From NCBI GenBank assembly GCA_013314755.1, contig JABUFA010000016.1, positions 1 to 64,000 on the forward strand: 64,000 bases of DNA, in the 5' to 3' direction. Source of the stretch: Chthonomonadia bacterium. GTDB taxonomy: Bacteria > Armatimonadota > HRBIN16. Positions 1 through 64,000 of the stretch are shown here, piece after piece. The notes below the pieces were generated by a model. That model searched no databases. It saw nothing but the letters and a program-made list of their open reading frames with translations, and was not told where the DNA came from. The number at the start of each line of letters is the position of its first letter. Positions within the stretch are counted from its first letter, which is position 1. A program made the translations under genes and the position numbers.

Positions 1-32
1 ACTTCTGGTAGACGCAGGAGCAGTTGTGGCAT
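1..32 (-). CDS. 5' end of a minus-strand gene cut by the window edge
   Basis: An ATG read leftward from position 32 is preceded at ideal distance by a perfect AGGAGGT ribosome binding site (minus strand, about positions 39-45). The ten readable codons begin MPQLLLRLPE and stay open to the window edge. Too little is visible to name the product. The start call rests only on the ribosome binding site. Confidence 0.55.
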   Translation of the reverse strand, partial: MPQLLLRLPE

Positions 33-237
33 GGCTTACCTCCTGTGGGATGCCGAGTGGTTCTGGAGATATTTTTCGTGTTGGCGAGCCTTCTACCCTT
101 CAAACCAACCCTTGCTGTAACAGACACACCACAAAAATCGGTAATTTTTACGGGTTAAGCGAAAAATAAGCCGAGCAAGACAATTTAGTGAGAAAGATTA
201 TATTTTTTCGCCTATTCGGTTAGCACAGAACGAACAG

Positions 238-262
238 GGAGGGGTGATTCCTCACCCCCTCC
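238..262 (-). terminator. Hairpin downstream of the metallopeptidase gene
   Basis: A 10-bp stem (GGAGGGGTGA / TCACCCCCTCC with one bulged base, loop TTCC) lies about 10 bases after the stop of the metallopeptidase. No uridine tract follows on the minus strand, so it is a weak or factor-assisted terminator candidate. The rest of 33-271 is an AT-rich leader for the gene at 1-32, with a TATAAT-like hexamer at 197-202 (minus) but no good -35. Confidence 0.4.
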
Positions 263-271
263 TCTATTCAC

Positions 272-3200
272 TTACCTGCGCGGTGACAGCACAGGAGACG
301 CCGGTTCTGAGGAAGAGCCGATGGTATACTGTGCGTTCAGCACGCGGTTGATCTCGCTCAGCATCTCGTCGAGGTGCACGCGGGTGGAAGTGTCCAGCGG
401 TCGGTTGTGCACCGCCAGTATCTGGCTCTTCAGCCGACGCAGGTGATAGCGTGCCAGCATTCTGGCGTCGTCTGGAACCTCCGAATCGGGGTTCACCACC
501 ATATCTGCCAGCGTGCGCAGGTACGTGCGCTGGAGAAGCCGACGCAGGGCGGGCACGTTCGTGCCGTTGATAATCTCGGCGTTTACAGCGTTACTCACCT
601 GCTCGAAGAGCGCGGTCATGGTCAGCGTCTCCTCGGGCTTGCGCGCCTTGAACTCGTTGTTGGCAATCTGGCTGAGCGTCTGCGGTCGGAACAACCGGCG
701 CAGGGTGCTCACCTGAATGCCCGAAATGGTATCGCGCACCGGCGCATCCAGGCGAGGACGGCTGGTAAGCATCGCCTCGTAGTCGGGATAGGGGTCGGGC
801 GCCAGCTTCAGGTACACCTCTTTGGGGAAGTTGAACGCCTTCGGCGAGAAGACGTACTGCGTCAGCAGAGCCAGTGCCCGCTTCTGGTCGGCTGCGCTGA
901 CGGGTGTGACGGGCGGCTTCTCGTTGGGGTCGCCCCGGTGGTTTCTGCGCAGGTGCACTCCGCCGATGTACCGTGATACCGCACTGGCGGCGCGGGCATA
1001 CATGGAAAGCAGACCGTTGAAACTGCGGGTCATCTCGTAGTAGTTTTCTCCCAGTTTGACCGCCTTTGCGGGCAGTTGCGGGATCATCAGGTTCACGTCG
1101 CGGAAGATGGTCGCCCAGTACTCCAGCGGGTCCTTACCGAGGTCAAAGCGGGTGATGAGCGGGTCCACGCTATCGGCGAACTCATCGCCCTGATAAGCCA
1201 GACCGCGCTCGGTGCCGCGGCGGGCGATAGCGCGGAGCATGGGCAGTTCGCCCTCGGGTGTCAGCGCGTTGCTGGGCTTATAGCCGTACTCAATCGCCCA
1301 GTAGTCGTACACGCCCAGCCCCTGCGTCCAGTATGCCGAGCGCGGTGAGTGCAGGGCAACGATGTTCACCGGCGTGTAGTCCATCACCGAAGCGGTCATG
1401 CCCTGATGGTTAATGCGCTCCGCGTCGGCAAGGTCCTTCGTGGGATGCAACGTGCTGGCGATGAAGTTGTGGCGCAGTCCAAGAATATGCCCCATCTCGT
1501 GCGCCACCACTTCGCGGATGTACTGCTTAACGTACTCCGCCTCTGAAATGCGCGTGGACTTTGGCGACTGCATCAGCTTCATTGCGGTCGCGCCGAACCA
1601 TGCCTGGTAGGCGGCTTCCTCTGCCAGGTTGCACAGGAACGGGTTGGCTGGCAGAGGTTCTGGGTCAAATGCGCTGAGCGGGTCAATCATGCGCTTGAAC
1701 TCGGCGCGTGCGAAGCGGGTCATGTTCGCGTCCACGGTGATGCTGGCGTTGACGATCTGCCCGGTCAGCGGGTTCGCCCGGAACAGCGCCACCGCGTAGC
1801 CCGAAGAGGGCGAGGTCACCCACCGGATGACGTTGTAGCGCATATCAGCGTGGTCCCAGTCGGCGTCGTCGGGCATCTGCTTGACCACGATGGCGTCCTT
1901 GATGCCGATGCGTTCAAACGCTTTGTTCCACCACAGGATGCCTTCGCGCACGGCGTCGCGATACTCGGTGGGGATGGCGTTGTCCAGCCAGAAGACTATC
2001 GGCTCCTTGGGTGGCGAGAGGGGCGCGTCGAGGTCTGCTTTCTCCAGATGCCAGCGCAGGATGTAGCGTGTGGTCTGGTCGTCTTTGTCCTGCGTGAAGT
2101 CCTGGAACTCGGTCACAAAGTAGCCCACGCGCGGGTCAGCCAGCCGCGGGCGATAGCCGTTTTCGGGCAGGAAGAACAGGTTGTAGTTAATCACCAGCGG
2201 CAAGCTGCGCGGGTCCGCCAGCGGAGCACCGCTGCTCATGCCCGGAATAGAGATGGAAGGACCGCCGCCACCTCCGCCTGCCCGCACCAGATGGTAAGCT
2301 GTCTGCACCACCAGGTTGTTCGGGAAGTTCTTGATGGCGTTGATGACCGTCTTTTCGCGGTCAATGCCGTACGCTCCGCCTGCGGACTGCGCTAACCGGG
2401 TAATCTGCGCGATGTCCGAGCGGAACAGGTCGCCGATGTTAATCAGCAGGCTCTTGCGTTCCTCACTGCGCGCCTCTATGCGGAAGGCTTCCAGATAGGC
2501 ATCGGCGAAGGAACGCTTCACCGCGCGGGCAATGGGCTGATTCTCGTCGGCGCGGAAGCGGATGTTGGGCACAACGAACAGAATCTGGTCGTCGCGCTGG
2601 ACGAATTTGAAGAGGATGTCGTCTATCGGGTTGCCCGCGGCGAGCGAGTAACCGCCTGTGCCGGTGCTCTGGGTGACCTGCAACAGCATCAGCCGGTTCA
2701 GCTGGTCTTCGCGGATCTCCATGTAGACCGTATCCTTGCCCGCCTCCTTCTTGCGGTACAGCGTGAACAGCCCCTCTATCTTTTCGTAGTCCTTCACCAC
2801 CTCTTCAATGGTCTTTTCTTTCTTTTTGGGGGCTTCTGCAGGCTGGGCAGCCGCTGCCGCGCCGCCGATGGGGCTGCCGCCGGTGCGCTCGGCTCGGAGG
2901 TTACCGCTGAAGGGTGGCGCCTGCTCGGAAGGAGCGAAGGGGAAGTTCTCTGCCTTCAGGTTAAGCACCACCGCGTCGCCAGAAGCGACCTCCACCCACA
3001 CTTCGCCCTGCAGGCTCATCTGGCGCTCTCCGCTTGTCTCGCGGTAGGTATAACGCAGTTTGGCGGTGTCCACGCCCTTCGCTTTCTCTAAGGCGAGCAG
3101 TTCATACTCCCCAACCGCGGCGGGCGTTCCCTTCTCGGTATCCTCTTTGTATTCGCGCGTCCACTTATCGCCGACGCCTACCGGGTTGGCGGGGAACACC

Positions 3201-3631
3201 AGCTGGGTCGCCTGCAGGAGGCGCATTCGTGATTTGCGCTCCGCCTCCGTCGGCTCGCGCCCGCCCTCCCATTTGACGGAGACAATCGTGCCATCGGGCT
3301 TCATCACCATAATGGTGCGCTGTTTGGAGACGTCCTCGGGGGTGGGCATCTTCTGCCCGTTGACGGTCATCTCCACCTCTTCATCGTAAGACTGCCGCGT
3401 GATTTCGCCCGTTTGAGCGACGTCCAGAATCTCATCCACGGAGGTCTGCTTGACCAGAATCTGAATCTTTTGCCCACCGAATTCGCTCTGGAGGTCCGCC
3501 TCCAGGCGATAGGTCATCTTCTGACCTTTTTGTGCCTTGTATTGCAGGGTGACTTTCTGCTGAGCGATTGCTCCGATGGCAACCGTCAGCCAGAGAAGAG
3601 TCAGTATTACCAGCCCGAACCTTCGCCTCAT
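272..3631 (-). CDS. Secreted zinc-dependent metallopeptidase, DUF5117/DUF5118 group, with an extra N-terminal beta domain
   Basis: The protein has 1119 residues and a clear signal peptide (MRRRFGLVILTLLWLTVAIG). The zinc site HEMGH lies at about residues 710-714, followed by GLRH, giving the extended HEXXHXXGXXH pattern of metzincin-like peptidases. Residues around 300-450 match the DUF5118/5117 architecture that precedes this peptidase domain. An additional N-terminal segment of about 270 residues, rich in beta strands, and a low-complexity APKKKEK linker come before it, which is longer than the usual family layout. The start at 3631 was chosen because AAGGAG precedes it; an upstream in-frame ATG lacks a ribosome site. 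The substrate is unknown; it probably acts outside the cytoplasm. Confidence 0.85.
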   Translation of the reverse strand: MRRRFGLVILTLLWLTVAIGAIAQQKVTLQYKAQKGQKMTYRLEADLQSEFGGQKIQILVKQTSVDEILDVAQTGEITRQSYDEEVEMTVNGQKMPTPEDVSKQRTIMVMKPDGTIVSVKWEGGREPTEAERKSRMRLLQATQLVFPANPVGVGDKWTREYKEDTEKGTPAAVGEYELLALEKAKGVDTAKLRYTYRETSGERQMSLQGEVWVEVASGDAVVLNLKAENFPFAPSEQAPPFSGNLRAERTGGSPIGGAAAAAQPAEAPKKKEKTIEEVVKDYEKIEGLFTLYRKKEAGKDTVYMEIREDQLNRLMLLQVTQSTGTGGYSLAAGNPIDDILFKFVQRDDQILFVVPNIRFRADENQPIARAVKRSFADAYLEAFRIEARSEERKSLLINIGDLFRSDIAQITRLAQSAGGAYGIDREKTVINAIKNFPNNLVVQTAYHLVRAGGGGGGPSISIPGMSSGAPLADPRSLPLVINYNLFFLPENGYRPRLADPRVGYFVTEFQDFTQDKDDQTTRYILRWHLEKADLDAPLSPPKEPIVFWLDNAIPTEYRDAVREGILWWNKAFERIGIKDAIVVKQMPDDADWDHADMRYNVIRWVTSPSSGYAVALFRANPLTGQIVNASITVDANMTRFARAEFKRMIDPLSAFDPEPLPANPFLCNLAEEAAYQAWFGATAMKLMQSPKSTRISEAEYVKQYIREVVAHEMGHILGLRHNFIASTLHPTKDLADAERINHQGMTASVMDYTPVNIVALHSPRSAYWTQGLGVYDYWAIEYGYKPSNALTPEGELPMLRAIARRGTERGLAYQGDEFADSVDPLITRFDLGKDPLEYWATIFRDVNLMIPQLPAKAVKLGENYYEMTRSFNGLLSMYARAASAVSRYIGGVHLRRNHRGDPNEKPPVTPVSAADQKRALALLTQYVFSPKAFNFPKEVYLKLAPDPYPDYEAMLTSRPRLDAPVRDTISGIQVSTLRRLFRPQTLSQIANNEFKARKPEETLTMTALFEQVSNAVNAEIINGTNVPALRRLLQRTYLRTLADMVVNPDSEVPDDARMLARYHLRRLKSQILAVHNRPLDTSTRVHLDEMLSEINRVLNAQYTIGSSSEPASPVLSPRR

Positions 3632-3770
3632 CGTTTCGTCTCCTTGCACAGTGTCTCTGGAATGGTTGTGTCGTCTCTCTGTGCTACTACAGCACCTTCT
3701 ATTACGAGATGACCTCATGCATAGATTATGGCATATCTACGGGCAAAATCGTGCAGGCAGGAACCCGAAG

Positions 3771-3794
3771 GCAAAAAGGAGAACCCCTTTTTGC
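3771..3794 (+). other. Nine-base-pair hairpin just before the oxidoreductase ribosome site
   Basis: GCAAAAAGG and CCTTTTTGC form a perfect 9-bp inverted repeat with a six-base loop. It ends two bases before the AGGAGGG ribosome binding site of the gene at 3810. It could be a leader structure of the sugar operon or a weak terminator for upstream transcription. Confidence 0.5.
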
Positions 3795-3809
3795 ACAGGA
3801 GGGCTGTCG

Positions 3810-4730
3810 ATGAGGATAGGCATTGTGGACTTAGACACTTCGCATCCACCCAGCTGGATCCCCATTGAGCGCGAGATGGGTCACGAGATTCTGGGTGTGT
3901 GGGATGGTGGCTCGGTACACCCTGCCGGCTATGCCGAACGGTTTGCACAGGAACACGGCATTCCCCGCGTGTACCGCTCGCTGGAGGAGATGGCGCAGGA
4001 TGTGGATTGCGCAATCATTCACGGCTGTGACTGGGACACCCATATCGCCAAAGCGACGCCTTTCGTGCAGGCGGGCAGGGCGGTGCTGGTAGACAAACCG
4101 CTGGCGGGCAACCTGCGCGACCTTCAGCAGATAGTCCGCTGGGCGCAGGAGGGGGTGCGCGTCACGGGAGGCTCTTCCCTGCGCTTCTGCTACGAGGTTC
4201 AGCGGTGGCTGGCACAGCCGGTGGAGGAACGCGGCACGCCAGACACGGTGGTATGCGGTTGTGCCGTGGACGAGTTCAACTACGGTATCCACGCCTACTC
4301 GCTTCTGGCGGGCATTATGGGCGGCGGGGCGCACAGCGTCCAGCACATCGGCAAAGGCGTGCTGAGGCGGGTGGTGATACGCTGGCAGGATGGGCGCATG
4401 GGCATCGTGATAGTGGGCACGGCGGAGAGGTGGATGCCCTTCTACGCTACGGTCGTCACCGAAAAGGGTGTGACGCAGTTTCAGGCAGACACTTCTCAGC
4501 TCTACCGCGCCCTGCTGGAAGCCACCCTGCCCTATCTCGCCGGCGAAAGGGACACCCCGCCCGTGCCTGCGCACCAGCTGGTGGAACCCGAACTGTGGGC
4601 GATTGCGGCGCGACAGTCATGGCTGGAAGACGACCGCGAGGTGTTGCTCTCTGAGATTTCCGAGCAGGTGCGCTACGACGGCTCTGCCTTCGCGCAGGAG
4701 TACCGACGCATGAAATATCCCCAATCCTGA
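3810..4730 (+). CDS. Gfo/Idh/MocA-family NAD(P)-dependent oxidoreductase
   Basis: The 306-residue protein starts with MRIGIVDLDTSHP, a Rossmann-like strand, and shows the family hallmark LVDKPLAGNL (the EKP-like DKP motif) near residue 95. Family members oxidise or reduce sugar, inositol or sugar-acid hydroxyls with NAD(P). The start at 3810 is preceded by AGGAGGG; a longer in-frame reading to 3576 has no ribosome site and runs through the divergent promoter region. It is the first gene of a tightly spaced plus-strand operon with glycosidases (19 bases to the next gene), which suggests a role in processing a released sugar. The glycine-rich Rossmann signature is degenerate (IVDLDTSHPPSW instead of GxGxxG), so activity is not certain. 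Confidence 0.75.
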   Translation: MRIGIVDLDTSHPPSWIPIEREMGHEILGVWDGGSVHPAGYAERFAQEHGIPRVYRSLEEMAQDVDCAIIHGCDWDTHIAKATPFVQAGRAVLVDKPLAGNLRDLQQIVRWAQEGVRVTGGSSLRFCYEVQRWLAQPVEERGTPDTVVCGCAVDEFNYGIHAYSLLAGIMGGGAHSVQHIGKGVLRRVVIRWQDGRMGIVIVGTAERWMPFYATVVTEKGVTQFQADTSQLYRALLEATLPYLAGERDTPPVPAHQLVEPELWAIAARQSWLEDDREVLLSEISEQVRYDGSAFAQEYRRMKYPQS

Positions 4731-4749
4731 GAAGGAAGGAGGCAAAACG

Positions 4750-6903
4750 ATGAACCTGTTCTGTACTGCTGTCAGCCGACTGGGGTCGCGGTTTACGCTG
4801 GTGTTTGACCCCTACGCTAAACACGTATTGCATTCCGCACTGGGACGATGGATAGACCTGCCTTTAGACCTGACGATTGGCATCCAGAGCGAAGATGGCG
4901 AGTTGGTAGCCCTGCCTTTCACCAGAGAAGCAACCCCCTTTGACGCAGTGGAGCAGGAACTGCGCCTGTGTGGGGTACGTTACACCGCTCATTCGTTGAA
5001 GCTGGGCATCCGCGCCACCCTGGAGGTCACCGCGCCGTTCTACCCGCATGATGCGCTGACATCCACTGCGCCGGTGTTCTACTTCACGCTGAGCGTGCAA
5101 TCCCAGCCGCGGCTGTTCTGGTCGAGCTGTCAGAGCCCCATCGGGCGTGGCAGGCTGGTAGTACGCCTCAAAAGAGAGGGACTGAACACCTCGCCGGCAG
5201 GCGACGCGCTTGCGATAGACTACACGCTGTCGCACGTGCTGGCGGATAGCGAGGAACTGGTGCCAGCGGGCGATTTCCTGGCGAGCGACTCGCCTCCGCA
5301 TGTTCAGGAGCGCATCGTGCCCCTCGTGGACGGAGTTTCGGTGGAGAACGACGGCATCTCCCTGCCGTTTGACCTCAGCCGGGGCGAAGGAAACACCCTC
5401 CGCTTCGCCTGGTGCGCCTATGTGGGCGAGCCTGTGCTGAACGTCTTCGGCAAACCGATGCGCTTCCTGTACACGCGCCATTTCGCCGGGATTGACGAGG
5501 TGGTGCGCTTTGCGAAGGAGGGGGCAGAGGAGAACCTGCGCAAGACCGCCGTGGTGGAAAGCCTGCTGGACGAAGCCAGCCTGAGCAAGTCGCAGTTAGA
5601 CCTCATCCGCTTCTCGTTCCAGAACTTCCTGCTGGACAGCTGGTGGACAGTCGCGGATGATGGCGAGGACTGGTTCAGCGTGTGGGAAGGTTCCTGCTAC
5701 TTCCACAGCACGGTGGACGTGGAGTACAACAACGGGCTGGTGTACTTCGCCTTTTGGTTGCCCCTGCTGGAGAAGCTGCTGGACGAGTGGGCACGCTTCG
5801 AGATGCAGGACGAGGTGGGCAGTTACCTCGCGCACGATATGGGCATACGGGCGAAAGTGGGCAGTCAGGCATATCCCCACCCGATGCAGGTGGAGGAGAA
5901 CGCGAACTACCTGCTCCTGCTTCATGCCTTCTGGCGGTGGACGGGCAATCTGGAACCCGCACGCCGACATCACGCCCTGTGCAGGCGTCTGGTGGACTAC
6001 TTCGAGCGCAGTGACACCACCGGCAACGGTTTCCCCAACGAGGGCGTGGCGAACACCATTGATGATGCCTCCGCCGCCGTGCAGTATGCCCGCGAACAGG
6101 TGTACCTGGCGGTGAAAACCCTTTCCGCCTGCCATGCCGCTGGACAGATAGCGCAGGCGCTGGGCGACCATGGATGGCAGGCGCAGTGCGAGAAGCTGGT
6201 CAACCGCATTCGCGAGACGCTGGACGCGCAGGCGTGGCTGGGCGACCACTATGCGGTGTGTCTGGAGCGTACCGCGGAGGGACTGCACGACCCGTGGACG
6301 GGCGAACCCCTGCACGGCGAGCTGGGCGGCTGGGACGCTTACTCCATCTACACCGCGAACGGTCTCCTGTACCTGCTGATGAGCGGACACACGCCGCCGG
6401 TGGACCTGGCGCGCATCAAGCAGGATATTGTGAACGCCTATCGTCACGCGCTCACCGAGTACGGCTGCACGCACACCAGCGCGGACAAGAGCAACGTGTG
6501 GCTGTCGCAGAACCTGTGGCGTGACTATATCGCCAGCTACCTGAACGTCGGTCTGCCAGATAACTCCTCGCGCTACATGGCGATGGAGCAGGTGATGAAC
6601 ACTGCCGGGTTGAACAAGGGGTTCATCGACACCTACTTCACCAACAACCTGTGCTTCTATCCGCGCGGCATCACCTCCATCGGCTACCTGTTTGCGCTGT
6701 GTGCCCTGCAGATAGACCGCACGCAGGGGGTGGTGCGCCTGCGCAGGAGCGTTCCGTATCCCTGTCGGGTGCCGCTGCTGCCTCTCGCCAACTGGGAGAA
6801 GGGCGAAGTACCCGTGGCGGTCTACGAGCTCGGTGCAGAGGGCATCACCGGCAGAGTTGAGGGCGAGCACCTGCTGGGCAACCTGCGGGTGGAGTGGTAT
6901 TAG
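4750..6903 (+). CDS. Six-hairpin (alpha/alpha) glycosidase, GH52/DUF4965-like
   Basis: The 717-residue protein has no signal peptide, so it is probably cytoplasmic. Residues from about 290 onward show an alpha/alpha toroid pattern: VWEGSCYFHSTVDVEYN, YLAHDMG, HPMQVEENANYLLLLHAFWR and near the end CFYPRGITSIGYLFAL. The last motif resembles GH52 beta-xylosidases, whereas the HDMG and VEENAN motifs also resemble the DUF4965 glutaminase-like group. The N-terminal part is beta-rich, as expected for both. AAGGAGG precedes the start. It sits between an oxidoreductase and a DUF6067-like protein in a sugar operon. The exact substrate cannot be read from sequence; family assignment is by motif memory, not by search. 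Confidence 0.65.
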   Translation: MNLFCTAVSRLGSRFTLVFDPYAKHVLHSALGRWIDLPLDLTIGIQSEDGELVALPFTREATPFDAVEQELRLCGVRYTAHSLKLGIRATLEVTAPFYPHDALTSTAPVFYFTLSVQSQPRLFWSSCQSPIGRGRLVVRLKREGLNTSPAGDALAIDYTLSHVLADSEELVPAGDFLASDSPPHVQERIVPLVDGVSVENDGISLPFDLSRGEGNTLRFAWCAYVGEPVLNVFGKPMRFLYTRHFAGIDEVVRFAKEGAEENLRKTAVVESLLDEASLSKSQLDLIRFSFQNFLLDSWWTVADDGEDWFSVWEGSCYFHSTVDVEYNNGLVYFAFWLPLLEKLLDEWARFEMQDEVGSYLAHDMGIRAKVGSQAYPHPMQVEENANYLLLLHAFWRWTGNLEPARRHHALCRRLVDYFERSDTTGNGFPNEGVANTIDDASAAVQYAREQVYLAVKTLSACHAAGQIAQALGDHGWQAQCEKLVNRIRETLDAQAWLGDHYAVCLERTAEGLHDPWTGEPLHGELGGWDAYSIYTANGLLYLLMSGHTPPVDLARIKQDIVNAYRHALTEYGCTHTSADKSNVWLSQNLWRDYIASYLNVGLPDNSSRYMAMEQVMNTAGLNKGFIDTYFTNNLCFYPRGITSIGYLFALCALQIDRTQGVVRLRRSVPYPCRVPLLPLANWEKGEVPVAVYELGAEGITGRVEGEHLLGNLRVEWY

Positions 6904-6918
6904 TGCAGGAGGTCATCT

Positions 6919-9900
6919 ATGCGCCGCGGCGCCAGGGGGTGGTACATCGTGCTGGTTGGGGCGAACCTGCTATTCTCCTCGCCAGCCTCGCCGCAGGAGG
7001 TGCCCTACGAGGTCGCTTCCTGGCAGGAAGAAGGGCGAGGCAATCACCGCGCCATCGTGGAAGTCACTCAACAAGCAAATGCCGTGCGGGTGCGCATCCC
7101 CTGGCGCCGGCGCGACCCCCTGCCCGAACGCAAAGCGGTGCTGATTTACGACTCGGCAACGGGCAGGCAGGTAACAAATGTCGTGCCCATCACCGTACGG
7201 CAGGAGTACGGCGAGATTGTCTTCCAGCCTGTCACCGCGCCCGGCAGATATGAGGTGTACTACCTGCCCTACGACCCGCCGCACTGGGTGTGGGACATGT
7301 GGGGCGAGTCCACAAAGGGCAAGTATTTTCCACCGAGGTCCACTGCCGATGCGGAGTGGCTGAAGCGCAACCGCTTGACCGAGCAGGACCTGGCGCAGGG
7401 ACACTGGCAGAGCCTTCCCGAAGCGAAGGTGCTGGCGATACAGGCGCGAAGCGAGTTTGACCGCTTCGCCCCGATGGAGGTCATCGCCACGCGGCAGGAG
7501 GTGGAGGCTCTGCTGGAGAAGCATCGCGAGCGCAGTTACCTCCTCTTCCCCGAAGACCGTCGGTTTCCCATTCGCATGTTCGAGCACCTGCCCTATCGGT
7601 GGACACTGCGGGGAGAGAGTGCCCGCTTTGAAGGAGAAGCACAGCCCGGTGAGTTCTACCCCTTCCAGATTGGCGTTTTCGCCGCACGCAAGCCCATCAC
7701 CCGCCTGCAGACAGAGTTTTCCGATTTGCGCGGCGAGGGAGGCAGGCGCATTCCCGCATCCGCCATACGTTGTTTCAACCTGCAGGGCACGGACTGGCTG
7801 GGGCGTCCTCTGCGTGGCAGGTTCGCCGTTGCGGTGGGCAGGGTGCGCCCGCTGTGGATTGGCGTGCAGATTCCCAGAGAGGCGAAGGGCGTGTACCGCG
7901 GGCTTATCCGCCTGAAACCCGAAGGACTGGAGGAAACCTCGGTAGAGATACAGCTAACCGTGCGCGGCGAGCCGCTGAACGACGCAGGCGATAGTGACGA
8001 CTGGAGACTTTCGCGCCTGCGCTGGCTGGATTCCACCATTGGGCTGGAGGAGACGGTCGTTCCGCCCTATACACCCGTAAAGGTGAACGGTTCGCAGGTG
8101 CAGATACTGGGGCGCCGTGTTCGCTTTGGACGGCTGGGCTTGCCCGAAAGCATGGTGAGCAACGGCAGGGAGATATTGGCATCGCCTGTCAGGTTCGTGG
8201 TGGAGCCGGAGGGGGGAGAGGTTCGTTGGCAAAACGCCCGCCAGAGGCGCGTGAAACACAACGAGGCTGTGGTGGAGTGGCAATCCACCGCTGAAAACGA
8301 TACGCTTCGCCAGCAGGTGCACACGCGCATGGAGTTTGACGGCTGTATCCTGTTCACCATCAGCCTGCAGGCGAAGCGTGCGGTCAACCTGCGCGACATT
8401 CGGCTGGAAGTGCCTATCCGCCGGGAGGTCGCCGTGTACATGATGGGCATGGGCAGGCGCGGCGGCAAACGCCCCGACCGCTGGAGCTGGCAGTGGCATC
8501 CGAGCCGCATCAACAACCTGGTGTGGATTGGCGACTGGAACGCGGGACTGCAGACCAAGCTGGAGGTCAATCGCGAGGTGTGGGGCGTTCTGCCCGAACT
8601 GCCCAAATCGTGGCACAACGACGGCAGGGGCGGATGCACCTTTACCGAGGAGGATGGCGCGTTCGTGCTTCGCGCCTTTTCGGGCGAGCGGCGTCTGCAG
8701 GCAGGCGAAGAGGTGCAATTCCTGTTCCGCTTTCTGATTACTCCCTTCAAACCGCTTGACCGCAACCGCTGGGAGTGGCGCATTCCGCTATATATCGGCG
8801 GCAACATCGCGCATGTTCACCACGCCGAGCCGTCAAACCCGCATATCAACTATCCCATGCTGAAATGGCGCGAGATGGCGGAACTGGTGCGCCAGCTTCG
8901 AGGATCGCCACCTCTGCGCCACAGGGGATACTTGCAATATCCTGCCGAGGGCAACATCTCCTTAGAGCAAGGAGCACTGCACCTGCGCGTGCGCGTGAAC
9001 TTTGACCCGAAGGCTGGCACGGCAGGCGACCCGCGCTACAATCAGAGTCTGTTCAGCCTGCTGTTCCCGAACGGCGAGGCGATAGGCTTCTACTGGAACA
9101 TTGACGACCGGGGCATGAGGGCATACCTGCACACCCCCGCCAACGCCCAGACCCCCTATCCCGTGCTGATTGGCAGTCACCAGCCCGAGTGGCAGAAAGG
9201 CGAGGTGCACACCATTACCCTTTCATGGGGCGAGCGGTTTGCGATTTACGTGGACGGTATGCTGGCTGTGCAGGCGCCACATCGGGGCACGCTGGGAGTT
9301 CCCCTGCGGGACGCGCTGATGCGGCTGGAGGGACAGGGCTTTTGCCTGCAGGCGGTGAAGGTCAGCCGTCGCGAATACCAGCAGGGCGAGCCGATTGTCT
9401 TTGCGCCCGATGAGCACAGCCTGTTGGTGGATACTTTTGACCGGGTGCGTGGCGGACGTACCCAGCCCCTGCGGGGTTCGCCGGGCTTGCTGATGGGCAA
9501 ATACGACCTGCGCCAATCGGGCGAGAGTCGGGAGATTCTTTTCGGGGGCGAGCCGATGCCCGTCGGCGTGAACATCTATTACACCGTGCGCGAGCTGACC
9601 AACCACGCCCCCGAGCTGTGGGCACTGCGCAGTCTGGGCGACGAGGTGCTGGTGACCGGCGGCGTAGACATCTATACCGCGCCCGACGAGGTGCTTCGCG
9701 CCGGGTGGGAGGCGGATCAGCCGGGCGGGCATCCCTGGCTGAAGGAGCATTTGGTCAGTGGCTACGCGCCTGCCTGGCTGAACTATCTGCACGACGGCAA
9801 GGTCGACGCCGCCATCGCCACGCAGGGGCTTTCCCGCTGGCATAACTTCTATCTGGAAGGCTTGCGCTTCACGCTGGAGCGCACGGGCATTGATGGGCTG

Positions 9901-10596
9901 TATCTGGATGGCATCGGCTACGACCGCGAGATTATGAAACGGGTACGCCGCGTGATGAAGCGTTATAACCTGAACAGCCGCATCGACTTCCATTCGGGCG
10001 ATAACTGGTCGCCGCCGTGGCTGTCGGAGCCGCCGCTGAGCAGTCCCGCCAACGAGTACATGGAGCATTTCCCCTATCTGGACACTCTGTGGTTCGGCGA
10101 GCTGTATGACTACAATATGCCTCCAGACTACTGGCTGGTGGAGATTTCGGGCATCCCCTTCGGACTGATGGGGGACATGCTTCAGGATGGCGGCAACCCC
10201 TATCGCGGCATGATTTACGGCATGACCGGTCGCGACCGCAGCCCTGCCACGGCGGGCATCTGGCAGATGTGGGACGATTTCGGCATCGCGCAGGCGGAGA
10301 TGCTGGGCTACTGGCGCGAGCACTGCCCCGTGCGCACCGACCACCCCGATGTGCTGGCAACGGTCTACCGCAGGGAGGGGAGGTCGCTGATTGCGCTGGC
10401 AAGCTGGGCGAAGCAGGACGTGCAGGTGCGCCTGCAGGTAGACTGGAACGCGCTGGGCATCCGCCCCGAACGCTGTCGCATCACTGCACCGGCGATACCG
10501 CACGTTCAGCCGTTTGCCCGCTTCTCCTCCAACGAGCCGATACCCGTACCGACGGGCAAAGGATGGCTGCTCATTTTGGAGAATGTATCCGACTGA
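6919..10596 (+). CDS. Large secreted glycoside-hydrolase-like protein (DUF6067/GH123-like) with a laminin-G-like insert
   Basis: The 1225-residue protein has a signal peptide (residues 1-27, ending near SPASPQE). A long beta-rich N-terminal part is followed, at about residues 680-820, by a jelly-roll segment with WQKGEVHTITLSWGE and YVDGMLAVQAP, typical of concanavalin/laminin-G-like sugar-binding domains. The C-terminal 300 residues look like a TIM barrel with the conserved string GLYLDGIGYDREIMKRVRR. That architecture recalls DUF6067 proteins. AGGAGG lies at 6907-6912, and only 15 bases separate it from the upstream glycosidase. It probably binds and cleaves a polysaccharide outside the cell; the catalytic residues were not identified. 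Confidence 0.65.
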   Translation: MRRGARGWYIVLVGANLLFSSPASPQEVPYEVASWQEEGRGNHRAIVEVTQQANAVRVRIPWRRRDPLPERKAVLIYDSATGRQVTNVVPITVRQEYGEIVFQPVTAPGRYEVYYLPYDPPHWVWDMWGESTKGKYFPPRSTADAEWLKRNRLTEQDLAQGHWQSLPEAKVLAIQARSEFDRFAPMEVIATRQEVEALLEKHRERSYLLFPEDRRFPIRMFEHLPYRWTLRGESARFEGEAQPGEFYPFQIGVFAARKPITRLQTEFSDLRGEGGRRIPASAIRCFNLQGTDWLGRPLRGRFAVAVGRVRPLWIGVQIPREAKGVYRGLIRLKPEGLEETSVEIQLTVRGEPLNDAGDSDDWRLSRLRWLDSTIGLEETVVPPYTPVKVNGSQVQILGRRVRFGRLGLPESMVSNGREILASPVRFVVEPEGGEVRWQNARQRRVKHNEAVVEWQSTAENDTLRQQVHTRMEFDGCILFTISLQAKRAVNLRDIRLEVPIRREVAVYMMGMGRRGGKRPDRWSWQWHPSRINNLVWIGDWNAGLQTKLEVNREVWGVLPELPKSWHNDGRGGCTFTEEDGAFVLRAFSGERRLQAGEEVQFLFRFLITPFKPLDRNRWEWRIPLYIGGNIAHVHHAEPSNPHINYPMLKWREMAELVRQLRGSPPLRHRGYLQYPAEGNISLEQGALHLRVRVNFDPKAGTAGDPRYNQSLFSLLFPNGEAIGFYWNIDDRGMRAYLHTPANAQTPYPVLIGSHQPEWQKGEVHTITLSWGERFAIYVDGMLAVQAPHRGTLGVPLRDALMRLEGQGFCLQAVKVSRREYQQGEPIVFAPDEHSLLVDTFDRVRGGRTQPLRGSPGLLMGKYDLRQSGESREILFGGEPMPVGVNIYYTVRELTNHAPELWALRSLGDEVLVTGGVDIYTAPDEVLRAGWEADQPGGHPWLKEHLVSGYAPAWLNYLHDGKVDAAIATQGLSRWHNFYLEGLRFTLERTGIDGLYLDGIGYDREIMKRVRRVMKRYNLNSRIDFHSGDNWSPPWLSEPPLSSPANEYMEHFPYLDTLWFGELYDYNMPPDYWLVEISGIPFGLMGDMLQDGGNPYRGMIYGMTGRDRSPATAGIWQMWDDFGIAQAEMLGYWREHCPVRTDHPDVLATVYRREGRSLIALASWAKQDVQVRLQVDWNALGIRPERCRITAPAIPHVQPFARFSSNEPIPVPTGKGWLLILENVSD

Positions 10597-10624
10597 GGGG
10601 CACTCAACAACACGGAGGCAATGG

Positions 10625-13066
10625 ATGTCAGAGCGAAAACCGACTCTGCACGCTATCGGCAATGCGCATATCGACCCCGTCTGGCTGTGGCGATGGACGG
10701 AAGGGCTGGAGACCATCCGCGCCACCTTCCAGAGCGTGCTGGACCGCATGAACGAGTTCCCAGAGTTCACCTTTACGGGCAGTTCGGCGGCGTTTTACTG
10801 GCTGTTGGAGCAGACCGACCCGCAGATGCTGTCCGCCATCCGCGAGCGTGTTCAGCAGGGAAGGTGGGAAATCGTCGGTGGATGGTGGATCCAGCCCGAC
10901 TGCAACATCCCCTGCGGTGAGAGCTTCGTCCGACACGCGCTGTACGCCCAGCGATTCTTCCAGAAAACCTTCGGCGTGACCGCAAGCGTGGGCTACAATC
11001 CTGACAGCTTTGGTCATGCGGGCACACTGCCCCAGATTCTGCGCAAGGCGGGCTTGACCCGCTATATCTTCATGCGCCCTGCTCCGCATGAGAAGGAACT
11101 GCCTGCGAACGTCTTCTGGTGGCAATCGCCCGATGGCTCGCGCGTGCTGACGGCGCGAATCACCCGCTCTTACGCCACGTGGGGCAGGGAACTGGCGGAG
11201 CACGTGCAGGTCAGCGCACAGGGCTGTCCCAATTTCCTGAATGACTATATCGTCTTCTACGGCGTGGGCAATCATGGGGGCGGACCCACGATAGAGAACA
11301 TCCGCTCCCTGCTGGCAATGGCAAATGACCCTGCCATGCCTGACGTGCGCCTGAGCACCCTGAAAGCCTTCTTCGAGGCGGTAGAAGCGCAGGCACAGGC
11401 TGGCGCCCCTATCCCTGTTGTGCCCGAAGAGCTTCAACACCACGCCCGCGGATGCTACACCGCCCACTCGGAAGTAAAACGCCAGAATCGTCGCGTGGAG
11501 CACCTGCTGATGACCGCCGAGCGCGTGGCGTGCATGGCTTGGACACTGCTGGGGCATGAATACCCACAGCTGGCGTTCACCGAAGCGTGGCAGGGCGTGC
11601 TGTTCAATCAGTTCCACGATATCCTGGCGGGAACCAGCCTGCCTGAAGGCTACGAGGATGCCCGCGACCTGTTTGGACACTCGGCGACGCTGGGCGGTTA
11701 TGCCCTGCACACCAGCCTGCAGGCGCTTACGCGCCACATCGACACGCGCGGCGAGGGCAATCCGCTGGTGGTGTTCAATCCCCTGCCCTGGGAAGTGACA
11801 GTGCCTGTGGAGATGGAGCGACTTCCCAACCGCCTCAAGGATGAGACGGGCAACCCTCTGCCTGCTCAGGCGATACAGCCCACGACCGTGGCAGGGCAGG
11901 AGCGCAGTGTGTTCGTGCTGGGCATACCGCCCATGGGCTACCGCGTGCTGAGGGCAGGCGTGGCGGAGAGCGCACCCCCTTCCGAAAGAAGCCTTCGCGC
12001 GGAGGTTACCGAAAGCGGCGCAGTGCTGGAAAACGACTTCTGGCGACTGCAGGTAAACCCAGAGGGGCATCTGGTGAGCCTGTACGATAAGCGCCATCAG
12101 GTGGAGGTGCTTTCTGCGCCTGCCAACGTGGGCATTGTGATTGACGACCCCAGCGACACGTGGAGCCACGATGTCCATTCGTTCCGCAACGAGCTGGGGC
12201 GGTTCGCGCAGGCGCAGATGGCGATTGAAGAGATGGGCAGTGTTCGCGCGTGCCTGCGCATTGAGAGCGCATGGGGCAGGTCACAGATGACTCAGCGGCT
12301 CTACCTTTACCGCGACATAGAGCTGATAGAGTGCCGCGCCACCGTGAACTGGCAGGAGCAGTACAGGATGCTGAAGATAGCGTTCCCCCTGCGCCTTCAG
12401 GAGGTACAGGTCACCGCCGAAGCGCCATACGGTTTCACCACGCGCCAGCCCGACGGCAACGAAGAACCCTGCCAGCAGTGGATAGACCTCTCCGGCTGGG
12501 CAGAGGATGATACAGGTAAGCGAATCGCTTACGGCTTCGCCCTGCTGAACGATAGCAAATACGGTTACGATGCGCTCGGTTCAGAGCTGCGGCTGAGTAT
12601 CCTGCGCAGTCCCGCCTACGCCCACCACGACCCTGAGAAGTTGGATCCTGAACGTCGTTACCAGTACATAGACCAAGGGCTTCAGACGGCGGTTTATCGG
12701 CTGGTTCCCCACGCGGGAAGCTGGCAGGATGCGCGCATCCCGCGCCGGGCATGGGAGCTGAACGTGCCGCCGATATGTGTGAACGAGTATCTCCACGAGG
12801 GCAATCTACCTGCTACCGCTTCCTTCCTGCGCGTGGAGCCTGCGAACGTGCTGGTGACGGTGTGCAAGAAGGCAGAGGATGCGGACGCGCTCATTGTGCG
12901 GGCGTACGAGAGCACCGGCAAAGCCTGTTCGGTGCAGGTGGAAATGCCTCTGCTGGGCATCCGCTGGGAGGCGCAGATGGGCGCGTGTGAGATAAAGACG
13001 TGGCGCGTGACGCCCGGTACGCCCCCAACGGTAGAAGAGGTGGACCTGCTGGAGCGGGCGATATAG
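10625..13066 (+). CDS. GH38 alpha-mannosidase
   Basis: The 813-residue enzyme hydrolyses terminal alpha-mannosides with a zinc-dependent retaining mechanism. The metal site HID is at residues 15-17 (GNAHIDPVWLWRW), and the nucleophile Asp is D127 in YNPDSFGHAG. FHDILAGTS further on carries another conserved His/Asp pair. No signal peptide is visible. The start at 10625 follows GGAGG at 10614-10618; an ATG four bases upstream is out of frame. It is the last gene of the operon and ends exactly where the convergent methyltransferase gene ends, with no intervening base. The operon therefore probably degrades mannose-containing glycans. Confidence 0.92.
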   Translation: MSERKPTLHAIGNAHIDPVWLWRWTEGLETIRATFQSVLDRMNEFPEFTFTGSSAAFYWLLEQTDPQMLSAIRERVQQGRWEIVGGWWIQPDCNIPCGESFVRHALYAQRFFQKTFGVTASVGYNPDSFGHAGTLPQILRKAGLTRYIFMRPAPHEKELPANVFWWQSPDGSRVLTARITRSYATWGRELAEHVQVSAQGCPNFLNDYIVFYGVGNHGGGPTIENIRSLLAMANDPAMPDVRLSTLKAFFEAVEAQAQAGAPIPVVPEELQHHARGCYTAHSEVKRQNRRVEHLLMTAERVACMAWTLLGHEYPQLAFTEAWQGVLFNQFHDILAGTSLPEGYEDARDLFGHSATLGGYALHTSLQALTRHIDTRGEGNPLVVFNPLPWEVTVPVEMERLPNRLKDETGNPLPAQAIQPTTVAGQERSVFVLGIPPMGYRVLRAGVAESAPPSERSLRAEVTESGAVLENDFWRLQVNPEGHLVSLYDKRHQVEVLSAPANVGIVIDDPSDTWSHDVHSFRNELGRFAQAQMAIEEMGSVRACLRIESAWGRSQMTQRLYLYRDIELIECRATVNWQEQYRMLKIAFPLRLQEVQVTAEAPYGFTTRQPDGNEEPCQQWIDLSGWAEDDTGKRIAYGFALLNDSKYGYDALGSELRLSILRSPAYAHHDPEKLDPERRYQYIDQGLQTAVYRLVPHAGSWQDARIPRRAWELNVPPICVNEYLHEGNLPATASFLRVEPANVLVTVCKKAEDADALIVRAYESTGKACSVQVEMPLLGIRWEAQMGACEIKTWRVTPGTPPTVEEVDLLERAI

Positions 13067-13822
13067 CTACCATTTCGTAGCAACAAAGAAGGCGCGGTCG
13101 GTGGTGGCGTTGGGCGGGCGCAGAGTGTAGGCGTGGAAGGCACGTGCATGGTCGAACCCCGCCTGCAGGAGCATCTGCTTCAGATCCTCCAGGTCATACG
13201 CCCGCTGGCGGTGCACCTCCACAAAATGCTGGACGACCTCGCCCTTCTCGTTGCGAAGCCAGAACTCCATATCCACCGTGCACAGGCGCGTCTCCTCATC
13301 ATACCGGCTTTTCCACCGGTACAGCAGTCGCCGGCGCGAGCTGAGATTATCCTGGTCAAACAGCCCCTCGCGCAGAGCGTACTCGGTGTTGACGTCGAAG
13401 ATAAAGGCGCCACCCGGCTTCAAGTGCGCGTACACCCGAAGGAACGCCTCCTGCAAGCGTTCAGGAATCAGGATATAGTTCAGGCTGTCAAACAGGCTGA
13501 TTACCAGGTCAAACTGTCGGTTCAGTTCCAGCTGAGAGGCGTCCTGCACCTCGTAGTGGATCGGCAGGTTTGCCTCCTGCGCTTTGCGTCTGGCTTCGGC
13601 AATCATCGGCGCGGAGATGTCAATGCCCCACACTTCATATCCCAGCCCTGCCAGCCGCATGGCGACATTGCCCGTTCCGCAGGCGAGGTCGAGAATACTT
13701 TTCACCCTCAGTCGGTAGCGCTCCACCAGCTGCAGAACGTAACGCACCCAGAAATCGTAGGGCACGTTGTGCATCAGTTCATCATAATATGGTGCGATGA
13801 GGGTAAACGCCGCGTCAGTCAT
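13067..13822 (-). CDS. Class I SAM-dependent methyltransferase
   Basis: The 251-residue protein carries the SAM-binding motif I as ILDLACGTGNVAMRLA and an acidic residue after it (VWGIDISAPMI). The remainder fits a stand-alone small-molecule-type methyltransferase with FDLVISLFDSLNYI as motif IV region. It starts six bases after the stop of the restriction endonuclease gene and has no strong ribosome site of its own, so it is probably translated by coupling. It shares a stop boundary with the convergent mannosidase. Its substrate is unknown; its place in the restriction-modification operon may be coincidental. Confidence 0.8.
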   Translation of the reverse strand: MTDAAFTLIAPYYDELMHNVPYDFWVRYVLQLVERYRLRVKSILDLACGTGNVAMRLAGLGYEVWGIDISAPMIAEARRKAQEANLPIHYEVQDASQLELNRQFDLVISLFDSLNYILIPERLQEAFLRVYAHLKPGGAFIFDVNTEYALREGLFDQDNLSSRRRLLYRWKSRYDEETRLCTVDMEFWLRNEKGEVVQHFVEVHRQRAYDLEDLKQMLLQAGFDHARAFHAYTLRPPNATTDRAFFVATKW

Positions 13823-13828
13823 GGGCTA

Positions 13829-14758
13829 TCAGATACCAAGAAGGTCGAAAAGGTTATATCGGGACGATTCATTGGTCAACAATTCTTCTATGGTGAACCA
13901 GTGGGTCACAACGGTTCGGTTGATGGCAAGGTCTCGGCTTGCCGTCTCGGTCATGGAGGTGCTGGTGACGATTAGCACTGTGACGGCGGTCGGGTTCTCT
14001 TCGCGAATACGGGCGAGACTTTTCAGCGCAGCCCCTACCCTTTCCAGTACGCCAGCCGGGTCGATGCCCCCTTTAACCTCTATCGCTGCTTGCATCCTTT
14101 CGCCCCGATAAAAGCTGATGTCCGGCTCAGAACCAAAAACGACTATGCGCCCATCGTGCAGATCGATGCGTTCCCCTTTTTCACCAGCAAGAAGCCCTCT
14201 CTCTTTCAGCCGCGCTCGCACCATGTTTTTGACCGACTCTTCCGCTGCGGTCCCTTTGAGGTTTTGCCACGAGCCCTGTGCTTGCGCACCTGCTGCCATC
14301 CCGCGCCAGATAGCGAACTCGCGCTTGTCTATTTCTTCGTCAGCTTCGACGAGAGAGCTGATGATGTGGTTGAGGCGGCGTGCCATGGCCTCGGCGGTTG
14401 CAAGGTCTGGCGTATCATCAGTGGTTTCATACCGTTCCACAGGCAGCCCAATATTGCGCATGGATTTCTGGGACACCATTGCAAGCATCCTGTAATAGCT
14501 TGTGGCACGCGGCACCTCCATGAGCACCTGCGGGTGGGCAAACACAGTGACCGGCTTGATCCCCCGATGTACTACCTTATCCCATGCCTTCTGGCTGATA
14601 CCGAGCTCTGTCAGATTGCTCCAAGTCAGCTGCTCGCCTTTGACCTTCTCAATGGCATCCGCGACGGTTAGCAAACCCCACTCGTGCACCTTCTGATGAA
14701 AGAGTGTGCTCTTCATTAACTGGTCTAAAAACCATGTCTGAGGGTCGTGTTGCGCCAT
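13829..14758 (-). CDS. XcyI-family type II restriction endonuclease
   Basis: The 309-residue protein resembles the XcyI endonuclease family. Shared signatures are YYRMLAMVSQK near residue 90 and the nuclease core PDI...AIEVKGGIDP, giving a PD-(D/E)XK site with D213, E227 and K229. XcyI itself cuts CCCGGG; the specificity here is inferred only. The ATG at 14758 overlaps the methyltransferase stop by one base (TGATG); a GTG three bases earlier is an alternative start. Order is methyltransferase, endonuclease, then a second methyltransferase, all on the minus strand. Confidence 0.75.
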   Translation of the reverse strand: MAQHDPQTWFLDQLMKSTLFHQKVHEWGLLTVADAIEKVKGEQLTWSNLTELGISQKAWDKVVHRGIKPVTVFAHPQVLMEVPRATSYYRMLAMVSQKSMRNIGLPVERYETTDDTPDLATAEAMARRLNHIISSLVEADEEIDKREFAIWRGMAAGAQAQGSWQNLKGTAAEESVKNMVRARLKERGLLAGEKGERIDLHDGRIVVFGSEPDISFYRGERMQAAIEVKGGIDPAGVLERVGAALKSLARIREENPTAVTVLIVTSTSMTETASRDLAINRTVVTHWFTIEELLTNESSRYNLFDLLGI

Positions 14759-16107
14759 CACTCCTTACTCCAGACAGCAACGCTTTCTCGCACAGGCATT
14801 CTGCCATACCTGCCCATCTGCTGCGAACTGTTGCCCTTGTACCTGGCAACCAGTATCTCCTCAACGCGGAAACCAGCCTGCTCAGCCATCTCTGATAGCA
14901 CCAGATCGACGGGCAACATCATCCCATCAAAGCGCACGTTGTCCACCACCAGAGCAACCCGCGCACCCCGCTCCAGTACACGGGACCATTCCTGAATCAC
15001 CCGATACATGTCCACGAAGTAAGCCGTCAGCATATCGGGTATGCGAGGGTTGTTCAGTTCCCGGGTCCTGCTTCTCAGCGCGTTGACAACCTCCTGTACC
15101 GCTGGATGCGGTGCCTCTTCCCCGTCGCCAACACGGGCTTCGATGTGAGAGCGGAGCAAACTGTGCCTCAGTTCCCGAAGTTCCTCAAAGCAGGATACGA
15201 AGTGGAAACACAGCTCTAAGGAATAGGTGCGGGTGTAATCGTAGCGGTTCGCGTATGGAGGGGACGTAATGACAGCGGTCGGCTTCCTCTCAAAGGGCAC
15301 ATTCGTCAGACAGCGGGTATCTCCCAGCACTACTCTGGGTAACGAAGCCTGCGGCTCCGCCTTTGGCGACAACCATCCCACCTTGCGCAGTAGAAGCAGG
15401 TCTTGCTCCGCCTGAGCTACTTTGGAAGCCAGCATCTCATCTGGATCCGCTACTGCTTTGTCCCGTTTCATTCTCAAAAACTGTCCATCCTTGGAGGTGA
15501 AACTGCAGGGTTCCAGGATGGCAAAAAACAGCAACAGGAATACGTCCTGTAGCGGCTGAGGCAGATGGGCGATTACCGTTTTCCACTGGCGCAGTCGCAA
15601 CAGCGTATCGGCAGGGAAGGCAACCTGCATGATGGCAACATCCATCGCCACAGGAGCGGGCTCGGCGTGATTCACCCGTGTTTTAAGCGTCTCCAGCGCA
15701 TCACGCAGCTCGCTCGGCTCGATATGCAGAAAACGCGGTAATGTGCGTGCGATGAATACCGCGACCGGAAGCCTGTCTATCCCAATGGACGCAATGCCGT
15801 GCGCGTAAGAAGCAAGCAGGGTCGTTCCCATCCCGCAGAAGGGGTCGAAAACGTAGTCCGCTGGCGTCAGCCCGAAGCGCGCGATGAAGCCCTCGACAAA
15901 CCGGAAGGCGAACGCCTCCTTATACCTGTATAAACGCAGAATCGGCACGTCCTTATTACCGACATACGATACCCATCTGCCAAGCTGGGTATCCTCACGG
16001 AGCCGAGAGGCATATTTGGCTTCGAGGCGACATGCCTCCCTGCCCATGAAGGGAGCAGGACAGGGTTCGGTAGATACGCTTACATTGAATAACGGTAATT
16101 GCCTCAT
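14758..16107 (-). CDS. Type II DNA methyltransferase, probably N4-cytosine or N6-adenine specific
   Basis: The 449-residue protein has the SAM motif DPFCGMGTTLLAS at residues 88-100 and the catalytic motif TSPPY at residues 281-285 (followed by ANRYDYTRTYSLE). This order, motif I first and motif IV about 190 residues later, fits amino-methyltransferases with a long insert between them. TSPPY with tyrosine is compatible with N4-cytosine methylation, as expected for partners of XcyI/SmaI endonucleases. It protects the host from the overlapping endonuclease gene. A strong promoter lies 34-62 bases upstream. The DNA in this block looks less GC-rich than its neighbours, as is common for transferred restriction systems. 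Confidence 0.85.
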   Translation of the reverse strand: MRQLPLFNVSVSTEPCPAPFMGREACRLEAKYASRLREDTQLGRWVSYVGNKDVPILRLYRYKEAFAFRFVEGFIARFGLTPADYVFDPFCGMGTTLLASYAHGIASIGIDRLPVAVFIARTLPRFLHIEPSELRDALETLKTRVNHAEPAPVAMDVAIMQVAFPADTLLRLRQWKTVIAHLPQPLQDVFLLLFFAILEPCSFTSKDGQFLRMKRDKAVADPDEMLASKVAQAEQDLLLLRKVGWLSPKAEPQASLPRVVLGDTRCLTNVPFERKPTAVITSPPYANRYDYTRTYSLELCFHFVSCFEELRELRHSLLRSHIEARVGDGEEAPHPAVQEVVNALRSRTRELNNPRIPDMLTAYFVDMYRVIQEWSRVLERGARVALVVDNVRFDGMMLPVDLVLSEMAEQAGFRVEEILVARYKGNSSQQMGRYGRMPVRESVAVWSKE

Positions 16108-16140
16108 GGTGTCTGAACCGTCTCTTCCGGTCTACTGTAA

Positions 16141-16169
16141 AGTATATACAGAAGACTTCAGGTTGTCCA
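16141..16169 (-). promoter_or_regulatory. Sigma-70 promoter of the restriction-modification operon
   Basis: On the minus strand TGGACA (16169-16164) and TATACT (16146-16141) are separated by exactly 17 bases. Transcription would start near 16134, about 27 bases before the methyltransferase ATG. Confidence 0.75.
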
Positions 16170-16198
16170 GTGTTTGTTGACATACTCGGCTCGTTCGC

Positions 16199-16228
16199 TT
16201 GCTTCGGGGACGGGGGATGTGTTATCAT
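16199..16228 (+). promoter_or_regulatory. Possible alaS promoter
   Basis: TTGCTT at 16199-16204 and TATCAT at 16223-16228 are 18 bases apart, placing a start near 16235 and a leader of about 35 bases before alaS. Both hexamers deviate from consensus. No T-box-like leader is seen. Confidence 0.4.
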
Positions 16229-16269
16229 CTTTAATCGGATTCTAAAAACACCATCAAGCGAGACCAGCA

Positions 16270-18909
16270 ATGCTAGCTCAGGAACTACGCGAAAAATATC
16301 TGCAGTTTTTTGAGAGCAAGGGACATCGGCGACTGCCGTCGGATAGCCTTGTGCCCAACGACCCGTCACTGCTGTTCACCAGCGCGGGCATGGTGCAGTT
16401 CAAGCCCTACTTTCTCGGCCTGGCAACCCCGCCTCACACTCGCGTGACCACCGTGCAGAAGTGCCTGCGCACCACCGACATTGAGTCGGTAGGCGACTAC
16501 TCGCATCTCACCTTCTTCGAGATGCTGGGCAACTTCAGCTTCGGCGACTACTTCAAGCGCGAAGCCATCCTGTGGGCGTGGGAGTTTCTCACCGAGTGGC
16601 TGAATATCTCGCCCGAACGATTGCGCATCACTATCTACCTGGATGACGACGAGGCGTACGAGGTCTGGCATAAAGAGGTAGGCGTGCCCGACCGCAAGAT
16701 TTTCCGGTTCGGCGAGAAGAGCAACTACTGGCCCGCCAACGCCATCTCGGAAGGTCCCAACGGTCCCTGCGGACCCTGTTCGGAAATCTTTTACGATACC
16801 CGCCCCGACCTGCCTCCGACCCCGGATGGCGTGTGGGACGATGTGCGCTGGCTGGAGATATGGAATCTGGTGTTCATGCAGTATGAGCGTCACGATGGAG
16901 GCAGGCTGACGCCATTACCGCGCAAGAACATTGATACCGGCATGGGGCTGGAGCGCACCTCTGCCATCCTCGCGGGCAAAGCGAGCGTGTTTGATACCGA
17001 CGTGTTCCAGCCGATTATCGCCCGAATCGCCGACCTGAGCGGACTGGCTTACACCGGTGGCGACAGCGCACAGGACGTGGCGTTCCGCCTGATTGCCGAC
17101 CACATCCGCGCCATCACGATGTCCGTCGCCGACGGAGTTCTGCCGTCCAACGAAGGGCGCGGCTATGTGATTCGGCGCATTCTGCGACGGGCGATGCTTC
17201 GCGGACAGAACGTGCTGGGCTTCGAGCGTCCCTTCCTCGCCGACGTGGCAGACGCAGTGGTGGAAACGCTGGGCGACGTGTACGTGGAGCTGCGCGAGCG
17301 GCGCGACTACATCCTGCGCACGGTGCAGAGCGAGGAGGAACGCTTCCGCCAGACCATCCAGATTGGTTCTCAGCGGTTGATGGAGATGCTGGAATCGCCT
17401 GAAGTGCGACAACGTGGTGTACTGGCGGGCGAGCAGGCGTTCATGCTGTACGATACCTACGGCTTCCCCCTGGAGCTGACGCAGGAGGTGGCGCAGGAGC
17501 AGGGCATTCAGGTGGACGCGGAAGGCTTCAAGCAGGCGATGGAAGCCCAGCGTCAGCGTGCGCGTGAAGCCAGCGGCATTGCCAGCCAGCTGTTCGCCAT
17601 CGCGGGCGACGCGGCGACCGAACTGCAGAAAAGCCTGCCCCCCACGAAGTTCCTTGGCTACTGGCAGCACGAAGCGGAGGCACAGGTGCTTGCCATCATC
17701 CGGCAGGGCGAGCCAGCCACTTTCGCCAGCGAGGGCGAGGAGGTAGAGATTATCCTGGACCAGACCCCCTTCTACGCCGAATCGGGCGGACAGGTGGGCG
17801 ACACCGGCTGGATACAGGGCGAACACTTCGCCTTCGAGGTGAGGGATACCCAGAAGGTGGGCGAGCTTATCCTGCACGTCGGCACGGTGACGCGCGGACG
17901 GGTGGAGGTGGACTCTGCCGTCACCGCCCGTATCGATTCCCAGCGGCGATGGCATATCATGCGCAATCACACGGCGACCCACCTGCTTCACGCCGCCCTG
18001 CGTCAGGTGCTGGGTTCGCATGTGCACCAGGCGGGTTCACTGGTTGCGCCCGACCGTCTCCGCTTTGACTTCACCCACACCAGCGCGATGACCGATGAGG
18101 AGATTGCCGAGGTCGAGCGGCTGGTGAACGAGCGCATCCTGGAGGATAAACCCGTTGCGGTACACTGGGATGTGCCGCTGTCAGAGGCACGCGCCCGCGG
18201 GGCGATGGCTCTGTTCGGCGAGAAGTATGGGGATACGGTGCGCATGATTGAAGTGCCCGGAGTCAGCCTCGAGCTGTGCGGCGGCACGCATCTGGAACGC
18301 ACCTCCCAGATTGGGCTGTTCAAAATCGTTTCGGAGGGCAGTGTGGCGGCGGGGGTGCGCCGTGTTGAGGCAGTGACCGGCTGGGGGGCATATCAGTACA
18401 TGCGCCAGCAGGAAGAGCTGCTGAGGGAGGCGGCAGGGCGTCTGCGATGTGCGGTATCCGACATCCCCACCGCGATCGAGCGACTGCAGGCACAGCGTCA
18501 GGAGCTGGAAAAGCAGGTCCAGCAGCTGCGGGCAGGCACGGCAGCACGTTCCCTGCAGTTCGAACCAGCCGAGATGGCGGGACTGCAGGTGGTCACAGGA
18601 CGTGCAGACGGGGTGGATGCCCAGACGCTGGCATCGCTGGCGGACCAGGCAGCGCAAAAGGCTTCGGTGGACCTGGTGGTGCTGGCTTCGGCGACCGATG
18701 GCAAGGCGCTGTTCGTGGCGAAAGCGAAGCCGTCGGCGGTGGCGAAGGGGGTACATGCAGGCAACCTGGTGCGCGAGCTGGCGAAAATCAGCGGTGGCGG
18801 GGGCGGCGGACGCCCCGATTTCGCGCAGGCAGGGGGACGCGATGCCAGCAAAATCCCGCAGGCTTTACAGCAACTTCCCCACCTGCTGGAGCAAATGTTG
18901 CAAAAATAG
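16270..18909 (+). CDS. alaS: Alanyl-tRNA synthetase
   Basis: The 879-residue cytoplasmic enzyme charges tRNA-Ala. The N-terminal class II catalytic domain starts with the typical LREKYLQFFESKGH and contains FTSAGMVQFKPYFLG. The editing domain shows HNHTATHLLHAALRQ and the CGGTHLERT metal-site motif. A coiled segment near residue 740 precedes the C-terminal C-Ala/DHHA1 domain, which ends in the glycine run and GRPDFAQAGG. Length is normal for the family. The ribosome site in front of the ATG is weak. No hairpin terminator follows directly; the next element is a sigma-54 promoter 49 bases downstream. Confidence 0.98.
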   Translation: MLAQELREKYLQFFESKGHRRLPSDSLVPNDPSLLFTSAGMVQFKPYFLGLATPPHTRVTTVQKCLRTTDIESVGDYSHLTFFEMLGNFSFGDYFKREAILWAWEFLTEWLNISPERLRITIYLDDDEAYEVWHKEVGVPDRKIFRFGEKSNYWPANAISEGPNGPCGPCSEIFYDTRPDLPPTPDGVWDDVRWLEIWNLVFMQYERHDGGRLTPLPRKNIDTGMGLERTSAILAGKASVFDTDVFQPIIARIADLSGLAYTGGDSAQDVAFRLIADHIRAITMSVADGVLPSNEGRGYVIRRILRRAMLRGQNVLGFERPFLADVADAVVETLGDVYVELRERRDYILRTVQSEEERFRQTIQIGSQRLMEMLESPEVRQRGVLAGEQAFMLYDTYGFPLELTQEVAQEQGIQVDAEGFKQAMEAQRQRAREASGIASQLFAIAGDAATELQKSLPPTKFLGYWQHEAEAQVLAIIRQGEPATFASEGEEVEIILDQTPFYAESGGQVGDTGWIQGEHFAFEVRDTQKVGELILHVGTVTRGRVEVDSAVTARIDSQRRWHIMRNHTATHLLHAALRQVLGSHVHQAGSLVAPDRLRFDFTHTSAMTDEEIAEVERLVNERILEDKPVAVHWDVPLSEARARGAMALFGEKYGDTVRMIEVPGVSLELCGGTHLERTSQIGLFKIVSEGSVAAGVRRVEAVTGWGAYQYMRQQEELLREAAGRLRCAVSDIPTAIERLQAQRQELEKQVQQLRAGTAARSLQFEPAEMAGLQVVTGRADGVDAQTLASLADQAAQKASVDLVVLASATDGKALFVAKAKPSAVAKGVHAGNLVRELAKISGGGGGGRPDFAQAGGRDASKIPQALQQLPHLLEQMLQK

Positions 18910-18957
18910 CAAAAATAATAATGTTTTTTCCGTACAATCCTGCAAAAACCCCTCCAG

Positions 18958-18974
18958 TGGCACGATTCTTGCCA
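18958..18974 (+). promoter_or_regulatory. Sigma-54 (RpoN) promoter
   Basis: TGGCACGATTCTTGCCA matches the sigma-54 consensus, with GG at 18959-18960 and GC at 18971-18972 separated by exactly ten bases. Transcription would start near 18984. No good coding sequence follows on the plus strand, which makes the downstream transcript a candidate RNA. The same motif precedes both PEP-CTERM genes in this window. Confidence 0.75.
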
Positions 18975-18983
18975 CATACAAAG

Positions 18984-19198
18984 GGTGGATGGTTCTCGCG
19001 AGGCGAGAACCATGATGGGGCGAGCGACTGGAAGTGATTCCAGCCAGTATCGCCGGGTAGGGCGCGACAGTACACGCTTCGCGCCAGTGCGCCTGGACGC
19101 GCTTTGCGTCGGGCTGCGGCGGGGTGCAAACCTCATCCCGTCGCCTAACGGTGCACTCGCGAACCGCCGGGTATCGTTACCCGGCGGATATCCTTTTT
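18984..19198 (+). ncRNA. Candidate sigma-54-dependent structured RNA
   Basis: The interval between the sigma-54 promoter and the hairpin at 19164-19187 carries no convincing gene on the plus strand but is rich in self-complementary segments. The clearest is an 11-bp perfect stem at 18989-18999/19003-19013 with a GAG loop at the very 5' end of the predicted transcript. It ends in a 10-bp stem followed by five thymines. The predicted length is about 215 nucleotides. I recognise no known RNA family in it. This is an inference from promoter, folding and terminator only. Confidence 0.4.
19164..19198 (+). terminator. Intrinsic terminator, possibly bidirectional
   Basis: CCGCCGGGTA and TACCCGGCGG form a perfect 10-bp stem with a TCGT loop, followed after six bases by TTTTT. 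It lies 12 bases beyond the end of the convergent iron-transporter gene and may stop transcription from both sides. Confidence 0.65.
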
Positions 19199-19199
19199 C

Positions 19200-20348
19200 C
19201 TATACGTGCACGTTGAACAGCACGCCAATCAGGTAGGTCAATACTCCCACCACGAAGGCGATAGCGGTCATTTCCAGACCACTGACCCACCATTTGCGCG
19301 TGGTAACCAGGCTCTTCGCCGCGCCGACCGCAAAATGCGCCAGCACGCTCACAAACGCCGACCAGAAGACCGCCGTCCAGCCTCGTGCAAAGAAGAAGGG
19401 CAACACCGGTATTATCCCACCAATTGCTGTCGAGACCATCGACGACAGCAGAGAGACCCACGGGTTGGGGAAGCTTGCTTCCGAAAGCCCCAGCTCCTCG
19501 TGTGCTTTCACCTTCAGCATCTGGTCGGGCTTTTCAGCGAGACGGCGCGCCATTGCCTGTGCCTCTTCCTCCGAGAAGCCTTTGAGCTGGTAGAACAGGC
19601 TCAGCTCCTCAATCTCCTCCTCCGGGTTTTCGTGCAGTTCCGTGCGCTCGCGGGCAAGCTCTGCCTCATACACCTCTCGCTCCGATTTTGCCGCCAGAAA
19701 CGCGCCAGAACCCATCGACAACGCACTTGCCAGCGTGCCCACCAGCCCCGCGATAAGCACCGTCTGATGCCCGGAGGCACTGCCCGCGCTGTAGCCCGCC
19801 ATGCCCGATACGATACCGAACACCGCGCCCAGTCCGTCGTTGATGCCGTAGATGGCGTCGCCAATCCACGAGCCGCCGCGCACGTGCCAGTGCTCTCGCT
19901 TCAGGATGCGCTCGGCAGGGTGTTCGAAGCCCGAGGCGGAGTACAGCGCACGCACCGTATGCTCATGCTCCTCTTCGTCCTGCATTACCCGTCGGGCAAT
20001 CTCTGCCGTGCGCTCATCGCCCAGTGACTGCATCTGCAGGTAGCGCGACACCGCCTCGTCCTCGTGCTCCTCCATGCGGCGAAGCACCTTTTCGGTATCC
20101 GCCAGATACGCCTGCCAGCCAAATAAAGGCTTCACCTTGCGAATCTGCGGCGGCGTGCCGCCCAGCTCCACCAGCCGCTGGGTCCACTCTTCAGCGTGAC
20201 GCTCCTCCACCTGCGCCAGCCGTTCCAGAACCTTCTTCTTATGCGGGTCCTTCTCGCGCTTCGCCAGCACGCGATAGGTCTCTGCACTGGACAGCTCCCC
20301 ACGAATAATCTCCTCTATTGAGCGAACAAGTTTTCCGTTAGCACCCAT
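19200..20348 (-). CDS. Ferritin-like / VIT1-CCC1 family iron (or manganese) transporter
   Basis: The 382-residue protein joins an N-terminal ferritin-like four-helix domain (residues 1-150, with ERHAEEW, HEDEAV and DEEEHEH as metal ligands) to a C-terminal VIT1/CCC1 membrane domain. The latter begins at GDAIYGINDGLGAVFGIVSG and continues with MGSGAFLAAKSEREVYEAE, the metal-binding helix typical of vacuolar-iron-transporter proteins, then two to three more membrane spans. Such fusions store or export Fe(II)/Mn(II). The start at 20348 has GGAG at good distance; the longer in-frame reading starts upstream of the promoter. Its promoter contains two dyads that could bind a metal-responsive repressor. 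Confidence 0.88.
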   Translation of the reverse strand: MGANGKLVRSIEEIIRGELSSAETYRVLAKREKDPHKKKVLERLAQVEERHAEEWTQRLVELGGTPPQIRKVKPLFGWQAYLADTEKVLRRMEEHEDEAVSRYLQMQSLGDERTAEIARRVMQDEEEHEHTVRALYSASGFEHPAERILKREHWHVRGGSWIGDAIYGINDGLGAVFGIVSGMAGYSAGSASGHQTVLIAGLVGTLASALSMGSGAFLAAKSEREVYEAELARERTELHENPEEEIEELSLFYQLKGFSEEEAQAMARRLAEKPDQMLKVKAHEELGLSEASFPNPWVSLLSSMVSTAIGGIIPVLPFFFARGWTAVFWSAFVSVLAHFAVGAAKSLVTTRKWWVSGLEMTAIAFVVGVLTYLIGVLFNVHV

Positions 20349-20367
20349 CGTTTCACTCCAATTTTTG

Positions 20368-20406
20368 ATAATAGTTCTCGTTACTATTATATCACAAACT
20401 TTGTGA
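20368..20406 (-). promoter_or_regulatory. Promoter and two overlapping dyads of the iron-transporter gene
   Basis: On the minus strand a perfect TATAAT (20391-20386) places the start near 20379. Two inverted repeats frame it: TCACAAA-C-TTTGTGA at 20392-20406, just upstream of the -10, and ATAATAG-N9-CTATTAT at 20368-20390, which spans the -10 and start site. The -35 (TTCCCA-like) is poor, as in regulated promoters. A repressor such as a Fur, DtxR or TetR/MarR-type protein is possible; none is identified. Confidence 0.6.
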
Positions 20407-20472
20407 AAATGGGAACATGGCAGATAAGGACATCCATTTCTGGAGAGCGAGGCTCCCACCGAGCTGTGCTTG

Positions 20473-20493
20473 CCCTCTCCCCGTGGGAGAGGG
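20473..20493. repeat. Intergenic palindromic repeat unit, CCCTCTCCC type
   Basis: CCCTCTCCC-CGT-GGGAGAGGG is a perfect 9-bp hairpin followed by GTCAGGGTGAGGG. A similar CCCCTCTCC/GGAGAGGGG hairpin occurs at 60401-60429. These look like dispersed REP-like elements; no function is implied. Confidence 0.5.
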
Positions 20494-20544
20494 TCAGGGT
20501 GAGGGCTTTCGCGGGGAGGTCAGGTGGGGCTGTTCTGCGTCAAA

Positions 20545-20566
20545 GGGCAACCACAGGAGGTTGCCC
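20545..20566. repeat. Intergenic palindrome GGGCAACC/GGTTGCCC
   Basis: An 8-bp perfect inverted repeat with a six-base ACAGGA loop, followed by CCTAC. It resembles short dispersed palindromic elements and lies between the reductase stop and the iron-transporter promoter. Confidence 0.45.
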
Positions 20567-20604
20567 CTACAAACGGCTCACCAGAAGGTTCCCTATACTC
20601 TGTC

Positions 20605-21342
20605 TCAGATATTCATCTTCTTAAAGACTCTTTCGGGAATCGCGCGGATAATCAGCATCACAAGCCACCACACGGCGGGTACGTAGGCGACGTCCTTGCC
20701 CCTCAGTATTGCCTGCACACTCTCACGGGCTACCCGTTGAGGCGAGGCGAGGAAAGGCAGTTTGTCCCTGCCCCAGGTCATGCGCGTATCCACGAAGCCG
20801 GGCTTGATGGTGGTGACCTGTACACCCTTCTTGCTCAGGCGGTTGCGCAAGCCCTGCAGGAACAGCGAGAAGCCGCCCTTCGCCGAGCCGTAAGGATAGT
20901 TCTGGGCGCGTCCCCGGTCGCCCGCCACCGAGCTGACGCCCGCAATGAAGCCTCTGCCCTGTTCCTCCATCACGCGCGCCGCCAGCGTCAGCAAGGAAGC
21001 TGCGCCCGTGAAGTTCACGTCAATCAGCCGTTTTAGCGCGAGAGGATGGTGTAACGCCTCTTCTAACCCGTCCATCGTGCCCGCCACCCATACCACGCCA
21101 TCCAGTCCGCCCATAGCCTGAACCACACCTTGCAGGAACGCCTCGTGCTCTTCAATCGCCAGGGCGTCAAAACGCCCGGTATACACTGGCGCTCCGAAAC
21201 GGATACGCACATCGCTGGCGACACGCTCTAACTCCTCGACGTCACGTCCCGCCAGGAACAGCGTATCGCCCTGTTGGGCGAATTCGTGCGCCATATACCG
21301 CGCCAGAGGAGAGGTCGCTCCTACAATCAACACGCGCCTCAC
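20605..21342 (-). CDS. Short-chain dehydrogenase/reductase, DprE2-like
   Basis: The 245-residue protein is a classical SDR: the nucleotide-binding start VLIVGATSPLARYMA, active-site serine in GVSSVAGDRG and the YGSAK (YxxxK) motif near residue 151. A hydrophobic C-terminal tail (VWWLVMLIIRAIPERVFKKM) resembles that of DprE2, the NADH-dependent 2'-keto reductase that works with DprE1 to epimerise decaprenyl-phosphoryl-ribose. Its start overlaps the stop of the DprE1-like gene by four bases (ATGA), so the two are translationally coupled. Polyprenyl-sugar epimerisation is inferred from the pair; other substrates are possible. Confidence 0.75.
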   Translation of the reverse strand: MRRVLIVGATSPLARYMAHEFAQQGDTLFLAGRDVEELERVASDVRIRFGAPVYTGRFDALAIEEHEAFLQGVVQAMGGLDGVVWVAGTMDGLEEALHHPLALKRLIDVNFTGAASLLTLAARVMEEQGRGFIAGVSSVAGDRGRAQNYPYGSAKGGFSLFLQGLRNRLSKKGVQVTTIKPGFVDTRMTWGRDKLPFLASPQRVARESVQAILRGKDVAYVPAVWWLVMLIIRAIPERVFKKMNI

Positions 21343-22712
21343 TTCAGCACCTCCATCATCCGCAGGCGACGGGCAAGGTCAGACTGCAGAAGCCCCTTCG
21401 GATCAACCTGCGCCTTAATCGCCTGCCAGCGTGGAAGTTGCGGGTAGGTCGCGTGGAAGGTCTCTGCCGACATACGCGCATCCTTCGCCAGATACAGCCT
21501 GCCTCCCGCCTCTATCACAATCCTGTCCAGTTGGTCCAGCACTTCAAACAGCCCATCACGCACAGGGAAGTCCAGCGCGAGGGTGTATCCGGGCATCGGG
21601 AACGAGAGCAGTCCGCCGCTCGGCTCGCCCATCCGCTTCAACACCGACAGGAAGGGATAGGTGCGATGTTTCTGAGCGGTTTCCAGAATGCGCACGAGAT
21701 TCTGAACTCCATTCTCGTAAGGGAGCACGCACTGCCACTGTACAAAGCCGCGTTTGCCATACGCCCGGTTCCACTGCAGGATGCTGTCCAGCGGGTAGAA
21801 ATAGGTATCGTAGTCGGTCACGACGCCCTCGCGCGAGGGATGGAAGCGGTAGTATACGCTGTTGAACGCCCGCAGGGAAACCGGGTTCAGCACGAAGTCG
21901 GGCAGGTCAAATGGCACGCTTTTGGTGCGTTTGGGAGTCACTGTGAAGGGGTTGTGCCTGCTTTTGATGGGCAGTCGGTCGGGTGCGGCATGCCTGCCGA
22001 ACATCAGCACCCCTTTGCCGAAGCCCCTGCCGCTGGCGACGCAGTCCAGCCACGCCACAGAATAAGGGTAGTGGGCATCCTTTTCATGGAAGGTCTGCAG
22101 GGTCTCCTCCAAGTTTCCTGTGCGCACATAGTCCACCACGATATATGCTGTTTCCACGCGGCGCAGTTGCAGTTCCACCTCAAGGATAACCCCTGTTAGC
22201 CCCATGCCGCCAACCGTTGCGAAGAACAGATCCGCGTTCTGCTCGCGCGAACAGCACACCGTCTCGCCAGAAGGGAGCAGGAGGGTTATCTGGCGCGCAA
22301 AGTTGCCGAATGAGCCGTCGTGGTGATGGTTTTTGCCGTGCACATCGCACGCTACGCACGCGCCCACCGTGCAGAACTTCGTGCCGGGCGTCACCGGCAG
22401 GAACCACCCGCGCGGCAGGAAGGAGCGAAGGATGTCCGCCAGCGAAACGCCTCCCTCACAGCGCACCACGCCCGTCTCCGGGTCAAAGGCGAGGTATCGG
22501 TCAAGGCGCTCCATGAGGATAGCTCCGCCCTCGCTGTTGAGCGCAGCATCGCCATACGCCCGCCCCAGCCCGCGGGGGAGGAAACTCTGCGCCTCTTCAG
22601 CCTGAAGAGTTTGCGCTACCTCCCTTATCCGTTCGGGGCGATAGAGGCGGCTTCGGGCACGCGGATAACGTCCCCAGCCAGCGATCTCTTTGTGGAGTGA
22701 AACCAAACTCAT
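21339..22712 (-). CDS. FAD-dependent oxidoreductase, DprE1-like
   Basis: The 457-residue protein has a PP-loop FAD domain with RGLGRAYGDAALN near residue 47 and the strikingly DprE1-like stretch ACDVHGKNHHHDGSFG near residue 119. The C-terminal part keeps GGRLYLAKDARM, which holds the conserved active-site lysine of the DprE1 group. DprE1 oxidises decaprenyl-phosphoryl-ribose at C2'. Its gene is 47 bases behind the kinase gene and overlaps the DprE2-like gene, so all may form one transcript. The ribosome site is weak. The actual lipid sugar made in this organism is unknown. Confidence 0.8.
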   Translation of the reverse strand: MSLVSLHKEIAGWGRYPRARSRLYRPERIREVAQTLQAEEAQSFLPRGLGRAYGDAALNSEGGAILMERLDRYLAFDPETGVVRCEGGVSLADILRSFLPRGWFLPVTPGTKFCTVGACVACDVHGKNHHHDGSFGNFARQITLLLPSGETVCCSREQNADLFFATVGGMGLTGVILEVELQLRRVETAYIVVDYVRTGNLEETLQTFHEKDAHYPYSVAWLDCVASGRGFGKGVLMFGRHAAPDRLPIKSRHNPFTVTPKRTKSVPFDLPDFVLNPVSLRAFNSVYYRFHPSREGVVTDYDTYFYPLDSILQWNRAYGKRGFVQWQCVLPYENGVQNLVRILETAQKHRTYPFLSVLKRMGEPSGGLLSFPMPGYTLALDFPVRDGLFEVLDQLDRIVIEAGGRLYLAKDARMSAETFHATYPQLPRWQAIKAQVDPKGLLQSDLARRLRMMEVLK

Positions 22713-22759
22713 CGGTACAGGTCTTTCGCGAGTAACATGCTGCTATCCTTTGTATCGCC

Positions 22760-24406
22760 TCACATCATCGAAGCCATAACGCCCGATAGCATCAGCGATA
22801 GCCCCACCATCACCCATGCCCACCATTTCCAGCGGCGGGTGCTGAAGACCTGAAGGAACAGCACCAGCCCCATAATCACCATCAGGTCCATCGCCATTTT
22901 GCCCTGCGGGTGGTTCTGCGGTTCGCCCAGCACCCCCAAATAGGTGCCGGTAGACGACAGCCCCGTCAGCATCAGGAAGAACGCTGCCAGACGCTCGCCG
23001 GAACGCAGTCCCGCCCCCAGCGTTATCAGCAACAACATCGCCCCCAGCAGACCGCTCAGTTCCAATCCGATGGGCATCCACCGTGTCCATTCCATCGTGC
23101 CCAGCACCACTGTAAACAGCGGAACCAGACAGGTCACAAACAGCGGCACATACCAGAACGACACCTGCCGGAAGTGCGGACGCGGCGGCAGTACCTCCAG
23201 TTTGATGGGAATGCTGACGCGCTGGTCTCCGTTGACAAACTGCACCACATCCGTGAGCGTTCCATGCGCCGAGACCATGCCCGTGTCCGCGGTGAGCGTC
23301 AGCACCTGCTGACGTCGCTGGATGGCAGTGGGATGCACATACAGCCAGCCCGGATGCGATACCAGCCGGGCGTCTAAGGGTTTCTTGCTGTTGGAGCGGA
23401 CGACCACCTTTGCCACGCATCTCTCGCCCTGCCGGACGGGACCCATGAGCACCTCGGGCGGCTCCACCCGGGCGAAGCCGGTGTTTTTGCTGACTCCGTC
23501 CACGTGGGGCAGGGGCGTCTCGGGCTTTCGCCGCTGCTGAACGCCATACGCCTGTGCCGAAACCACCGCCAGCGTCTCGCCGTCTGAAGAGGCATCAGGC
23601 AGTGTCGCCCGCACCACACGCAACGCCTGCAGGAACTCCCCGGCAGACGCAAAACGGTCCTCTTTGCGTTTCGCCAGCGCGCGGTCTATCACCCGCTGAA
23701 GCGCGTCAGGTGCATCGGGCACAAACTCGCGCAACGGGGGAGGCTCATCTTCCTGCACCGCCCGCTTCCACGAGAAGGGGTCTTTGGGCTTGGCAGCGTT
23801 GAACGGGCGTTTGCCGGTAATCATTTCATACAGAGTCACCCCAACCGCCCAAAGGTCAGAACGATGGTCCGAGTGTTCCTCTTCCTCAAAATCTTCGGGC
23901 GCCATGTATACGTAGGTGCCCGCCCCTCCTGCATACGAGCCGGTGCCCAGAATGGTCGCCAGCCCGAAATCCACCAGCTTGACCGTGCCGTTCCGGTGTA
24001 TCAGCATGTTGGCAGGCTTGATGTCCCGATGGATGATGCGCTGGCTATGGGCATAGTCCAGGGCGTCCAGCACCTGAATGGCGATGTCCACCGCCTGAGC
24101 GACGGGCAGTTTTCCCTGCTGGCGAAGCAGTTCCTGCAGATTTACACCCGGTACATACTCCATCGCCACCAGGATTTTGCCGTCCACCTGGTCCACGCTG
24201 TGCACCCGCACGATGTTGGGATGATTCAGCCGGTCAAGCAGGCGTGCCTCCTCCAGAAACCGCTCCATGTCGCCCGCCTGCACGTTGATTTCCTTCAGCG
24301 CGACCTGCTTGCGCAGCAACGAGTCCCACGCCAGGTACACGATGCCGGTGGCACCGTAGCCCAGCACGTCCACACGTTCGTATTTACCGATTGGGCTGAG
24401 GGGCAT
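22760..24406 (-). CDS. Hanks-type Ser/Thr protein kinase with C-terminal membrane spans
   Basis: The 548-residue protein starts with a kinase domain (about residues 8-265): glycine loop GYGATGIVYLAW, catalytic lysine in VALKE, HRDIKPANML, DFGLATILG and APEDF in place of APE. Residues 300-405 form a beta-rich segment, and four hydrophobic helices occupy about 420-548. The membrane part is therefore at the C-terminus after the extra domain, unlike PknB with its single span and PASTA repeats. Its start lies inside the end of the phosphatase gene (23-base overlap). Together with the FHA and PP2C genes it forms a phospho-signalling operon. Confidence 0.93.
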   Translation of the reverse strand: MPLSPIGKYERVDVLGYGATGIVYLAWDSLLRKQVALKEINVQAGDMERFLEEARLLDRLNHPNIVRVHSVDQVDGKILVAMEYVPGVNLQELLRQQGKLPVAQAVDIAIQVLDALDYAHSQRIIHRDIKPANMLIHRNGTVKLVDFGLATILGTGSYAGGAGTYVYMAPEDFEEEEHSDHRSDLWAVGVTLYEMITGKRPFNAAKPKDPFSWKRAVQEDEPPPLREFVPDAPDALQRVIDRALAKRKEDRFASAGEFLQALRVVRATLPDASSDGETLAVVSAQAYGVQQRRKPETPLPHVDGVSKNTGFARVEPPEVLMGPVRQGERCVAKVVVRSNSKKPLDARLVSHPGWLYVHPTAIQRRQQVLTLTADTGMVSAHGTLTDVVQFVNGDQRVSIPIKLEVLPPRPHFRQVSFWYVPLFVTCLVPLFTVVLGTMEWTRWMPIGLELSGLLGAMLLLITLGAGLRSGERLAAFFLMLTGLSSTGTYLGVLGEPQNHPQGKMAMDLMVIMGLVLFLQVFSTRRWKWWAWVMVGLSLMLSGVMASMM

Positions 24407-25829
24407 CGTTCACCTCTGAAGGTATCGCCCGGATGACGGTGAGTTTGCCAGCGTCAATCACGTATACCGAACCGTCCGCGCCCACCGCAATCGCCGCGGG
24501 ACGGGTTAACTTACGCTCGCCAATCGTGCCGACCAGCTGCCCATCGGGGCGATACTTCAGGATGCGTCGGTTGGCGCGGTCGCAGACGTAAAGGTTGCCC
24601 TGCACGTCAACGGCGAAGTATACCATATCGGGCTTAATGTCAGGCGACACTGCCCCGCTGAAAGGTTCCTTCGCCGTCATCAGGATCTTGCCTTCTGGCG
24701 AGATGCACAGCACTCTGCCCTGCTCGCTCATGGTGTAAATCCTGCCCTGGGGGTCGATTACCAGCGGCGCACCACGCAGAGGCTTATTTAACAGCACCTG
24801 CGGCTCGCTGTAGCGCACCCGGGCAAGGTCGAGCACGGGCGGAGGAGGTGGTAGCGGTGCAGGCTGCGGCTTTCTGGCGGCGAGTATCCCCCACAGGGCG
24901 AAGAGCACCACCACCAGCACACCTGCCGCCACCGCATATCCCAGCGGTATCTGACGGGCGAGTTGCATTGCCCGGTACAGCGGCTCGCGCACGGTCGGCA
25001 GTTCGGAAACCGTCTGCAGTTCCTCACCGTTGCTGGTGCCTGCAACCGTATCCCGGCTGTCCACCGCCAGCAGGACGGTGATGTTGTCCTGCCCACCGCT
25101 GGCGTTCGCCGCGTCAATCAGGCTTCGGCAGGCTTGTTCGGGGCGGTGGCGATGCCGGCGTACCAGGTGCGCTATCTCCTCTTCACTCAGCATGTTGGTC
25201 AAGCCGTCCGTGCACAGTAATATCGCGTCGCCTCGCTCCAGCTCGACGGTGCTGATGTCGGGGGTATATTCGGCGTTTGTGCCCACGGCGCGGGTCAGCA
25301 TGTGTCGGAAACGGCTGTGACGCGCCTGCTCGAGGCTCATTCCGCCTGCCCGCACTTGCTCCGCCACAAAGGTATGATCCTCCGTGAGAGCTATCAGCCG
25401 TTCGCCGCGCAGAAGGTAGGCGCGGCTATCGCCCACATGTGCCACCCACAGCTGGTCATCTTTCACCAGCGCGACCACCAGCGTGGTGCCCATGCCCTCA
25501 TACAGCGGGCTTTCGTCGGCTCTCTGCTGGACGGCGAGGTGCGCCGCCTCTACCGCGAAGCGCAAAAGAGCGTGTGTATCGGTGATGCTGACGTTGTTCA
25601 ATATCGCCTGCGAGACGGCTTCCACCGCTGCCCTGCTGGCGACCTCTCCCGCGTTGCGCCCGCCCATACCGTCCGCGACAATCAGTGCAAAGTCGTATAT
25701 TGCTCGCAGCTGCGCCGTATCCAGCACAGCAAAACTATCCTCATTATGGGGGCGAACCCTGCCCACATCGGTTGCGGTAGCGATTCGCCATGTCTCCTGT
25801 TGCTTCTGCCTGGTAGTTGAACGAGCCAT
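24384..25829 (-). CDS. PP2C-family Ser/Thr phosphatase with a membrane span and C-terminal beta-propeller-like domain
   Basis: The 481-residue protein has a PP2C domain at residues 15-257 with the metal-binding motifs HNEDSF, VADGMGG, HVGDSR, CTDGLT and GGQDNIT all intact. A proline-rich linker follows a membrane span at about 296-317. The C-terminal 140 residues carry NHL-like strand repeats (DPQGRIYTMSEQGRV, DVQGNLYVCDRANRRILKYR, GADGSVYVIDAGKL), which would lie outside the membrane as a sensor or partner-binding domain. The start at 25829 has GGAG at seven bases and lies four bases after the microprotein stop. It dephosphorylates targets of the adjacent kinase (family knowledge, PstP/PknB pairing). 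Confidence 0.92.
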   Translation of the reverse strand: MARSTTRQKQQETWRIATATDVGRVRPHNEDSFAVLDTAQLRAIYDFALIVADGMGGRNAGEVASRAAVEAVSQAILNNVSITDTHALLRFAVEAAHLAVQQRADESPLYEGMGTTLVVALVKDDQLWVAHVGDSRAYLLRGERLIALTEDHTFVAEQVRAGGMSLEQARHSRFRHMLTRAVGTNAEYTPDISTVELERGDAILLCTDGLTNMLSEEEIAHLVRRHRHRPEQACRSLIDAANASGGQDNITVLLAVDSRDTVAGTSNGEELQTVSELPTVREPLYRAMQLARQIPLGYAVAAGVLVVVLFALWGILAARKPQPAPLPPPPPVLDLARVRYSEPQVLLNKPLRGAPLVIDPQGRIYTMSEQGRVLCISPEGKILMTAKEPFSGAVSPDIKPDMVYFAVDVQGNLYVCDRANRRILKYRPDGQLVGTIGERKLTRPAAIAVGADGSVYVIDAGKLTVIRAIPSEVNDAPQPNR

Positions 25830-25833
25830 TACT

Positions 25834-25932
25834 TTACTCCACATCCTGTCTGATAGTCCACGCCACATACAGCACGAACACGACCAGCGCAGCCAGTAAT
25901 ACAAAGCGCAATAATCCTGCCAGCACGTTCAT
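25834..25932 (-). CDS. 32-residue single-span membrane microprotein in the FhaB position
   Basis: The ORF encodes MNVLAGLLRFVLLAALVVFV followed by LYVAWTIRQDVE. Its ATG overlaps the stop of the FhaA-like gene by four bases (ATGA) and is preceded by GAGG at seven bases; its TAA ends four bases before the phosphatase ATG, and GGAG for the phosphatase lies in its last codons. The whole product is one hydrophobic helix with a charged tail. In Actinobacteria the gene between fhaA and pstP is fhaB, whose N-terminus is a similar single helix followed by an FHA domain. Here the FHA part is missing and FhaA has two FHA domains. The tight coupling argues for a real gene. Confidence 0.75.
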   Translation of the reverse strand: MNVLAGLLRFVLLAALVVFVLYVAWTIRQDVE

Positions 25933-27071
25933 GGGGTGTCCTCAATCTCGATTCGCATGGTGATGTTGCCGACCTGAATAGCGTCGCCCGATTGCAGGCT
26001 GACGGGCTTGCGAGGCACAAGTGGAGTGCCGTTGACCAGCGTGCCCGAAGCACTGCCCATATCCTCTATCTGCCACTCCGTGCCGTTCCAGCGGATGGTA
26101 GCGTGGCGCATGGCGACGTTCGCCTCCTGCAGAGGGATGTCCGCCGTTAACGCCCGCCCAATCAGCGCCTCCGTCGGCAGGGGGATAATCTCTTCCTGTG
26201 GGGTGTCCGGGTGCAGAATCAGCCGGGCAGAAGAGCGTGAAGATGCGATGTCGGTAACACCGGTCCCTTTGGACGGCGCAGCAGGAGCGAGAGATTCGAA
26301 TACAAGATTGGTCTTGCCCAGGCGGATGCGGTCGCCCGACTGCAGGACACGATTGTCCACCCGCACGTCGTTGACAAACAGACCGTTGGTGCTTTGCAGG
26401 TCATAAATCACGTAGTTGCCCGTCGCCGGGTCCCACTCGATTCGTGCATGGCGGCGTGACACCTGCCGATCCGCCTCCAGCACCAGGTCGCATCCCGCGT
26501 TGCGCGAACGCCCGACGATGACCGGACGATTGCTCAGGTGGAGCAGTGTCTTCCCGTTTTCATCCTTAAGCACCGCGCGTGCGCCGACGGCGACATCGGA
26601 TGCCACATCGGTTGCGGAGGCGGCTGGCGTGTTGGCGATATTGGTTATCTCTTCTGGCGGAATGGTGGAAACCGCGGGAAAAGGCACGGATGGGTCAAAC
26701 TTTGCGGTGATGCGCAGTGCCTGGCGCGGGGCGTTGCCCGATGGGGCGGGCTGTGCCACCACCTCGCACACGATGCCGCCGCGAAGCCGATAGCCCTCCT
26801 CCTGCAGTTCCTGCCACAGGGCGTCTGCCAGCTCCTGCGGTTGCAGGAAGGTCAGGTACGCTTCCTGTTCTTCGGGGTTCTGGAGAGCGATTTCCAGTTT
26901 GTAGCGGTTGGGCACGTACAGCTCGCCGTCCAGCCCTTCAATGCGGTGTTCCTCCGCTGAAATGACCAGCCTGCGCAGCACTTCTCGCGGATGCAGTTCG
27001 CCTCCCGCCCCGAAGAGTCGCTCGTACCAGTCGCCGAACAGGGTGTTGATGCGTTCGAACAGTCCGCGCAC
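25929..27071 (-). CDS. FhaA-like protein: DUF3662 domain plus two FHA domains
   Basis: The 380-residue cytoplasmic protein starts with an FhaA-type DUF3662 domain (residues 1-110, including VPNRYKLEIALQNPEE). Two forkhead-associated domains follow: residues 180-258 with GRS, SRRHARIEW and STNGLFVND, and residues 296-377 with GRA, MRHATIRW and SASGTLVNG. FHA domains bind phosphothreonine peptides. The first keeps the canonical GR, S/H and N residues; the second has M-R-H in place of S-R-H and lacks the NG asparagine context. The start is GTG at 27071 with GAAGGTG before it. It opens the kinase/phosphatase operon and probably recruits kinase targets. Confidence 0.9.
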   Translation of the reverse strand: MRGLFERINTLFGDWYERLFGAGGELHPREVLRRLVISAEEHRIEGLDGELYVPNRYKLEIALQNPEEQEAYLTFLQPQELADALWQELQEEGYRLRGGIVCEVVAQPAPSGNAPRQALRITAKFDPSVPFPAVSTIPPEEITNIANTPAASATDVASDVAVGARAVLKDENGKTLLHLSNRPVIVGRSRNAGCDLVLEADRQVSRRHARIEWDPATGNYVIYDLQSTNGLFVNDVRVDNRVLQSGDRIRLGKTNLVFESLAPAAPSKGTGVTDIASSRSSARLILHPDTPQEEIIPLPTEALIGRALTADIPLQEANVAMRHATIRWNGTEWQIEDMGSASGTLVNGTPLVPRKPVSLQSGDAIQVGNITMRIEIEDTP

Positions 27072-27103
27072 GCGGTGTCACCTTCCCGAAATGTAGTGAT
27101 TTG

Positions 27104-27132
27104 ATTATATCCTGCCGAGCGTATCGCGTCAA
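27104..27132 (-). promoter_or_regulatory. Sigma-70 promoter of the FHA-PP2C-kinase operon
   Basis: TTGACG (27132-27127) and TATAAT (27109-27104) on the minus strand are separated by 17 bases. The -35 overlaps the stop codon of the galactosidase gene. Transcription would start near 27097, about 26 bases before the GTG start. Confidence 0.8.
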
Positions 27133-29123
27133 CGTTTGCGGTATTCCACCAGCAGGGAGCCGGGCGCATGGTCTATCTGCAGGTCCAGCCCGTCGGCAAG
27201 CTCCCGTCCATGATAGACTCGCACGGTACGCTGAAGGTTGTCATCGCTGAAGCGGACCTCGTAGCTGGCGCCGACATCTATTGCTCGCAGAGGCAGACGC
27301 ATTTGGACGGTGGGGCACCGCTCTCGCCGGAACGCCAGCACGATGCCTGCGTTTTTATCCGGCAGGTGGAACTGGTATGCCATCCAGGTATCCTCGGCGG
27401 TGCTGTAGGGCGTCAGCAGGTAGAAGTCGCCATAGAAGTAGCCGCGCACGCGCCGAAACTCTGCGGTCAGCGACTTCGCCCGATGCATGGGGTACGGTTG
27501 ATTAGGCTGCCAGGGCGTTTCCGCAGGCAGGAACCGGCGATACACGTCGTAATCCGCGCCTGGCGCCCACGCCGTCCACAGAACCACGCCATTTGTCATC
27601 GCGCTGCGCATCTGATAGGTATCGGGATAGCCACAGCCCGTGCCAGCGGTGGGCAGGAAACGACTGATACCGGCGGTATGGCACTGTTTGCCGATTGGCT
27701 CGAAGTACGCGTAATCACTTCGCCACAGCGCCACACTGCGAGAGATGGTCTCCAGGTCCAGCCTTCTACCGCCCGAAGCGCAGTTATCAATCAACAGGTG
27801 GGGATGGCGCTGGAGCAGAGCGTCCCACAGAGCGTAAAGCCCCTCCACATGACGTATCTCGGTGATGCCCTGTCGGTCGGGGGCGTCGGCAGAGCGCCAG
27901 AAAGGAAGCGGGTCTATATTGAAGTCCTGGCGATAGATGGCGATGCCTTCTCGCTCGATCATCTGCGAGAGGTGCTCCGTCAGCCAGTTCCGCGCCGACG
28001 GGTTGCCCAGATTCAGCAGACGGTTGGGGTTGCCCGGCAGGCGCAGTAACCAGTCGGGATGCTCCCGGTCAAGCCACGTGCCCTCGTACACGCGCTCCGG
28101 TTCGAACCACAGAATCAGTCCCTTCATGCCCAACCGACGCACCCCGTCCGAGAGCGGACGCAAACCGCGTGGGAAGCCGTCCCTGCGCGGGAACCAGTTG
28201 CCCACGCCGTTGGGCCAGCGCCCCTCAAACCAGCCCGCGTCCAGCCAGAAATACTCTACGCCAAGCGGTACAACCCTTGCGGCGAAGTCCAGTTGGTTCT
28301 GTTCCGTCGCCTGATTGGCTTCATCGGGAGGACCGCAGGTGGTGAACGCCAGCGGCATGGCGGCGGGCTTGCCCTGTCGGCGAGGCACATGATATTGCAG
28401 AAGAAACCGGCGCAACCGGTTGAACCCCTCAAACTCATCCTCGCCCTGCCAGAACAGCAGCAGCACGCGGGGAGTGCGTATCTCTTCGCCCGGGTGCAGT
28501 TTGAGGTGTGTCAGCTCCATCCCTGCACGCAGTCGCACAGTGTTCCTCTCTTCCGCCACAAAATCTCCCGACCACTGCCCCGACCATCCAATGGCGAAGA
28601 GCACGCCGCCATCAGCCGTCTGCAGGTTGAAGAAGGGCAAAGCGTTCACACTCGACGAACGACCTCCTGCTGCAGTGAGGTGTATCCTGTCGCCGCGCTT
28701 CAGCACATCCGCCACCGGCGCGAAATCGTTCCGCTGGGCGTTGCTTCCGAGCACGCGGTGCAGAGTCCACCTCCCTTCGCCTGCTATGCCAGTATCTATC
28801 GCCTGAATCTCGGAGAGAATCGGGGTATCCTGCCCTCCTTGCTGGCGGAAGCGCACCACCCACTCTATCGCCGGGTAATCGCGGAATAGCGTGCACTCAC
28901 ATTCGCACTGCAAGCCGGTGGCGCCGTCGGTGTAGGTGAAGGTATGCACACTGCGCGAGCGGTCCATGCGGCGGGTTCGGTGCTCCAATTGCCAGCCGGG
29001 CAGTAACTGCGCTGATGGTTTACCGTCGTACAGGAACGAAAACGGCGGCACACCCCCTCTGGCAAACCGCTGTAACATCCACTGTTGCATATCCTGCACA
29101 CCGACAAGGGAGACTGCAGACAT
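27129..29123 (-). CDS. GH36 alpha-galactosidase
   Basis: The 664-residue enzyme removes terminal alpha-galactose by a retaining mechanism. The nucleophile is D400 in YRQDFNIDP and the acid/base is D470 in WRSDYAYFEP. FWLDAGWFEGRWP, LILWFEPERVYEGTW and DNCASGGRRLD are family hallmarks of GH36. No signal peptide is visible. AAGGAGG precedes the ATG at nine bases. Length is slightly shorter than typical GH36 enzymes (about 720), with the N-terminal beta-sandwich still present. It stands alone, transcribed toward the FHA operon. Confidence 0.93.
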   Translation of the reverse strand: MSAVSLVGVQDMQQWMLQRFARGGVPPFSFLYDGKPSAQLLPGWQLEHRTRRMDRSRSVHTFTYTDGATGLQCECECTLFRDYPAIEWVVRFRQQGGQDTPILSEIQAIDTGIAGEGRWTLHRVLGSNAQRNDFAPVADVLKRGDRIHLTAAGGRSSSVNALPFFNLQTADGGVLFAIGWSGQWSGDFVAEERNTVRLRAGMELTHLKLHPGEEIRTPRVLLLFWQGEDEFEGFNRLRRFLLQYHVPRRQGKPAAMPLAFTTCGPPDEANQATEQNQLDFAARVVPLGVEYFWLDAGWFEGRWPNGVGNWFPRRDGFPRGLRPLSDGVRRLGMKGLILWFEPERVYEGTWLDREHPDWLLRLPGNPNRLLNLGNPSARNWLTEHLSQMIEREGIAIYRQDFNIDPLPFWRSADAPDRQGITEIRHVEGLYALWDALLQRHPHLLIDNCASGGRRLDLETISRSVALWRSDYAYFEPIGKQCHTAGISRFLPTAGTGCGYPDTYQMRSAMTNGVVLWTAWAPGADYDVYRRFLPAETPWQPNQPYPMHRAKSLTAEFRRVRGYFYGDFYLLTPYSTAEDTWMAYQFHLPDKNAGIVLAFRRERCPTVQMRLPLRAIDVGASYEVRFSDDNLQRTVRVYHGRELADGLDLQIDHAPGSLLVEYRKR

Positions 29124-29215
29124 GATAGCATTCCTCCTTGTGACCTTTTACGGCAGAGTTTCCCTCCTGCCCATTAACGGCATTCTCAATATCGCCATGC
29201 AAGTCCTGCCAGCTC

Positions 29216-29517
29216 TTATGGATTGCTGAAGCCATGCTTCAGCGATTCAAGACCCGCCCCATCTGATACTGCCCTTGCGACTGGAAGTCGCAGGCTACGC
29301 ATAGCGAAACCTGCTGAAGCAGATTTATGGAGTGCTGAAGCCATGCTTCAGCGATTCAAAATAGCCCGCAACTTCCAGTTGCAGGGGTGTTTTTAACAGT
29401 AACCTTGCGACTGGAAGTCGCAGGCTACGCATAGCGAAACCTGCTGAAGCAGATTTATGGAGTGCTGAAGCCATGCTTCAGCGGTTCAAACTCAGCCTCC
29501 GAAGGAGGCTTTGTTTT
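29216..29517. repeat. Tandem intergenic repeats with hairpin units
   Basis: The 469-base gap 29124-29592 has no gene. It holds two 88-base copies (29273-29360 and 29403-29490) that differ at one base and are 130 bases apart. Each contains the hairpins TGCGACT-GGA-AGTCGCA and GCTGAAGC-CAT-GCTTCAGC. A partial third copy of the right half is at 29216-29250. Between and after them lie related CGCAACTTCCA segments. The block ends with AGCCTCC-GAA-GGAGGCT followed by TTTGTTTT (29494-29517). It looks like an array of non-autonomous palindromic elements, not a CRISPR array. Confidence 0.75.
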
Positions 29518-29592
29518 GGGTAGCTCGCAACTTCCATCCACAGGGATGTCCCTTTCATCCGCCAACGTCCTGTGCGCAGTGCGCGCCTATAT

Positions 29593-30108
29593 TCAAGAGG
29601 AGGGCTCAGGTGGTGTAGCAATGAGAGCGTCCAGCACAGTGCGGTCGTCGGTTTCGGGGTTAAAGGTACGGAGACCTTCTGCCTGAGCCGCCCCTATCAG
29701 GCGTGCGTCCGCGCTGACCAGAACGAGGTCATGCCCCAGAAGTCGCAGTTCCGCAGCTTCGTCCAGCGCACAGCGCAGGATGATAGCATCGGTGCTGTTG
29801 AGAGAGTATCTCTCGATAAAGCCCCACGATGCTCTGACCTGCTGGTAATCGGGATGTAGTTTCCGAACCGAGGGCCCGTAGATGATTTCTGCTGTAAAGT
29901 TAGTTATCGCCTGGTGAAAGAGATGTTTTGTGAGAGCTCCAGAGTTCCTCTTGCGCACGAGGACAGAGATTACTTCACCCACGCTCTCCAAAACGAGCAG
30001 TAAGCGCGAGCCGCTCACCTGCGAAAAGAGCAGGTTTATTTGAGGAGAACCCCGCTCAGCCGAGTAGCGCATGACGAGTGCGCTGGCATCTAACCAGAAA
30101 AGGTTCAT
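29593..30108 (-). CDS. PIN-domain ribonuclease, VapC-like toxin
   Basis: The 171-residue protein shows the PIN-domain acid quartet: D8 in LDASALVMRY, E45 region in LESVGEVISVL, then NSTDAIILR and LVSADARLIGAA. PIN toxins cleave tRNA or rRNA. Its start is nine bases behind the stop of the 105-residue gene upstream, with GAGG as ribosome site, so the two are cotranscribed like a toxin-antitoxin pair. It is somewhat longer than the usual 130-150 residues of VapC. Confidence 0.8.
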   Translation of the reverse strand: MNLFWLDASALVMRYSAERGSPQINLLFSQVSGSRLLLVLESVGEVISVLVRKRNSGALTKHLFHQAITNFTAEIIYGPSVRKLHPDYQQVRASWGFIERYSLNSTDAIILRCALDEAAELRLLGHDLVLVSADARLIGAAQAEGLRTFNPETDDRTVLDALIATPPEPSS

Positions 30109-30117
30109 CGTTGCGCC

Positions 30118-30435
30118 TCACTCTTCGCGCATCTCGATGATGGCTCGACTGAACAGGTTGTCTTCTGGATTGATGCCTGACTCGATCATCATCTGCTGTA
30201 GCTGTTCCGCAGGGATAGGTTTCATATCCTCCGGGATGCCCAACTGTTCGAGGAATGAGCGCATGCTCGCAAGCATCCTCTCATTCTCCCGACGCACGCG
30301 CTCGTGCCACAGGGCAAGCCGCTCTTCGGGGGTCAGCTCCCTCTCGCTCAGGCTTTCCAGCTGGCGGCGCACCTCTGCCAGCTCCTCCTCCAGCTGGTCG
30401 ACTTTCGCCCAAAGTTCCCTGACAGTAACGCTCAT
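30118..30435 (-). CDS. Coiled-coil protein, putative antitoxin partner of the PIN protein
   Basis: The 105-residue product begins MSVTVRELWAKVDQLEEELA and forms a coiled coil over its first 40 residues, followed by a helical, acidic tail. No classical DNA-binding fold (AbrB, ribbon-helix-helix or Phd) is recognised. The start at 30435 was chosen because GGAGG precedes it and because a strong promoter (30481-30509) lies inside the longer open reading frame that extends to 30579. Position immediately upstream of a PIN toxin suggests an antitoxin role; this is contextual only. Confidence 0.6.
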   Translation of the reverse strand: MSVTVRELWAKVDQLEEELAEVRRQLESLSERELTPEERLALWHERVRRENERMLASMRSFLEQLGIPEDMKPIPAEQLQQMMIESGINPEDNLFSRAIIEMREE

Positions 30436-30453
30436 CGCGTTTAACCTCCGTAG

Positions 30454-32809
<2,356 letters not shown>

Positions 32810-32827
32810 ATATAGCGGTCAAAGCGC

Positions 32828-32901
32828 TGCGGGGTCGTTCAGTGGCAGGACGCCTGGCTCTGGACCAGGTAACGGTGGTTCGAATCCATCCCCCGCAGCC
32901 A
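32828..32901 (+). tRNA. tRNA-Gln (anticodon CTG)
   Basis: The 74-base sequence folds into a full cloverleaf: acceptor TGCGGGG/CCCCGCA, D stem GTTC/GGAC, anticodon stem CCTGG/CCAGG with loop CTCTGGA (anticodon CTG), T stem GGTGG/CCATC with loop TTCGAAT, discriminator G and an encoded CCA end. It reads CAG codons. Confidence 0.97.
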
Positions 32902-32910
32902 ATTTATTTT

Positions 32911-33660
32911 TCAGGCGCCTATCTCGTTTCTCATCCGCTCATACCATGCCCTTAGGGACGAGCGCACGAAGTATAATCTCGTCAACGCCTCTGCCGTCCG
33001 TCCCGGACGCAACGTGCCGAACGACGGTGCACTGTGGATGCAGGAATACTCCATGTTCTGAAACAGGAACAACGCGGGTTTAGACACCGCTGCCGCCAGC
33101 CGTTTCCCATCGGGGGCAACAATCGCCATCCAGCCTTCCGCCACCACATCGGTGGGCGTTGCCTTGAAGTTCGCCACAAAAGGAATCTCCGTGCCGGGTG
33201 GTGCTCCTTCCACACTGTAGAGCTGTATCGTGGGGCGTTCGCTGAATACGCGGGGCAGGTCTACCAGACGCCGGAAATCCCCATTCACCCTCACCCAGTG
33301 GCGCAAACACTCATTGTCCCGCAATACGCTGGAGCCGCAATTGAAACAGTTGAACGCCATACCCCGCAACCATACACGGTCGCTGCAATTGGTCAGCGTG
33401 CTGACGGCATCTACATAGTCCTCATATGGTGTGATGAGCAGGCGGTAGCGCAGCTCGCCCGGCATCTCGCCAGTGCTTTCCCACGCGCCATCGCCAGTTT
33501 GCCTCCACTGCGGTTTGATGTCGCCAAACCATACTGCCCGCGCCGCGTCACCAATGGCTTCAGGAAAACCCAGGACAAAGCGGTCCCCGGGGAAGGCGGG
33601 CACGTTCGATAAAACCGCCGCCATCTGTCCCTGTACTGCTTCTACCCGGATCCGCGCCAT
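32911..33660 (-). CDS. Protein of unknown function, last gene of the xylA-creatininase operon
   Basis: The 249-residue protein is not recognised. It has no signal peptide or membrane span and is predicted mostly beta (for example ELRYRLLITPYEDYVD and VVAEGWMAIVAPDGKRLAA), with several cysteines in FNCFNCGSSVLRDNECLRHW. Its ATG overlaps the stop of the upstream gene by one base (TGATG) and follows a perfect AAGGAGGTG; the longer reading frame to 33933 lies inside the upstream gene. The tight coupling suggests a joint function with the formylglycine-generating-enzyme-like protein. Confidence 0.75.
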   Translation of the reverse strand: MARIRVEAVQGQMAAVLSNVPAFPGDRFVLGFPEAIGDAARAVWFGDIKPQWRQTGDGAWESTGEMPGELRYRLLITPYEDYVDAVSTLTNCSDRVWLRGMAFNCFNCGSSVLRDNECLRHWVRVNGDFRRLVDLPRVFSERPTIQLYSVEGAPPGTEIPFVANFKATPTDVVAEGWMAIVAPDGKRLAAAVSKPALFLFQNMEYSCIHSAPSFGTLRPGRTAEALTRLYFVRSSLRAWYERMRNEIGA

Positions 33661-34352
33661 CAGCGCACCTCCTTCGCACAGCGAAACCCGTACATATCGC
33701 TCCGATTGGTGCGCCAGCTGCTCATTGTGCGTGATGCCACCCGCAGGTTCAAAGGGCTCTTCGTTAACCAGCAACCACCCTTCAGCACTCCCACTGCAGG
33801 GCTGAGCCGGTCTGCACACCACTCGGCAACGTTGCCCACCATATCCATCACACCATAAGGGCTGATGCCTCTGGGAAAGGAACCAACGGGAGCGGTATTG
33901 GACATACCATCGCGCGGTTGGCGATTCCAGCAACAGGCATCGGAGTCAAAGCGGTTGCCCCATGGATAGAGACGTCCGTCGGTGCCGCGAGCCGCCTTTT
34001 CCCATTCGGCTTCGGTGGGCAAACGCGCGCCAAGCCACCTCGCATACGCCTCTGCATCCTCCTGGCTGACGAAAGTCACAGGATGATCCAGCAGGTCGGC
34101 AGGAGGAGCGTTACCTCGCCAGTGCAGAGGAGGCGTGTGACCCGTAGATTTGCAGAACTCGGCATACTCCCGATTGGTCACGGGATACTTCTGGATGGCA
34201 AAAGCTGGCACATACACCACCCGGCGCGGCTGTTCCCCGCTGAGCCACGAGGGATGATGCCCGTACTGCTTCGCCAGCCGGCTCGCTTCTTCCGGGGAAG
34301 TGCCCATCACAAACTCCCCGGCGGGGATGACAATCCACTCATTGTCCGCCAT
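33660..34352 (-). CDS. Formylglycine-generating-enzyme-like (SUMF1/FGE) domain protein lacking the catalytic cysteine pair
   Basis: The 230-residue protein has the FGE-sulfatase fold: IPAGEFVMGTSPEEA, YPVTNREYAEFC, RLPTEAEWEKAARG, YPWGN, MDMVGNVAEWCAD and the final YGFRCA. In true FGE the end of the domain carries two copper-binding cysteines; here that segment reads KGGCWLTKSPLNLRVASRTM, without such a pair. The fold is also used by other enzymes and binding proteins, so sulfatase activation is unlikely. AGGAG precedes the ATG; ten bases separate it from the creatininase gene. Confidence 0.85.
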   Translation of the reverse strand: MADNEWIVIPAGEFVMGTSPEEASRLAKQYGHHPSWLSGEQPRRVVYVPAFAIQKYPVTNREYAEFCKSTGHTPPLHWRGNAPPADLLDHPVTFVSQEDAEAYARWLGARLPTEAEWEKAARGTDGRLYPWGNRFDSDACCWNRQPRDGMSNTAPVGSFPRGISPYGVMDMVGNVAEWCADRLSPAVGVLKGGCWLTKSPLNLRVASRTMSSWRTNRSDMYGFRCAKEVR

Positions 34353-34362
34353 AGTCGAGCTC

Positions 34363-35232
34363 CTACAGCAGTTTTCCTGCCATCTTCTCTATCTCGTCGA
34401 ACCGCTCATCCGCCAGATACGCGCCGTAATGCACCAGTCCGCGTTCGGGGATATGCTGCCACGCCGCCCAGGGCGAGTGCTTGCGCCATCCTTTGACCTG
34501 TGCGCTGACCAGCGCGCGCTCGGCGCGGATGAACGCTTCCAGTTTCGCTTCACTCCAGCGCGGCATCGCCTTCGCTACCTTTGCGAGACGGTCGGCGATA
34601 AGTTCGGCGTATCGCTTACCTAACTCGGGGGAAGATCCCTTCTCAATAGCATCACTGGCGCCGTACTCCGGGTCGGTGCGAATGCGCCGGATATCCACCA
34701 GGTCGGGCAGAAGATACATCATCAGCGAAGTCTCGCCGACACCGGCGTGGTCACCCAGATAACCCACATCCTGCGCCAGCCAGTACTCCGGTGTGCCCAG
34801 CACGGGTATCTGCAGTCGCTCCGACATGCGGGCGGCGGTCTCGCGCACCACAATTTGCTGATTGTGCCCGTAGTGTCCGGTCAGGATAATAATCGCGCGG
34901 AAGCCCTGCCGATGAAACTCATAGCATAGTTTCTCTAACCACGGGCGCAGCAGGTAGTTGTCCCAGGTCATCTCGGGCTCCATCACCACCGTGGCGGGCT
35001 TGTCCAGACCGCCCATCCCACCGTACATCGGCGGATGCACCACGCCACCACCTGCTTTTCGCGCCGCCAGCACACACAGCGCATGTGCCTTCAGCGCATC
35101 CAGCCCGAGGCAGTTATGCTCGCCATGCCACTCCACCGTGCCCAGCGGCAAAAATACTACCGGCAGAGCGTCTACCGCAGACCGAAACTCGGCGGGGAGC
35201 ATCCGCTCCCATTGAACGGTATCTCTGGACAT
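34363..35232 (-). CDS. Creatininase-family amidohydrolase (second copy of the pair)
   Basis: The 289-residue protein carries the creatininase metal site: PLGTVEWHGEHNCLGLDALKAH near residue 30, TGHYGHNQ near 117 and GDHAGVGETSLMMYL near 157. Family members hydrolyse cyclic amides or act in cofactor and sugar-amide metabolism (for example creatinine amidohydrolase, MftE). AAGGAGG precedes the start, two bases behind the stop of the paralogous gene upstream. The substrate is unknown; association with xylose isomerase is unusual. Confidence 0.85.
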   Translation of the reverse strand: MSRDTVQWERMLPAEFRSAVDALPVVFLPLGTVEWHGEHNCLGLDALKAHALCVLAARKAGGGVVHPPMYGGMGGLDKPATVVMEPEMTWDNYLLRPWLEKLCYEFHRQGFRAIIILTGHYGHNQQIVVRETAARMSERLQIPVLGTPEYWLAQDVGYLGDHAGVGETSLMMYLLPDLVDIRRIRTDPEYGASDAIEKGSSPELGKRYAELIADRLAKVAKAMPRWSEAKLEAFIRAERALVSAQVKGWRKHSPWAAWQHIPERGLVHYGAYLADERFDEIEKMAGKLL

Positions 35233-35234
35233 CT

Positions 35235-35987
35235 TCAGCCTCCTTCCAGTGCCTGCTCCACCATCTGTGCCACGCGGCGAACTATCTCATCCACGATTTT
35301 GAGTCCAATTTCGCGGGAAGCATGTTGACGCGGGTCCTGCCCCCACACAGCGTATAGAGGATGCACGGGGTCGTATTGCGTGCCTTCTTTGCGCGGGGTC
35401 TCAGGCAGGGTTACCTGCGATGGGTTTCGCCCTGCCGTTAGCAGGTCCATACGCACCCAGCGAGGGTTCAATGCCAGTGCGATGCTGGTCTCATACTTTG
35501 CGGCATGGTCCCCGCCAGCCGTATCGCCGGGCAGGGGAGTGGTCACCTCGGGGTCAGAAATAGCGATGAACCGCGTGCGCGGATGCTTTCGGGATGCCTC
35601 TTTTGCCAGCCGATGCACCATGGCGACCTGCTCGCCTGCATAGTGCCCTGTGAACATCACTACCACTTTGAAACCACAGCGGGCAAGGTGGTCCAGTGTG
35701 GTTTCAATAAGCGGAGTAATCTGCGCCTCCGGAACAATAATCGTCCATTTGTACCCGATGTGACCTCCGCCCGTTCCATAGAAGAAGGCAGGCAATACCG
35801 CTCCTCCGGTGCGTTCCGCCATGCGCAGGCAGAGCGCGTGCGCTTTAATCGCGTCAAAACACACCGGCAGGTGCCAGCCGTGATGCTCAAAGGTTCCCAG
35901 AGGAACATAGGCGATGGGGGCAGACCTCAAAATCGCCTCCAGCTCGTCGGGATGCATCTGCTCCCACTGCCCGCAGGGCTTGGACAT
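35235..35987 (-). CDS. Creatininase-family amidohydrolase (first copy of the pair)
   Basis: The 250-residue protein shows PLGTFEHHGWHLPVCFDAIKAHAL, FTGHYAGEQ and GGDHAAKYETSIALAL, the same metal-binding layout as the next gene, but the first motif reads EHHGWH instead of EWHGEH. The ATG at 35987 is preceded by AGGAGGTG at eight bases; a GTG nine bases earlier overlaps that ribosome site and is rejected. It lies 52 bases behind xylA and two bases before its paralogue, suggesting a duplication with divergence or a two-subunit enzyme. Confidence 0.85.
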   Translation of the reverse strand: MSKPCGQWEQMHPDELEAILRSAPIAYVPLGTFEHHGWHLPVCFDAIKAHALCLRMAERTGGAVLPAFFYGTGGGHIGYKWTIIVPEAQITPLIETTLDHLARCGFKVVVMFTGHYAGEQVAMVHRLAKEASRKHPRTRFIAISDPEVTTPLPGDTAGGDHAAKYETSIALALNPRWVRMDLLTAGRNPSQVTLPETPRKEGTQYDPVHPLYAVWGQDPRQHASREIGLKIVDEIVRRVAQMVEQALEGG

Positions 35988-36039
35988 AAAGGTCACCTCC
36001 TGGCTATCGCGGGATTCGCCGCACCCGCCGGTGTTCTCC

Positions 36040-37206
36040 CTACGCCGCGCCGAGCAGAAGGTCTATCACCAGCTGGTCCAGCTTCTCGTAGTTCAGTCCC
36101 TTCCTGCCCATTGCCTCGATGTCAAACTGTTTCTGGCGCAAAGCCTGGGCGTTCTGTGGCGAGTAGGTGCTCATCAACCCTTCCAGCTCCTCATCGCGCG
36201 GGTGAATCTGCGCCAGCAGTTCCTGAATGGCGGGGTGTTCGTTGAACTGACGCGCCTTTTCCTTCAATATCAGATAGGTGCGCATGCATCCTTTGGCGAA
36301 CTCCCAAACGCCGTCCTCATCCTCCGTGCGATAGGCATGGGCGTCGAAGTGGCGCGGTCCGTCGTAGCCGTGGTCCTCCAGCAGTTTCACCAGGAAGAAC
36401 GCGCCCTTGATGTCCTCCGAGCCGAAGCGCAGGTCCTGGTCGTAACGGTTCAGCTTCTGGGCGTTCAGGTCAATATGGAACAGTTTGCCCGCCTCAAGCG
36501 CCTGCCCGACGGCGTGGGCAAAGTTCAGACCCGCCATGTGTTCGTGCGCTACCTCTGGGTTCACGCCCACCATGTCGGGGTCGTCCAGGGTGTTGATGAA
36601 CGCCAGCATCGCGCCGACGTTGGGCAGGAATATGTCGCCGCGCGGCTCGTTGGGCTTGGGTTCCATCGCGAAACGCAGGGAGTACTTGTTGTCCTTCACG
36701 TACCCGATCAGGAAGTTGATGCACTCGCGATAGCGTTTGATGGCATCGGTGGGGTCTTTGGAGGCGTCGCACTCGGTGCCCTCTCGCCCGCCCCAGAAGA
36801 CATAGATCTCTGCGCCCAGCTCCACCGCGAGGTCAATCGCCTGCATGGACTTCTGCAGAGCATAGGCTCGCACCTTGGGGTCGTTGGAGGTGAACGCCCC
36901 ATCCTTGAAGACGGGATGATAGAACAGGTTGGTCGTGCCCATTACCAGCTTCATGCCGTAGTCATCCAGCGCCTTCTTGAACTCCTTGACGATACGGTCG
37001 CGCTCGGCGGGGGATGCATCAATGGGCACGAGGTCGTTGTCGTGCAGGTTCACGCCGTATGCGCCCAGCTCGGAAAGCTTCTGCACGGCGCGGATGGGCG
37101 TGACAACATCGCGCACCACATCGCCAAACGGATCGCGTCCCCGGTTGCCCACCGTCCACAGTCCGAAGGTAAACTTATGCTCCTTACGAGGGGTATAAGC
37201 GTCCAT
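36040..37206 (-). CDS. xylA: Xylose isomerase
   Basis: The 388-residue enzyme interconverts xylose and xylulose (and glucose/fructose) with two divalent metals. The length and start ([18 protein letters not shown]) fit the short, class I type known from Actinobacteria. Active-site motifs are NLHDNDLVP (catalytic His), [13 protein letters not shown] and [15 protein letters not shown] precedes the ATG at 37206; the longer reading frame runs into the terminator region. It is the first gene of an operon with two creatininases, an FGE-like protein and an unknown. Confidence 0.96.
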
Positions 37207-37288
37207 CAGGGTAGCCTCCTTCCAGAATTGGGTAACAGGTATCTTTTCGTATGGGGGGGAGAAGATTCCTGTGCCCTCAGAAAGGCAC

Positions 37289-37321
37289 AAAAAGCGGGAG
37301 CTGCCGACGTCGACAGCCCCC
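37289..37321 (-). terminator. Intrinsic terminator behind the prepilin gene
   Basis: On the minus strand an 11-bp stem (GGGGGCTGTCG paired with the complementary arm, two G-U pairs, loop ACGT) is followed two bases later by TTTTT. It lies 20 bases after the prepilin stop and separates it from xylA. Confidence 0.85.
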
Positions 37322-37340
37322 GTCCGAGGTCTAACCCGAC

Positions 37341-38144
37341 TTACAGCCCTTCGTCCAGCGGGTCAGTCAACACGCCGATGCGCCGATAGGCATCCAGCAC
37401 CATCTGCGTGGTCACGCCAGCCATATCCAGATTAATCGGTTCGCGGTAGTACTTGGCATGTCCATCGCAGAAAACGAAGTTGCGCCCGCCCTGGTGCCTC
37501 TGTCCCGCTTTCCAGCGTGTGGTAACGCCGTAGCCGGGAATCGTGTAGTAGACGCTGTAAGGTATCTGTGACCAGGGCATATTGCCCCGCCCGAACTCCG
37601 TCAGGAAGAAGACGCTGGCAGGGCGGACAATGGTTGCCAGCGCAAAGCCGACCTGTCCAATCGCGTTCGATACGCGCGGCGCCGAGTTGGACAGGTAGTA
37701 GTTCGCCGCGTACGACAGCGGGAACACCTGCGCCATCTCGTAGGTGGTCAGGTCGCGCTCGGAGCCGGGCCAGTTTACCGCCCGCAGCTGGTGGATGTAC
37801 TCCGGCTTGGAGAAGTTCGGGTGGTCGCTGTCGCTGCGGCACACCAGAAAACTGCCCTTACCGGTGTTCTTGTGATACGGGATGAGCACCAGCGGCCACG
37901 ACAGGCTCCCTAACCAGTTGTTGGCGGTATCGTATGAGTCGTACCACGTGATTGCCGGGAACCGCTCGTCGTAGTCCTGCAGGTACATCATGAAGGCTGT
38001 TCCCAGCTGCTTGCAGTTGGATGCACAAACTGTCTGGCGTGCCTTCTCGCGAGCCTGGGCGAACACGGGGAACAGTATTGCTGCCAGTATCGCGATGATG
38101 GCAATCACCACAAGCAGTTCGATGAGGGTGAATGCGCGTTTCAT
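37341..38144 (-). CDS. Type IV pilin-like protein with N-terminal methylation motif and H-X9-DG C-terminus
   Basis: The 267-residue protein begins [20 protein letters not shown], a textbook prepilin peptidase/methylation signal, continuing with [13 protein letters not shown]. The C-terminal [18 protein letters not shown] is the H-X9-DG motif. This family is massively expanded in Planctomycetes and Armatimonadota; the [13 protein letters not shown] variant points to the latter. The mature protein is probably a pseudopilin or surface fibre subunit. GAGGAGG precedes the ATG. It is a single-gene unit with its own terminator. Confidence 0.93.
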
Positions 38145-38350
38145 CGGCGAACCTCCTCTTTTTCAGACTATGCGCTACAATGGTAAACCATCAGTGTTAA
38201 ACCAAGGTTAAAGCATCGCGACCTTACTATCCTTCAGACCACCTCCTTTGCCCCACCGTTCTCACCGCCATTATATCGCCCCCTGCTAAAAATGTCTACT
38301 GCTGGTATGGTGTATCCGTCTCCACTCTCTTCTTGCGCAGGATGAGCCAC

Positions 38351-39388
38351 CTATGTAAAAGCAAGATACTCCTTCAACCATTCCAGATGCACGACTGGCA
38401 CATATTGCGTGCCGATGCGATGGCAGACGCGAATATGGGGGTTACCCGAGAATGCCATTCCCAGCGCAAATGCCACAGCGTCCGGGCATATCAGGCAGAT
38501 GTCCACACGCTGGAACGCATGGATCCACGGCTTCACACGCTGCCACACTGTCTGCACATAAGGCAACCACTCGCCACTATCGGGAAGTCGCTGGTTGTAA
38601 TACAACGCAAGGTTAACCGCGCTCTGATGTTCCACGTGGGCACTCAGGTCGGGGAAATGGTGGTCAGAGAGAACGATGTGCAGGATAAGTTGCCTCTGCT
38701 TTTCTTCAGGAGGCTTTATCTCTTCCGGTATCTGCTGTAACGGACATTCTTGGTCAGGAGGCTCCAGTACCCGACGCGGCTCTCTTAAGTCCATTACCCG
38801 ATACGCAGATCCCTGTGGGCTGCTGTGATACAACACCACAGAACGGCGCAGTCCCACCGTCGCACCTAATGCGAACGCCATCGGAAGCACAACCATCGGG
38901 CGCAGATGATATACCAGTCCACTATGATAATCGGGATACCAGCGATAAAGGCGTTCGTCTACCTCTTCGTCCCACTCCCGAATCAGCCTCAAAAACTCCT
39001 CGTGCCACTTTTCAGGTGCTGAGGTATCGCGTATGGTGGGAGTCATGCGGATGTAGAGCTCCTCTTCCCTTACCGGAGAGACTCTGCCTATCTCCCTGAC
39101 ACTTGATCCCAGCCCTATTTGCTTCACAAAAGCATGATACCTCGCACGAGCGTCCTCCTTTTTGTTCTCTTCAATGAGTAGCAGCGGCACAGAGAGAGAC
39201 GACGGTTTCCGAAGCCAGCTCGCGACAAGCACCGCCAAGACCAGCGCGATTCCCGCGAGGCGTGTAATCATAGCCCCGGCACTATAACCGGCATCTGAGA
39301 ACAGATCTGCAACCATCTGTGCTAATCCGAAGATACCGATGGTTAGCAATGTCTCGCGCTCCAGAAGAATGCTCTTAAGTCTATACAT
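38351..39388 (-). CDS. Two-transmembrane SAVED-domain effector
   Basis: The 345-residue protein has two N-terminal membrane helices (about 13-31 and 41-59) and a C-terminal SAVED-like domain (about 155-345). The signature repeats are VLPMAFALGATVGLRRSVVLYHSS and VDICLICPDAVAFALGMAFS, each a strand plus ALG helix, and the terminal HRIGTQYVPVVHLEWL. SAVED domains bind cyclic oligonucleotides in CBASS and in some type III CRISPR systems; 2TM-SAVED proteins (Cap14 type) are membrane-disrupting effectors. No nucleotide cyclase or cas gene is nearby. A nitrilase-like gene is 39 bases upstream on the same strand. The gene looks less GC-rich than its surroundings. Confidence 0.72.
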   Translation of the reverse strand: MYRLKSILLERETLLTIGIFGLAQMVADLFSDAGYSAGAMITRLAGIALVLAVLVASWLRKPSSLSVPLLLIEENKKEDARARYHAFVKQIGLGSSVREIGRVSPVREEELYIRMTPTIRDTSAPEKWHEEFLRLIREWDEEVDERLYRWYPDYHSGLVYHLRPMVVLPMAFALGATVGLRRSVVLYHSSPQGSAYRVMDLREPRRVLEPPDQECPLQQIPEEIKPPEEKQRQLILHIVLSDHHFPDLSAHVEHQSAVNLALYYNQRLPDSGEWLPYVQTVWQRVKPWIHAFQRVDICLICPDAVAFALGMAFSGNPHIRVCHRIGTQYVPVVHLEWLKEYLAFT

Positions 39389-39427
39389 CCCTCACAAGCC
39401 TCACTCCGAATCGAAGGGGACCAAGCC

Positions 39428-40195
39428 CTACTCGATGCGCAGAGTATACAGGAAAAACTGCTCGCCACGGGCAGGCACACGCTTTACCCATTCGCCCTCC
39501 GGTGACACCACTCCCGACGGTGACGAACAGCGCAGATGCATCGGATAGCAGTTATCTGCGGTAACAATCCAGACCCTTCCTGCCAGGGCACGCAGGCGCA
39601 GATTCGACTCGTGGTAACGCCACGCCACCCGCGACCACTCCGAGCCATCTCTCCCGCCGTTTACCGCGTGAAAGATGACCTTCGCTCCCATCATTGCCAG
39701 CTGTTGAACCAGATGAACATCGGGCATCGGGGTGCAAGTGGGGTTCGCCCACAGGTCATTGCAGATAAGACCGCCAATGCAAACGCCTTTCAGCGTGAAC
39801 GTGCGCAGGGGAGCCACAGCATAGTGCGCGATTTCTCCAGATGGCATGCGGTCCACACTGCCACAGCGCAATATTTTGGCGTGGTACCCCAGAAAGTTGC
39901 CATGTTCATCGTAAAAGCGTATCTGGTTGTAACACAGCCCGTCGTCTTCGATATAACACGTGCCCAGTGCCAGCGCCAGCCGGACCGCCGATGCCTCTGC
40001 GACAACCTGCCGTAAAGCATCTTCAACTTCCTGAGGGTTGAAGTGAGGTGTGTAGCCGCTCAGCGAACCTTCGGGAGTTAACAGCACATCCGCTCCTCTC
40101 CTCGCCGCGTACGCGATAGCGCGACGGATGACCGCCAGGTTGCTCCCCACATCGCCTGTCACCGGCATCTGTGCCCCTGCTACACGCAGTTCCAT
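39428..40195 (-). CDS. Carbon-nitrogen hydrolase (nitrilase superfamily)
   Basis: The 255-residue protein has the nitrilase catalytic triad: glutamate in LLTPEGSLSGY, lysine in HAKILRC and cysteine in IGGLICNDLW. Such enzymes hydrolyse amides or nitriles. The start at 40195 has GAGG five bases upstream; a longer reading frame to 40267 enters the divergent polymerase promoter. It is 39 bases upstream of the 2TM-SAVED gene in the same direction and may be cotranscribed with it. Confidence 0.85.
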   Translation of the reverse strand: MELRVAGAQMPVTGDVGSNLAVIRRAIAYAARRGADVLLTPEGSLSGYTPHFNPQEVEDALRQVVAEASAVRLALALGTCYIEDDGLCYNQIRFYDEHGNFLGYHAKILRCGSVDRMPSGEIAHYAVAPLRTFTLKGVCIGGLICNDLWANPTCTPMPDVHLVQQLAMMGAKVIFHAVNGGRDGSEWSRVAWRYHESNLRLRALAGRVWIVTADNCYPMHLRCSSPSGVVSPEGEWVKRVPARGEQFFLYTLRIE

Positions 40196-40280
40196 ATCTT
40201 CCTCAATGCAACGCGCCTCAAAGGCGATTTCGCCCGGCAGCAGAAAACTCCTGCCGTTCCCCAGCATACCAGCCTTCAGG

Positions 40281-40286
40281 TATAAT
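40281..40286 (+). promoter_or_regulatory. -10 element before the DNA polymerase gene
   Basis: A perfect TATAAT lies 29 bases before the polymerase ATG. The matching -35 region (TTCCCC at 40257-40262, 18-base spacing) is poor, so the promoter is tentative. Confidence 0.4.
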
Positions 40287-40315
40287 ACCAGAGGGGTCTA
40301 TAAGGAGCCGGTAGC

Positions 40316-42484
40316 ATGAACCTTTTCGACATCCAGGGGCCAGCCATCTCCGCCGACCAGATTCTGTTCGGCTGGAAGGACACGCCGCGCCTGGTGGCAG
40401 TGGAGATGACCGACACCGAAGCCATCCTGCACCAGCGCACGCCTGAAGGCACACGTACCAGCTGGCGTGAACCGTTCACCCCCTGGCTATTAACCACCCA
40501 GCAGTACCCCGACATAGACGCTCAGTGGCAACGGCTGGACGGTGAGGGCTACTGCTGGATGGCGAAGTTCGGCTCGTGGACAGAGTACCAGAACGCCCGG
40601 ATGCGCCTGCGCGATATGCACGTGGAGGTGCTTGCGTTCGCCAGCCCCGAACGGCAGTTCCTCACCCTGTCGGGCTACACGCTGTTCAAAGAGATGAGTT
40701 TCGACGACGTGCACCGGATGCAGGTGGACATCGAAACCGCCGGGCTGAGTCCACAGGACCCTGCCAATCGCATCCTGTTGATTGTGCTTCACGACAACCG
40801 CGGCTGGAGCGAGATTATCGACGATACCGACGAAGCACGGATGCTACAGCGGTTTGTGCAGCTCCTGCGCGAGCGCGACCCCGACGTGATCGAGGGACAC
40901 AACCTGTATGGCTTCGACCTGCCCTACCTGATAGAACGCGCCCGAAGACATAACCTCCTGCTGGCGATGGGGCGAAGCGGTCAACCGATGACGATTGGCA
41001 GTGAGCGCAACCTGCCCATCGGCGCGATTAACCGACCCTATCGCCCGGTATACATCCCGGGGCGGCACGTGGTGGATACCTACTTCGCCGTGCAACGCTA
41101 TGACTGGGCAAAGGGCGACCTGCAGAGCTATGGTTTAAAGGAAGTCGCTCGCGCCTATGGCATCGCGGACGAAGAGCGCGTGCTGATAGACCGAACCGCC
41201 CTGCACGAGCAGTGGCACGCCGACCCTGAAAAGGTGCGCCAGTACGCCCTGCAGGACGCTCAGGAGACCGCAAAGCTGGCGGAGATTGTACTGCCGACCG
41301 AGTTCTATCAGACGCAGATGATACCCGATACCTATCAGCACGTTGCCACCGCAGGCAGCGGTGAGAAGATTAACGCCATCTTTGTTCGGGCATACCTGCA
41401 CGCAGGCTATGCCATCCCCCGTCCCCAGCCCGCTCGCGATTACCCCGGCGGCTATACAGAGGTGCGACGCACCGGAGTCATCCCGCGCGTGGTGAAGGCG
41501 GACGTGGAAAGCCTCTATCCCAGCATCATGCTGGTACACCGCATCGCGCCCGCCTCCGACAGGCTGGGAGTGTTCCTGCCTGCGCTGGAGGAGCTGACCC
41601 GTAGGCGTCTGGAGGCAAAAGCGCAACTGCGCCGCGCCGCCGACCCACGTACTCGCGCCTACTGGGACGGCATTCAGGGCTCCTTCAAGGTGCTGATAAA
41701 CTCCTTCTATGGCTACCTGGGGGCAAATTTCCCCTTCAACGACTTCGACGCCGCCCAGCGAGTGACCGAAGAGGGGCGCAAAATCGCCATGCAGCTGGTG
41801 GAAGAGCTGGAGCGAACGGGCAGTAAGGTTATCGAGGTGGACACCGATGGCGTCTATTTCCAGCCCCCGGAGGACGTGCAGGGACAGGAGGCAGAGGAGG
41901 CTTACGTCCAGCGCATCGCGGAAACCCTGCCCCCCGGCATCCGCCTCAGCTTTGATGGACGTTACCGGGCGATGATTTCGGTTAAGACCAAGAACTACGC
42001 CCTGCTGGACTACGAGGGTAACTGGACGTACAAGGGCGCATCCCTGCGCTCTCGCGCGGACGAACCCTATGGACGCCAGTTTATCGCCGAGGTGTTGCAG
42101 AAGCTGGTAGACGGCGACCACGAGGGCATCGCCAGCCTGTACCGCGAAACTATCCTGCGCATCTTGAGAGGGGAGGTGCCCATTCAGGAGCTGGCGCGCC
42201 GCGAGCGCGTTACCGAGAAGACCTTCACCAGCGAGAACAAGCGCAAAGCAGCGGAGGCGGTTCGCGGCGTCAGCGTGGGCGACTATGTGAACCTCTACCA
42301 GCGCAAGGACGGCTCTCTGGGCATGATTGAGGACTATGCCAACGACGAAGACCGCGAGCACTATGCCAACAAGCTATACCGCTTCGCCCTGCGTCTGCGC
42401 GAAGCCATCGGCGAGGACTTTGACCTCCTCTTCCCCCGCCCCGAGGTGATCCTGCGCGAACAGCAACAGCCCAGCCTGTTCTAG
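40316..42484 (+). CDS. Family B DNA polymerase
   Basis: The 722-residue enzyme contains an intact 3'-5' exonuclease (Exo I D138-I-E140 in VDIET, Exo II GHNLYGFDLPYL near 194, Exo III YALQDAQET near 302) and the polymerase motifs A (D396 in DVESLYPSIM), B (KVLINSFYGYLG) and C (D509-T-D511). All catalytic residues are present, so it should be active in synthesis and proofreading. It is shorter than E. coli Pol II (783). AAGGAG precedes the ATG at eight bases. Bacterial family B enzymes act in repair and damage tolerance; here it stands between defence-like genes. Confidence 0.92.
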   Translation: MNLFDIQGPAISADQILFGWKDTPRLVAVEMTDTEAILHQRTPEGTRTSWREPFTPWLLTTQQYPDIDAQWQRLDGEGYCWMAKFGSWTEYQNARMRLRDMHVEVLAFASPERQFLTLSGYTLFKEMSFDDVHRMQVDIETAGLSPQDPANRILLIVLHDNRGWSEIIDDTDEARMLQRFVQLLRERDPDVIEGHNLYGFDLPYLIERARRHNLLLAMGRSGQPMTIGSERNLPIGAINRPYRPVYIPGRHVVDTYFAVQRYDWAKGDLQSYGLKEVARAYGIADEERVLIDRTALHEQWHADPEKVRQYALQDAQETAKLAEIVLPTEFYQTQMIPDTYQHVATAGSGEKINAIFVRAYLHAGYAIPRPQPARDYPGGYTEVRRTGVIPRVVKADVESLYPSIMLVHRIAPASDRLGVFLPALEELTRRRLEAKAQLRRAADPRTRAYWDGIQGSFKVLINSFYGYLGANFPFNDFDAAQRVTEEGRKIAMQLVEELERTGSKVIEVDTDGVYFQPPEDVQGQEAEEAYVQRIAETLPPGIRLSFDGRYRAMISVKTKNYALLDYEGNWTYKGASLRSRADEPYGRQFIAEVLQKLVDGDHEGIASLYRETILRILRGEVPIQELARRERVTEKTFTSENKRKAAEAVRGVSVGDYVNLYQRKDGSLGMIEDYANDEDREHYANKLYRFALRLREAIGEDFDLLFPRPEVILREQQQPSLF

Positions 42485-42536
42485 ACAGATTCTCAATTTT
42501 TAGTTTTTTTCTTACAAATGTTGTTTTACCCCGTTT

Positions 42537-42553
42537 TTGGTACGATTCTTGCT
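42537..42553 (+). promoter_or_regulatory. Sigma-54 promoter of the PEP-CTERM gene
   Basis: TTGGTACGATTCTTGCT has GG at 42539-42540 and GC at 42551-42552 with the required ten-base spacing. A start near 42564 leaves a leader of about 145 bases. Sigma-54 control of PEP-CTERM proteins through PrsK/PrsR is established in other bacteria. Confidence 0.8.
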
Positions 42554-42708
42554 ATATAATTAGCTTGGAAAAGAGATTACGAGACAACTTTTTCTTACCG
42601 TCTGGACGACAGCGCACTCTGCCCTCCTCTAAAGCTCTGTCCCCTGACGATGGAAAAGGGGTTCCCGATCTTTCTTCCAGCCAATACACCTGAAAGGAGG
42701 CACTACCC

Positions 42709-43626
42709 ATGTTCTACCGCAAGTTGATGTTTGTCGTCGTGGTACTGTGTTTTACGGCAAGTGCGTTCGGTCAGCTGTTCAACGGCAATCTGCTTCCCGG
42801 GCAAAATGACGGTTCAAATGGCGCAAACGTCTTGCCCAAAACCATCAATCAGATTCAGAACACCGCGGCAGATACTGACGTCGCCCGCAAGTACGTCGGC
42901 AATGCAGGCGCCAACGGAGGACCTTTGAGTGCGAACGCTATACTGGACTGTCCCCCTATCGGCAAGATAGGCGACCTTGTGTTCCAGTACGGTGCTTACA
43001 CCGGAGAGTTCCCGAATAAACCGCAGAACTCAGCGGGCGGAATGCTCATCCGCGGTGGGTTGAAACTGGCGCCAAACATTAAGGTGAAGGCGAACCACAC
43101 GTTGCGCTACGTGCAGGTTTACCGTGAAACAGGTGGTCTGGGGCGAACCACTATTGACTCCTCGGGAAACCAGCCGCTGTACGCAGACCACACACTTAAC
43201 GGGTTCACTCCGTTGTTCTTTGACGCACCCGTCGACGGTTTTGACAACGCACAGGTGCCAACCGCCATTGACTTCGAAACCGCGCTTGTGTGCTTCGACA
43301 ACGACAAGCCCAAGGACCTGTTCGCACTGGGAGTCTTCCAGTGGGGCTACAAGATTGACAAAGCGAACAAAACCATCCTGAACGAATACCTGTTGTTACC
43401 GAACTTCCCCACGCCGCTTACGGCATTGCTCAGTAACACATTCAACGCAGAGTTCGGTGCAACGGGAACGCGGGACACAGGATGGACGTTGACCGCTGGC
43501 GGATGCCCTGACTGTTTCGAGGTCGTCCCGGAACCCGCCACGCTGTTGCTGTTTGCGCTGGGTGCGGCGCCTGCTGTGCGTGTCGCCCTGCGCTCTCAGA
43601 AGAGAAAGGCTTCTGAGGTATCATAA
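42709..43626 (+). CDS. PEP-CTERM surface protein
   Basis: The 305-residue protein has a signal peptide (residues 1-21, cut near AFG-Q) and a C-terminal sorting signal VPEPATLLLFALGAAPAV followed by basic residues, which is the PEP-CTERM motif recognised by exosortase. The mature part is a secreted beta-rich protein without recognised catalytic motif. AAGGAGG precedes the start. Its sigma-54 promoter is at 42537. No exosortase gene is in the window. It probably ends up in the exopolysaccharide or cell surface layer. Confidence 0.9.
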   Translation: MFYRKLMFVVVVLCFTASAFGQLFNGNLLPGQNDGSNGANVLPKTINQIQNTAADTDVARKYVGNAGANGGPLSANAILDCPPIGKIGDLVFQYGAYTGEFPNKPQNSAGGMLIRGGLKLAPNIKVKANHTLRYVQVYRETGGLGRTTIDSSGNQPLYADHTLNGFTPLFFDAPVDGFDNAQVPTAIDFETALVCFDNDKPKDLFALGVFQWGYKIDKANKTILNEYLLLPNFPTPLTALLSNTFNAEFGATGTRDTGWTLTAGGCPDCFEVVPEPATLLLFALGAAPAVRVALRSQKRKASEVS

Positions 43627-43658
43627 TCAGGAAGACGCGATAGAGGAGGCAGACAACC

Positions 43659-44153
43659 ATGCTGGTGCTCCTGCTGATGTTCACACACATACTGGCGGCG
43701 CCTCAGGGCGTAACGCCACCAGAGGTGAAAATAGAGGTGCGCGAAGGGGGCGGACGCCAGGCTCCTCCGCATCCGGTTATTATCAGTATCCGCTCCGATG
43801 GACTGGTAAAGACCACACGCGGGGAGTTTCGCGTAGCCGCTCAGAAGGTGCACCAGCTGGTTGCTCATCTGGAACGGCTGGGAGCGTTCAACCTGCCTTC
43901 GGGTGACCTGCAGGAAGAGGTTATCAAAGCGGGCGAAGCCCCAGCCGGAGTGCGCGGTGGCAGTGGAGTGTACACGCTCTGTCTCACCCGCGGAGATAAG
44001 AGCATCAACGTGCGCCTGAACCAGCCCGATTCCTACGCTGAGACCAGGGTAAAAGCAGTGCGTATCTTCCAGAAAGCACTCCACGCCATCCGCAAATTCG
44101 CGAAAGAGGTCGAGCAAAAGCACGCCAATCCACCGCGCCAGCAGACCTCATGA
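43659..44153 (+). CDS. Small secreted protein of unknown function
   Basis: The 164-residue protein has a short signal peptide (MLVLLLMFTHILAAPQG). The mature part resembles a small beta domain with VIISIRSDGLVKTTRGEFRV and a helical C-terminus, but I do not recognise the family. AGGAGG lies about ten bases before the start. It is 32 bases behind the PEP-CTERM gene and may be cotranscribed. It converges with the CARF-RelE gene 28 bases away. Confidence 0.7.
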   Translation: MLVLLLMFTHILAAPQGVTPPEVKIEVREGGGRQAPPHPVIISIRSDGLVKTTRGEFRVAAQKVHQLVAHLERLGAFNLPSGDLQEEVIKAGEAPAGVRGGSGVYTLCLTRGDKSINVRLNQPDSYAETRVKAVRIFQKALHAIRKFAKEVEQKHANPPRQQTS

Positions 44154-44181
44154 ACAGGAGGGGGATAGAGGTAGTGCACCC

Positions 44182-45216
44182 TCAAGGATACCACTCCTCA
44201 AACTCTTCGCGGGAGTAGTGTGCGCGATACACCCCCTCCCTCAAAGCGTCCTCATAATCCTTGTGCGCCCAGAACACCTCGCACACGCGCACGTTGCCGT
44301 TCTCGTCCAGATAATATAGGATTCGTTCCGCCACACGCCCCGATGGATAGATGAGGCAATCGCTGTTATGTGCGCTGTGCGAGTTCTGGCGGCGCAGTTC
44401 GGGGTGGCGCAGGCGTTTCAACCGCTCGTGCAGAACCTGGCGCACCGACGGCTCCGCCGAATCGAGGGCGCGTCTGGCTCGGAGATGCAGGAACAGAGGC
44501 GTTGGGCGCTCTGCCTCTATGCGCGAACGGTACGCCTCGTAGAACGCCTCACCCGTCGGCGACAGGTAGGTATAGCCCTCCTCCTCCACCAGCAGGAGGC
44601 GTATCTCGTCGGGCAGGGGGCGCAGGCGACGGTCTACCTCTTCGGTGCGACGCAGGTCGGCGCTAATCCACTCGAAAAAGTCGGAATAGGTATCTATCAG
44701 GCTGTAGTCCCACCCGATGGGCGTGGGGGGCAGTTCGATAATCTCCCGGAACGCCTCGTGGATGTAGTAGACGGGCACGTCAAAGAGCAGTCCCACCAGC
44801 GTGGCGTAGGCGATTTCTGCCTTGAAGCCGCCTGTGGCGTTGATGAGCACCTCGCGCCCGGCGGAGCGTTCCTCGCGAATCAGCGCAACCAGCGAAGCCA
44901 CCAGCGACCGCAGTCCGCGCATCTTGAAGCGACTCTCACTGTACTGCAGGTCGGCGATTTCGCGCAGGCTGGCGGGATAGCCGTTGTTGCTGTAGTAGAT
45001 TGCCAGCGTCTGGGCGGCGCGCTTTCCCTCCTCGGTCTGCGAGTGCAGGAACACGATGCGGTCGCCCTCCTGCAGGAGCCTGCTCAGCGAGTTGGTCTCT
45101 GCGCTGGCTTTCTCCGGTTCAGTAAAGCGCAGGTAGATCTGCAGGTCGTCCGCCTTGCCAGCCCGCTGGGCGTTGGATAGCAACGACGTGCCTACGGTCG
45201 CGATGATGGTGCGCAT
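44182..45216 (-). CDS. CARF-RelE fusion (Cami1-like CRISPR ancillary ribonuclease)
   Basis: The 344-residue protein starts with a CARF-type Rossmann domain: TIIATVGTSLLSN, and NATGGFKAEIAYATLVGLLF with YYIHEAF, matching the APE2256/Csm6 CARF family that binds cyclic oligoadenylates. A wHTH-like middle part (about 200-235, YTYLSPTGEAFYEAY) is followed by a C-terminal RelE-like toxin (about 245-344) with HPELRRQ, GRVAERILYYLDENGNV and EVFWAHKDYEDAL. No HEPN RxxxxH motif is seen, so it is not a Csm6/Csx1 nuclease. CARF-RelE proteins cleave mRNA in ribosomes when activated (Cami1). The ATG at 45216 is preceded by GGAG; a TTG one codon earlier is possible. No cas gene is nearby. Confidence 0.78.
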   Translation of the reverse strand: MRTIIATVGTSLLSNAQRAGKADDLQIYLRFTEPEKASAETNSLSRLLQEGDRIVFLHSQTEEGKRAAQTLAIYYSNNGYPASLREIADLQYSESRFKMRGLRSLVASLVALIREERSAGREVLINATGGFKAEIAYATLVGLLFDVPVYYIHEAFREIIELPPTPIGWDYSLIDTYSDFFEWISADLRRTEEVDRRLRPLPDEIRLLLVEEEGYTYLSPTGEAFYEAYRSRIEAERPTPLFLHLRARRALDSAEPSVRQVLHERLKRLRHPELRRQNSHSAHNSDCLIYPSGRVAERILYYLDENGNVRVCEVFWAHKDYEDALREGVYRAHYSREEFEEWYP

Positions 45217-45280
45217 CAAAAAACTTCTCCAGCGACGATTTTGCCTACATTTCTATCTCCTCTGACCTTTATCCTCTCTG

Positions 45281-45311
45281 AAAAATCATCCCCTCCGGCG
45301 GGGAGGGGATG
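45281..45311 (-). terminator. Intrinsic terminator of the PEP-CTERM C39-like gene
   Basis: On the minus strand CATCCCCTCC-CCGCC-GGAGGGGATG forms a 10-bp perfect stem followed by ATTTTT. It lies 27 bases after the stop at 45338 and insulates the CARF-RelE gene. Confidence 0.9.
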
Positions 45312-45337
45312 AAGCCGTCCGCTCGTGCTGCAGGGCG

Positions 45338-46537
45338 TTACTGGTGCTTGCGCGCACGCCGAAGTGCGGAGATAGCCGGCGCCAGCACTCCTATTCCGAA
45401 CAGCACCATCGTGCCGGGTTCAGGAATAACCGACTGCGATACGGCGAAGCTGATGTAGGCACGTGCGCCGTACTTGTAGTTCTTGATGCGGGTGCCGTCC
45501 AGTTCATACTCGTCGATGGTATCACCTCCGGTGAGCGGGTCCTTGAAGAACAGTTTCTTTTTCGTGCCATCATCGAACCAGCCAACCGCTGTTATCCAGT
45601 GCCCGCCATCGTTGCTACCATCCGCTTTCTTGTACTGGATACGCAGTTCCACGTCCTCACCCGCCTCAATCTCCTTCTTCACGAAGTCGAAAGTGTTGGT
45701 CCCGTCGAACTGCCCGCCGGTCTTGGTGACAATGACACCATCCAGCTTCAGGTCCTTAATGACCTTCTCCTTGCCGGGTTTGAAATCGCCCGGGTCAATG
45801 CCGTCGTCCCACTGCATCGCCGTCTTGAGCTGCCCAATCAGGTCATTCTGCCCGGGCAACTTTCCACCCAGCGCACCCGGATGCCGCTTCTGCAGCCAGT
45901 ACAGGCTCTGTGCGGCGGAAGTAGGCGCGCACTCATTCTTCTTCTGCTTAATGCCGGGCGTGTCGTAGCGTACTCTTCCGACAATTTGAGCCAGTGGGGA
46001 CAGTGAACCATTACCCGGGTTCAGCGAAAAGCCGCTTCCTGCGCCATTACCCCCTGCACCGGCATCCTTACCTGCATTGATACCATCCTGCAGGTCGCCA
46101 ATGTCGTAGAGGGAGAAGGACACCCCCAGATTCGTCTGAAGACTAGTGAAGTCTGATGGGGAGCGTGCGCTCGGGTCGAAGGAGGCGTAAACCGTGTAGG
46201 AACCGGCAGACAGGCTGATACTGCTGAGGTCGAAGGTGGAGGAGAACGTCGCCGAATTGCCTCCGAATTCGGTGGACTGTAGCGGTATCTCAGAGTTGAA
46301 CACCAGCCAGTCGCCGCTATCCAGCCCGTTGTTGTTCCAGTCCACCGCGACGTTCAGATAGCCAACCCCCGACGAGGTGGGAGGTGTTATCTGTACGTCC
46401 ACAAACCCGACACCGGTGGGATTGCCGTTGATGGCGGTCTCACCGAAACCGACCACCGGGTCACCGCGCGTGTTCGTTACCAGCAACAGCGCGATTGCCA
46501 TCAACACGCCGAAGGAACCGAAAGTCTTATGTGCCAT
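45338..46537 (-). CDS. PEP-CTERM protein with a C39-like papain-fold domain
   Basis: The 399-residue protein has a signal peptide, a beta-sandwich N-terminal half and a papain-like C39 domain: catalytic cysteine in ECAPTSAAQSLYWLQ, histidine in GGHWITAVGWFDDG and an aspartate in FFKDPLTGG. It ends with IPEPGTMVLFGIGVLAPAIS plus basic residues, the exosortase sorting signal. AAGGAGGTG precedes the ATG at 46537; an in-frame GTG upstream overlaps that site. It could be a surface cysteine peptidase, possibly processing other surface proteins. Its promoter is of sigma-54 type. Confidence 0.85.
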   Translation of the reverse strand: MAHKTFGSFGVLMAIALLLVTNTRGDPVVGFGETAINGNPTGVGFVDVQITPPTSSGVGYLNVAVDWNNNGLDSGDWLVFNSEIPLQSTEFGGNSATFSSTFDLSSISLSAGSYTVYASFDPSARSPSDFTSLQTNLGVSFSLYDIGDLQDGINAGKDAGAGGNGAGSGFSLNPGNGSLSPLAQIVGRVRYDTPGIKQKKNECAPTSAAQSLYWLQKRHPGALGGKLPGQNDLIGQLKTAMQWDDGIDPGDFKPGKEKVIKDLKLDGVIVTKTGGQFDGTNTFDFVKKEIEAGEDVELRIQYKKADGSNDGGHWITAVGWFDDGTKKKLFFKDPLTGGDTIDEYELDGTRIKNYKYGARAYISFAVSQSVIPEPGTMVLFGIGVLAPAISALRRARKHQ

Positions 46538-46569
46538 GAAGGGCACCTCCTTTTATACTCCACTATTAC

Positions 46570-46585
46570 TGCAAGGTTCGTACCA
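46570..46585 (-). promoter_or_regulatory. Sigma-54 promoter of the PEP-CTERM C39-like gene
   Basis: On the minus strand TGGTACGAACCTTGCA has GG (46584-46583) and GC (46572-46571) ten bases apart. The predicted start near 46559 lies 22 bases before the ATG. An AT-rich tract just upstream could be an activator region. Confidence 0.8.
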
Positions 46586-46675
46586 AAAATGCGTTTTTTG
46601 CAAGATTTTTTAAAAAATTATTGCTATTTTCATGTCTCCAGAAATAGCCGCATAAGCATTCTCCTCCCTCTCCTG

Positions 46676-46705
46676 TTGACACCGCAACATCCCTCATGCT
46701 ATATT
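46676..46705 (+). promoter_or_regulatory. Sigma-70 promoter of the amidase gene
   Basis: TTGACA at 46676-46681 and TATATT at 46700-46705 are 18 bases apart; a start near 46712 leaves a leader of about 29 bases. Confidence 0.75.
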
Positions 46706-46740
46706 ACCGCCGGCATAGCATCACAGAAAGGAGAAAGGCG

Positions 46741-48066
46741 ATGCGTCGGGTGTGCATCCTGCTGGTCTGGGTAGGGCTGCTGACCGCCGTCTATGCCTCC
46801 GAAGACTACCCGCCAGCCCGATGGGTTCCCGCCTACTCGGGCAACTATACCTCCTCCAACCGACCCAGCACCTACCCCATCTGGTATGTGATTGTGCACG
46901 TGGTGCAGGGCTCCTACAATGGATGCATCTCGTGGTTCCAGAACCCCAGCGCGCGCGTCAGCGCCCATTATGTCATCCGCTCCTCCGATGGCGAAGTGAC
47001 GCAGATGGTGCGCCATAAAGACATCGCCTGGCACGCCGGCAACTGGTGGTATAACTGCCGCTCCATCGGAATCGAACACGAAGGCTGGGTGGACGACCCC
47101 AAATGGTTCACCAACGCCATGTACTTCTCCTCCGCCGTGCTGGTGCGACACCTCTGCCGAACCTACGGCATCCCGCGCACCCGCAGCTATATCCTTGGAC
47201 ATGTGGAAGTGCCCGGCGCCACCCACACCGACCCCGGCCCCAACTGGAACTGGGACCTCTATATGCAGATGATTCAGTCCTCTGCCCTGGTGGAAGAGGC
47301 ATCCATACCGCTCACCCTGCGACCGGGCGAAAGCGCGTCCGCATTGCTCCGCTTCCGCAACACCGGCGACATCACCTGGCAACCCACCGGCGCGAACCCC
47401 GTCCGGCTCGGCACGCAAAACCCGCGCGACCGCGCCAGCCCCTTCTTCACCCCGGGCAGCTGGATTTCACCCAACCGACCCGCTCAGGTCTCCGCCGCCA
47501 CCCCACCGGAGCAAATCGGCGACTTCGCCTTCACCCTCACCGCACCGCGACGCTACGGCATCTACAGCGAAAGCTACCAGCTGGTGCGCGAGGGAGTCAC
47601 CTGGTTCGGTCCGGTGCTCACCTTCCAGATAAGCGTCGTGCCCTGGGACATCGCCTATGATAACACCAGCGCGAACTTCAGCGTGTGGGGAACCTGGTAC
47701 ACCGGCACCGCCGCGCCCGGCAAATATGGCGCAGACTATCGCTGGACAAGCACCAATCCCCGCAGCACCGCCTATGCCCGCTGGTATCTGGATGTGCCCC
47801 TCAGCGGCTACTACGACGTGTACGCCTGGTGGAGCCAGGGTACCAACCGAAGCACCGCCGCACGATACGAAATCGCGCACGCGGACGGAACAAGCGTGAA
47901 GGTGGTCAACCAGCAAACGAACGGCGGCCGGTGGAACTGGTTAGGACGTTATCGGTTCGTGCGCGGAACGGGCTTCGTCACCCTGCGCCCCAACGCCCCA
48001 TCGGGATACGTGGTCATCGCCGACGCGGTGCGCATCGTCGGACCGCTGAACCCCGCAGGACGGTGA
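46741..48066 (+). CDS. Secreted N-acetylmuramoyl-L-alanine amidase with Ig-like and golvesin-like domains
   Basis: The 441-residue protein has a signal peptide ending near VYAS. The Amidase_2/PGRP domain (about residues 35-180) shows WYVIVHVVQG (first zinc His), SAHYVIRSSDGEVTQMVRHKDIAWHAGN, SIGIEHEGW and GHVEVPGATHTDPGP (second zinc His). An Ig-like domain (about 190-310) and a C-terminal golvesin/xanthan-lyase-like module (FSVWGTWYTGT to YVVIADAVRIVG) follow. It cleaves the MurNAc-L-Ala bond of peptidoglycan outside the cytoplasm. AGGAG precedes the start. Three bases separate it from the next gene. Confidence 0.93.
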   Translation: MRRVCILLVWVGLLTAVYASEDYPPARWVPAYSGNYTSSNRPSTYPIWYVIVHVVQGSYNGCISWFQNPSARVSAHYVIRSSDGEVTQMVRHKDIAWHAGNWWYNCRSIGIEHEGWVDDPKWFTNAMYFSSAVLVRHLCRTYGIPRTRSYILGHVEVPGATHTDPGPNWNWDLYMQMIQSSALVEEASIPLTLRPGESASALLRFRNTGDITWQPTGANPVRLGTQNPRDRASPFFTPGSWISPNRPAQVSAATPPEQIGDFAFTLTAPRRYGIYSESYQLVREGVTWFGPVLTFQISVVPWDIAYDNTSANFSVWGTWYTGTAAPGKYGADYRWTSTNPRSTAYARWYLDVPLSGYYDVYAWWSQGTNRSTAARYEIAHADGTSVKVVNQQTNGGRWNWLGRYRFVRGTGFVTLRPNAPSGYVVIADAVRIVGPLNPAGR

Positions 48067-48069
48067 GTC

Positions 48070-49860
48070 ATGAGAGCCATCCTTTGCTACATTGCGCTGT
48101 CTGCCGTCGCCCTGGGTGCTCACGCTCTCGCCGACGACCTCTCTGCCGACGCACGCCTGCAAAAAGCCGTCAGCCTGCAACTGCACACCGCCCTGCTGGA
48201 TGAGGTCATGCAGGAGATAAACAGGCAAACCGGCGTCGCCTTCCATATCCACGACAGCCTGAAGGAGGAAAAAGCCACCCTGTTCATATCCGACAAGCCC
48301 GCGTGGCAGGTGCTGAACAGGCTGGGCGAGGTGCTTGGCATCCGCTACCAGAAGCACGAGGAAGCCTACCACCTTGTGCCCGACACGGCGCTTCGGCAGA
48401 TGGAAGCAAGCCTGTTGAGGGCGGAACAGAGCGCCCTGCGCCGCAGTGCCGAACAGATGCTGAAACGGTGGGCGCAGCTGGCGAGGGAGGATTTCACGGT
48501 TATCACGGGGCGCGTGCGCCATCTGCAGGCGCAGATGGAGAAACTGCAGAGGGAGAAGCCGCCGGGCTGGCAGGAACGCCGCGCCGCGCTCGCCCAGCAG
48601 TGGGATTCGCTTGCACAGGTTGCCCAGCTGCACACCTATCTGGCAGGGCGCGTATACCGGCAAACGCCACCGAGCGTGTGGGCGCGCCTGTGGCAGGGCG
48701 AGACGCTGTGCTTCTCGTACCCGCAGCAGCCCAACACCCTGCCTCTTCCTCCCGACTTCCTGCAGTGGTCAGCGCCATCGCTCGGCTCACAGCCTGTCCA
48801 GCTCTACCTGGCAATCCGCCTGGACCTCCAGAGGGCGCAGATGGTCTTCACGCTACTTCCTCTGCAGGAAGACGTACCTCCCACCCCTGATAACATCCTG
48901 CAGTTCACCGAAGAAATCCCCGCGGCGACGGATACCTCTCAGCCTCTGCTCACCCGGTGGCAAAAATGGCGCACTCCGCCCGATGCCTTCGACCAGAACC
49001 CCGTCCTGCGCCGCGGCAGAGCACCTGATGGACGGCTTCCCACCACGCGCTTCGGAGTGCCAACCGTCGCCGACTGGTTGCAGAGGATTGCCGGGCAGGG
49101 CAGGCTACAGGTCGTTGCGGATGCCTTTCGTATGCCCTCACCGCTCAGCACGGTGGGACGCGCCGCCAGCGGCTTCGCCGACTGGTTCAGGGAGTTCGCG
49201 CTCAGCCAGCCGGGCTACCTGCGCGTGGAGGGAGACTGGCTCCTGTTCCGGCATGAGCGCTACTGGTGTCTGCGCCAGAGCGAGCCGCCCGAATCACTGG
49301 CAAGGGAGATGGAGCGCAAAGCCTCCGAACAGGGCATCTCGCTGGACGACTACGCCGCGTTCGCAAACGCCCTCTCCACCGAGGCACAAACACGCCTTGA
49401 GCGCGGCGACTATACCGCCCGATTCGACCTCGCTCCCCTGCAGGCTGGCATACCCGCCCTGCGGTTCTGGGCAAGCCTCAGCGACGGGCAGAAGCAGATC
49501 GCCCTCCGCCGACAGCCCGTCCCGTATGCCCAGCTCACCCCTGCCCAGCAGAGGCTGTTCCGTGAGGCGATAGAGGCAAAACTGCCGGCAGACCTCCTCT
49601 TCCTGATACTCCCCGCAAGCGATGTCGCCTTCCTGCTGGAACGATGGAGCCTGCCGGCATACACCGCCGCCGCCGAAAATCTCTCCATCACCGCCGAAAG
49701 CCCCGAAGAACTGGAACAACAGCGACATCTCCTGCCCCCGACCGCCAGGAGCGAAGAGGCAATGTCCGGGCAGTTTACGTTCTACTTCGGAACCGATACC
49801 TTGCGTTCGGTGCAGTATGCGCTATCCATCGCAAAAAGAATCTTTGAAAACAGTTTCTGA
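48070..49860 (+). CDS. Secreted protein with an N-terminal STN/secretin-like domain, function unknown
   Basis: The 596-residue protein has a signal peptide (to about AHALA). Residues 30-105 resemble the STN domain found in secretins and TonB-dependent receptors (VSLQLHTALLDEVMQEINRQ, then FHIHDSLKEEKATL). A coiled coil near 115-175 (LRAEQSALRRSAEQMLKRW) and a long mixed domain follow; neither a secretin pore nor a barrel is seen. It starts three bases behind the amidase stop, so the two are an operon, perhaps for wall remodelling. Confidence 0.75.
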   Translation: MRAILCYIALSAVALGAHALADDLSADARLQKAVSLQLHTALLDEVMQEINRQTGVAFHIHDSLKEEKATLFISDKPAWQVLNRLGEVLGIRYQKHEEAYHLVPDTALRQMEASLLRAEQSALRRSAEQMLKRWAQLAREDFTVITGRVRHLQAQMEKLQREKPPGWQERRAALAQQWDSLAQVAQLHTYLAGRVYRQTPPSVWARLWQGETLCFSYPQQPNTLPLPPDFLQWSAPSLGSQPVQLYLAIRLDLQRAQMVFTLLPLQEDVPPTPDNILQFTEEIPAATDTSQPLLTRWQKWRTPPDAFDQNPVLRRGRAPDGRLPTTRFGVPTVADWLQRIAGQGRLQVVADAFRMPSPLSTVGRAASGFADWFREFALSQPGYLRVEGDWLLFRHERYWCLRQSEPPESLAREMERKASEQGISLDDYAAFANALSTEAQTRLERGDYTARFDLAPLQAGIPALRFWASLSDGQKQIALRRQPVPYAQLTPAQQRLFREAIEAKLPADLLFLILPASDVAFLLERWSLPAYTAAAENLSITAESPEELEQQRHLLPPTARSEEAMSGQFTFYFGTDTLRSVQYALSIAKRIFENSF

Positions 49861-49920
49861 GGGAGAAGGAAACGCGGAAACAGGAGCGAACTTTTTTCTC
49901 AGGAAACAGATATCTCCCTA

Positions 49921-49949
49921 TTGACAATTTCACTCTTATCCTATATATT
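49921..49949 (+). promoter_or_regulatory. Sigma-70 promoter of the porin-cytochrome cluster
   Basis: A perfect TTGACA (49921-49926) and TATATT (49944-49949) are 17 bases apart. The predicted start near 49956 gives a leader of about 100 bases, long enough for post-transcriptional control. No known riboswitch is recognised. Confidence 0.8.
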
Positions 49950-50054
49950 TAGAGTAGTGAACAAGAAAACTACAGTAGATTGACTTCAGTTGTATATGCT
50001 AACTTTTTCGCACAGTCGCGGTACGACAAAACTTGTGCTACTGGGAGGAGCTCC

Positions 50055-51044
50055 GTGAACGCGCAAAAACGTTGGCTCTATCTGAGCGCAGTTGCCCTGG
50101 CGTTGCTGATGGCGGTGACCGTTGTGGCAGAGAAGGAACAGCAGAAGGCAGTGCCCTACCCGCTGAGCCTCTTTGCCCAAGCAACGCCCGACGACTACAT
50201 GGGTGAAAAAGACTGCGCCGAATCGGGATGCCATTACCCCCATGCCGATAACTTCAACCGCTCGCCGCACGCGCCCTTTGTGCGCAATCCCAAAATGCCC
50301 ATCGATAAACAGGGCTGTGAATCGTGCCATGGTCCGGCGAATCCCCACCTGGAAGACCCAACCAAAATCTTCAGCTACAGCCAGTCCAAACCCGCCGATA
50401 TCGCCGCGATGTGCCTGCGCTGTCATGCCGACACCATGCGCCTTTCGCAGTGGCATCGCACCCAGCATGGCAAGGCGGACGTCGCCTGCACCGCGTGTCA
50501 TCAGATTCACTGGCAACCGCACAAAGAGCCTCCAGCACGCGGACTGATTAACCTCGGCAGCCTGCGTTCACCTCAGACGGAGAAGGAGCCGCAACCCCGC
50601 CGCCTGCTGAAGTTTGACGACCCCATCCTGTGCAGTCAGTGCCACCAGCGTCAGGCGAACGAGTTCCGGCTCAACTTCCACCACCCCGTGCCCGAGCGCA
50701 GGCTGGAGTGCAGTGAATGCCACGAGGCGCACCCCAGCAAGGCGGCGCAGAAGCGGTTCCGCCCCATTAAGGAGATGTGCGTCAGCTGCCATCCCGACAA
50801 AGCGGGACCCTTCGCCTACGAGCACGACCCCGTGGCTGGCTGGAGCGGCGAAGGATGCACCGAGTGCCACCGGGCGCATGGCTCGCCCAACCCCAAACTG
50901 CTCAACGTTTCATCCAGGGGATTGTGCACACAGTGCCACACCGACAAGTCCGCCACGCACTATCCGGGACGCACCTGCTGGATGGCGGGCTGTCATGGTG
51001 CGGTGCACGGCTCCAATTCCGACGCATTCCTGCGTCGTCCATAA
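50055..51044 (+). CDS. mtrA: Periplasmic decaheme cytochrome c, MtrA/DmsE/PioA type
   Basis: The 329-residue protein has a signal peptide (residues 1-25). Eight CXXCH heme sites (CESCH, CLRCH, CTACH, CSQCH, CSECH, CVSCH, CTECH, CTQCH) lie between two CX4CH sites (CAESGCH first, CWMAGCH last), ten in total. The order, spacing and neighbourhoods (GCESCHGPANPH, KADVACTACHQIH, CHGAVHGSN) follow Shewanella MtrA closely. MtrA threads an outer-membrane barrel and carries electrons across it. The start is GTG at 50055 with GGAGG six bases before; the longer reading to 49980 covers the leader. CX4CH at both ends is unusual for this family. Confidence 0.92.
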   Translation: MNAQKRWLYLSAVALALLMAVTVVAEKEQQKAVPYPLSLFAQATPDDYMGEKDCAESGCHYPHADNFNRSPHAPFVRNPKMPIDKQGCESCHGPANPHLEDPTKIFSYSQSKPADIAAMCLRCHADTMRLSQWHRTQHGKADVACTACHQIHWQPHKEPPARGLINLGSLRSPQTEKEPQPRRLLKFDDPILCSQCHQRQANEFRLNFHHPVPERRLECSECHEAHPSKAAQKRFRPIKEMCVSCHPDKAGPFAYEHDPVAGWSGEGCTECHRAHGSPNPKLLNVSSRGLCTQCHTDKSATHYPGRTCWMAGCHGAVHGSNSDAFLRRP

Positions 51045-51065
51045 GACAGGGGGAGGTAAGACGCA

Positions 51066-52769
51066 ATGGACGACCGTTACAATGCTGGATTAGCCGATAG
51101 GTTCGCCCGATTACTGATTGTGGGGGCACTGGCATGTGCCTGCCTGGGGTTCACCGCGCCGCTTCAGGCACAGGTCACCCCACCCTCCGAGCAGGAGACA
51201 CAGGCGCCTCCCGAATCCCCGCAAGCGCCACTGCCACCTCCGCCCAAACCGGTATCCATCGACCTGGGCTGGTCATGGTGGAATGTGGATGGCAACCTTG
51301 CCAAGTTTCGACAGTACGCCACCCCGCCAAACAGCAGGTTCCTGCGCGAACTGCGCTACATCTCGCCCTTCTGGCGCACCGGCGATAACCTGCGCCTGCA
51401 ACTCTGGAGCCCCACCGAAGACGACTACAGGCTGGAAGGCAACCTGTCCTTCGGCTTCGGGGCTACCCGCATCGAGGCATGGACCACCCGCAACCGGTTC
51501 ATCACGCCGGTGCCCGAAGTCCTGCCCATCAGCGAGCGTAGCGTCACCGAGTCCTTCATCAAACAGTCGATAACCCCGGACTTTGCGGTGTTCGTGCGAT
51601 ACCGCCAGGATGGGCAAAACCACTACCTGCAGACCCCGCGCACGCCCCTGCTGCAAAACACCCGCTACTGGGACGCGGTCGCGGAAGGCAGGTTCGGCAA
51701 CGGACAGCTCAGCATCGGCTACACCGACTGGCGATACTTTGACCGCACCAATACCTTCCCCGACACCGGCATGGAACGCTGGCACGCACGCTATCTGTGG
51801 GAGGTGAACCCCAACCTGACGATAGAGGGGACCCTTGCCCGCATGGAGATACGCCAGCAGAACCGCCCAAGCAGCCAGATGGACACCATCAACCTTGCCA
51901 GTGACATCATGCTGAGCAGTGCGACGGAGCTGGCGCTGTCGTTCCAGCAGGACAAAATCAGCCTGCCGGTGGTGCAAAACGCCTACCTGCGCGAGCGCCG
52001 AAGCACCAGCGCCCTGCTCATCCATCGCTGGAACCGCTGGAGCCTGCAGATGGGCGTACGCCAGCGTGAAGGGGAGCGCGTGCGTGCCGACCAGAGCTTC
52101 GTCGATGTGCCACGCTGGTGGACGGTGGAAGGCAGGCTGTGGGGCAGGCTGAACCGACAGCTGCGCCTGACGGTACGCGGCTGGGATGAACGCCTCAACG
52201 ACCCACCGGTGTTCGTCGGTACCGACACCCGCTCGCTCTACTGGGACAACAGGCGGTTCGCGCAGGTAAAGGTAGATGGCGGCACCGAGGTGTTCAACGG
52301 ATACCTTGCCTACACCTACCGGCGGTGGGCGAACGGCGCACGCGCCGTCGCGCTCAACATGAATGGTGTCACCCTGGGCGGCACGTGGACACCCAGCGAC
52401 AGGCTCAGCCTGTTTGCCGAGTACTCCACCGAGGCATGGACGGCACGCAGTGAGGTCACCCAGCTGCCCACACTGGCTAACTTCGTGCCGAACAGCCGGG
52501 TCAGCACAGTGGGGCTGAACTGGAGCATCAACAGTAAGGCTACCCTCAGCCTCAGCTACACAAACTTCGTGACCGATAACGACAATCCCCTCCTGCTGAG
52601 GGACGCCAACACCGAAGGGCGGTTCTTTACCGCCAACTTGAACTACCAGCTGCCGTCAGGCTATGAGCTCACGCTGACCATCGCCCCATGGACCTACCAC
52701 GACAGGGTGGACAGCCTGATGGACTACGACACACATCTGGTGCTTCTATCGTTAAGCGGACGATACTAA
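51066..52769 (+). CDS. Outer-membrane beta-barrel, MtrB/PioB-like porin of a porin-cytochrome complex
   Basis: The 567-residue protein has a signal peptide (about residues 1-36, ending LQAQ) and a proline-rich linker. The remainder is a series of alternating amphipathic strands with turns, for example DNLRLQLWSPTEDDYRLEGN and NGQLSIGYTDWRYFDR, and ends in an aromatic residue after SLSGRY, as outer-membrane barrels do. I see no CXXC near the N-terminus, which many MtrB proteins have. GGGGAGGT precedes the ATG, 21 bases behind the decaheme gene. By analogy it sheaths the MtrA-like cytochrome. Confidence 0.85.
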   Translation: MDDRYNAGLADRFARLLIVGALACACLGFTAPLQAQVTPPSEQETQAPPESPQAPLPPPPKPVSIDLGWSWWNVDGNLAKFRQYATPPNSRFLRELRYISPFWRTGDNLRLQLWSPTEDDYRLEGNLSFGFGATRIEAWTTRNRFITPVPEVLPISERSVTESFIKQSITPDFAVFVRYRQDGQNHYLQTPRTPLLQNTRYWDAVAEGRFGNGQLSIGYTDWRYFDRTNTFPDTGMERWHARYLWEVNPNLTIEGTLARMEIRQQNRPSSQMDTINLASDIMLSSATELALSFQQDKISLPVVQNAYLRERRSTSALLIHRWNRWSLQMGVRQREGERVRADQSFVDVPRWWTVEGRLWGRLNRQLRLTVRGWDERLNDPPVFVGTDTRSLYWDNRRFAQVKVDGGTEVFNGYLAYTYRRWANGARAVALNMNGVTLGGTWTPSDRLSLFAEYSTEAWTARSEVTQLPTLANFVPNSRVSTVGLNWSINSKATLSLSYTNFVTDNDNPLLLRDANTEGRFFTANLNYQLPSGYELTLTIAPWTYHDRVDSLMDYDTHLVLLSLSGRY

Positions 52770-52784
52770 GGGAGGGCAAGGACG

Positions 52785-53897
52785 ATGAAAGCCACAAGAA
52801 ACTGGTTGATGGTGAGCGGAACGCTCGTCGCTGCTGCCGCGATATTCCTGCTGTACGGATGTGGTGGCTCCGAAACCAGGGAGACCACCCTGTCCATCAA
52901 CGAGACGTTCCGTACCAGCCTGCACGCCACACGACTGGGCAAAGCCACCTGGTACAGCAGAGCAAACGGAGGCTTTGAAAGCCTCACCAACATCCCTATC
53001 ACCAGCATGACCTGCATGAGGTGTCACCCGGGCACCAAAGCAGACGGAACACCCATTGACCCGGCGACCTACCAGCCCGGCTGCGATGACTGCCACACCA
53101 GCCCGGGCTCGCCCGTCAGCGACCAGACATGCCTGAAGTGCCACAGCCGACAGGCGCGAGAGATGCAGTTCTACACCGACGTGCACCGGCAAAAGGGCTT
53201 CCGCTGCATGAGCTGCCATACCCTTGAGGACGTGCACGGCGATGGAACACAGTACGCTTCCTGGCTGGACGAGGGAGCCGTGAAGGTCAAGTGCGAACAC
53301 TGCCACCGCTCGCTTGCCAGCAACACGGCGCACGATATCCACAAAGAGGACGTGGACTGCACAGCCTGCCACACCCAGTCCATCGTCTCCTGCTACAACT
53401 GCCACCTGCAGAGCGAGATTCAGGGCGACGTGAAGCGACCGCATACCGTGTTGAAGGATTACATGTTGCTCCTGCGTCGCAAAGGAAGCGGCAAGGTGTA
53501 TTCCGGCACCATCATGACCCTGAACTACAACGACAAAACCTTCCTGGCGGTGGCACCGTATCGCGCGCACACCATCGCGAAGAACGCGCGCAAGTGCGAA
53601 GACTGCCATGACAACGCGGTGATTCGCGAATACAATCAGACGGGCAACATCACCCTCACCCGCTGGGATGGCTCCAAGATTGTGAACACGAAGGGCGTCA
53701 TCCCGGTGCCGCCCGACTGGCAGACGGCGTTCCAGCTGGACTTCGTGGACTACACGGGTGACCCCGCGTCGCCCACCACAGACCCCACGAAATGGGTGTT
53801 CCTGAAATCGGGAGCAGACGGCAAGCAGATGCTCTATGCCGAACCTTTGACCGCCGAGCAGATGCAGAAGATCTCTCGGTCGGTGAGTTCACCCTGA
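52785..53897 (+). CDS. Octaheme cytochrome c lipoprotein (first)
   Basis: The 370-residue protein has a lipoprotein signal peptide with cysteine in FLLYGCGG. It carries eight CXXCH sites (CMRCH, CDDCH, CLKCH, CMSCH, CEHCH, CTACH, CYNCH, CEDCH), all between residues about 80 and 275, with a C-terminal heme-free region of about 95 residues. It lies 15 bases behind the barrel gene with GGGAGGG in front. In characterised systems the lipoprotein of the cluster sits on the outer surface and passes electrons to external acceptors. It is not clearly MtrC or OmcB-like by sequence as far as I can judge. Confidence 0.85.
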   Translation: MKATRNWLMVSGTLVAAAAIFLLYGCGGSETRETTLSINETFRTSLHATRLGKATWYSRANGGFESLTNIPITSMTCMRCHPGTKADGTPIDPATYQPGCDDCHTSPGSPVSDQTCLKCHSRQAREMQFYTDVHRQKGFRCMSCHTLEDVHGDGTQYASWLDEGAVKVKCEHCHRSLASNTAHDIHKEDVDCTACHTQSIVSCYNCHLQSEIQGDVKRPHTVLKDYMLLLRRKGSGKVYSGTIMTLNYNDKTFLAVAPYRAHTIAKNARKCEDCHDNAVIREYNQTGNITLTRWDGSKIVNTKGVIPVPPDWQTAFQLDFVDYTGDPASPTTDPTKWVFLKSGADGKQMLYAEPLTAEQMQKISRSVSSP

Positions 53898-53931
53898 CGC
53901 AGTATCGTGCATGTCAAAGGAGGTCAAGCAT

Positions 53932-55407
53932 ATGCACAAAAAACGCACTCTTTGGCTGGCGGGGCTTTCGCTGGCGCTGGCAGTAGCGGTAATCGCGCTG
54001 GAGGGGTGCGGTGGAGGTGGCGGACCGTTGACTCCGCCTCCCGGCGGCACGCCTTCACCCTCTTCGCGCTTCACCGAGCTCCTGCCAGCCGCACAGAAAG
54101 ACGCCAGCTATGTGGGTTCCGAACAGTGCGCCACCTGCCACGGCGCAGGTAGCCGCCAGACGAGCGTGGAGCCGGTGGCGGTCGCCTGGGCGAAAACCAA
54201 GCACGCCTCCGTGAACGTCGGCTGTGAACAGTGCCACGGTCCCGGAAGCAAGCACGTGCAGGCGCCATCGAAAGAGAACATCCTGACCTTCCCGAACGTC
54301 GCCAGCTCGGTGGTGTGTGCCCAGTGCCATGGCACCATCGGAGCCGACTACGAGCAGTCAGGTCATGCGGGAGCGGTGGAAGAGGTTATCGAGGAAGCAG
54401 AAACCAACCCCAACGTCTACGGTAAAACCTGCTTCCGCTGCCACAGCGCGCCCTTCCGCGCCCAGATGGTGGACAACAAACTCTCCTATGGGCAGTCGCG
54501 CGATAGCATTGACGCAGGCATTCAGGCGATGAGCGCGGACGCGATTGTGGAAATCGCTCATGCCACCCACGAAAGCGCATCCTGCGTCTCGTGCCATGAC
54601 CCGCACCGCCAGACGGGCAACCTGACATGGAAGGGCAAGGAGGTGCAGCTCCGGCGTGCCGTGCTGAACACCGACACCACCGACATCGCACCGGGCGCTC
54701 CGGCGAAACAGCACACCACCGCCAACCAAATCTGCGGCTCGTGCCACAACGGACGCGGTGGAAACCCGTCGGACACCGCCCTGAACACTGGAACCGTGCG
54801 GGTCAACTTCCACTACAGCAACCAGTACAACATGCTGCTGGGCATCACCGGTGTGGAAGGTCCGTCGGGACCCGTGGTGCGCAACACCGCTCATGCCACC
54901 GCTCCGGGACAGTGCAGTCACTGCCATGTGGCGAACGCACGGCATACGTTCACCGTGAGCTACGACACCGGTTGTACGCCGTGCCACACCGCAGCGGACG
55001 CAGCGGCGCGTGCTCAGGCGACCAAGAGCCAGATCGAGCAGGCTCTGCTGGCGTTGCGCTCGCGATTGCAGGCATGGTCGCAGCAGACATTCGGTGACCC
55101 CGACCTGTGGGACTACACCAGCTACATCCAGGCGCTGGGCAAAACCGCTCCGCCCCAGTCCCAGGTGCCCATCGAGGTCAAGCGAGCACGCCATAACTAT
55201 CGCTTCGTGCTGAACGACAAGAGCATGGGCATACACAACGCGGCGTACGCTCGCTATCTGATCGAGGTGGCGAACCAGAACCTGGACAACCTGGGGGTTG
55301 GCGGCAATTCCCGTGCGGCGAACCTGTCGCCTGCACAGCGGCGTGCCATTCTGGAGTCAGATCTGCAGAGGCAGAGAAAAGCTCTGCTGAAGGGGCTCGA
55401 GGAATAG
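53932..55407 (+). CDS. Octaheme cytochrome c lipoprotein (second)
   Basis: The 491-residue protein has a lipoprotein signal with cysteine in VIALEGCGGG and a proline/glycine-rich tether (PLTPPPGGTPSPSS), which suits surface exposure. Eight CXXCH sites (CATCH, CEQCH, CAQCH, CFRCH, CVSCH, CGSCH, CSHCH, CTPCH) lie before residue about 360; the last 130 residues are helical and heme-free (RSRLQAWSQQTFGDPDLWDY onward). AAAGGAGG precedes the ATG at 53932. A strong terminator follows, so it closes the operon. It may be a second terminal reductase or a shuttle to the first. Confidence 0.87.
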   Translation: MHKKRTLWLAGLSLALAVAVIALEGCGGGGGPLTPPPGGTPSPSSRFTELLPAAQKDASYVGSEQCATCHGAGSRQTSVEPVAVAWAKTKHASVNVGCEQCHGPGSKHVQAPSKENILTFPNVASSVVCAQCHGTIGADYEQSGHAGAVEEVIEEAETNPNVYGKTCFRCHSAPFRAQMVDNKLSYGQSRDSIDAGIQAMSADAIVEIAHATHESASCVSCHDPHRQTGNLTWKGKEVQLRRAVLNTDTTDIAPGAPAKQHTTANQICGSCHNGRGGNPSDTALNTGTVRVNFHYSNQYNMLLGITGVEGPSGPVVRNTAHATAPGQCSHCHVANARHTFTVSYDTGCTPCHTAADAAARAQATKSQIEQALLALRSRLQAWSQQTFGDPDLWDYTSYIQALGKTAPPQSQVPIEVKRARHNYRFVLNDKSMGIHNAAYARYLIEVANQNLDNLGVGGNSRAANLSPAQRRAILESDLQRQRKALLKGLEE

Positions 55408-55421
55408 CGAGGTCAACGTTT

Positions 55422-55454
55422 GGGGCGACCCGGTGGGGTCGCCCCTTATTTTTT
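55422..55454 (+). terminator. Intrinsic terminator of the porin-cytochrome operon
   Basis: GGGGCGACCC-GGTG-GGGTCGCCCC is a 10-bp perfect stem followed by TTATTTTTT. Its tail overlaps the stop codon of the convergent apgM gene. Confidence 0.95.
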
Positions 55455-56637
55455 ACCGAAACAGCCGTTCAATCAATCGCCAGCCTTCGTCCACACGGAA
55501 CCTGGTTTCCTCTACCGCGCTTTCGTCAAAGGTCAGCGACGCACCGCGCGACAGGTCCTCGCGCGAGTCGTACAGCATGAACGGCACAGCGCCGTTGCGG
55601 TGCGTTCGGATGGCGACGGGCGTGGCGTGGTCAGGCAGGACAAGAAGCCGGTAGTCGTGTTCGCGCAAGCCGTCCACCACCTGCGCCACGATATGCTCGT
55701 CAATCTGCTCCAGCGCCCACACCTTCGCTTCGGGGTCGCCCTGGTGCCCCGCCTCGTCAGGAGCCTCCACGTGGATAAACACAAAATCGTGCTTCTCCAG
55801 CATCCGCAGGGCATACGCGCCAATAGCGCGGTAGTCGGTGTGCAGATAGCCCGTCGCTCCCGGCACATCCGGCACCTCCAGCCCCGCCGCCCGTCCGATG
55901 CCTTTCACCAGGTCCACCTCTGCCACCACTGCCCCCGTCACTCCAAAGCGCAGCGCAAACGACGGCAGCTGCGGCGCCCGCCCCTGCCCCCAGGGCCATA
56001 CCATGTTGGCAGGCGGTTTGCCCTCGTCGCGTCGGCGGCGATTGATGGGGTGCTCATCCAGCAGATTCAGCGAATCCTCGATCAGGCGGCGCAGCTTCTC
56101 CTCGCCTTCGCCCTCCGGCAGGTGCTCCTCCCATCTCTCCCCAACCACATCGTGCGGCGGAGTGCACCGAATATCCACCGGTCCCTCGTGCCATACCATC
56201 ACGTGCCGGTATCCCACGCCCGGAAAGAAACGCCAGTAGCGCGTGCCCAGCTTCTCGTCCACCAGCCGAATGAGGGGATGGGACTCCTCGTTGCTGATGT
56301 TGCCCGCGCTGTGGTCGGTGATGTGCTCCCCATCCGTGCTGATGAGCGAGCATCGGAACGCCACGTCTCTCTCTTCCAGCGAGATGCCCATTGCCAGTGC
56401 CTCTAACGGTCCCCTGCCGGTGTAGTAGCGACGCGGGTCATAGCCCAGAATCGCCATGTTGGCCACGTCACTGCCCGGATACATATCGGGCGGGACCGTC
56501 CACACCGCGCCAATCAGCGAGCGCTTCGCCAGCGCGTCCAGATGTGGGGTGTTCGCGCGCATCTTGGGCGTCCTGCCGTTCCACTCTGGCAGGGGGTCAT
56601 CTGCAAACCCATCAGGCACCAGCAGAACATACTTCAT
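55453..56637 (-). CDS. apgM: Cofactor-independent phosphoglycerate mutase, archaeal type (ApgM)
   Basis: The 394-residue enzyme interconverts 3- and 2-phosphoglycerate in glycolysis. It belongs to the alkaline-phosphatase fold: VLLVPDGFADDP with the metal aspartate, TVPPDMYPGSDVANMAILGYD holding the catalytic serine in GSDVAN, IHVEAPDEAGHQGD, and LPDHATPV for the second metal. Length fits the family (about 400). It is 17 bases behind the GH130 gene on the same strand and ends inside the terminator of the cytochrome operon. Confidence 0.93.
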   Translation of the reverse strand: MKYVLLVPDGFADDPLPEWNGRTPKMRANTPHLDALAKRSLIGAVWTVPPDMYPGSDVANMAILGYDPRRYYTGRGPLEALAMGISLEERDVAFRCSLISTDGEHITDHSAGNISNEESHPLIRLVDEKLGTRYWRFFPGVGYRHVMVWHEGPVDIRCTPPHDVVGERWEEHLPEGEGEEKLRRLIEDSLNLLDEHPINRRRRDEGKPPANMVWPWGQGRAPQLPSFALRFGVTGAVVAEVDLVKGIGRAAGLEVPDVPGATGYLHTDYRAIGAYALRMLEKHDFVFIHVEAPDEAGHQGDPEAKVWALEQIDEHIVAQVVDGLREHDYRLLVLPDHATPVAIRTHRNGAVPFMLYDSREDLSRGASLTFDESAVEETRFRVDEGWRLIERLFR

Positions 56638-56654
56638 CGTTCACTCTTCCCTCC

Positions 56655-57641
56655 TCACAGACCGTGGTCGCCCGGGTGTCCGTGCTCTTTGAGCCACTCC
56701 AGCATCTGGCGGATACTGCCCGTCGCCAGCGCGATGCAGGTATCCGCCCCGCCATAGTACAGATAGATGGTGTCGCCATCGTCCGCGATGGTATATCCGC
56801 ACGGGAACACCACGTTTGCCACGTCGCCCTCCCGCTCATAGAGCTCTTCGGGACCGAACATCCACTCATCACTGCGCAGGATGCAGTTTTCGGGTGTGTG
56901 AAGGTCGAACAGCGCAAGCCCCAGGCGGTACAGGCTACCGCTGGCGGTCTGCCGAACGCCATGATACAGGATAAGCCATCCCTCCGGCGTCTCGATGGCA
57001 GGCGGCGACAGACCGATTTTGTTGGCGTCCCACCAGGGTCCGCGCCGCGCCCGCAGGATCAGCTTGTGACTGCCCCAGTGGCGCAGGTCGGGCGAGTAGG
57101 AAATCCAGATATGCGCTCCCTGCGGGGTGATAGGGCGATGGATCAGTGCCCAGTAATCGCCAATACGCCTGGGCAGTAAGGCGGCGTCCTTGTCTTCGGG
57201 CGGCATCACCACTCCAATCCGCTCGAAGTGCCGAAAGTCCTCTGTCAGCGCCAGCGATACGCCGGGTCCACCGTAAGAGTACGAGGTATAGGTCACCGCA
57301 TACTTGCCCAGCTCGGGCACATACACGATGCGCGGGTCCTCGATGCCCCATACCTCCTCGGGGTAGTTCACCGGGTCTGGCAGGAGCGTCGGCTCGGGGT
57401 CAATCTGCCAGCCATCCACCCCGTTTCTGGAACGCGCCGCGCAGAAATGGGATATTCCGCGCCGGTCTTCCACCCGGCACAACAGGAGGGTGGTGCCATC
57501 CGGCAGGCGGGTCGCCCCGGCGTTGAAGACGGTGTTAATCGCGTAGGGCCAGTCCGCCGCCGTCAGGATAGGGTTGCCCGGATACCGGTGCAGTAACTGC
57601 TGGTAATAACCGTTCTTCCGCTTTGCTTCTCCCATTGCCAC
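56655..57641 (-). CDS. GH130 family mannoside phosphorylase or hydrolase
   Basis: The 328-residue protein has a five-blade propeller pattern typical of GH130: NTVFNAGATRLPDGTTLLLCRVEDRRG, WGIEDPRIVYV, LALTEDFRHFERIGVV, KIGLSPPAIETPEGWLILYHGV and the final ATGSIRQMLEWLK. Enzymes of this family phosphorylyse or hydrolyse beta-mannosides. The start is GTG at 57641 with AAGGTGG at nine bases; an in-frame ATG two codons later is less well placed. Together with the alpha-mannosidase it points to mannan or N-glycan-like substrates. Confidence 0.88.
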   Translation of the reverse strand: MAMGEAKRKNGYYQQLLHRYPGNPILTAADWPYAINTVFNAGATRLPDGTTLLLCRVEDRRGISHFCAARSRNGVDGWQIDPEPTLLPDPVNYPEEVWGIEDPRIVYVPELGKYAVTYTSYSYGGPGVSLALTEDFRHFERIGVVMPPEDKDAALLPRRIGDYWALIHRPITPQGAHIWISYSPDLRHWGSHKLILRARRGPWWDANKIGLSPPAIETPEGWLILYHGVRQTASGSLYRLGLALFDLHTPENCILRSDEWMFGPEELYEREGDVANVVFPCGYTIADDGDTIYLYYGGADTCIALATGSIRQMLEWLKEHGHPGDHGL

Positions 57642-57674
57642 AACCCAGGTCCACCTTAAGAGTTTTTTCTGAAC

Positions 57675-57680
57675 ATTATA
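57675..57680 (-). promoter_or_regulatory. -10 element before the GH130 gene
   Basis: TATAAT on the minus strand lies about 33 bases before the GTG start. No convincing -35 is seen, so the promoter is tentative. Confidence 0.4.
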
Positions 57681-57736
57681 CTATCGGCAAAAGGCGTGCC
57701 GTTAGCAAGTTCTGGTAAAAGCACACATATCATACC

Positions 57737-60106
57737 CTATTCCTGAGCCATCCTGCACAACCACTCCAGCAATCGCACCGCCCAGAACTTATCCAGCCCG
57801 TCATTACGCACCGGGCACTGCGGGGAATGCAGGCAGCTGGGGCATCCATCCGCGCAGGCACATTCGCTGACCAGCGCGTGCGCCATCTGCACCAGTCGTT
57901 CCATCTCCTCATAAGCCCCTCTGGAGATACCCGTGCCTCCAGGGGTGGTATCATACAGGAATATGACACTGCGCCCAAAGGCGGGATACAGCCAGGTGAA
58001 GGTGCTTCCCACGTCCATTCGCTCACAGCCACACGTCAGGGGCACTACCGCCTGCAGAGCGTGTTCCGCGCCGTGCAGCGCCAGCATCCAGTCGGAGATG
58101 GAGGGAAGAACCGTCCTGTCTCCATCGCCCATAAATTGTAACAGCGCATCCAATCGTTCCACCCTGTGGTAGGTTATTAAATCACGTTGAAGATCCGCAA
58201 ACTTCAGAATGTCAAAGGTCAGCCATGTGCCCTCTGTATCATACGATTGAGGGGGAAGTGCCAGATCCTCAGTGTCTATTATCTCGCCAGACTGCAGATG
58301 CTTGCGCCGGAAACCCACAACCTGCTCGGTGACCCGCACCTCACCAAAGCCCGCTTCTACCGCACCGAACCGGCGCGATAGACGGCTGTTCAGCACCTGC
58401 ACGTCTACCCGCAACATCGGCTCGGTATAGTAGTCGGCATCCACCAGCCTGGCAGACGCCACTCGCTGAACGTCATCCAGCCACTCCACAAAATAGCTTT
58501 CGCCCTGATGCAGATAGATGGCGCCCGGATGCACGGTGCGATAAGCCCGCTCCATCTCCACCCTGCCCAGTTCCATGCCCCTGTCGCTGTCCCAGATAAC
58601 CACAGCCTCTCCCAACGCATTGCGGATGGAAATCTCCGCCGCCGGATAGCCGCCTCCAAAGTAATACCATCGCCCCTCGTGTGCCCCCAGTTTGCCCTCC
58701 TGCATCAGGCTGGCAATGGCGTTCATGCATGATTCTGCGTCGGCAAACAGCGTGTAGTCCTGCGGTTCCAGAGGCTTCTCATGCGCGGCACAACACAGGT
58801 GCGCCTTGAGGATAGGCAGGTTCTGAGGGTTCAGGCGCACCTTCTCCACCGGCTGACCGAACAGATACTCGGGATGACGCATAAGGTACTGGTCCAGCGG
58901 GTCGTCCTGCGCCACCAGAATAACCAGTGCCTCTCTACCCCGTCGTCCAGCCCTACCCGCCTGCTGCCACGTGCTGGTGATACTGCCCGGGTAGCCTGCC
59001 ATCACCACCACATCCAGCCCGCCAATGTCCACACCCAGCTCCAGCGCGTTCGTGCTGACCACGCCCAGCAGGTCACCGTTGAAAAGCCTGCGCTCGATCT
59101 CGCGTCGCTGTTCCGGGGTATAGCCCGCCCGATAGGACATCAGCTTTTTCTTCAGGTCGGGATTGCGTCGTTCAGCCAGTTCGCAGGCATAGCGCAGAAT
59201 CAGCTCGGTGGTTACCCGCGCCTTGGCGAACACCAGCGTGCTCCAGCCCTCCTCCGCCAGCGCCGCCATCAGCGCAGCGGATTCTACGTTGGTGCTCAAC
59301 CGCTCAAAAGTCTCCCTGCTCAGAATTGGTGGGTTCCACAGCACGAAATAGCGTTGTGGGCGAGGCGCACCGTCTTCCTGTATCAGGGTACACGGTAGCC
59401 CGGTTAGCGTCTGAGCCGTTTCCTGGGGATTGCCCACGGTGGCTGAGGTAAGGATGAACTGGGGGCGTGCGTCATAGAACTCCGCGATGCGACGCAATCG
59501 CCGCAGTATCAGCGCCACATGTGAGCCGAACACCCCTCGATAAGCGTGCATTTCATCCACGACCACATAGCGCAGCTTGCGCAAAAAGCTCGCCCACGAG
59601 GAGTGATTCGGCAGGATGCCCACGTGAAGCATATCGGGGTTGGTCAGTACAATATGCGCTCCGCGTCGGATGGAGGCACGTTCCTGCTGGGGCGTATCGC
59701 CATCATAAACCCCGAAACGCACCTGCGGAAACAGCTCGAGGTCGTTCAGTTTCTCCAGCTGGTCGCGAGCCAGCGCCTTGGTGGGAAAGAGATAGAAAGC
59801 GGTGGTGTAGGGGTTGGTCAAGATGCTCTCCAGCACGGGCAGATTATAGCACAGCGTCTTGCCCGAAGCGGTTCCGCTGACCACCACCACGTTCTCGCCG
59901 CGCCGCGCCGCCTCCAGCGCAAGCGCCTGGTGGCTGTACAGCACGCCCACTCCCTGCCTGCGCAGAGCCTGCTCCAGCGGGGCTGGCAATGGACGGCTGA
60001 TTGTGCCCGTGCGCCCGGCGGTCGCCTCCAGCAGGTGCACATGCACCACCCGCTTGCGCACCTCTTCGTTCTGCAAAAACATCTGCAGGTATTCGGCGAG
60101 ACGCAT
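57737..60106 (-). CDS. DEAD/DEAH-box helicase of the MrfA/YprA type with a C-terminal cysteine cluster
   Basis: The 789-residue protein has an intact superfamily 2 motor: SGTASGKTL (Walker A), VVDEMHAYRG (motif II), LTSATVGNP (motif III) and QQAGRAGRRG (motif VI). The C-terminal part carries the metal-binding cysteines CACADGCPSCLHSPQCPV seen in MrfA, a 3'-5' helicase that removes mitomycin adducts in Bacillus. The start at 60106 was chosen from AGGAG and from the promoter at 60140-60169; an ATG six codons upstream has no ribosome site and a leader that would be too short. Confidence 0.92.
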   Translation of the reverse strand: MRLAEYLQMFLQNEEVRKRVVHVHLLEATAGRTGTISRPLPAPLEQALRRQGVGVLYSHQALALEAARRGENVVVVSGTASGKTLCYNLPVLESILTNPYTTAFYLFPTKALARDQLEKLNDLELFPQVRFGVYDGDTPQQERASIRRGAHIVLTNPDMLHVGILPNHSSWASFLRKLRYVVVDEMHAYRGVFGSHVALILRRLRRIAEFYDARPQFILTSATVGNPQETAQTLTGLPCTLIQEDGAPRPQRYFVLWNPPILSRETFERLSTNVESAALMAALAEEGWSTLVFAKARVTTELILRYACELAERRNPDLKKKLMSYRAGYTPEQRREIERRLFNGDLLGVVSTNALELGVDIGGLDVVVMAGYPGSITSTWQQAGRAGRRGREALVILVAQDDPLDQYLMRHPEYLFGQPVEKVRLNPQNLPILKAHLCCAAHEKPLEPQDYTLFADAESCMNAIASLMQEGKLGAHEGRWYYFGGGYPAAEISIRNALGEAVVIWDSDRGMELGRVEMERAYRTVHPGAIYLHQGESYFVEWLDDVQRVASARLVDADYYTEPMLRVDVQVLNSRLSRRFGAVEAGFGEVRVTEQVVGFRRKHLQSGEIIDTEDLALPPQSYDTEGTWLTFDILKFADLQRDLITYHRVERLDALLQFMGDGDRTVLPSISDWMLALHGAEHALQAVVPLTCGCERMDVGSTFTWLYPAFGRSVIFLYDTTPGGTGISRGAYEEMERLVQMAHALVSECACADGCPSCLHSPQCPVRNDGLDKFWAVRLLEWLCRMAQE

Positions 60107-60139
60107 CCCTCTCCTGTTCTCCATGAACGGTATACCTGA

Positions 60140-60169
60140 ATCATACTGCGAGCAGGGGCGCGAAGACAA
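60140..60169 (-). promoter_or_regulatory. Promoter of the MrfA-type helicase gene
   Basis: TTGTCT (60169-60164) and TATGAT (60145-60140) on the minus strand are 18 bases apart, giving a start near 60133 and a 27-base leader. Confidence 0.6.
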
Positions 60170-60255
60170 GAGATACCCCGTATCGAGGCAGGGTACATTT
60201 GCCTGGTTGTTTCTGGATGGTACATGGCTCTACGCAAATAGGAGGCGCTTTCTCA

Positions 60256-60504
60256 ATGGCTCGTCAGGTGATTAGCGAAAAAGACGTTCGGATGAGGCGC
60301 GAAGGGGAGTGGCAGGAGCTTATCGCCTCTCTGCGTGAAAAGCACAAGTCGCTACGCGCGTTTCAGGACGAGCTGAACAAGGCAAAGCTGCAGGAGAAAG
60401 CCCCTCTCCCGCAACAGACAGGAGAGGGGGTAAAGACTACCATCGCTTTAAGCCGGGATAGGGCGCACGCAGGGTGTAAACGGCGTTGGTCTCCGTTTCG
60501 GTAA
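60256..60504 (+). CDS. Short helical ORF running into a hairpin repeat; possibly a truncated gene
   Basis: The frame encodes 82 residues. The first 50 (from MARQVISEKDVRMRREGEWQ) look like a genuine charged helical protein, with GGAGG ten bases before the ATG. The frame then reads through the CCCCTCTCC/GGAGAGGGG hairpin and 68 bases into the convergent SMP-30 gene, with a basic, unlikely tail. Insertion of the hairpin element may have removed the original end. I do not recognise the family. Confidence 0.4.
   Translation: MARQVISEKDVRMRREGEWQELIASLREKHKSLRAFQDELNKAKLQEKAPLPQQTGEGVKTTIALSRDRAHAGCKRRWSPFR
60401..60429 (-). terminator. Hairpin after the SMP-30 gene, REP-like
   Basis: CCCCTCTCC-N11-GGAGAGGGG forms a 9-bp perfect stem eight bases beyond the SMP-30 stop (minus strand), with only CTTTCT after it. 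It is similar in sequence to the palindrome at 20473-20493, so it may be a dispersed element that serves as terminator. Confidence 0.5.
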
Positions 60505-61315
60505 TGAACAGCGTGCGGTTGTCCCTGCCGCCAAACTCCACGTTGGTCGGGTTCTTGCCTCCCGCGGGATAACTGCGCCACAGCCTGCCGTCGGGACTGA
60601 CCACCAGCACCTTCCCCGCTCCAAACTGGGCAATCCACAGGTGCCCGCGCGAATCGAAGCGCATCCCGTCTGGTCCGCCAGGCGGTGGTAGCTGGATGAA
60701 CACTTCCATCTCACCCAGCGTGCCATCAGGGCGTATCTGCCAGCGCAGGATGCGATTGCGCGGCGACTCCGCCACGTACAGCCACTTCTCATCGCGGCTC
60801 AGCGCAACGCCGTTGGGGAACTGCAGTCCCTCCGCCAGCTTCTGAACCCTGCCGTCCGCATTGCGTCGATACACGCATCCTATCGGTCGGTCCCACGACC
60901 CCACGGGGTCGGTAAAATACAGGTTGCCTTTCGCGTCGAAGCAGAGGTCGTTGGGACCCATAAACGGCTTGCCGTCACACTCCTCCGCCATAATCTCAGC
61001 CCTGCCGCTGCGGTCAAAGCGCACAATCGCCTTCCGCTTGTGGTCGCATACCCACAGCGTGCCATCCTTCGCAAAGGTCGAGCCGTTGCCGCTGCCGGGC
61101 GCTTTGGCGAACACCTCCACCTTGCCGTCGGGGTAAACCCGGTGGATGTTGTCGCTCTGGCAGTTCACCACGTACAGATAGCCCGTACTGCGCTCGTACG
61201 CTGGTCCCTCGCAGAACTGAAAACCTTCAGCCAGCTTGGTCGGCTCGGATGTGTTCTGTGCCATAACCAGTCCTCCTGTCAGCAAAATGGTAAGCACCCA
61301 CATGTTGCGTGTCAT
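60437..61315 (-). CDS. Secreted SMP-30/gluconolactonase-like beta-propeller protein
   Basis: The 292-residue protein has a signal peptide (MTRNMWVLTILLTGGLVMAQ). It shows the SMP-30 repeats: EGFQFCEGPAYERSTGYLYV with the metal-binding glutamate, GPNDLCFDAKGNLYFTDPVG with the metal-binding N/D, FPNGVALSRDEKWLYVAES and PDGMRFDSRGHLWIAQFG. Members are lactonases for sugar acids such as gluconolactone. GAGGTGA precedes the ATG. It is divergent from the P5C dehydrogenase gene. Confidence 0.9.
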   Translation of the reverse strand: MTRNMWVLTILLTGGLVMAQNTSEPTKLAEGFQFCEGPAYERSTGYLYVVNCQSDNIHRVYPDGKVEVFAKAPGSGNGSTFAKDGTLWVCDHKRKAIVRFDRSGRAEIMAEECDGKPFMGPNDLCFDAKGNLYFTDPVGSWDRPIGCVYRRNADGRVQKLAEGLQFPNGVALSRDEKWLYVAESPRNRILRWQIRPDGTLGEMEVFIQLPPPGGPDGMRFDSRGHLWIAQFGAGKVLVVSPDGRLWRSYPAGGKNPTNVEFGGRDNRTLFITETETNAVYTLRAPYPGLKRW

Positions 61316-61386
61316 CTGCTATCACCTCACGCAAAGATATTCGGCGCATCCGCCCCGCCTGCCTGCGTGACCGCGCCTCCATGCGA

Positions 61387-61392
61387 TATAAT
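61387..61392 (+). promoter_or_regulatory. -10 element before the P5C dehydrogenase gene
   Basis: A perfect TATAAT lies 40 bases before the ATG at 61432. The -35 region is weak. Confidence 0.45.
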
Positions 61393-61431
61393 GGAACTGG
61401 TGTTCGACACCAGCACAGAGGAGGGATTTGG

Positions 61432-62979
61432 ATGTTACCGCCTTTTAAGAACGAGCCTGTGGTGAACTTCAACGAAGAGGTTCATCGCCAGCGGATGCTG
61501 GAAGCCCTGCGCAAAGTAGAAAGCGAACTTGGCAGAGAGTATCCGTTGATTATCGGCTGCGACAGAATCAACACACCCGAAACGTTCATCTCCATTAACC
61601 CCGCACGCCCCGCGCAGGTGGTCGGGCGATTTGCCAAAGCGACCCCAGAGCTGGCAGACAAAGCGGTTCGGGTGGCATACGATACCTTCCGCACATGGAG
61701 CCGCGTGCCCTACGATGAACGCGCGCGCTACCTGCTGAAAGCAGCCGCCATCATGCGCAGGCGTATTTATGAGCTGTCCGCATGGATGGTGTACGAGGTC
61801 AGCAAGTCGTGGGTAGAGGCATACGCGGACGTTGCGGAAGCGATAGACTTCATGGAGTTCTACGCCCGCGAGATGATGCGCCTGGGACCCCCCCAGCCGG
61901 TAGTGGACTATCCGGGCGAGGAAAACGAACTGCGCTACATCCCGCTTGGCGTGGGCGCGGTGATACCGCCGTGGAACTTCCCCCTGGCTATCCTGACGGG
62001 CATGACCACCGCCGCGGTGGTGACAGGAAACACTGTGGTGCTGAAGCCCGCTTCTGCCGCCCCCACCATCGCCGCCAAGTTCATGGAGATTATGCAGGAA
62101 GCCAGCCTGCCCGCAGGCGTGATTAACTTCCTGCCCGGACCCGGAAGCAGTGTGGGCGACGTGCTGGTTACCCATCCGCTCACCCGCTTCATCGCCTTCA
62201 CCGGTTCCAAAGAGGTGGGCTTGCGCATCCATGAGCTGTCCGCAAAACCACAGCCCGGGCAAATCTGGCTCAAGCGCACCATCCTGGAAATGGGCGGCAA
62301 GGACTGCATCATAATCGACGAGGATGCCGACCTGGAGTCCGCGGTGGAGGGCGTCAACTGGTCTGCTTTCGGCTTTCAGGGGCAGAAATGCTCCGCCTGT
62401 TCGAGGCTGGTCATCCACGAGGCTGTATACGACCGCTTCCTGGAGATGGTGGTGGAGCGTGCAAAGCGAAACACCGTTGGCGACCCCGTGGACGGCAACA
62501 ACTTCATGGGCGCGGTGATCGACGAATCCGCCCTGCGCAAAATCACCGGATACATCGAGATTGGGAAGACGGAGGGCAGGCTGGTGCTTGGGGGAGAACG
62601 CCTGCCGGGAGAGGGCTACTTCCTGCCTCCAACCATCTTCGCAGACGTTGACCCCAACGCCCGTATCGCGCAGGAGGAGATTTTCGGACCGGTGCTGGCG
62701 GTTATCAAGGCGCGCGACTTTGACCACGCGCTGGAGATTGCCAACGGCACCGAGTACGGCTTGACCGGCGGCGTCTACTCCAACAATCGCCGGCATCTGG
62801 AACGTGCCCGCCACGAGTTCCACGTGGGCAACCTCTACTTCAACCGCAAGATTACCGGCGCGCTGGTGGGCGTGCAACCTTTCGGCGGCTTCAACATGTC
62901 GGGAACCGACTCGAAGGCAGGGGGCAGTGACTACCTCCTGCTGTTCATGCAGGCGAAGTCCATCAGCGAGCGATGGTAG
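61432..62979 (+). CDS. L-glutamate gamma-semialdehyde (1-pyrroline-5-carboxylate) dehydrogenase
   Basis: The 515-residue aldehyde dehydrogenase has PPWNFPLAILTGMTTAAVVTG, the FTGSKEVGLRI nucleotide-binding helix, catalytic glutamate in ILEMGGKD and the nucleophilic cysteine in FGFQGQKCSACSR. QKCSACSR and the N-terminal 40 residues (FNEEVHRQRMLEALRKVESE) match the RocA/PruA type that completes proline and arginine breakdown to glutamate with NAD. AGGAGGG precedes the ATG; upstream in-frame codons overlap the divergent gene. A 12-bp hairpin follows at 62986-63012. Confidence 0.93.
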   Translation: MLPPFKNEPVVNFNEEVHRQRMLEALRKVESELGREYPLIIGCDRINTPETFISINPARPAQVVGRFAKATPELADKAVRVAYDTFRTWSRVPYDERARYLLKAAAIMRRRIYELSAWMVYEVSKSWVEAYADVAEAIDFMEFYAREMMRLGPPQPVVDYPGEENELRYIPLGVGAVIPPWNFPLAILTGMTTAAVVTGNTVVLKPASAAPTIAAKFMEIMQEASLPAGVINFLPGPGSSVGDVLVTHPLTRFIAFTGSKEVGLRIHELSAKPQPGQIWLKRTILEMGGKDCIIIDEDADLESAVEGVNWSAFGFQGQKCSACSRLVIHEAVYDRFLEMVVERAKRNTVGDPVDGNNFMGAVIDESALRKITGYIEIGKTEGRLVLGGERLPGEGYFLPPTIFADVDPNARIAQEEIFGPVLAVIKARDFDHALEIANGTEYGLTGGVYSNNRRHLERARHEFHVGNLYFNRKITGALVGVQPFGGFNMSGTDSKAGGSDYLLLFMQAKSISERW

Positions 62980-62985
62980 GCATAT

Positions 62986-63012
62986 CCCGCCCTCTCGCCA
63001 CGAGGGGGCGGG
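62986..63012 (+). terminator. Strong GC-rich hairpin between the P5C dehydrogenase and the aldo/keto reductase
   Basis: CCCGCCCTCTCG-CCA-CGAGGGGGCGGG forms a 12-bp stem with one T-G pair. No thymine tract follows, so it may attenuate or protect mRNA ends more than terminate. Confidence 0.5.
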
Positions 63013-63068
63013 CAGGAAAAACCCTTGCCCATGCTAAAACCTTTAAGTAAAAAGGGATGGAGGGCAGG

Positions 63069-64000
63069 ATGCAGTATCGTCGTTTCGGCAGAACCAATCT
63101 CAAAATCTCCGTGCTGACCTTCGGCGCGATGCGTATCCCCTTCGGCGACCTGTCGCCGGAAGAGCGCAAGCGGGCAGAGGAAAACGCCTTTCTTACCATG
63201 AAACGCGCCCTGGAGGTGGGAGTGAACCACTTTGAAACCGCACGGGGCTACGGCAACAGCGAGCACCTTATCGGAATGTGGCTACCCCATCTGCCCGTTC
63301 GGCGCGAAGAGCTCATCATCACCACCAAAATCGCGCCCACGCAGTCTGCCGACGAGATGCGCCGATACATTGATGAATCCTGCCAGCGAATGGGCATCAC
63401 CTATATTGACAACCTGGACATACACGGCATCAACACCTATGAACTGCTGGAGCTGTCGGTGCGCAAGGGCGGTTGTCTGGACGGCATCCGGCAGGCGATG
63501 AAGGAAGGCATTGTGCGTCATCTGGGCTTTTCCACCCATGCTCCGCTGGAAGTGATACTGGATACCATGCGCACAGGTGAATTTGAGTCGGTCAATCTGC
63601 ACTACTACTACTTCAACCAGCGCAACTACCCCGCTATCCGATTGGCGGAAGAGCTGGACATGGGCGTGCTGATTATCTCGCCCACCGATAAGGGCGGACA
63701 GCTGCACATCGCCCCCGAAAAACTGCGCCAGGTGACCGCTCCCTACACGCCAATAGAGATCAATCAGCGGTTCCTGCTGAGCGACCCGGCGGTCACCACT
63801 CTGACCGTGGGCGCAGGCAAGCCGGAGGAGTGGGATGCACACCTGCGCATGGCTGACCGCGTGGAGCCGTTGACCCCGGAAGAGCAAGCCATCCTGCAGA
63901 GGATGGATATGACGATGAAGCAGGCACTCGGTGATACCTACTGTTCGTACTGCTTCGAGTGCCTGCCCTGCCCCGAGGACATTCACATCCCCGAGGTTCT
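63069..64000 (+). CDS. Aldo/keto reductase with C-terminal iron-sulfur motif, cut by the window edge
   Basis: The reading frame is open from the ATG at 63069 to the window end (about 310 residues). It begins MQYRRFGRTNLKISVLTFGA, typical of the family, with the catalytic Asp/Tyr pair in FETARGYGNSE, the lysine in ITTKIAPT and H in LDIHGIN. Close to the visible end is CSYCFECLPCPEDIHIP, a four-cysteine ferredoxin-like motif found in the larger AKR group. GGAGG lies about six bases upstream. The C-terminus is outside the window. Confidence 0.88.
   Translation, partial: MQYRRFGRTNLKISVLTFGAMRIPFGDLSPEERKRAEENAFLTMKRALEVGVNHFETARGYGNSEHLIGMWLPHLPVRREELIITTKIAPTQSADEMRRYIDESCQRMGITYIDNLDIHGINTYELLELSVRKGGCLDGIRQAMKEGIVRHLGFSTHAPLEVILDTMRTGEFESVNLHYYYFNQRNYPAIRLAEELDMGVLIISPTDKGGQLHIAPEKLRQVTAPYTPIEINQRFLLSDPAVTTLTVGAGKPEEWDAHLRMADRVEPLTPEEQAILQRMDMTMKQALGDTYCSYCFECLPCPEDIHIPEV

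Follow-up and report, generated by a model that had tools for sequence, protein, structure and literature searches.

An operon on the + strand of the window (the whole 64,000-nucleotide stretch of DNA that was analysed, to which all unprefixed positions refer) most likely encodes a conduit that carries electrons through the outer membrane for extracellular electron transfer, with the flow most likely outward; we put the probability of this reading at about 0.82. The cluster unites a predicted outer-membrane barrel with periplasmic and lipoprotein multiheme cytochromes, which is the porin-cytochrome architecture that the original prediction had proposed. Reading of the sequence from 49921 to 55455 placed a promoter-like site, four tightly packed genes (designated A to D) and a terminator on the same strand (Table 1). 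Each gene is preceded by a purine-rich ribosome-binding site, the A/B, B/C and C/D gaps measure 21, 15 and 34 nt, and the terminator stem starts 15 nt past the stop codon of D. One promoter, four close genes and one terminator had been predicted and all were located, the promoter by consensus alone. Since the scan as a whole was not above chance (2 promoter-like sites found versus 1.4 expected), the assignment of the TTGACA-17-TATATT sequence as the operon promoter is suggestive only. Within the genus, purifying selection acts on each of the four genes, most strongly on A (dN/dS of 0.02–0.05, compared with 0.07–0.14 for B, C and D).

Table 1. Features of the predicted conduit operon, in window positions
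Feature	Position	Strand	Basis
Sigma-70-like promoter, TTGACA-17-TATATT (suggestive)	49921..49949	+	Consensus scan alone, 11/12 positions match
Ribosome-binding site GGGAGGAG, ahead of the GTG start of A	50043..50050	+	Sequence
A: predicted periplasmic decaheme cytochrome, MtrA/DmsE/GSU2203 superfamily, 329 aa, GTG start	50055..51044	+	Heme motifs, profiles
B: predicted outer-membrane beta-barrel, ~26 strands, MtrB fold, 567 aa, no curated family	51066..52769	+	AF2 model, Foldseek
C: predicted octaheme lipoprotein, 370 aa, confined to the genus	52785..53897	+	8 CXXCH, lipobox LLYGC
D: predicted octaheme lipoprotein of 491 aa, related to OmhA/OcwA; proposed terminal cytochrome at the surface	53932..55407	+	8 CXXCH, lipobox ALEGC
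Strong intrinsic terminator with a stem of 10 bp, 9 of them GC, a 4-nt loop and a T-tail	55422..55455	+	Sequence scan

A carries eight CXXCH and two CX4CH motifs, and C and D carry eight CXXCH motifs each, for a sum of 26. Residue-shuffled versions of the proteins had a mean of ≤0.1 CXXCH each and a maximum of 2, and within the 64-kb window A, C and D are the only frames with multiple CXXCH motifs. The first heme motif of A (residues 54–60, positions 50214–50234) is CX4CH genus-wide, other families having CXXCH there; its last CX4CH is kept across the phylum and aligns with a CXXCH of MtrA-type proteins. Because both CX4CH motifs fall where relatives have ordinary heme motifs, the assignment of ten predicted hemes to A, and of 26 to the operon, is well supported. 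The 26 hemes of the original prediction are thereby confirmed by motif count, shuffling and the alignment of the CX4CH motifs of A.

Pfam searches matched doubled-CXXCH domains in A. Its best NCBIfam models were GSU2203 (187.4 bits, cut-off 325) and DmsE/MtrA (176.1 bits, cut-off 192.2); the cut-offs tested were those of TIGR03508 and NF041028, and neither was passed. A family profile built on 25 relatives aligned over the full length of MtrA from the solved Mtr structure (6r2q_A; residues 18–327, E=5e-61), consistent with the MtrA-like decaheme cytochrome foreseen at the outset. Judged from these profiles, A, which is single copy in the genome, is a divergent full-length MtrA relative that falls outside curated NCBIfam membership. 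The deposited name of chain 6r2q_A, cystathionine beta-synthase, is a mislabel.

B gave no sequence match in Pfam, NCBIfam or the PDB, with the family profile included in the searches. A search of this genome for canonical MtrB (PF11854) found no match, and HMM-HMM alignment of B to two Armatimonadota barrels of the PF11854 type detected nothing (hhalign probability <1%). The missing Pfam and NCBIfam matches together with the hhalign result rule out membership of B in PF11854 (MtrB/PioB) by sequence. The AF2 model, obtained with an alignment of 22 relatives, shows a barrel of ~26 strands (pLDDT 86.5), and its top PDB match in Foldseek is MtrB (6r2q_B; E=5.8e-12, TM 0.69/0.61), with TonB-dependent receptors ranking below (TM about 0.37–0.52). 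The prediction of an outer-membrane barrel thus held, the 567-residue protein being modelled as a large barrel. Our best reading of the model is that B is a counterpart of MtrB by fold and gene context, not by sequence. As sequence comparison detects no homology between B and MtrB/PioB, the likeness in fold could be convergence among large barrels. A second, weakly PF11854-like barrel found in genus-mates (loci L114 and L117) was set aside, as no heme genes lie beside it in the stretch read.

C and D, the two different octaheme lipoproteins of the original prediction, each combine eight CXXCH motifs with a lipobox. When the two were compared, they were alike only in the signal region and in generic heme spacing. 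The lipobox cysteine of D (Cys26) is invariant in 24 relatives. Against the PDB, the D family profile matched OmhA (E=1.1e-21) and OcwA (E=1.5e-16), compared with a multiheme background of 1e-5 for MtrA and 1e-4 for NrfA. A moderate-confidence model of D (pLDDT 72) is almost wholly helical; OmhA is its first fold match and OcwA follows, at a TM of about 0.4, and MtrC structures are absent from the matches. The profile and model comparisons support a relationship between D, which is single copy in the genome, and the OmhA/OcwA surface terminal reductases of Gram-positive iron reducers, and its lipobox and relatives suggest that it sits on the outer face. Neither C nor D matched the OmcA/MtrC model TIGR03507, in keeping with the claim that the operon has no recognisable MtrC homologue, and D is assigned to OmhA/OcwA instead. 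Eight hemes, no TIGR03507 match, a helical model and no MtrC fold match rule out D as an MtrC/OmcA protein. The MtrC-domain model PF22113 proved unspecific, its cut-off being passed by some D relatives and by MtrA-type proteins too. C is present at 8 other loci of the genus (nine genus genomes were aligned) and absent at the inspected loci outside it; its match to NCBIfam ExtM is weak (E=2e-12, far under the cut-off), and a PDB search found no solid relative of known structure.

With the barrel profile, B-type barrels were found in 76 of 291 Armatimonadota genomes and 43 of 156 genera, with one match in this genome. Barrels 77–84% identical to B occur in hot-spring MAGs, among them Bacterium HR16 (HRbin16), which places the host in HRBIN16 and so within Armatimonadota, the affiliation on which part of the original prediction was conditional; more distant carriers are named Armatimonadetes, Chthonomonadaceae and Fimbriimonadaceae. 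The GTDB-wide barrel scan used one peptide pattern and does not imply a restriction to Armatimonadota. B adjoins A, a full-length MtrA relative, at all inspected loci that reach it, and the order A-B-D is found at nearly every inspected locus whose contig extends far enough. Exceptions include L153, L155 and L158, which are without D, and L150, whose octaheme-like gene is only weakly D-like; at L156 (1581–9774), two tandem decaheme-barrel pairs are followed by one D-type octaheme gene. The conserved unit across the phylum is A-B-D, and the four-gene form with C is genus-specific. The extension of the known range that had been foreseen applies to a predicted conduit without MtrC in Armatimonadota; at the loci inspected, the four-gene form does not reach beyond the genus. 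A contig titled Methanoregulaceae archaeon (JADZEW010000016.1) is nearly identical to a Fimbriimonadaceae locus, their CbcL-like neighbours being 91% identical, and is probably misbinned. Other Armatimonadota carry canonical PF11854-type decaheme-barrel pairs, which form a separate family (L116:7751–11240, E about 1e-102; L107:784–3531, E=3e-11).

The original prediction had also proposed looking for an inner-membrane quinol donor elsewhere in the genome, of the CymA, CbcL or ImcH type. CymA/NapC (PF03264) gave no match in this genome at E≤0.1; a CbcL-like gene, defined as one that joins a multiheme c7-type domain to a membrane domain of the b561 type (PF01292), was found on another contig (contig C50, L073:6097–10935), where it clusters with genes for a Rieske protein and a cytochrome b-multiheme fusion. 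The cytochrome b is fused to a multiheme tail of 15 CXXCH motifs, and the CbcL-like protein (679 aa) has 11 CXXCH motifs and the b561 domain (PF01292, E=8e-14). This cluster would be a candidate quinol donor feeding the conduit. Six of the 22 genomes that have both genes carry the CbcL-like gene ≤8 kb from the barrel, and the six linkages fall in six different families (f2, f11, f12, f15, f23 and f32; binomial P about 1e-9, taking the chance per genome as 0.5%). At L149, L151 and L152, A, B, D and the CbcL-like gene all run in one direction, and at L041 a NapC-type heptaheme gene also adjoins the conduit and CbcL-like genes. From genome to genome, the barrel and the CbcL-like gene show only a moderate tendency to occur together (Fisher P=0.002, and P=0.02 with the genus left out; values not phylogeny-corrected). 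The genome encodes cytochrome c assembly proteins and, at three other loci (L072, L074 and L075), a tetrathionate-reductase-family octaheme protein (TIGR04315, E=1e-176), a hydroxylamine/hydrazine-oxidoreductase-like octaheme protein and an NrfA-like protein with CXXCK. This inventory comes from family searches and is possibly incomplete; a pattern scan of the genome for paired heme motifs returned background only.

We propose that electrons would pass from menaquinol to an inner-membrane complex of the CbcL or Rieske-cytochrome b-multiheme type, whose genes lie in another part of the genome. A, exported and bearing ten hemes, would thread the ~26-strand barrel B to form a heme wire across the outer membrane, as MtrA does inside MtrB. 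D would dock at the outer face and hand the electrons to an acceptor outside the cell, the likeliest being Fe(III)/Mn oxides, humics, an electrode or partner cells. C, the second octaheme lipoprotein, may widen the outer terminal or link A to periplasmic donors. The direction of flow is not readable from sequence; outward flow is favoured because the relatives of D are OmhA and OcwA and because the conduit has CbcL-like partners. The same conduit might instead run inward, with extracellular Fe(II), a mineral or partner cells as the donor, as proposed for MtoAB/PioAB. MtrA-type conduits operate both ways (PMC8805035), and a Cyc2-bearing HRBIN16 MAG and an MtoAB-like UBA5829 MAG have been interpreted as possible Fe(II) oxidisers (PMC9671151). 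We nevertheless consider inward flow unlikely, given that D resembles surface reductases, that CbcL-like partners recur close to the conduit, and that the genome has further reductase-type multiheme cytochromes (NrfA-like, OTR family and HAO-like).

Two further alternatives change the role of a component. D could be a surface respiratory reductase of the NrfA/octaheme reductase superfamily, fed by A-B and acting on a soluble acceptor such as nitrite, sulfite, selenite or tetrathionate, and weak matches of D to NrfA, octaheme nitrite reductase and MccA, as well as the weak likeness of C to ExtM of the Geobacter selenite/tellurite operon, are consistent with such a role. However, the best relatives of D in both sequence and fold are the metal-reducing OmhA and OcwA, and the CXXCK active-site motif is absent from D but present in the separate NrfA-like protein of the genome, making a soluble acceptor improbable. 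It is very unlikely that B is an ordinary solute-transport barrel and that the cytochromes serve periplasmic respiration with no trans-membrane wire: B is without sequence homology to MtrB and many large barrels also score in its fold search, but MtrB is the top match by a clear margin, A adjoins B at all inspected loci reaching it, and the A-B-D order is kept over great divergence.

Among known systems, the operon is close to MtrCAB of Shewanella (6R2Q), with which it shares adjacent genes, a decaheme cytochrome related to MtrA end to end, a barrel of about equal strand number whose top fold match is MtrB, and a multiheme lipoprotein as third subunit. It differs in that its barrel is without sequence similarity to MtrB, its third subunit is an octaheme OmhA/OcwA relative instead of the decaheme MtrC, and it has the extra octaheme lipoprotein C. 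OcwA of Thermincola potens (6I5B) and OmhA of Carboxydothermus ferrireducens (6QVM) are the best profile and model matches of D and share with it a CHGPG region and a C-terminal GxHN region; they are, however, 9- and 11-heme proteins of monoderms, whereas D has 8 predicted hemes and its gene lies in a predicted conduit operon. PMC7829351 states that the cytochromes of C. ferrireducens have no association with porin-cytochrome complexes. MtoAB/PioAB and canonical PF11854 barrels, including that of L116, also form decaheme cytochrome-barrel pairs but are without a D-type lipoprotein, and PF11854 is unmatched in this genome. The Geobacter Pcc (OmaB-OmbB-OmcB) and Ext clusters resemble the operon in their porin, periplasmic and surface multiheme architecture, in a CbcL-type quinol oxidase and in GSU2203 being the best NCBIfam model for A (187 bits, below its cut-off of 325); heme numbers in Pcc are 8 and 12, and no Pcc barrel model was matched. 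A also approaches the DmsE/MtrA model (176 bits, cut-off 192) of the DmsE-type extracellular DMSO conduit, although the operon has no genes for the Mo-enzyme DmsA/DmsB.

Previous surveys placed MtrCAB in three phyla (Baker et al., PMC8805035) and Pcc in six (Shi et al., PMC4245776), Armatimonadota being named in neither. Iron-related electron transfer in the phylum and class has already been suggested: a hot-spring study of the same class described MtoAB-like genes in a UBA5829 MAG and Cyc2 with multiheme cytochromes in HRBIN16 MAGs, suggesting iron metabolism, and reported no conduit of the present kind (Kato et al., PMC9671151), and a night-active HRBIN16 taxon has membrane-embedded multiheme cytochromes of unknown function (PMC11788075). 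We found no earlier description of the A-B-D conduit in the freely accessible literature. The operon combines an Mtr-like wire, an unannotated barrel family and an OmhA/OcwA-type outer terminal, probably as a functional unit; about a quarter of the phylum carries the barrel and, at the loci checked, the neighbouring cytochrome genes as well. This share of a poorly cultured phylum joins the bacteria predicted to be electroactive. Such conduits escape surveys built on MtrB or Pcc barrel profiles. With an MtrA-type wire joined to an outer terminal of the OmhA/OcwA type, it becomes testable how surface reductases evolved across monoderms and diderms. We tentatively suggest that Armatimonadota may possess a conduit class of their own, with a barrel either separate in origin or diverged past recognition from MtrB/Pcc porins and an outer terminal from the cell-wall reductase lineage of Gram-positive metal reducers; if true, this class would link monoderm surface reductases to a diderm conduit.

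Several Armatimonadota families also contain, close to the conduit and CbcL-like genes, frames of 646–731 residues with 28–32 CXXCH motifs and a single N-terminal membrane anchor (L149:8594–10786, L151:1931–3868 and L115:13544–15568). In the frame at L115 the N-terminal region is of the NapC/NirT type (Pfam E=5e-10), and these proteins are candidates for unusually heme-dense, periplasm-spanning quinol oxidases. At the same locus, a 1010-residue frame (L115:5297–8326) appears to fuse an 11-heme cytochrome to a porin-like barrel, with weak Porin_4 and PF11854 matches, and adjoins 7-heme, CbcL-like and 28-heme genes.
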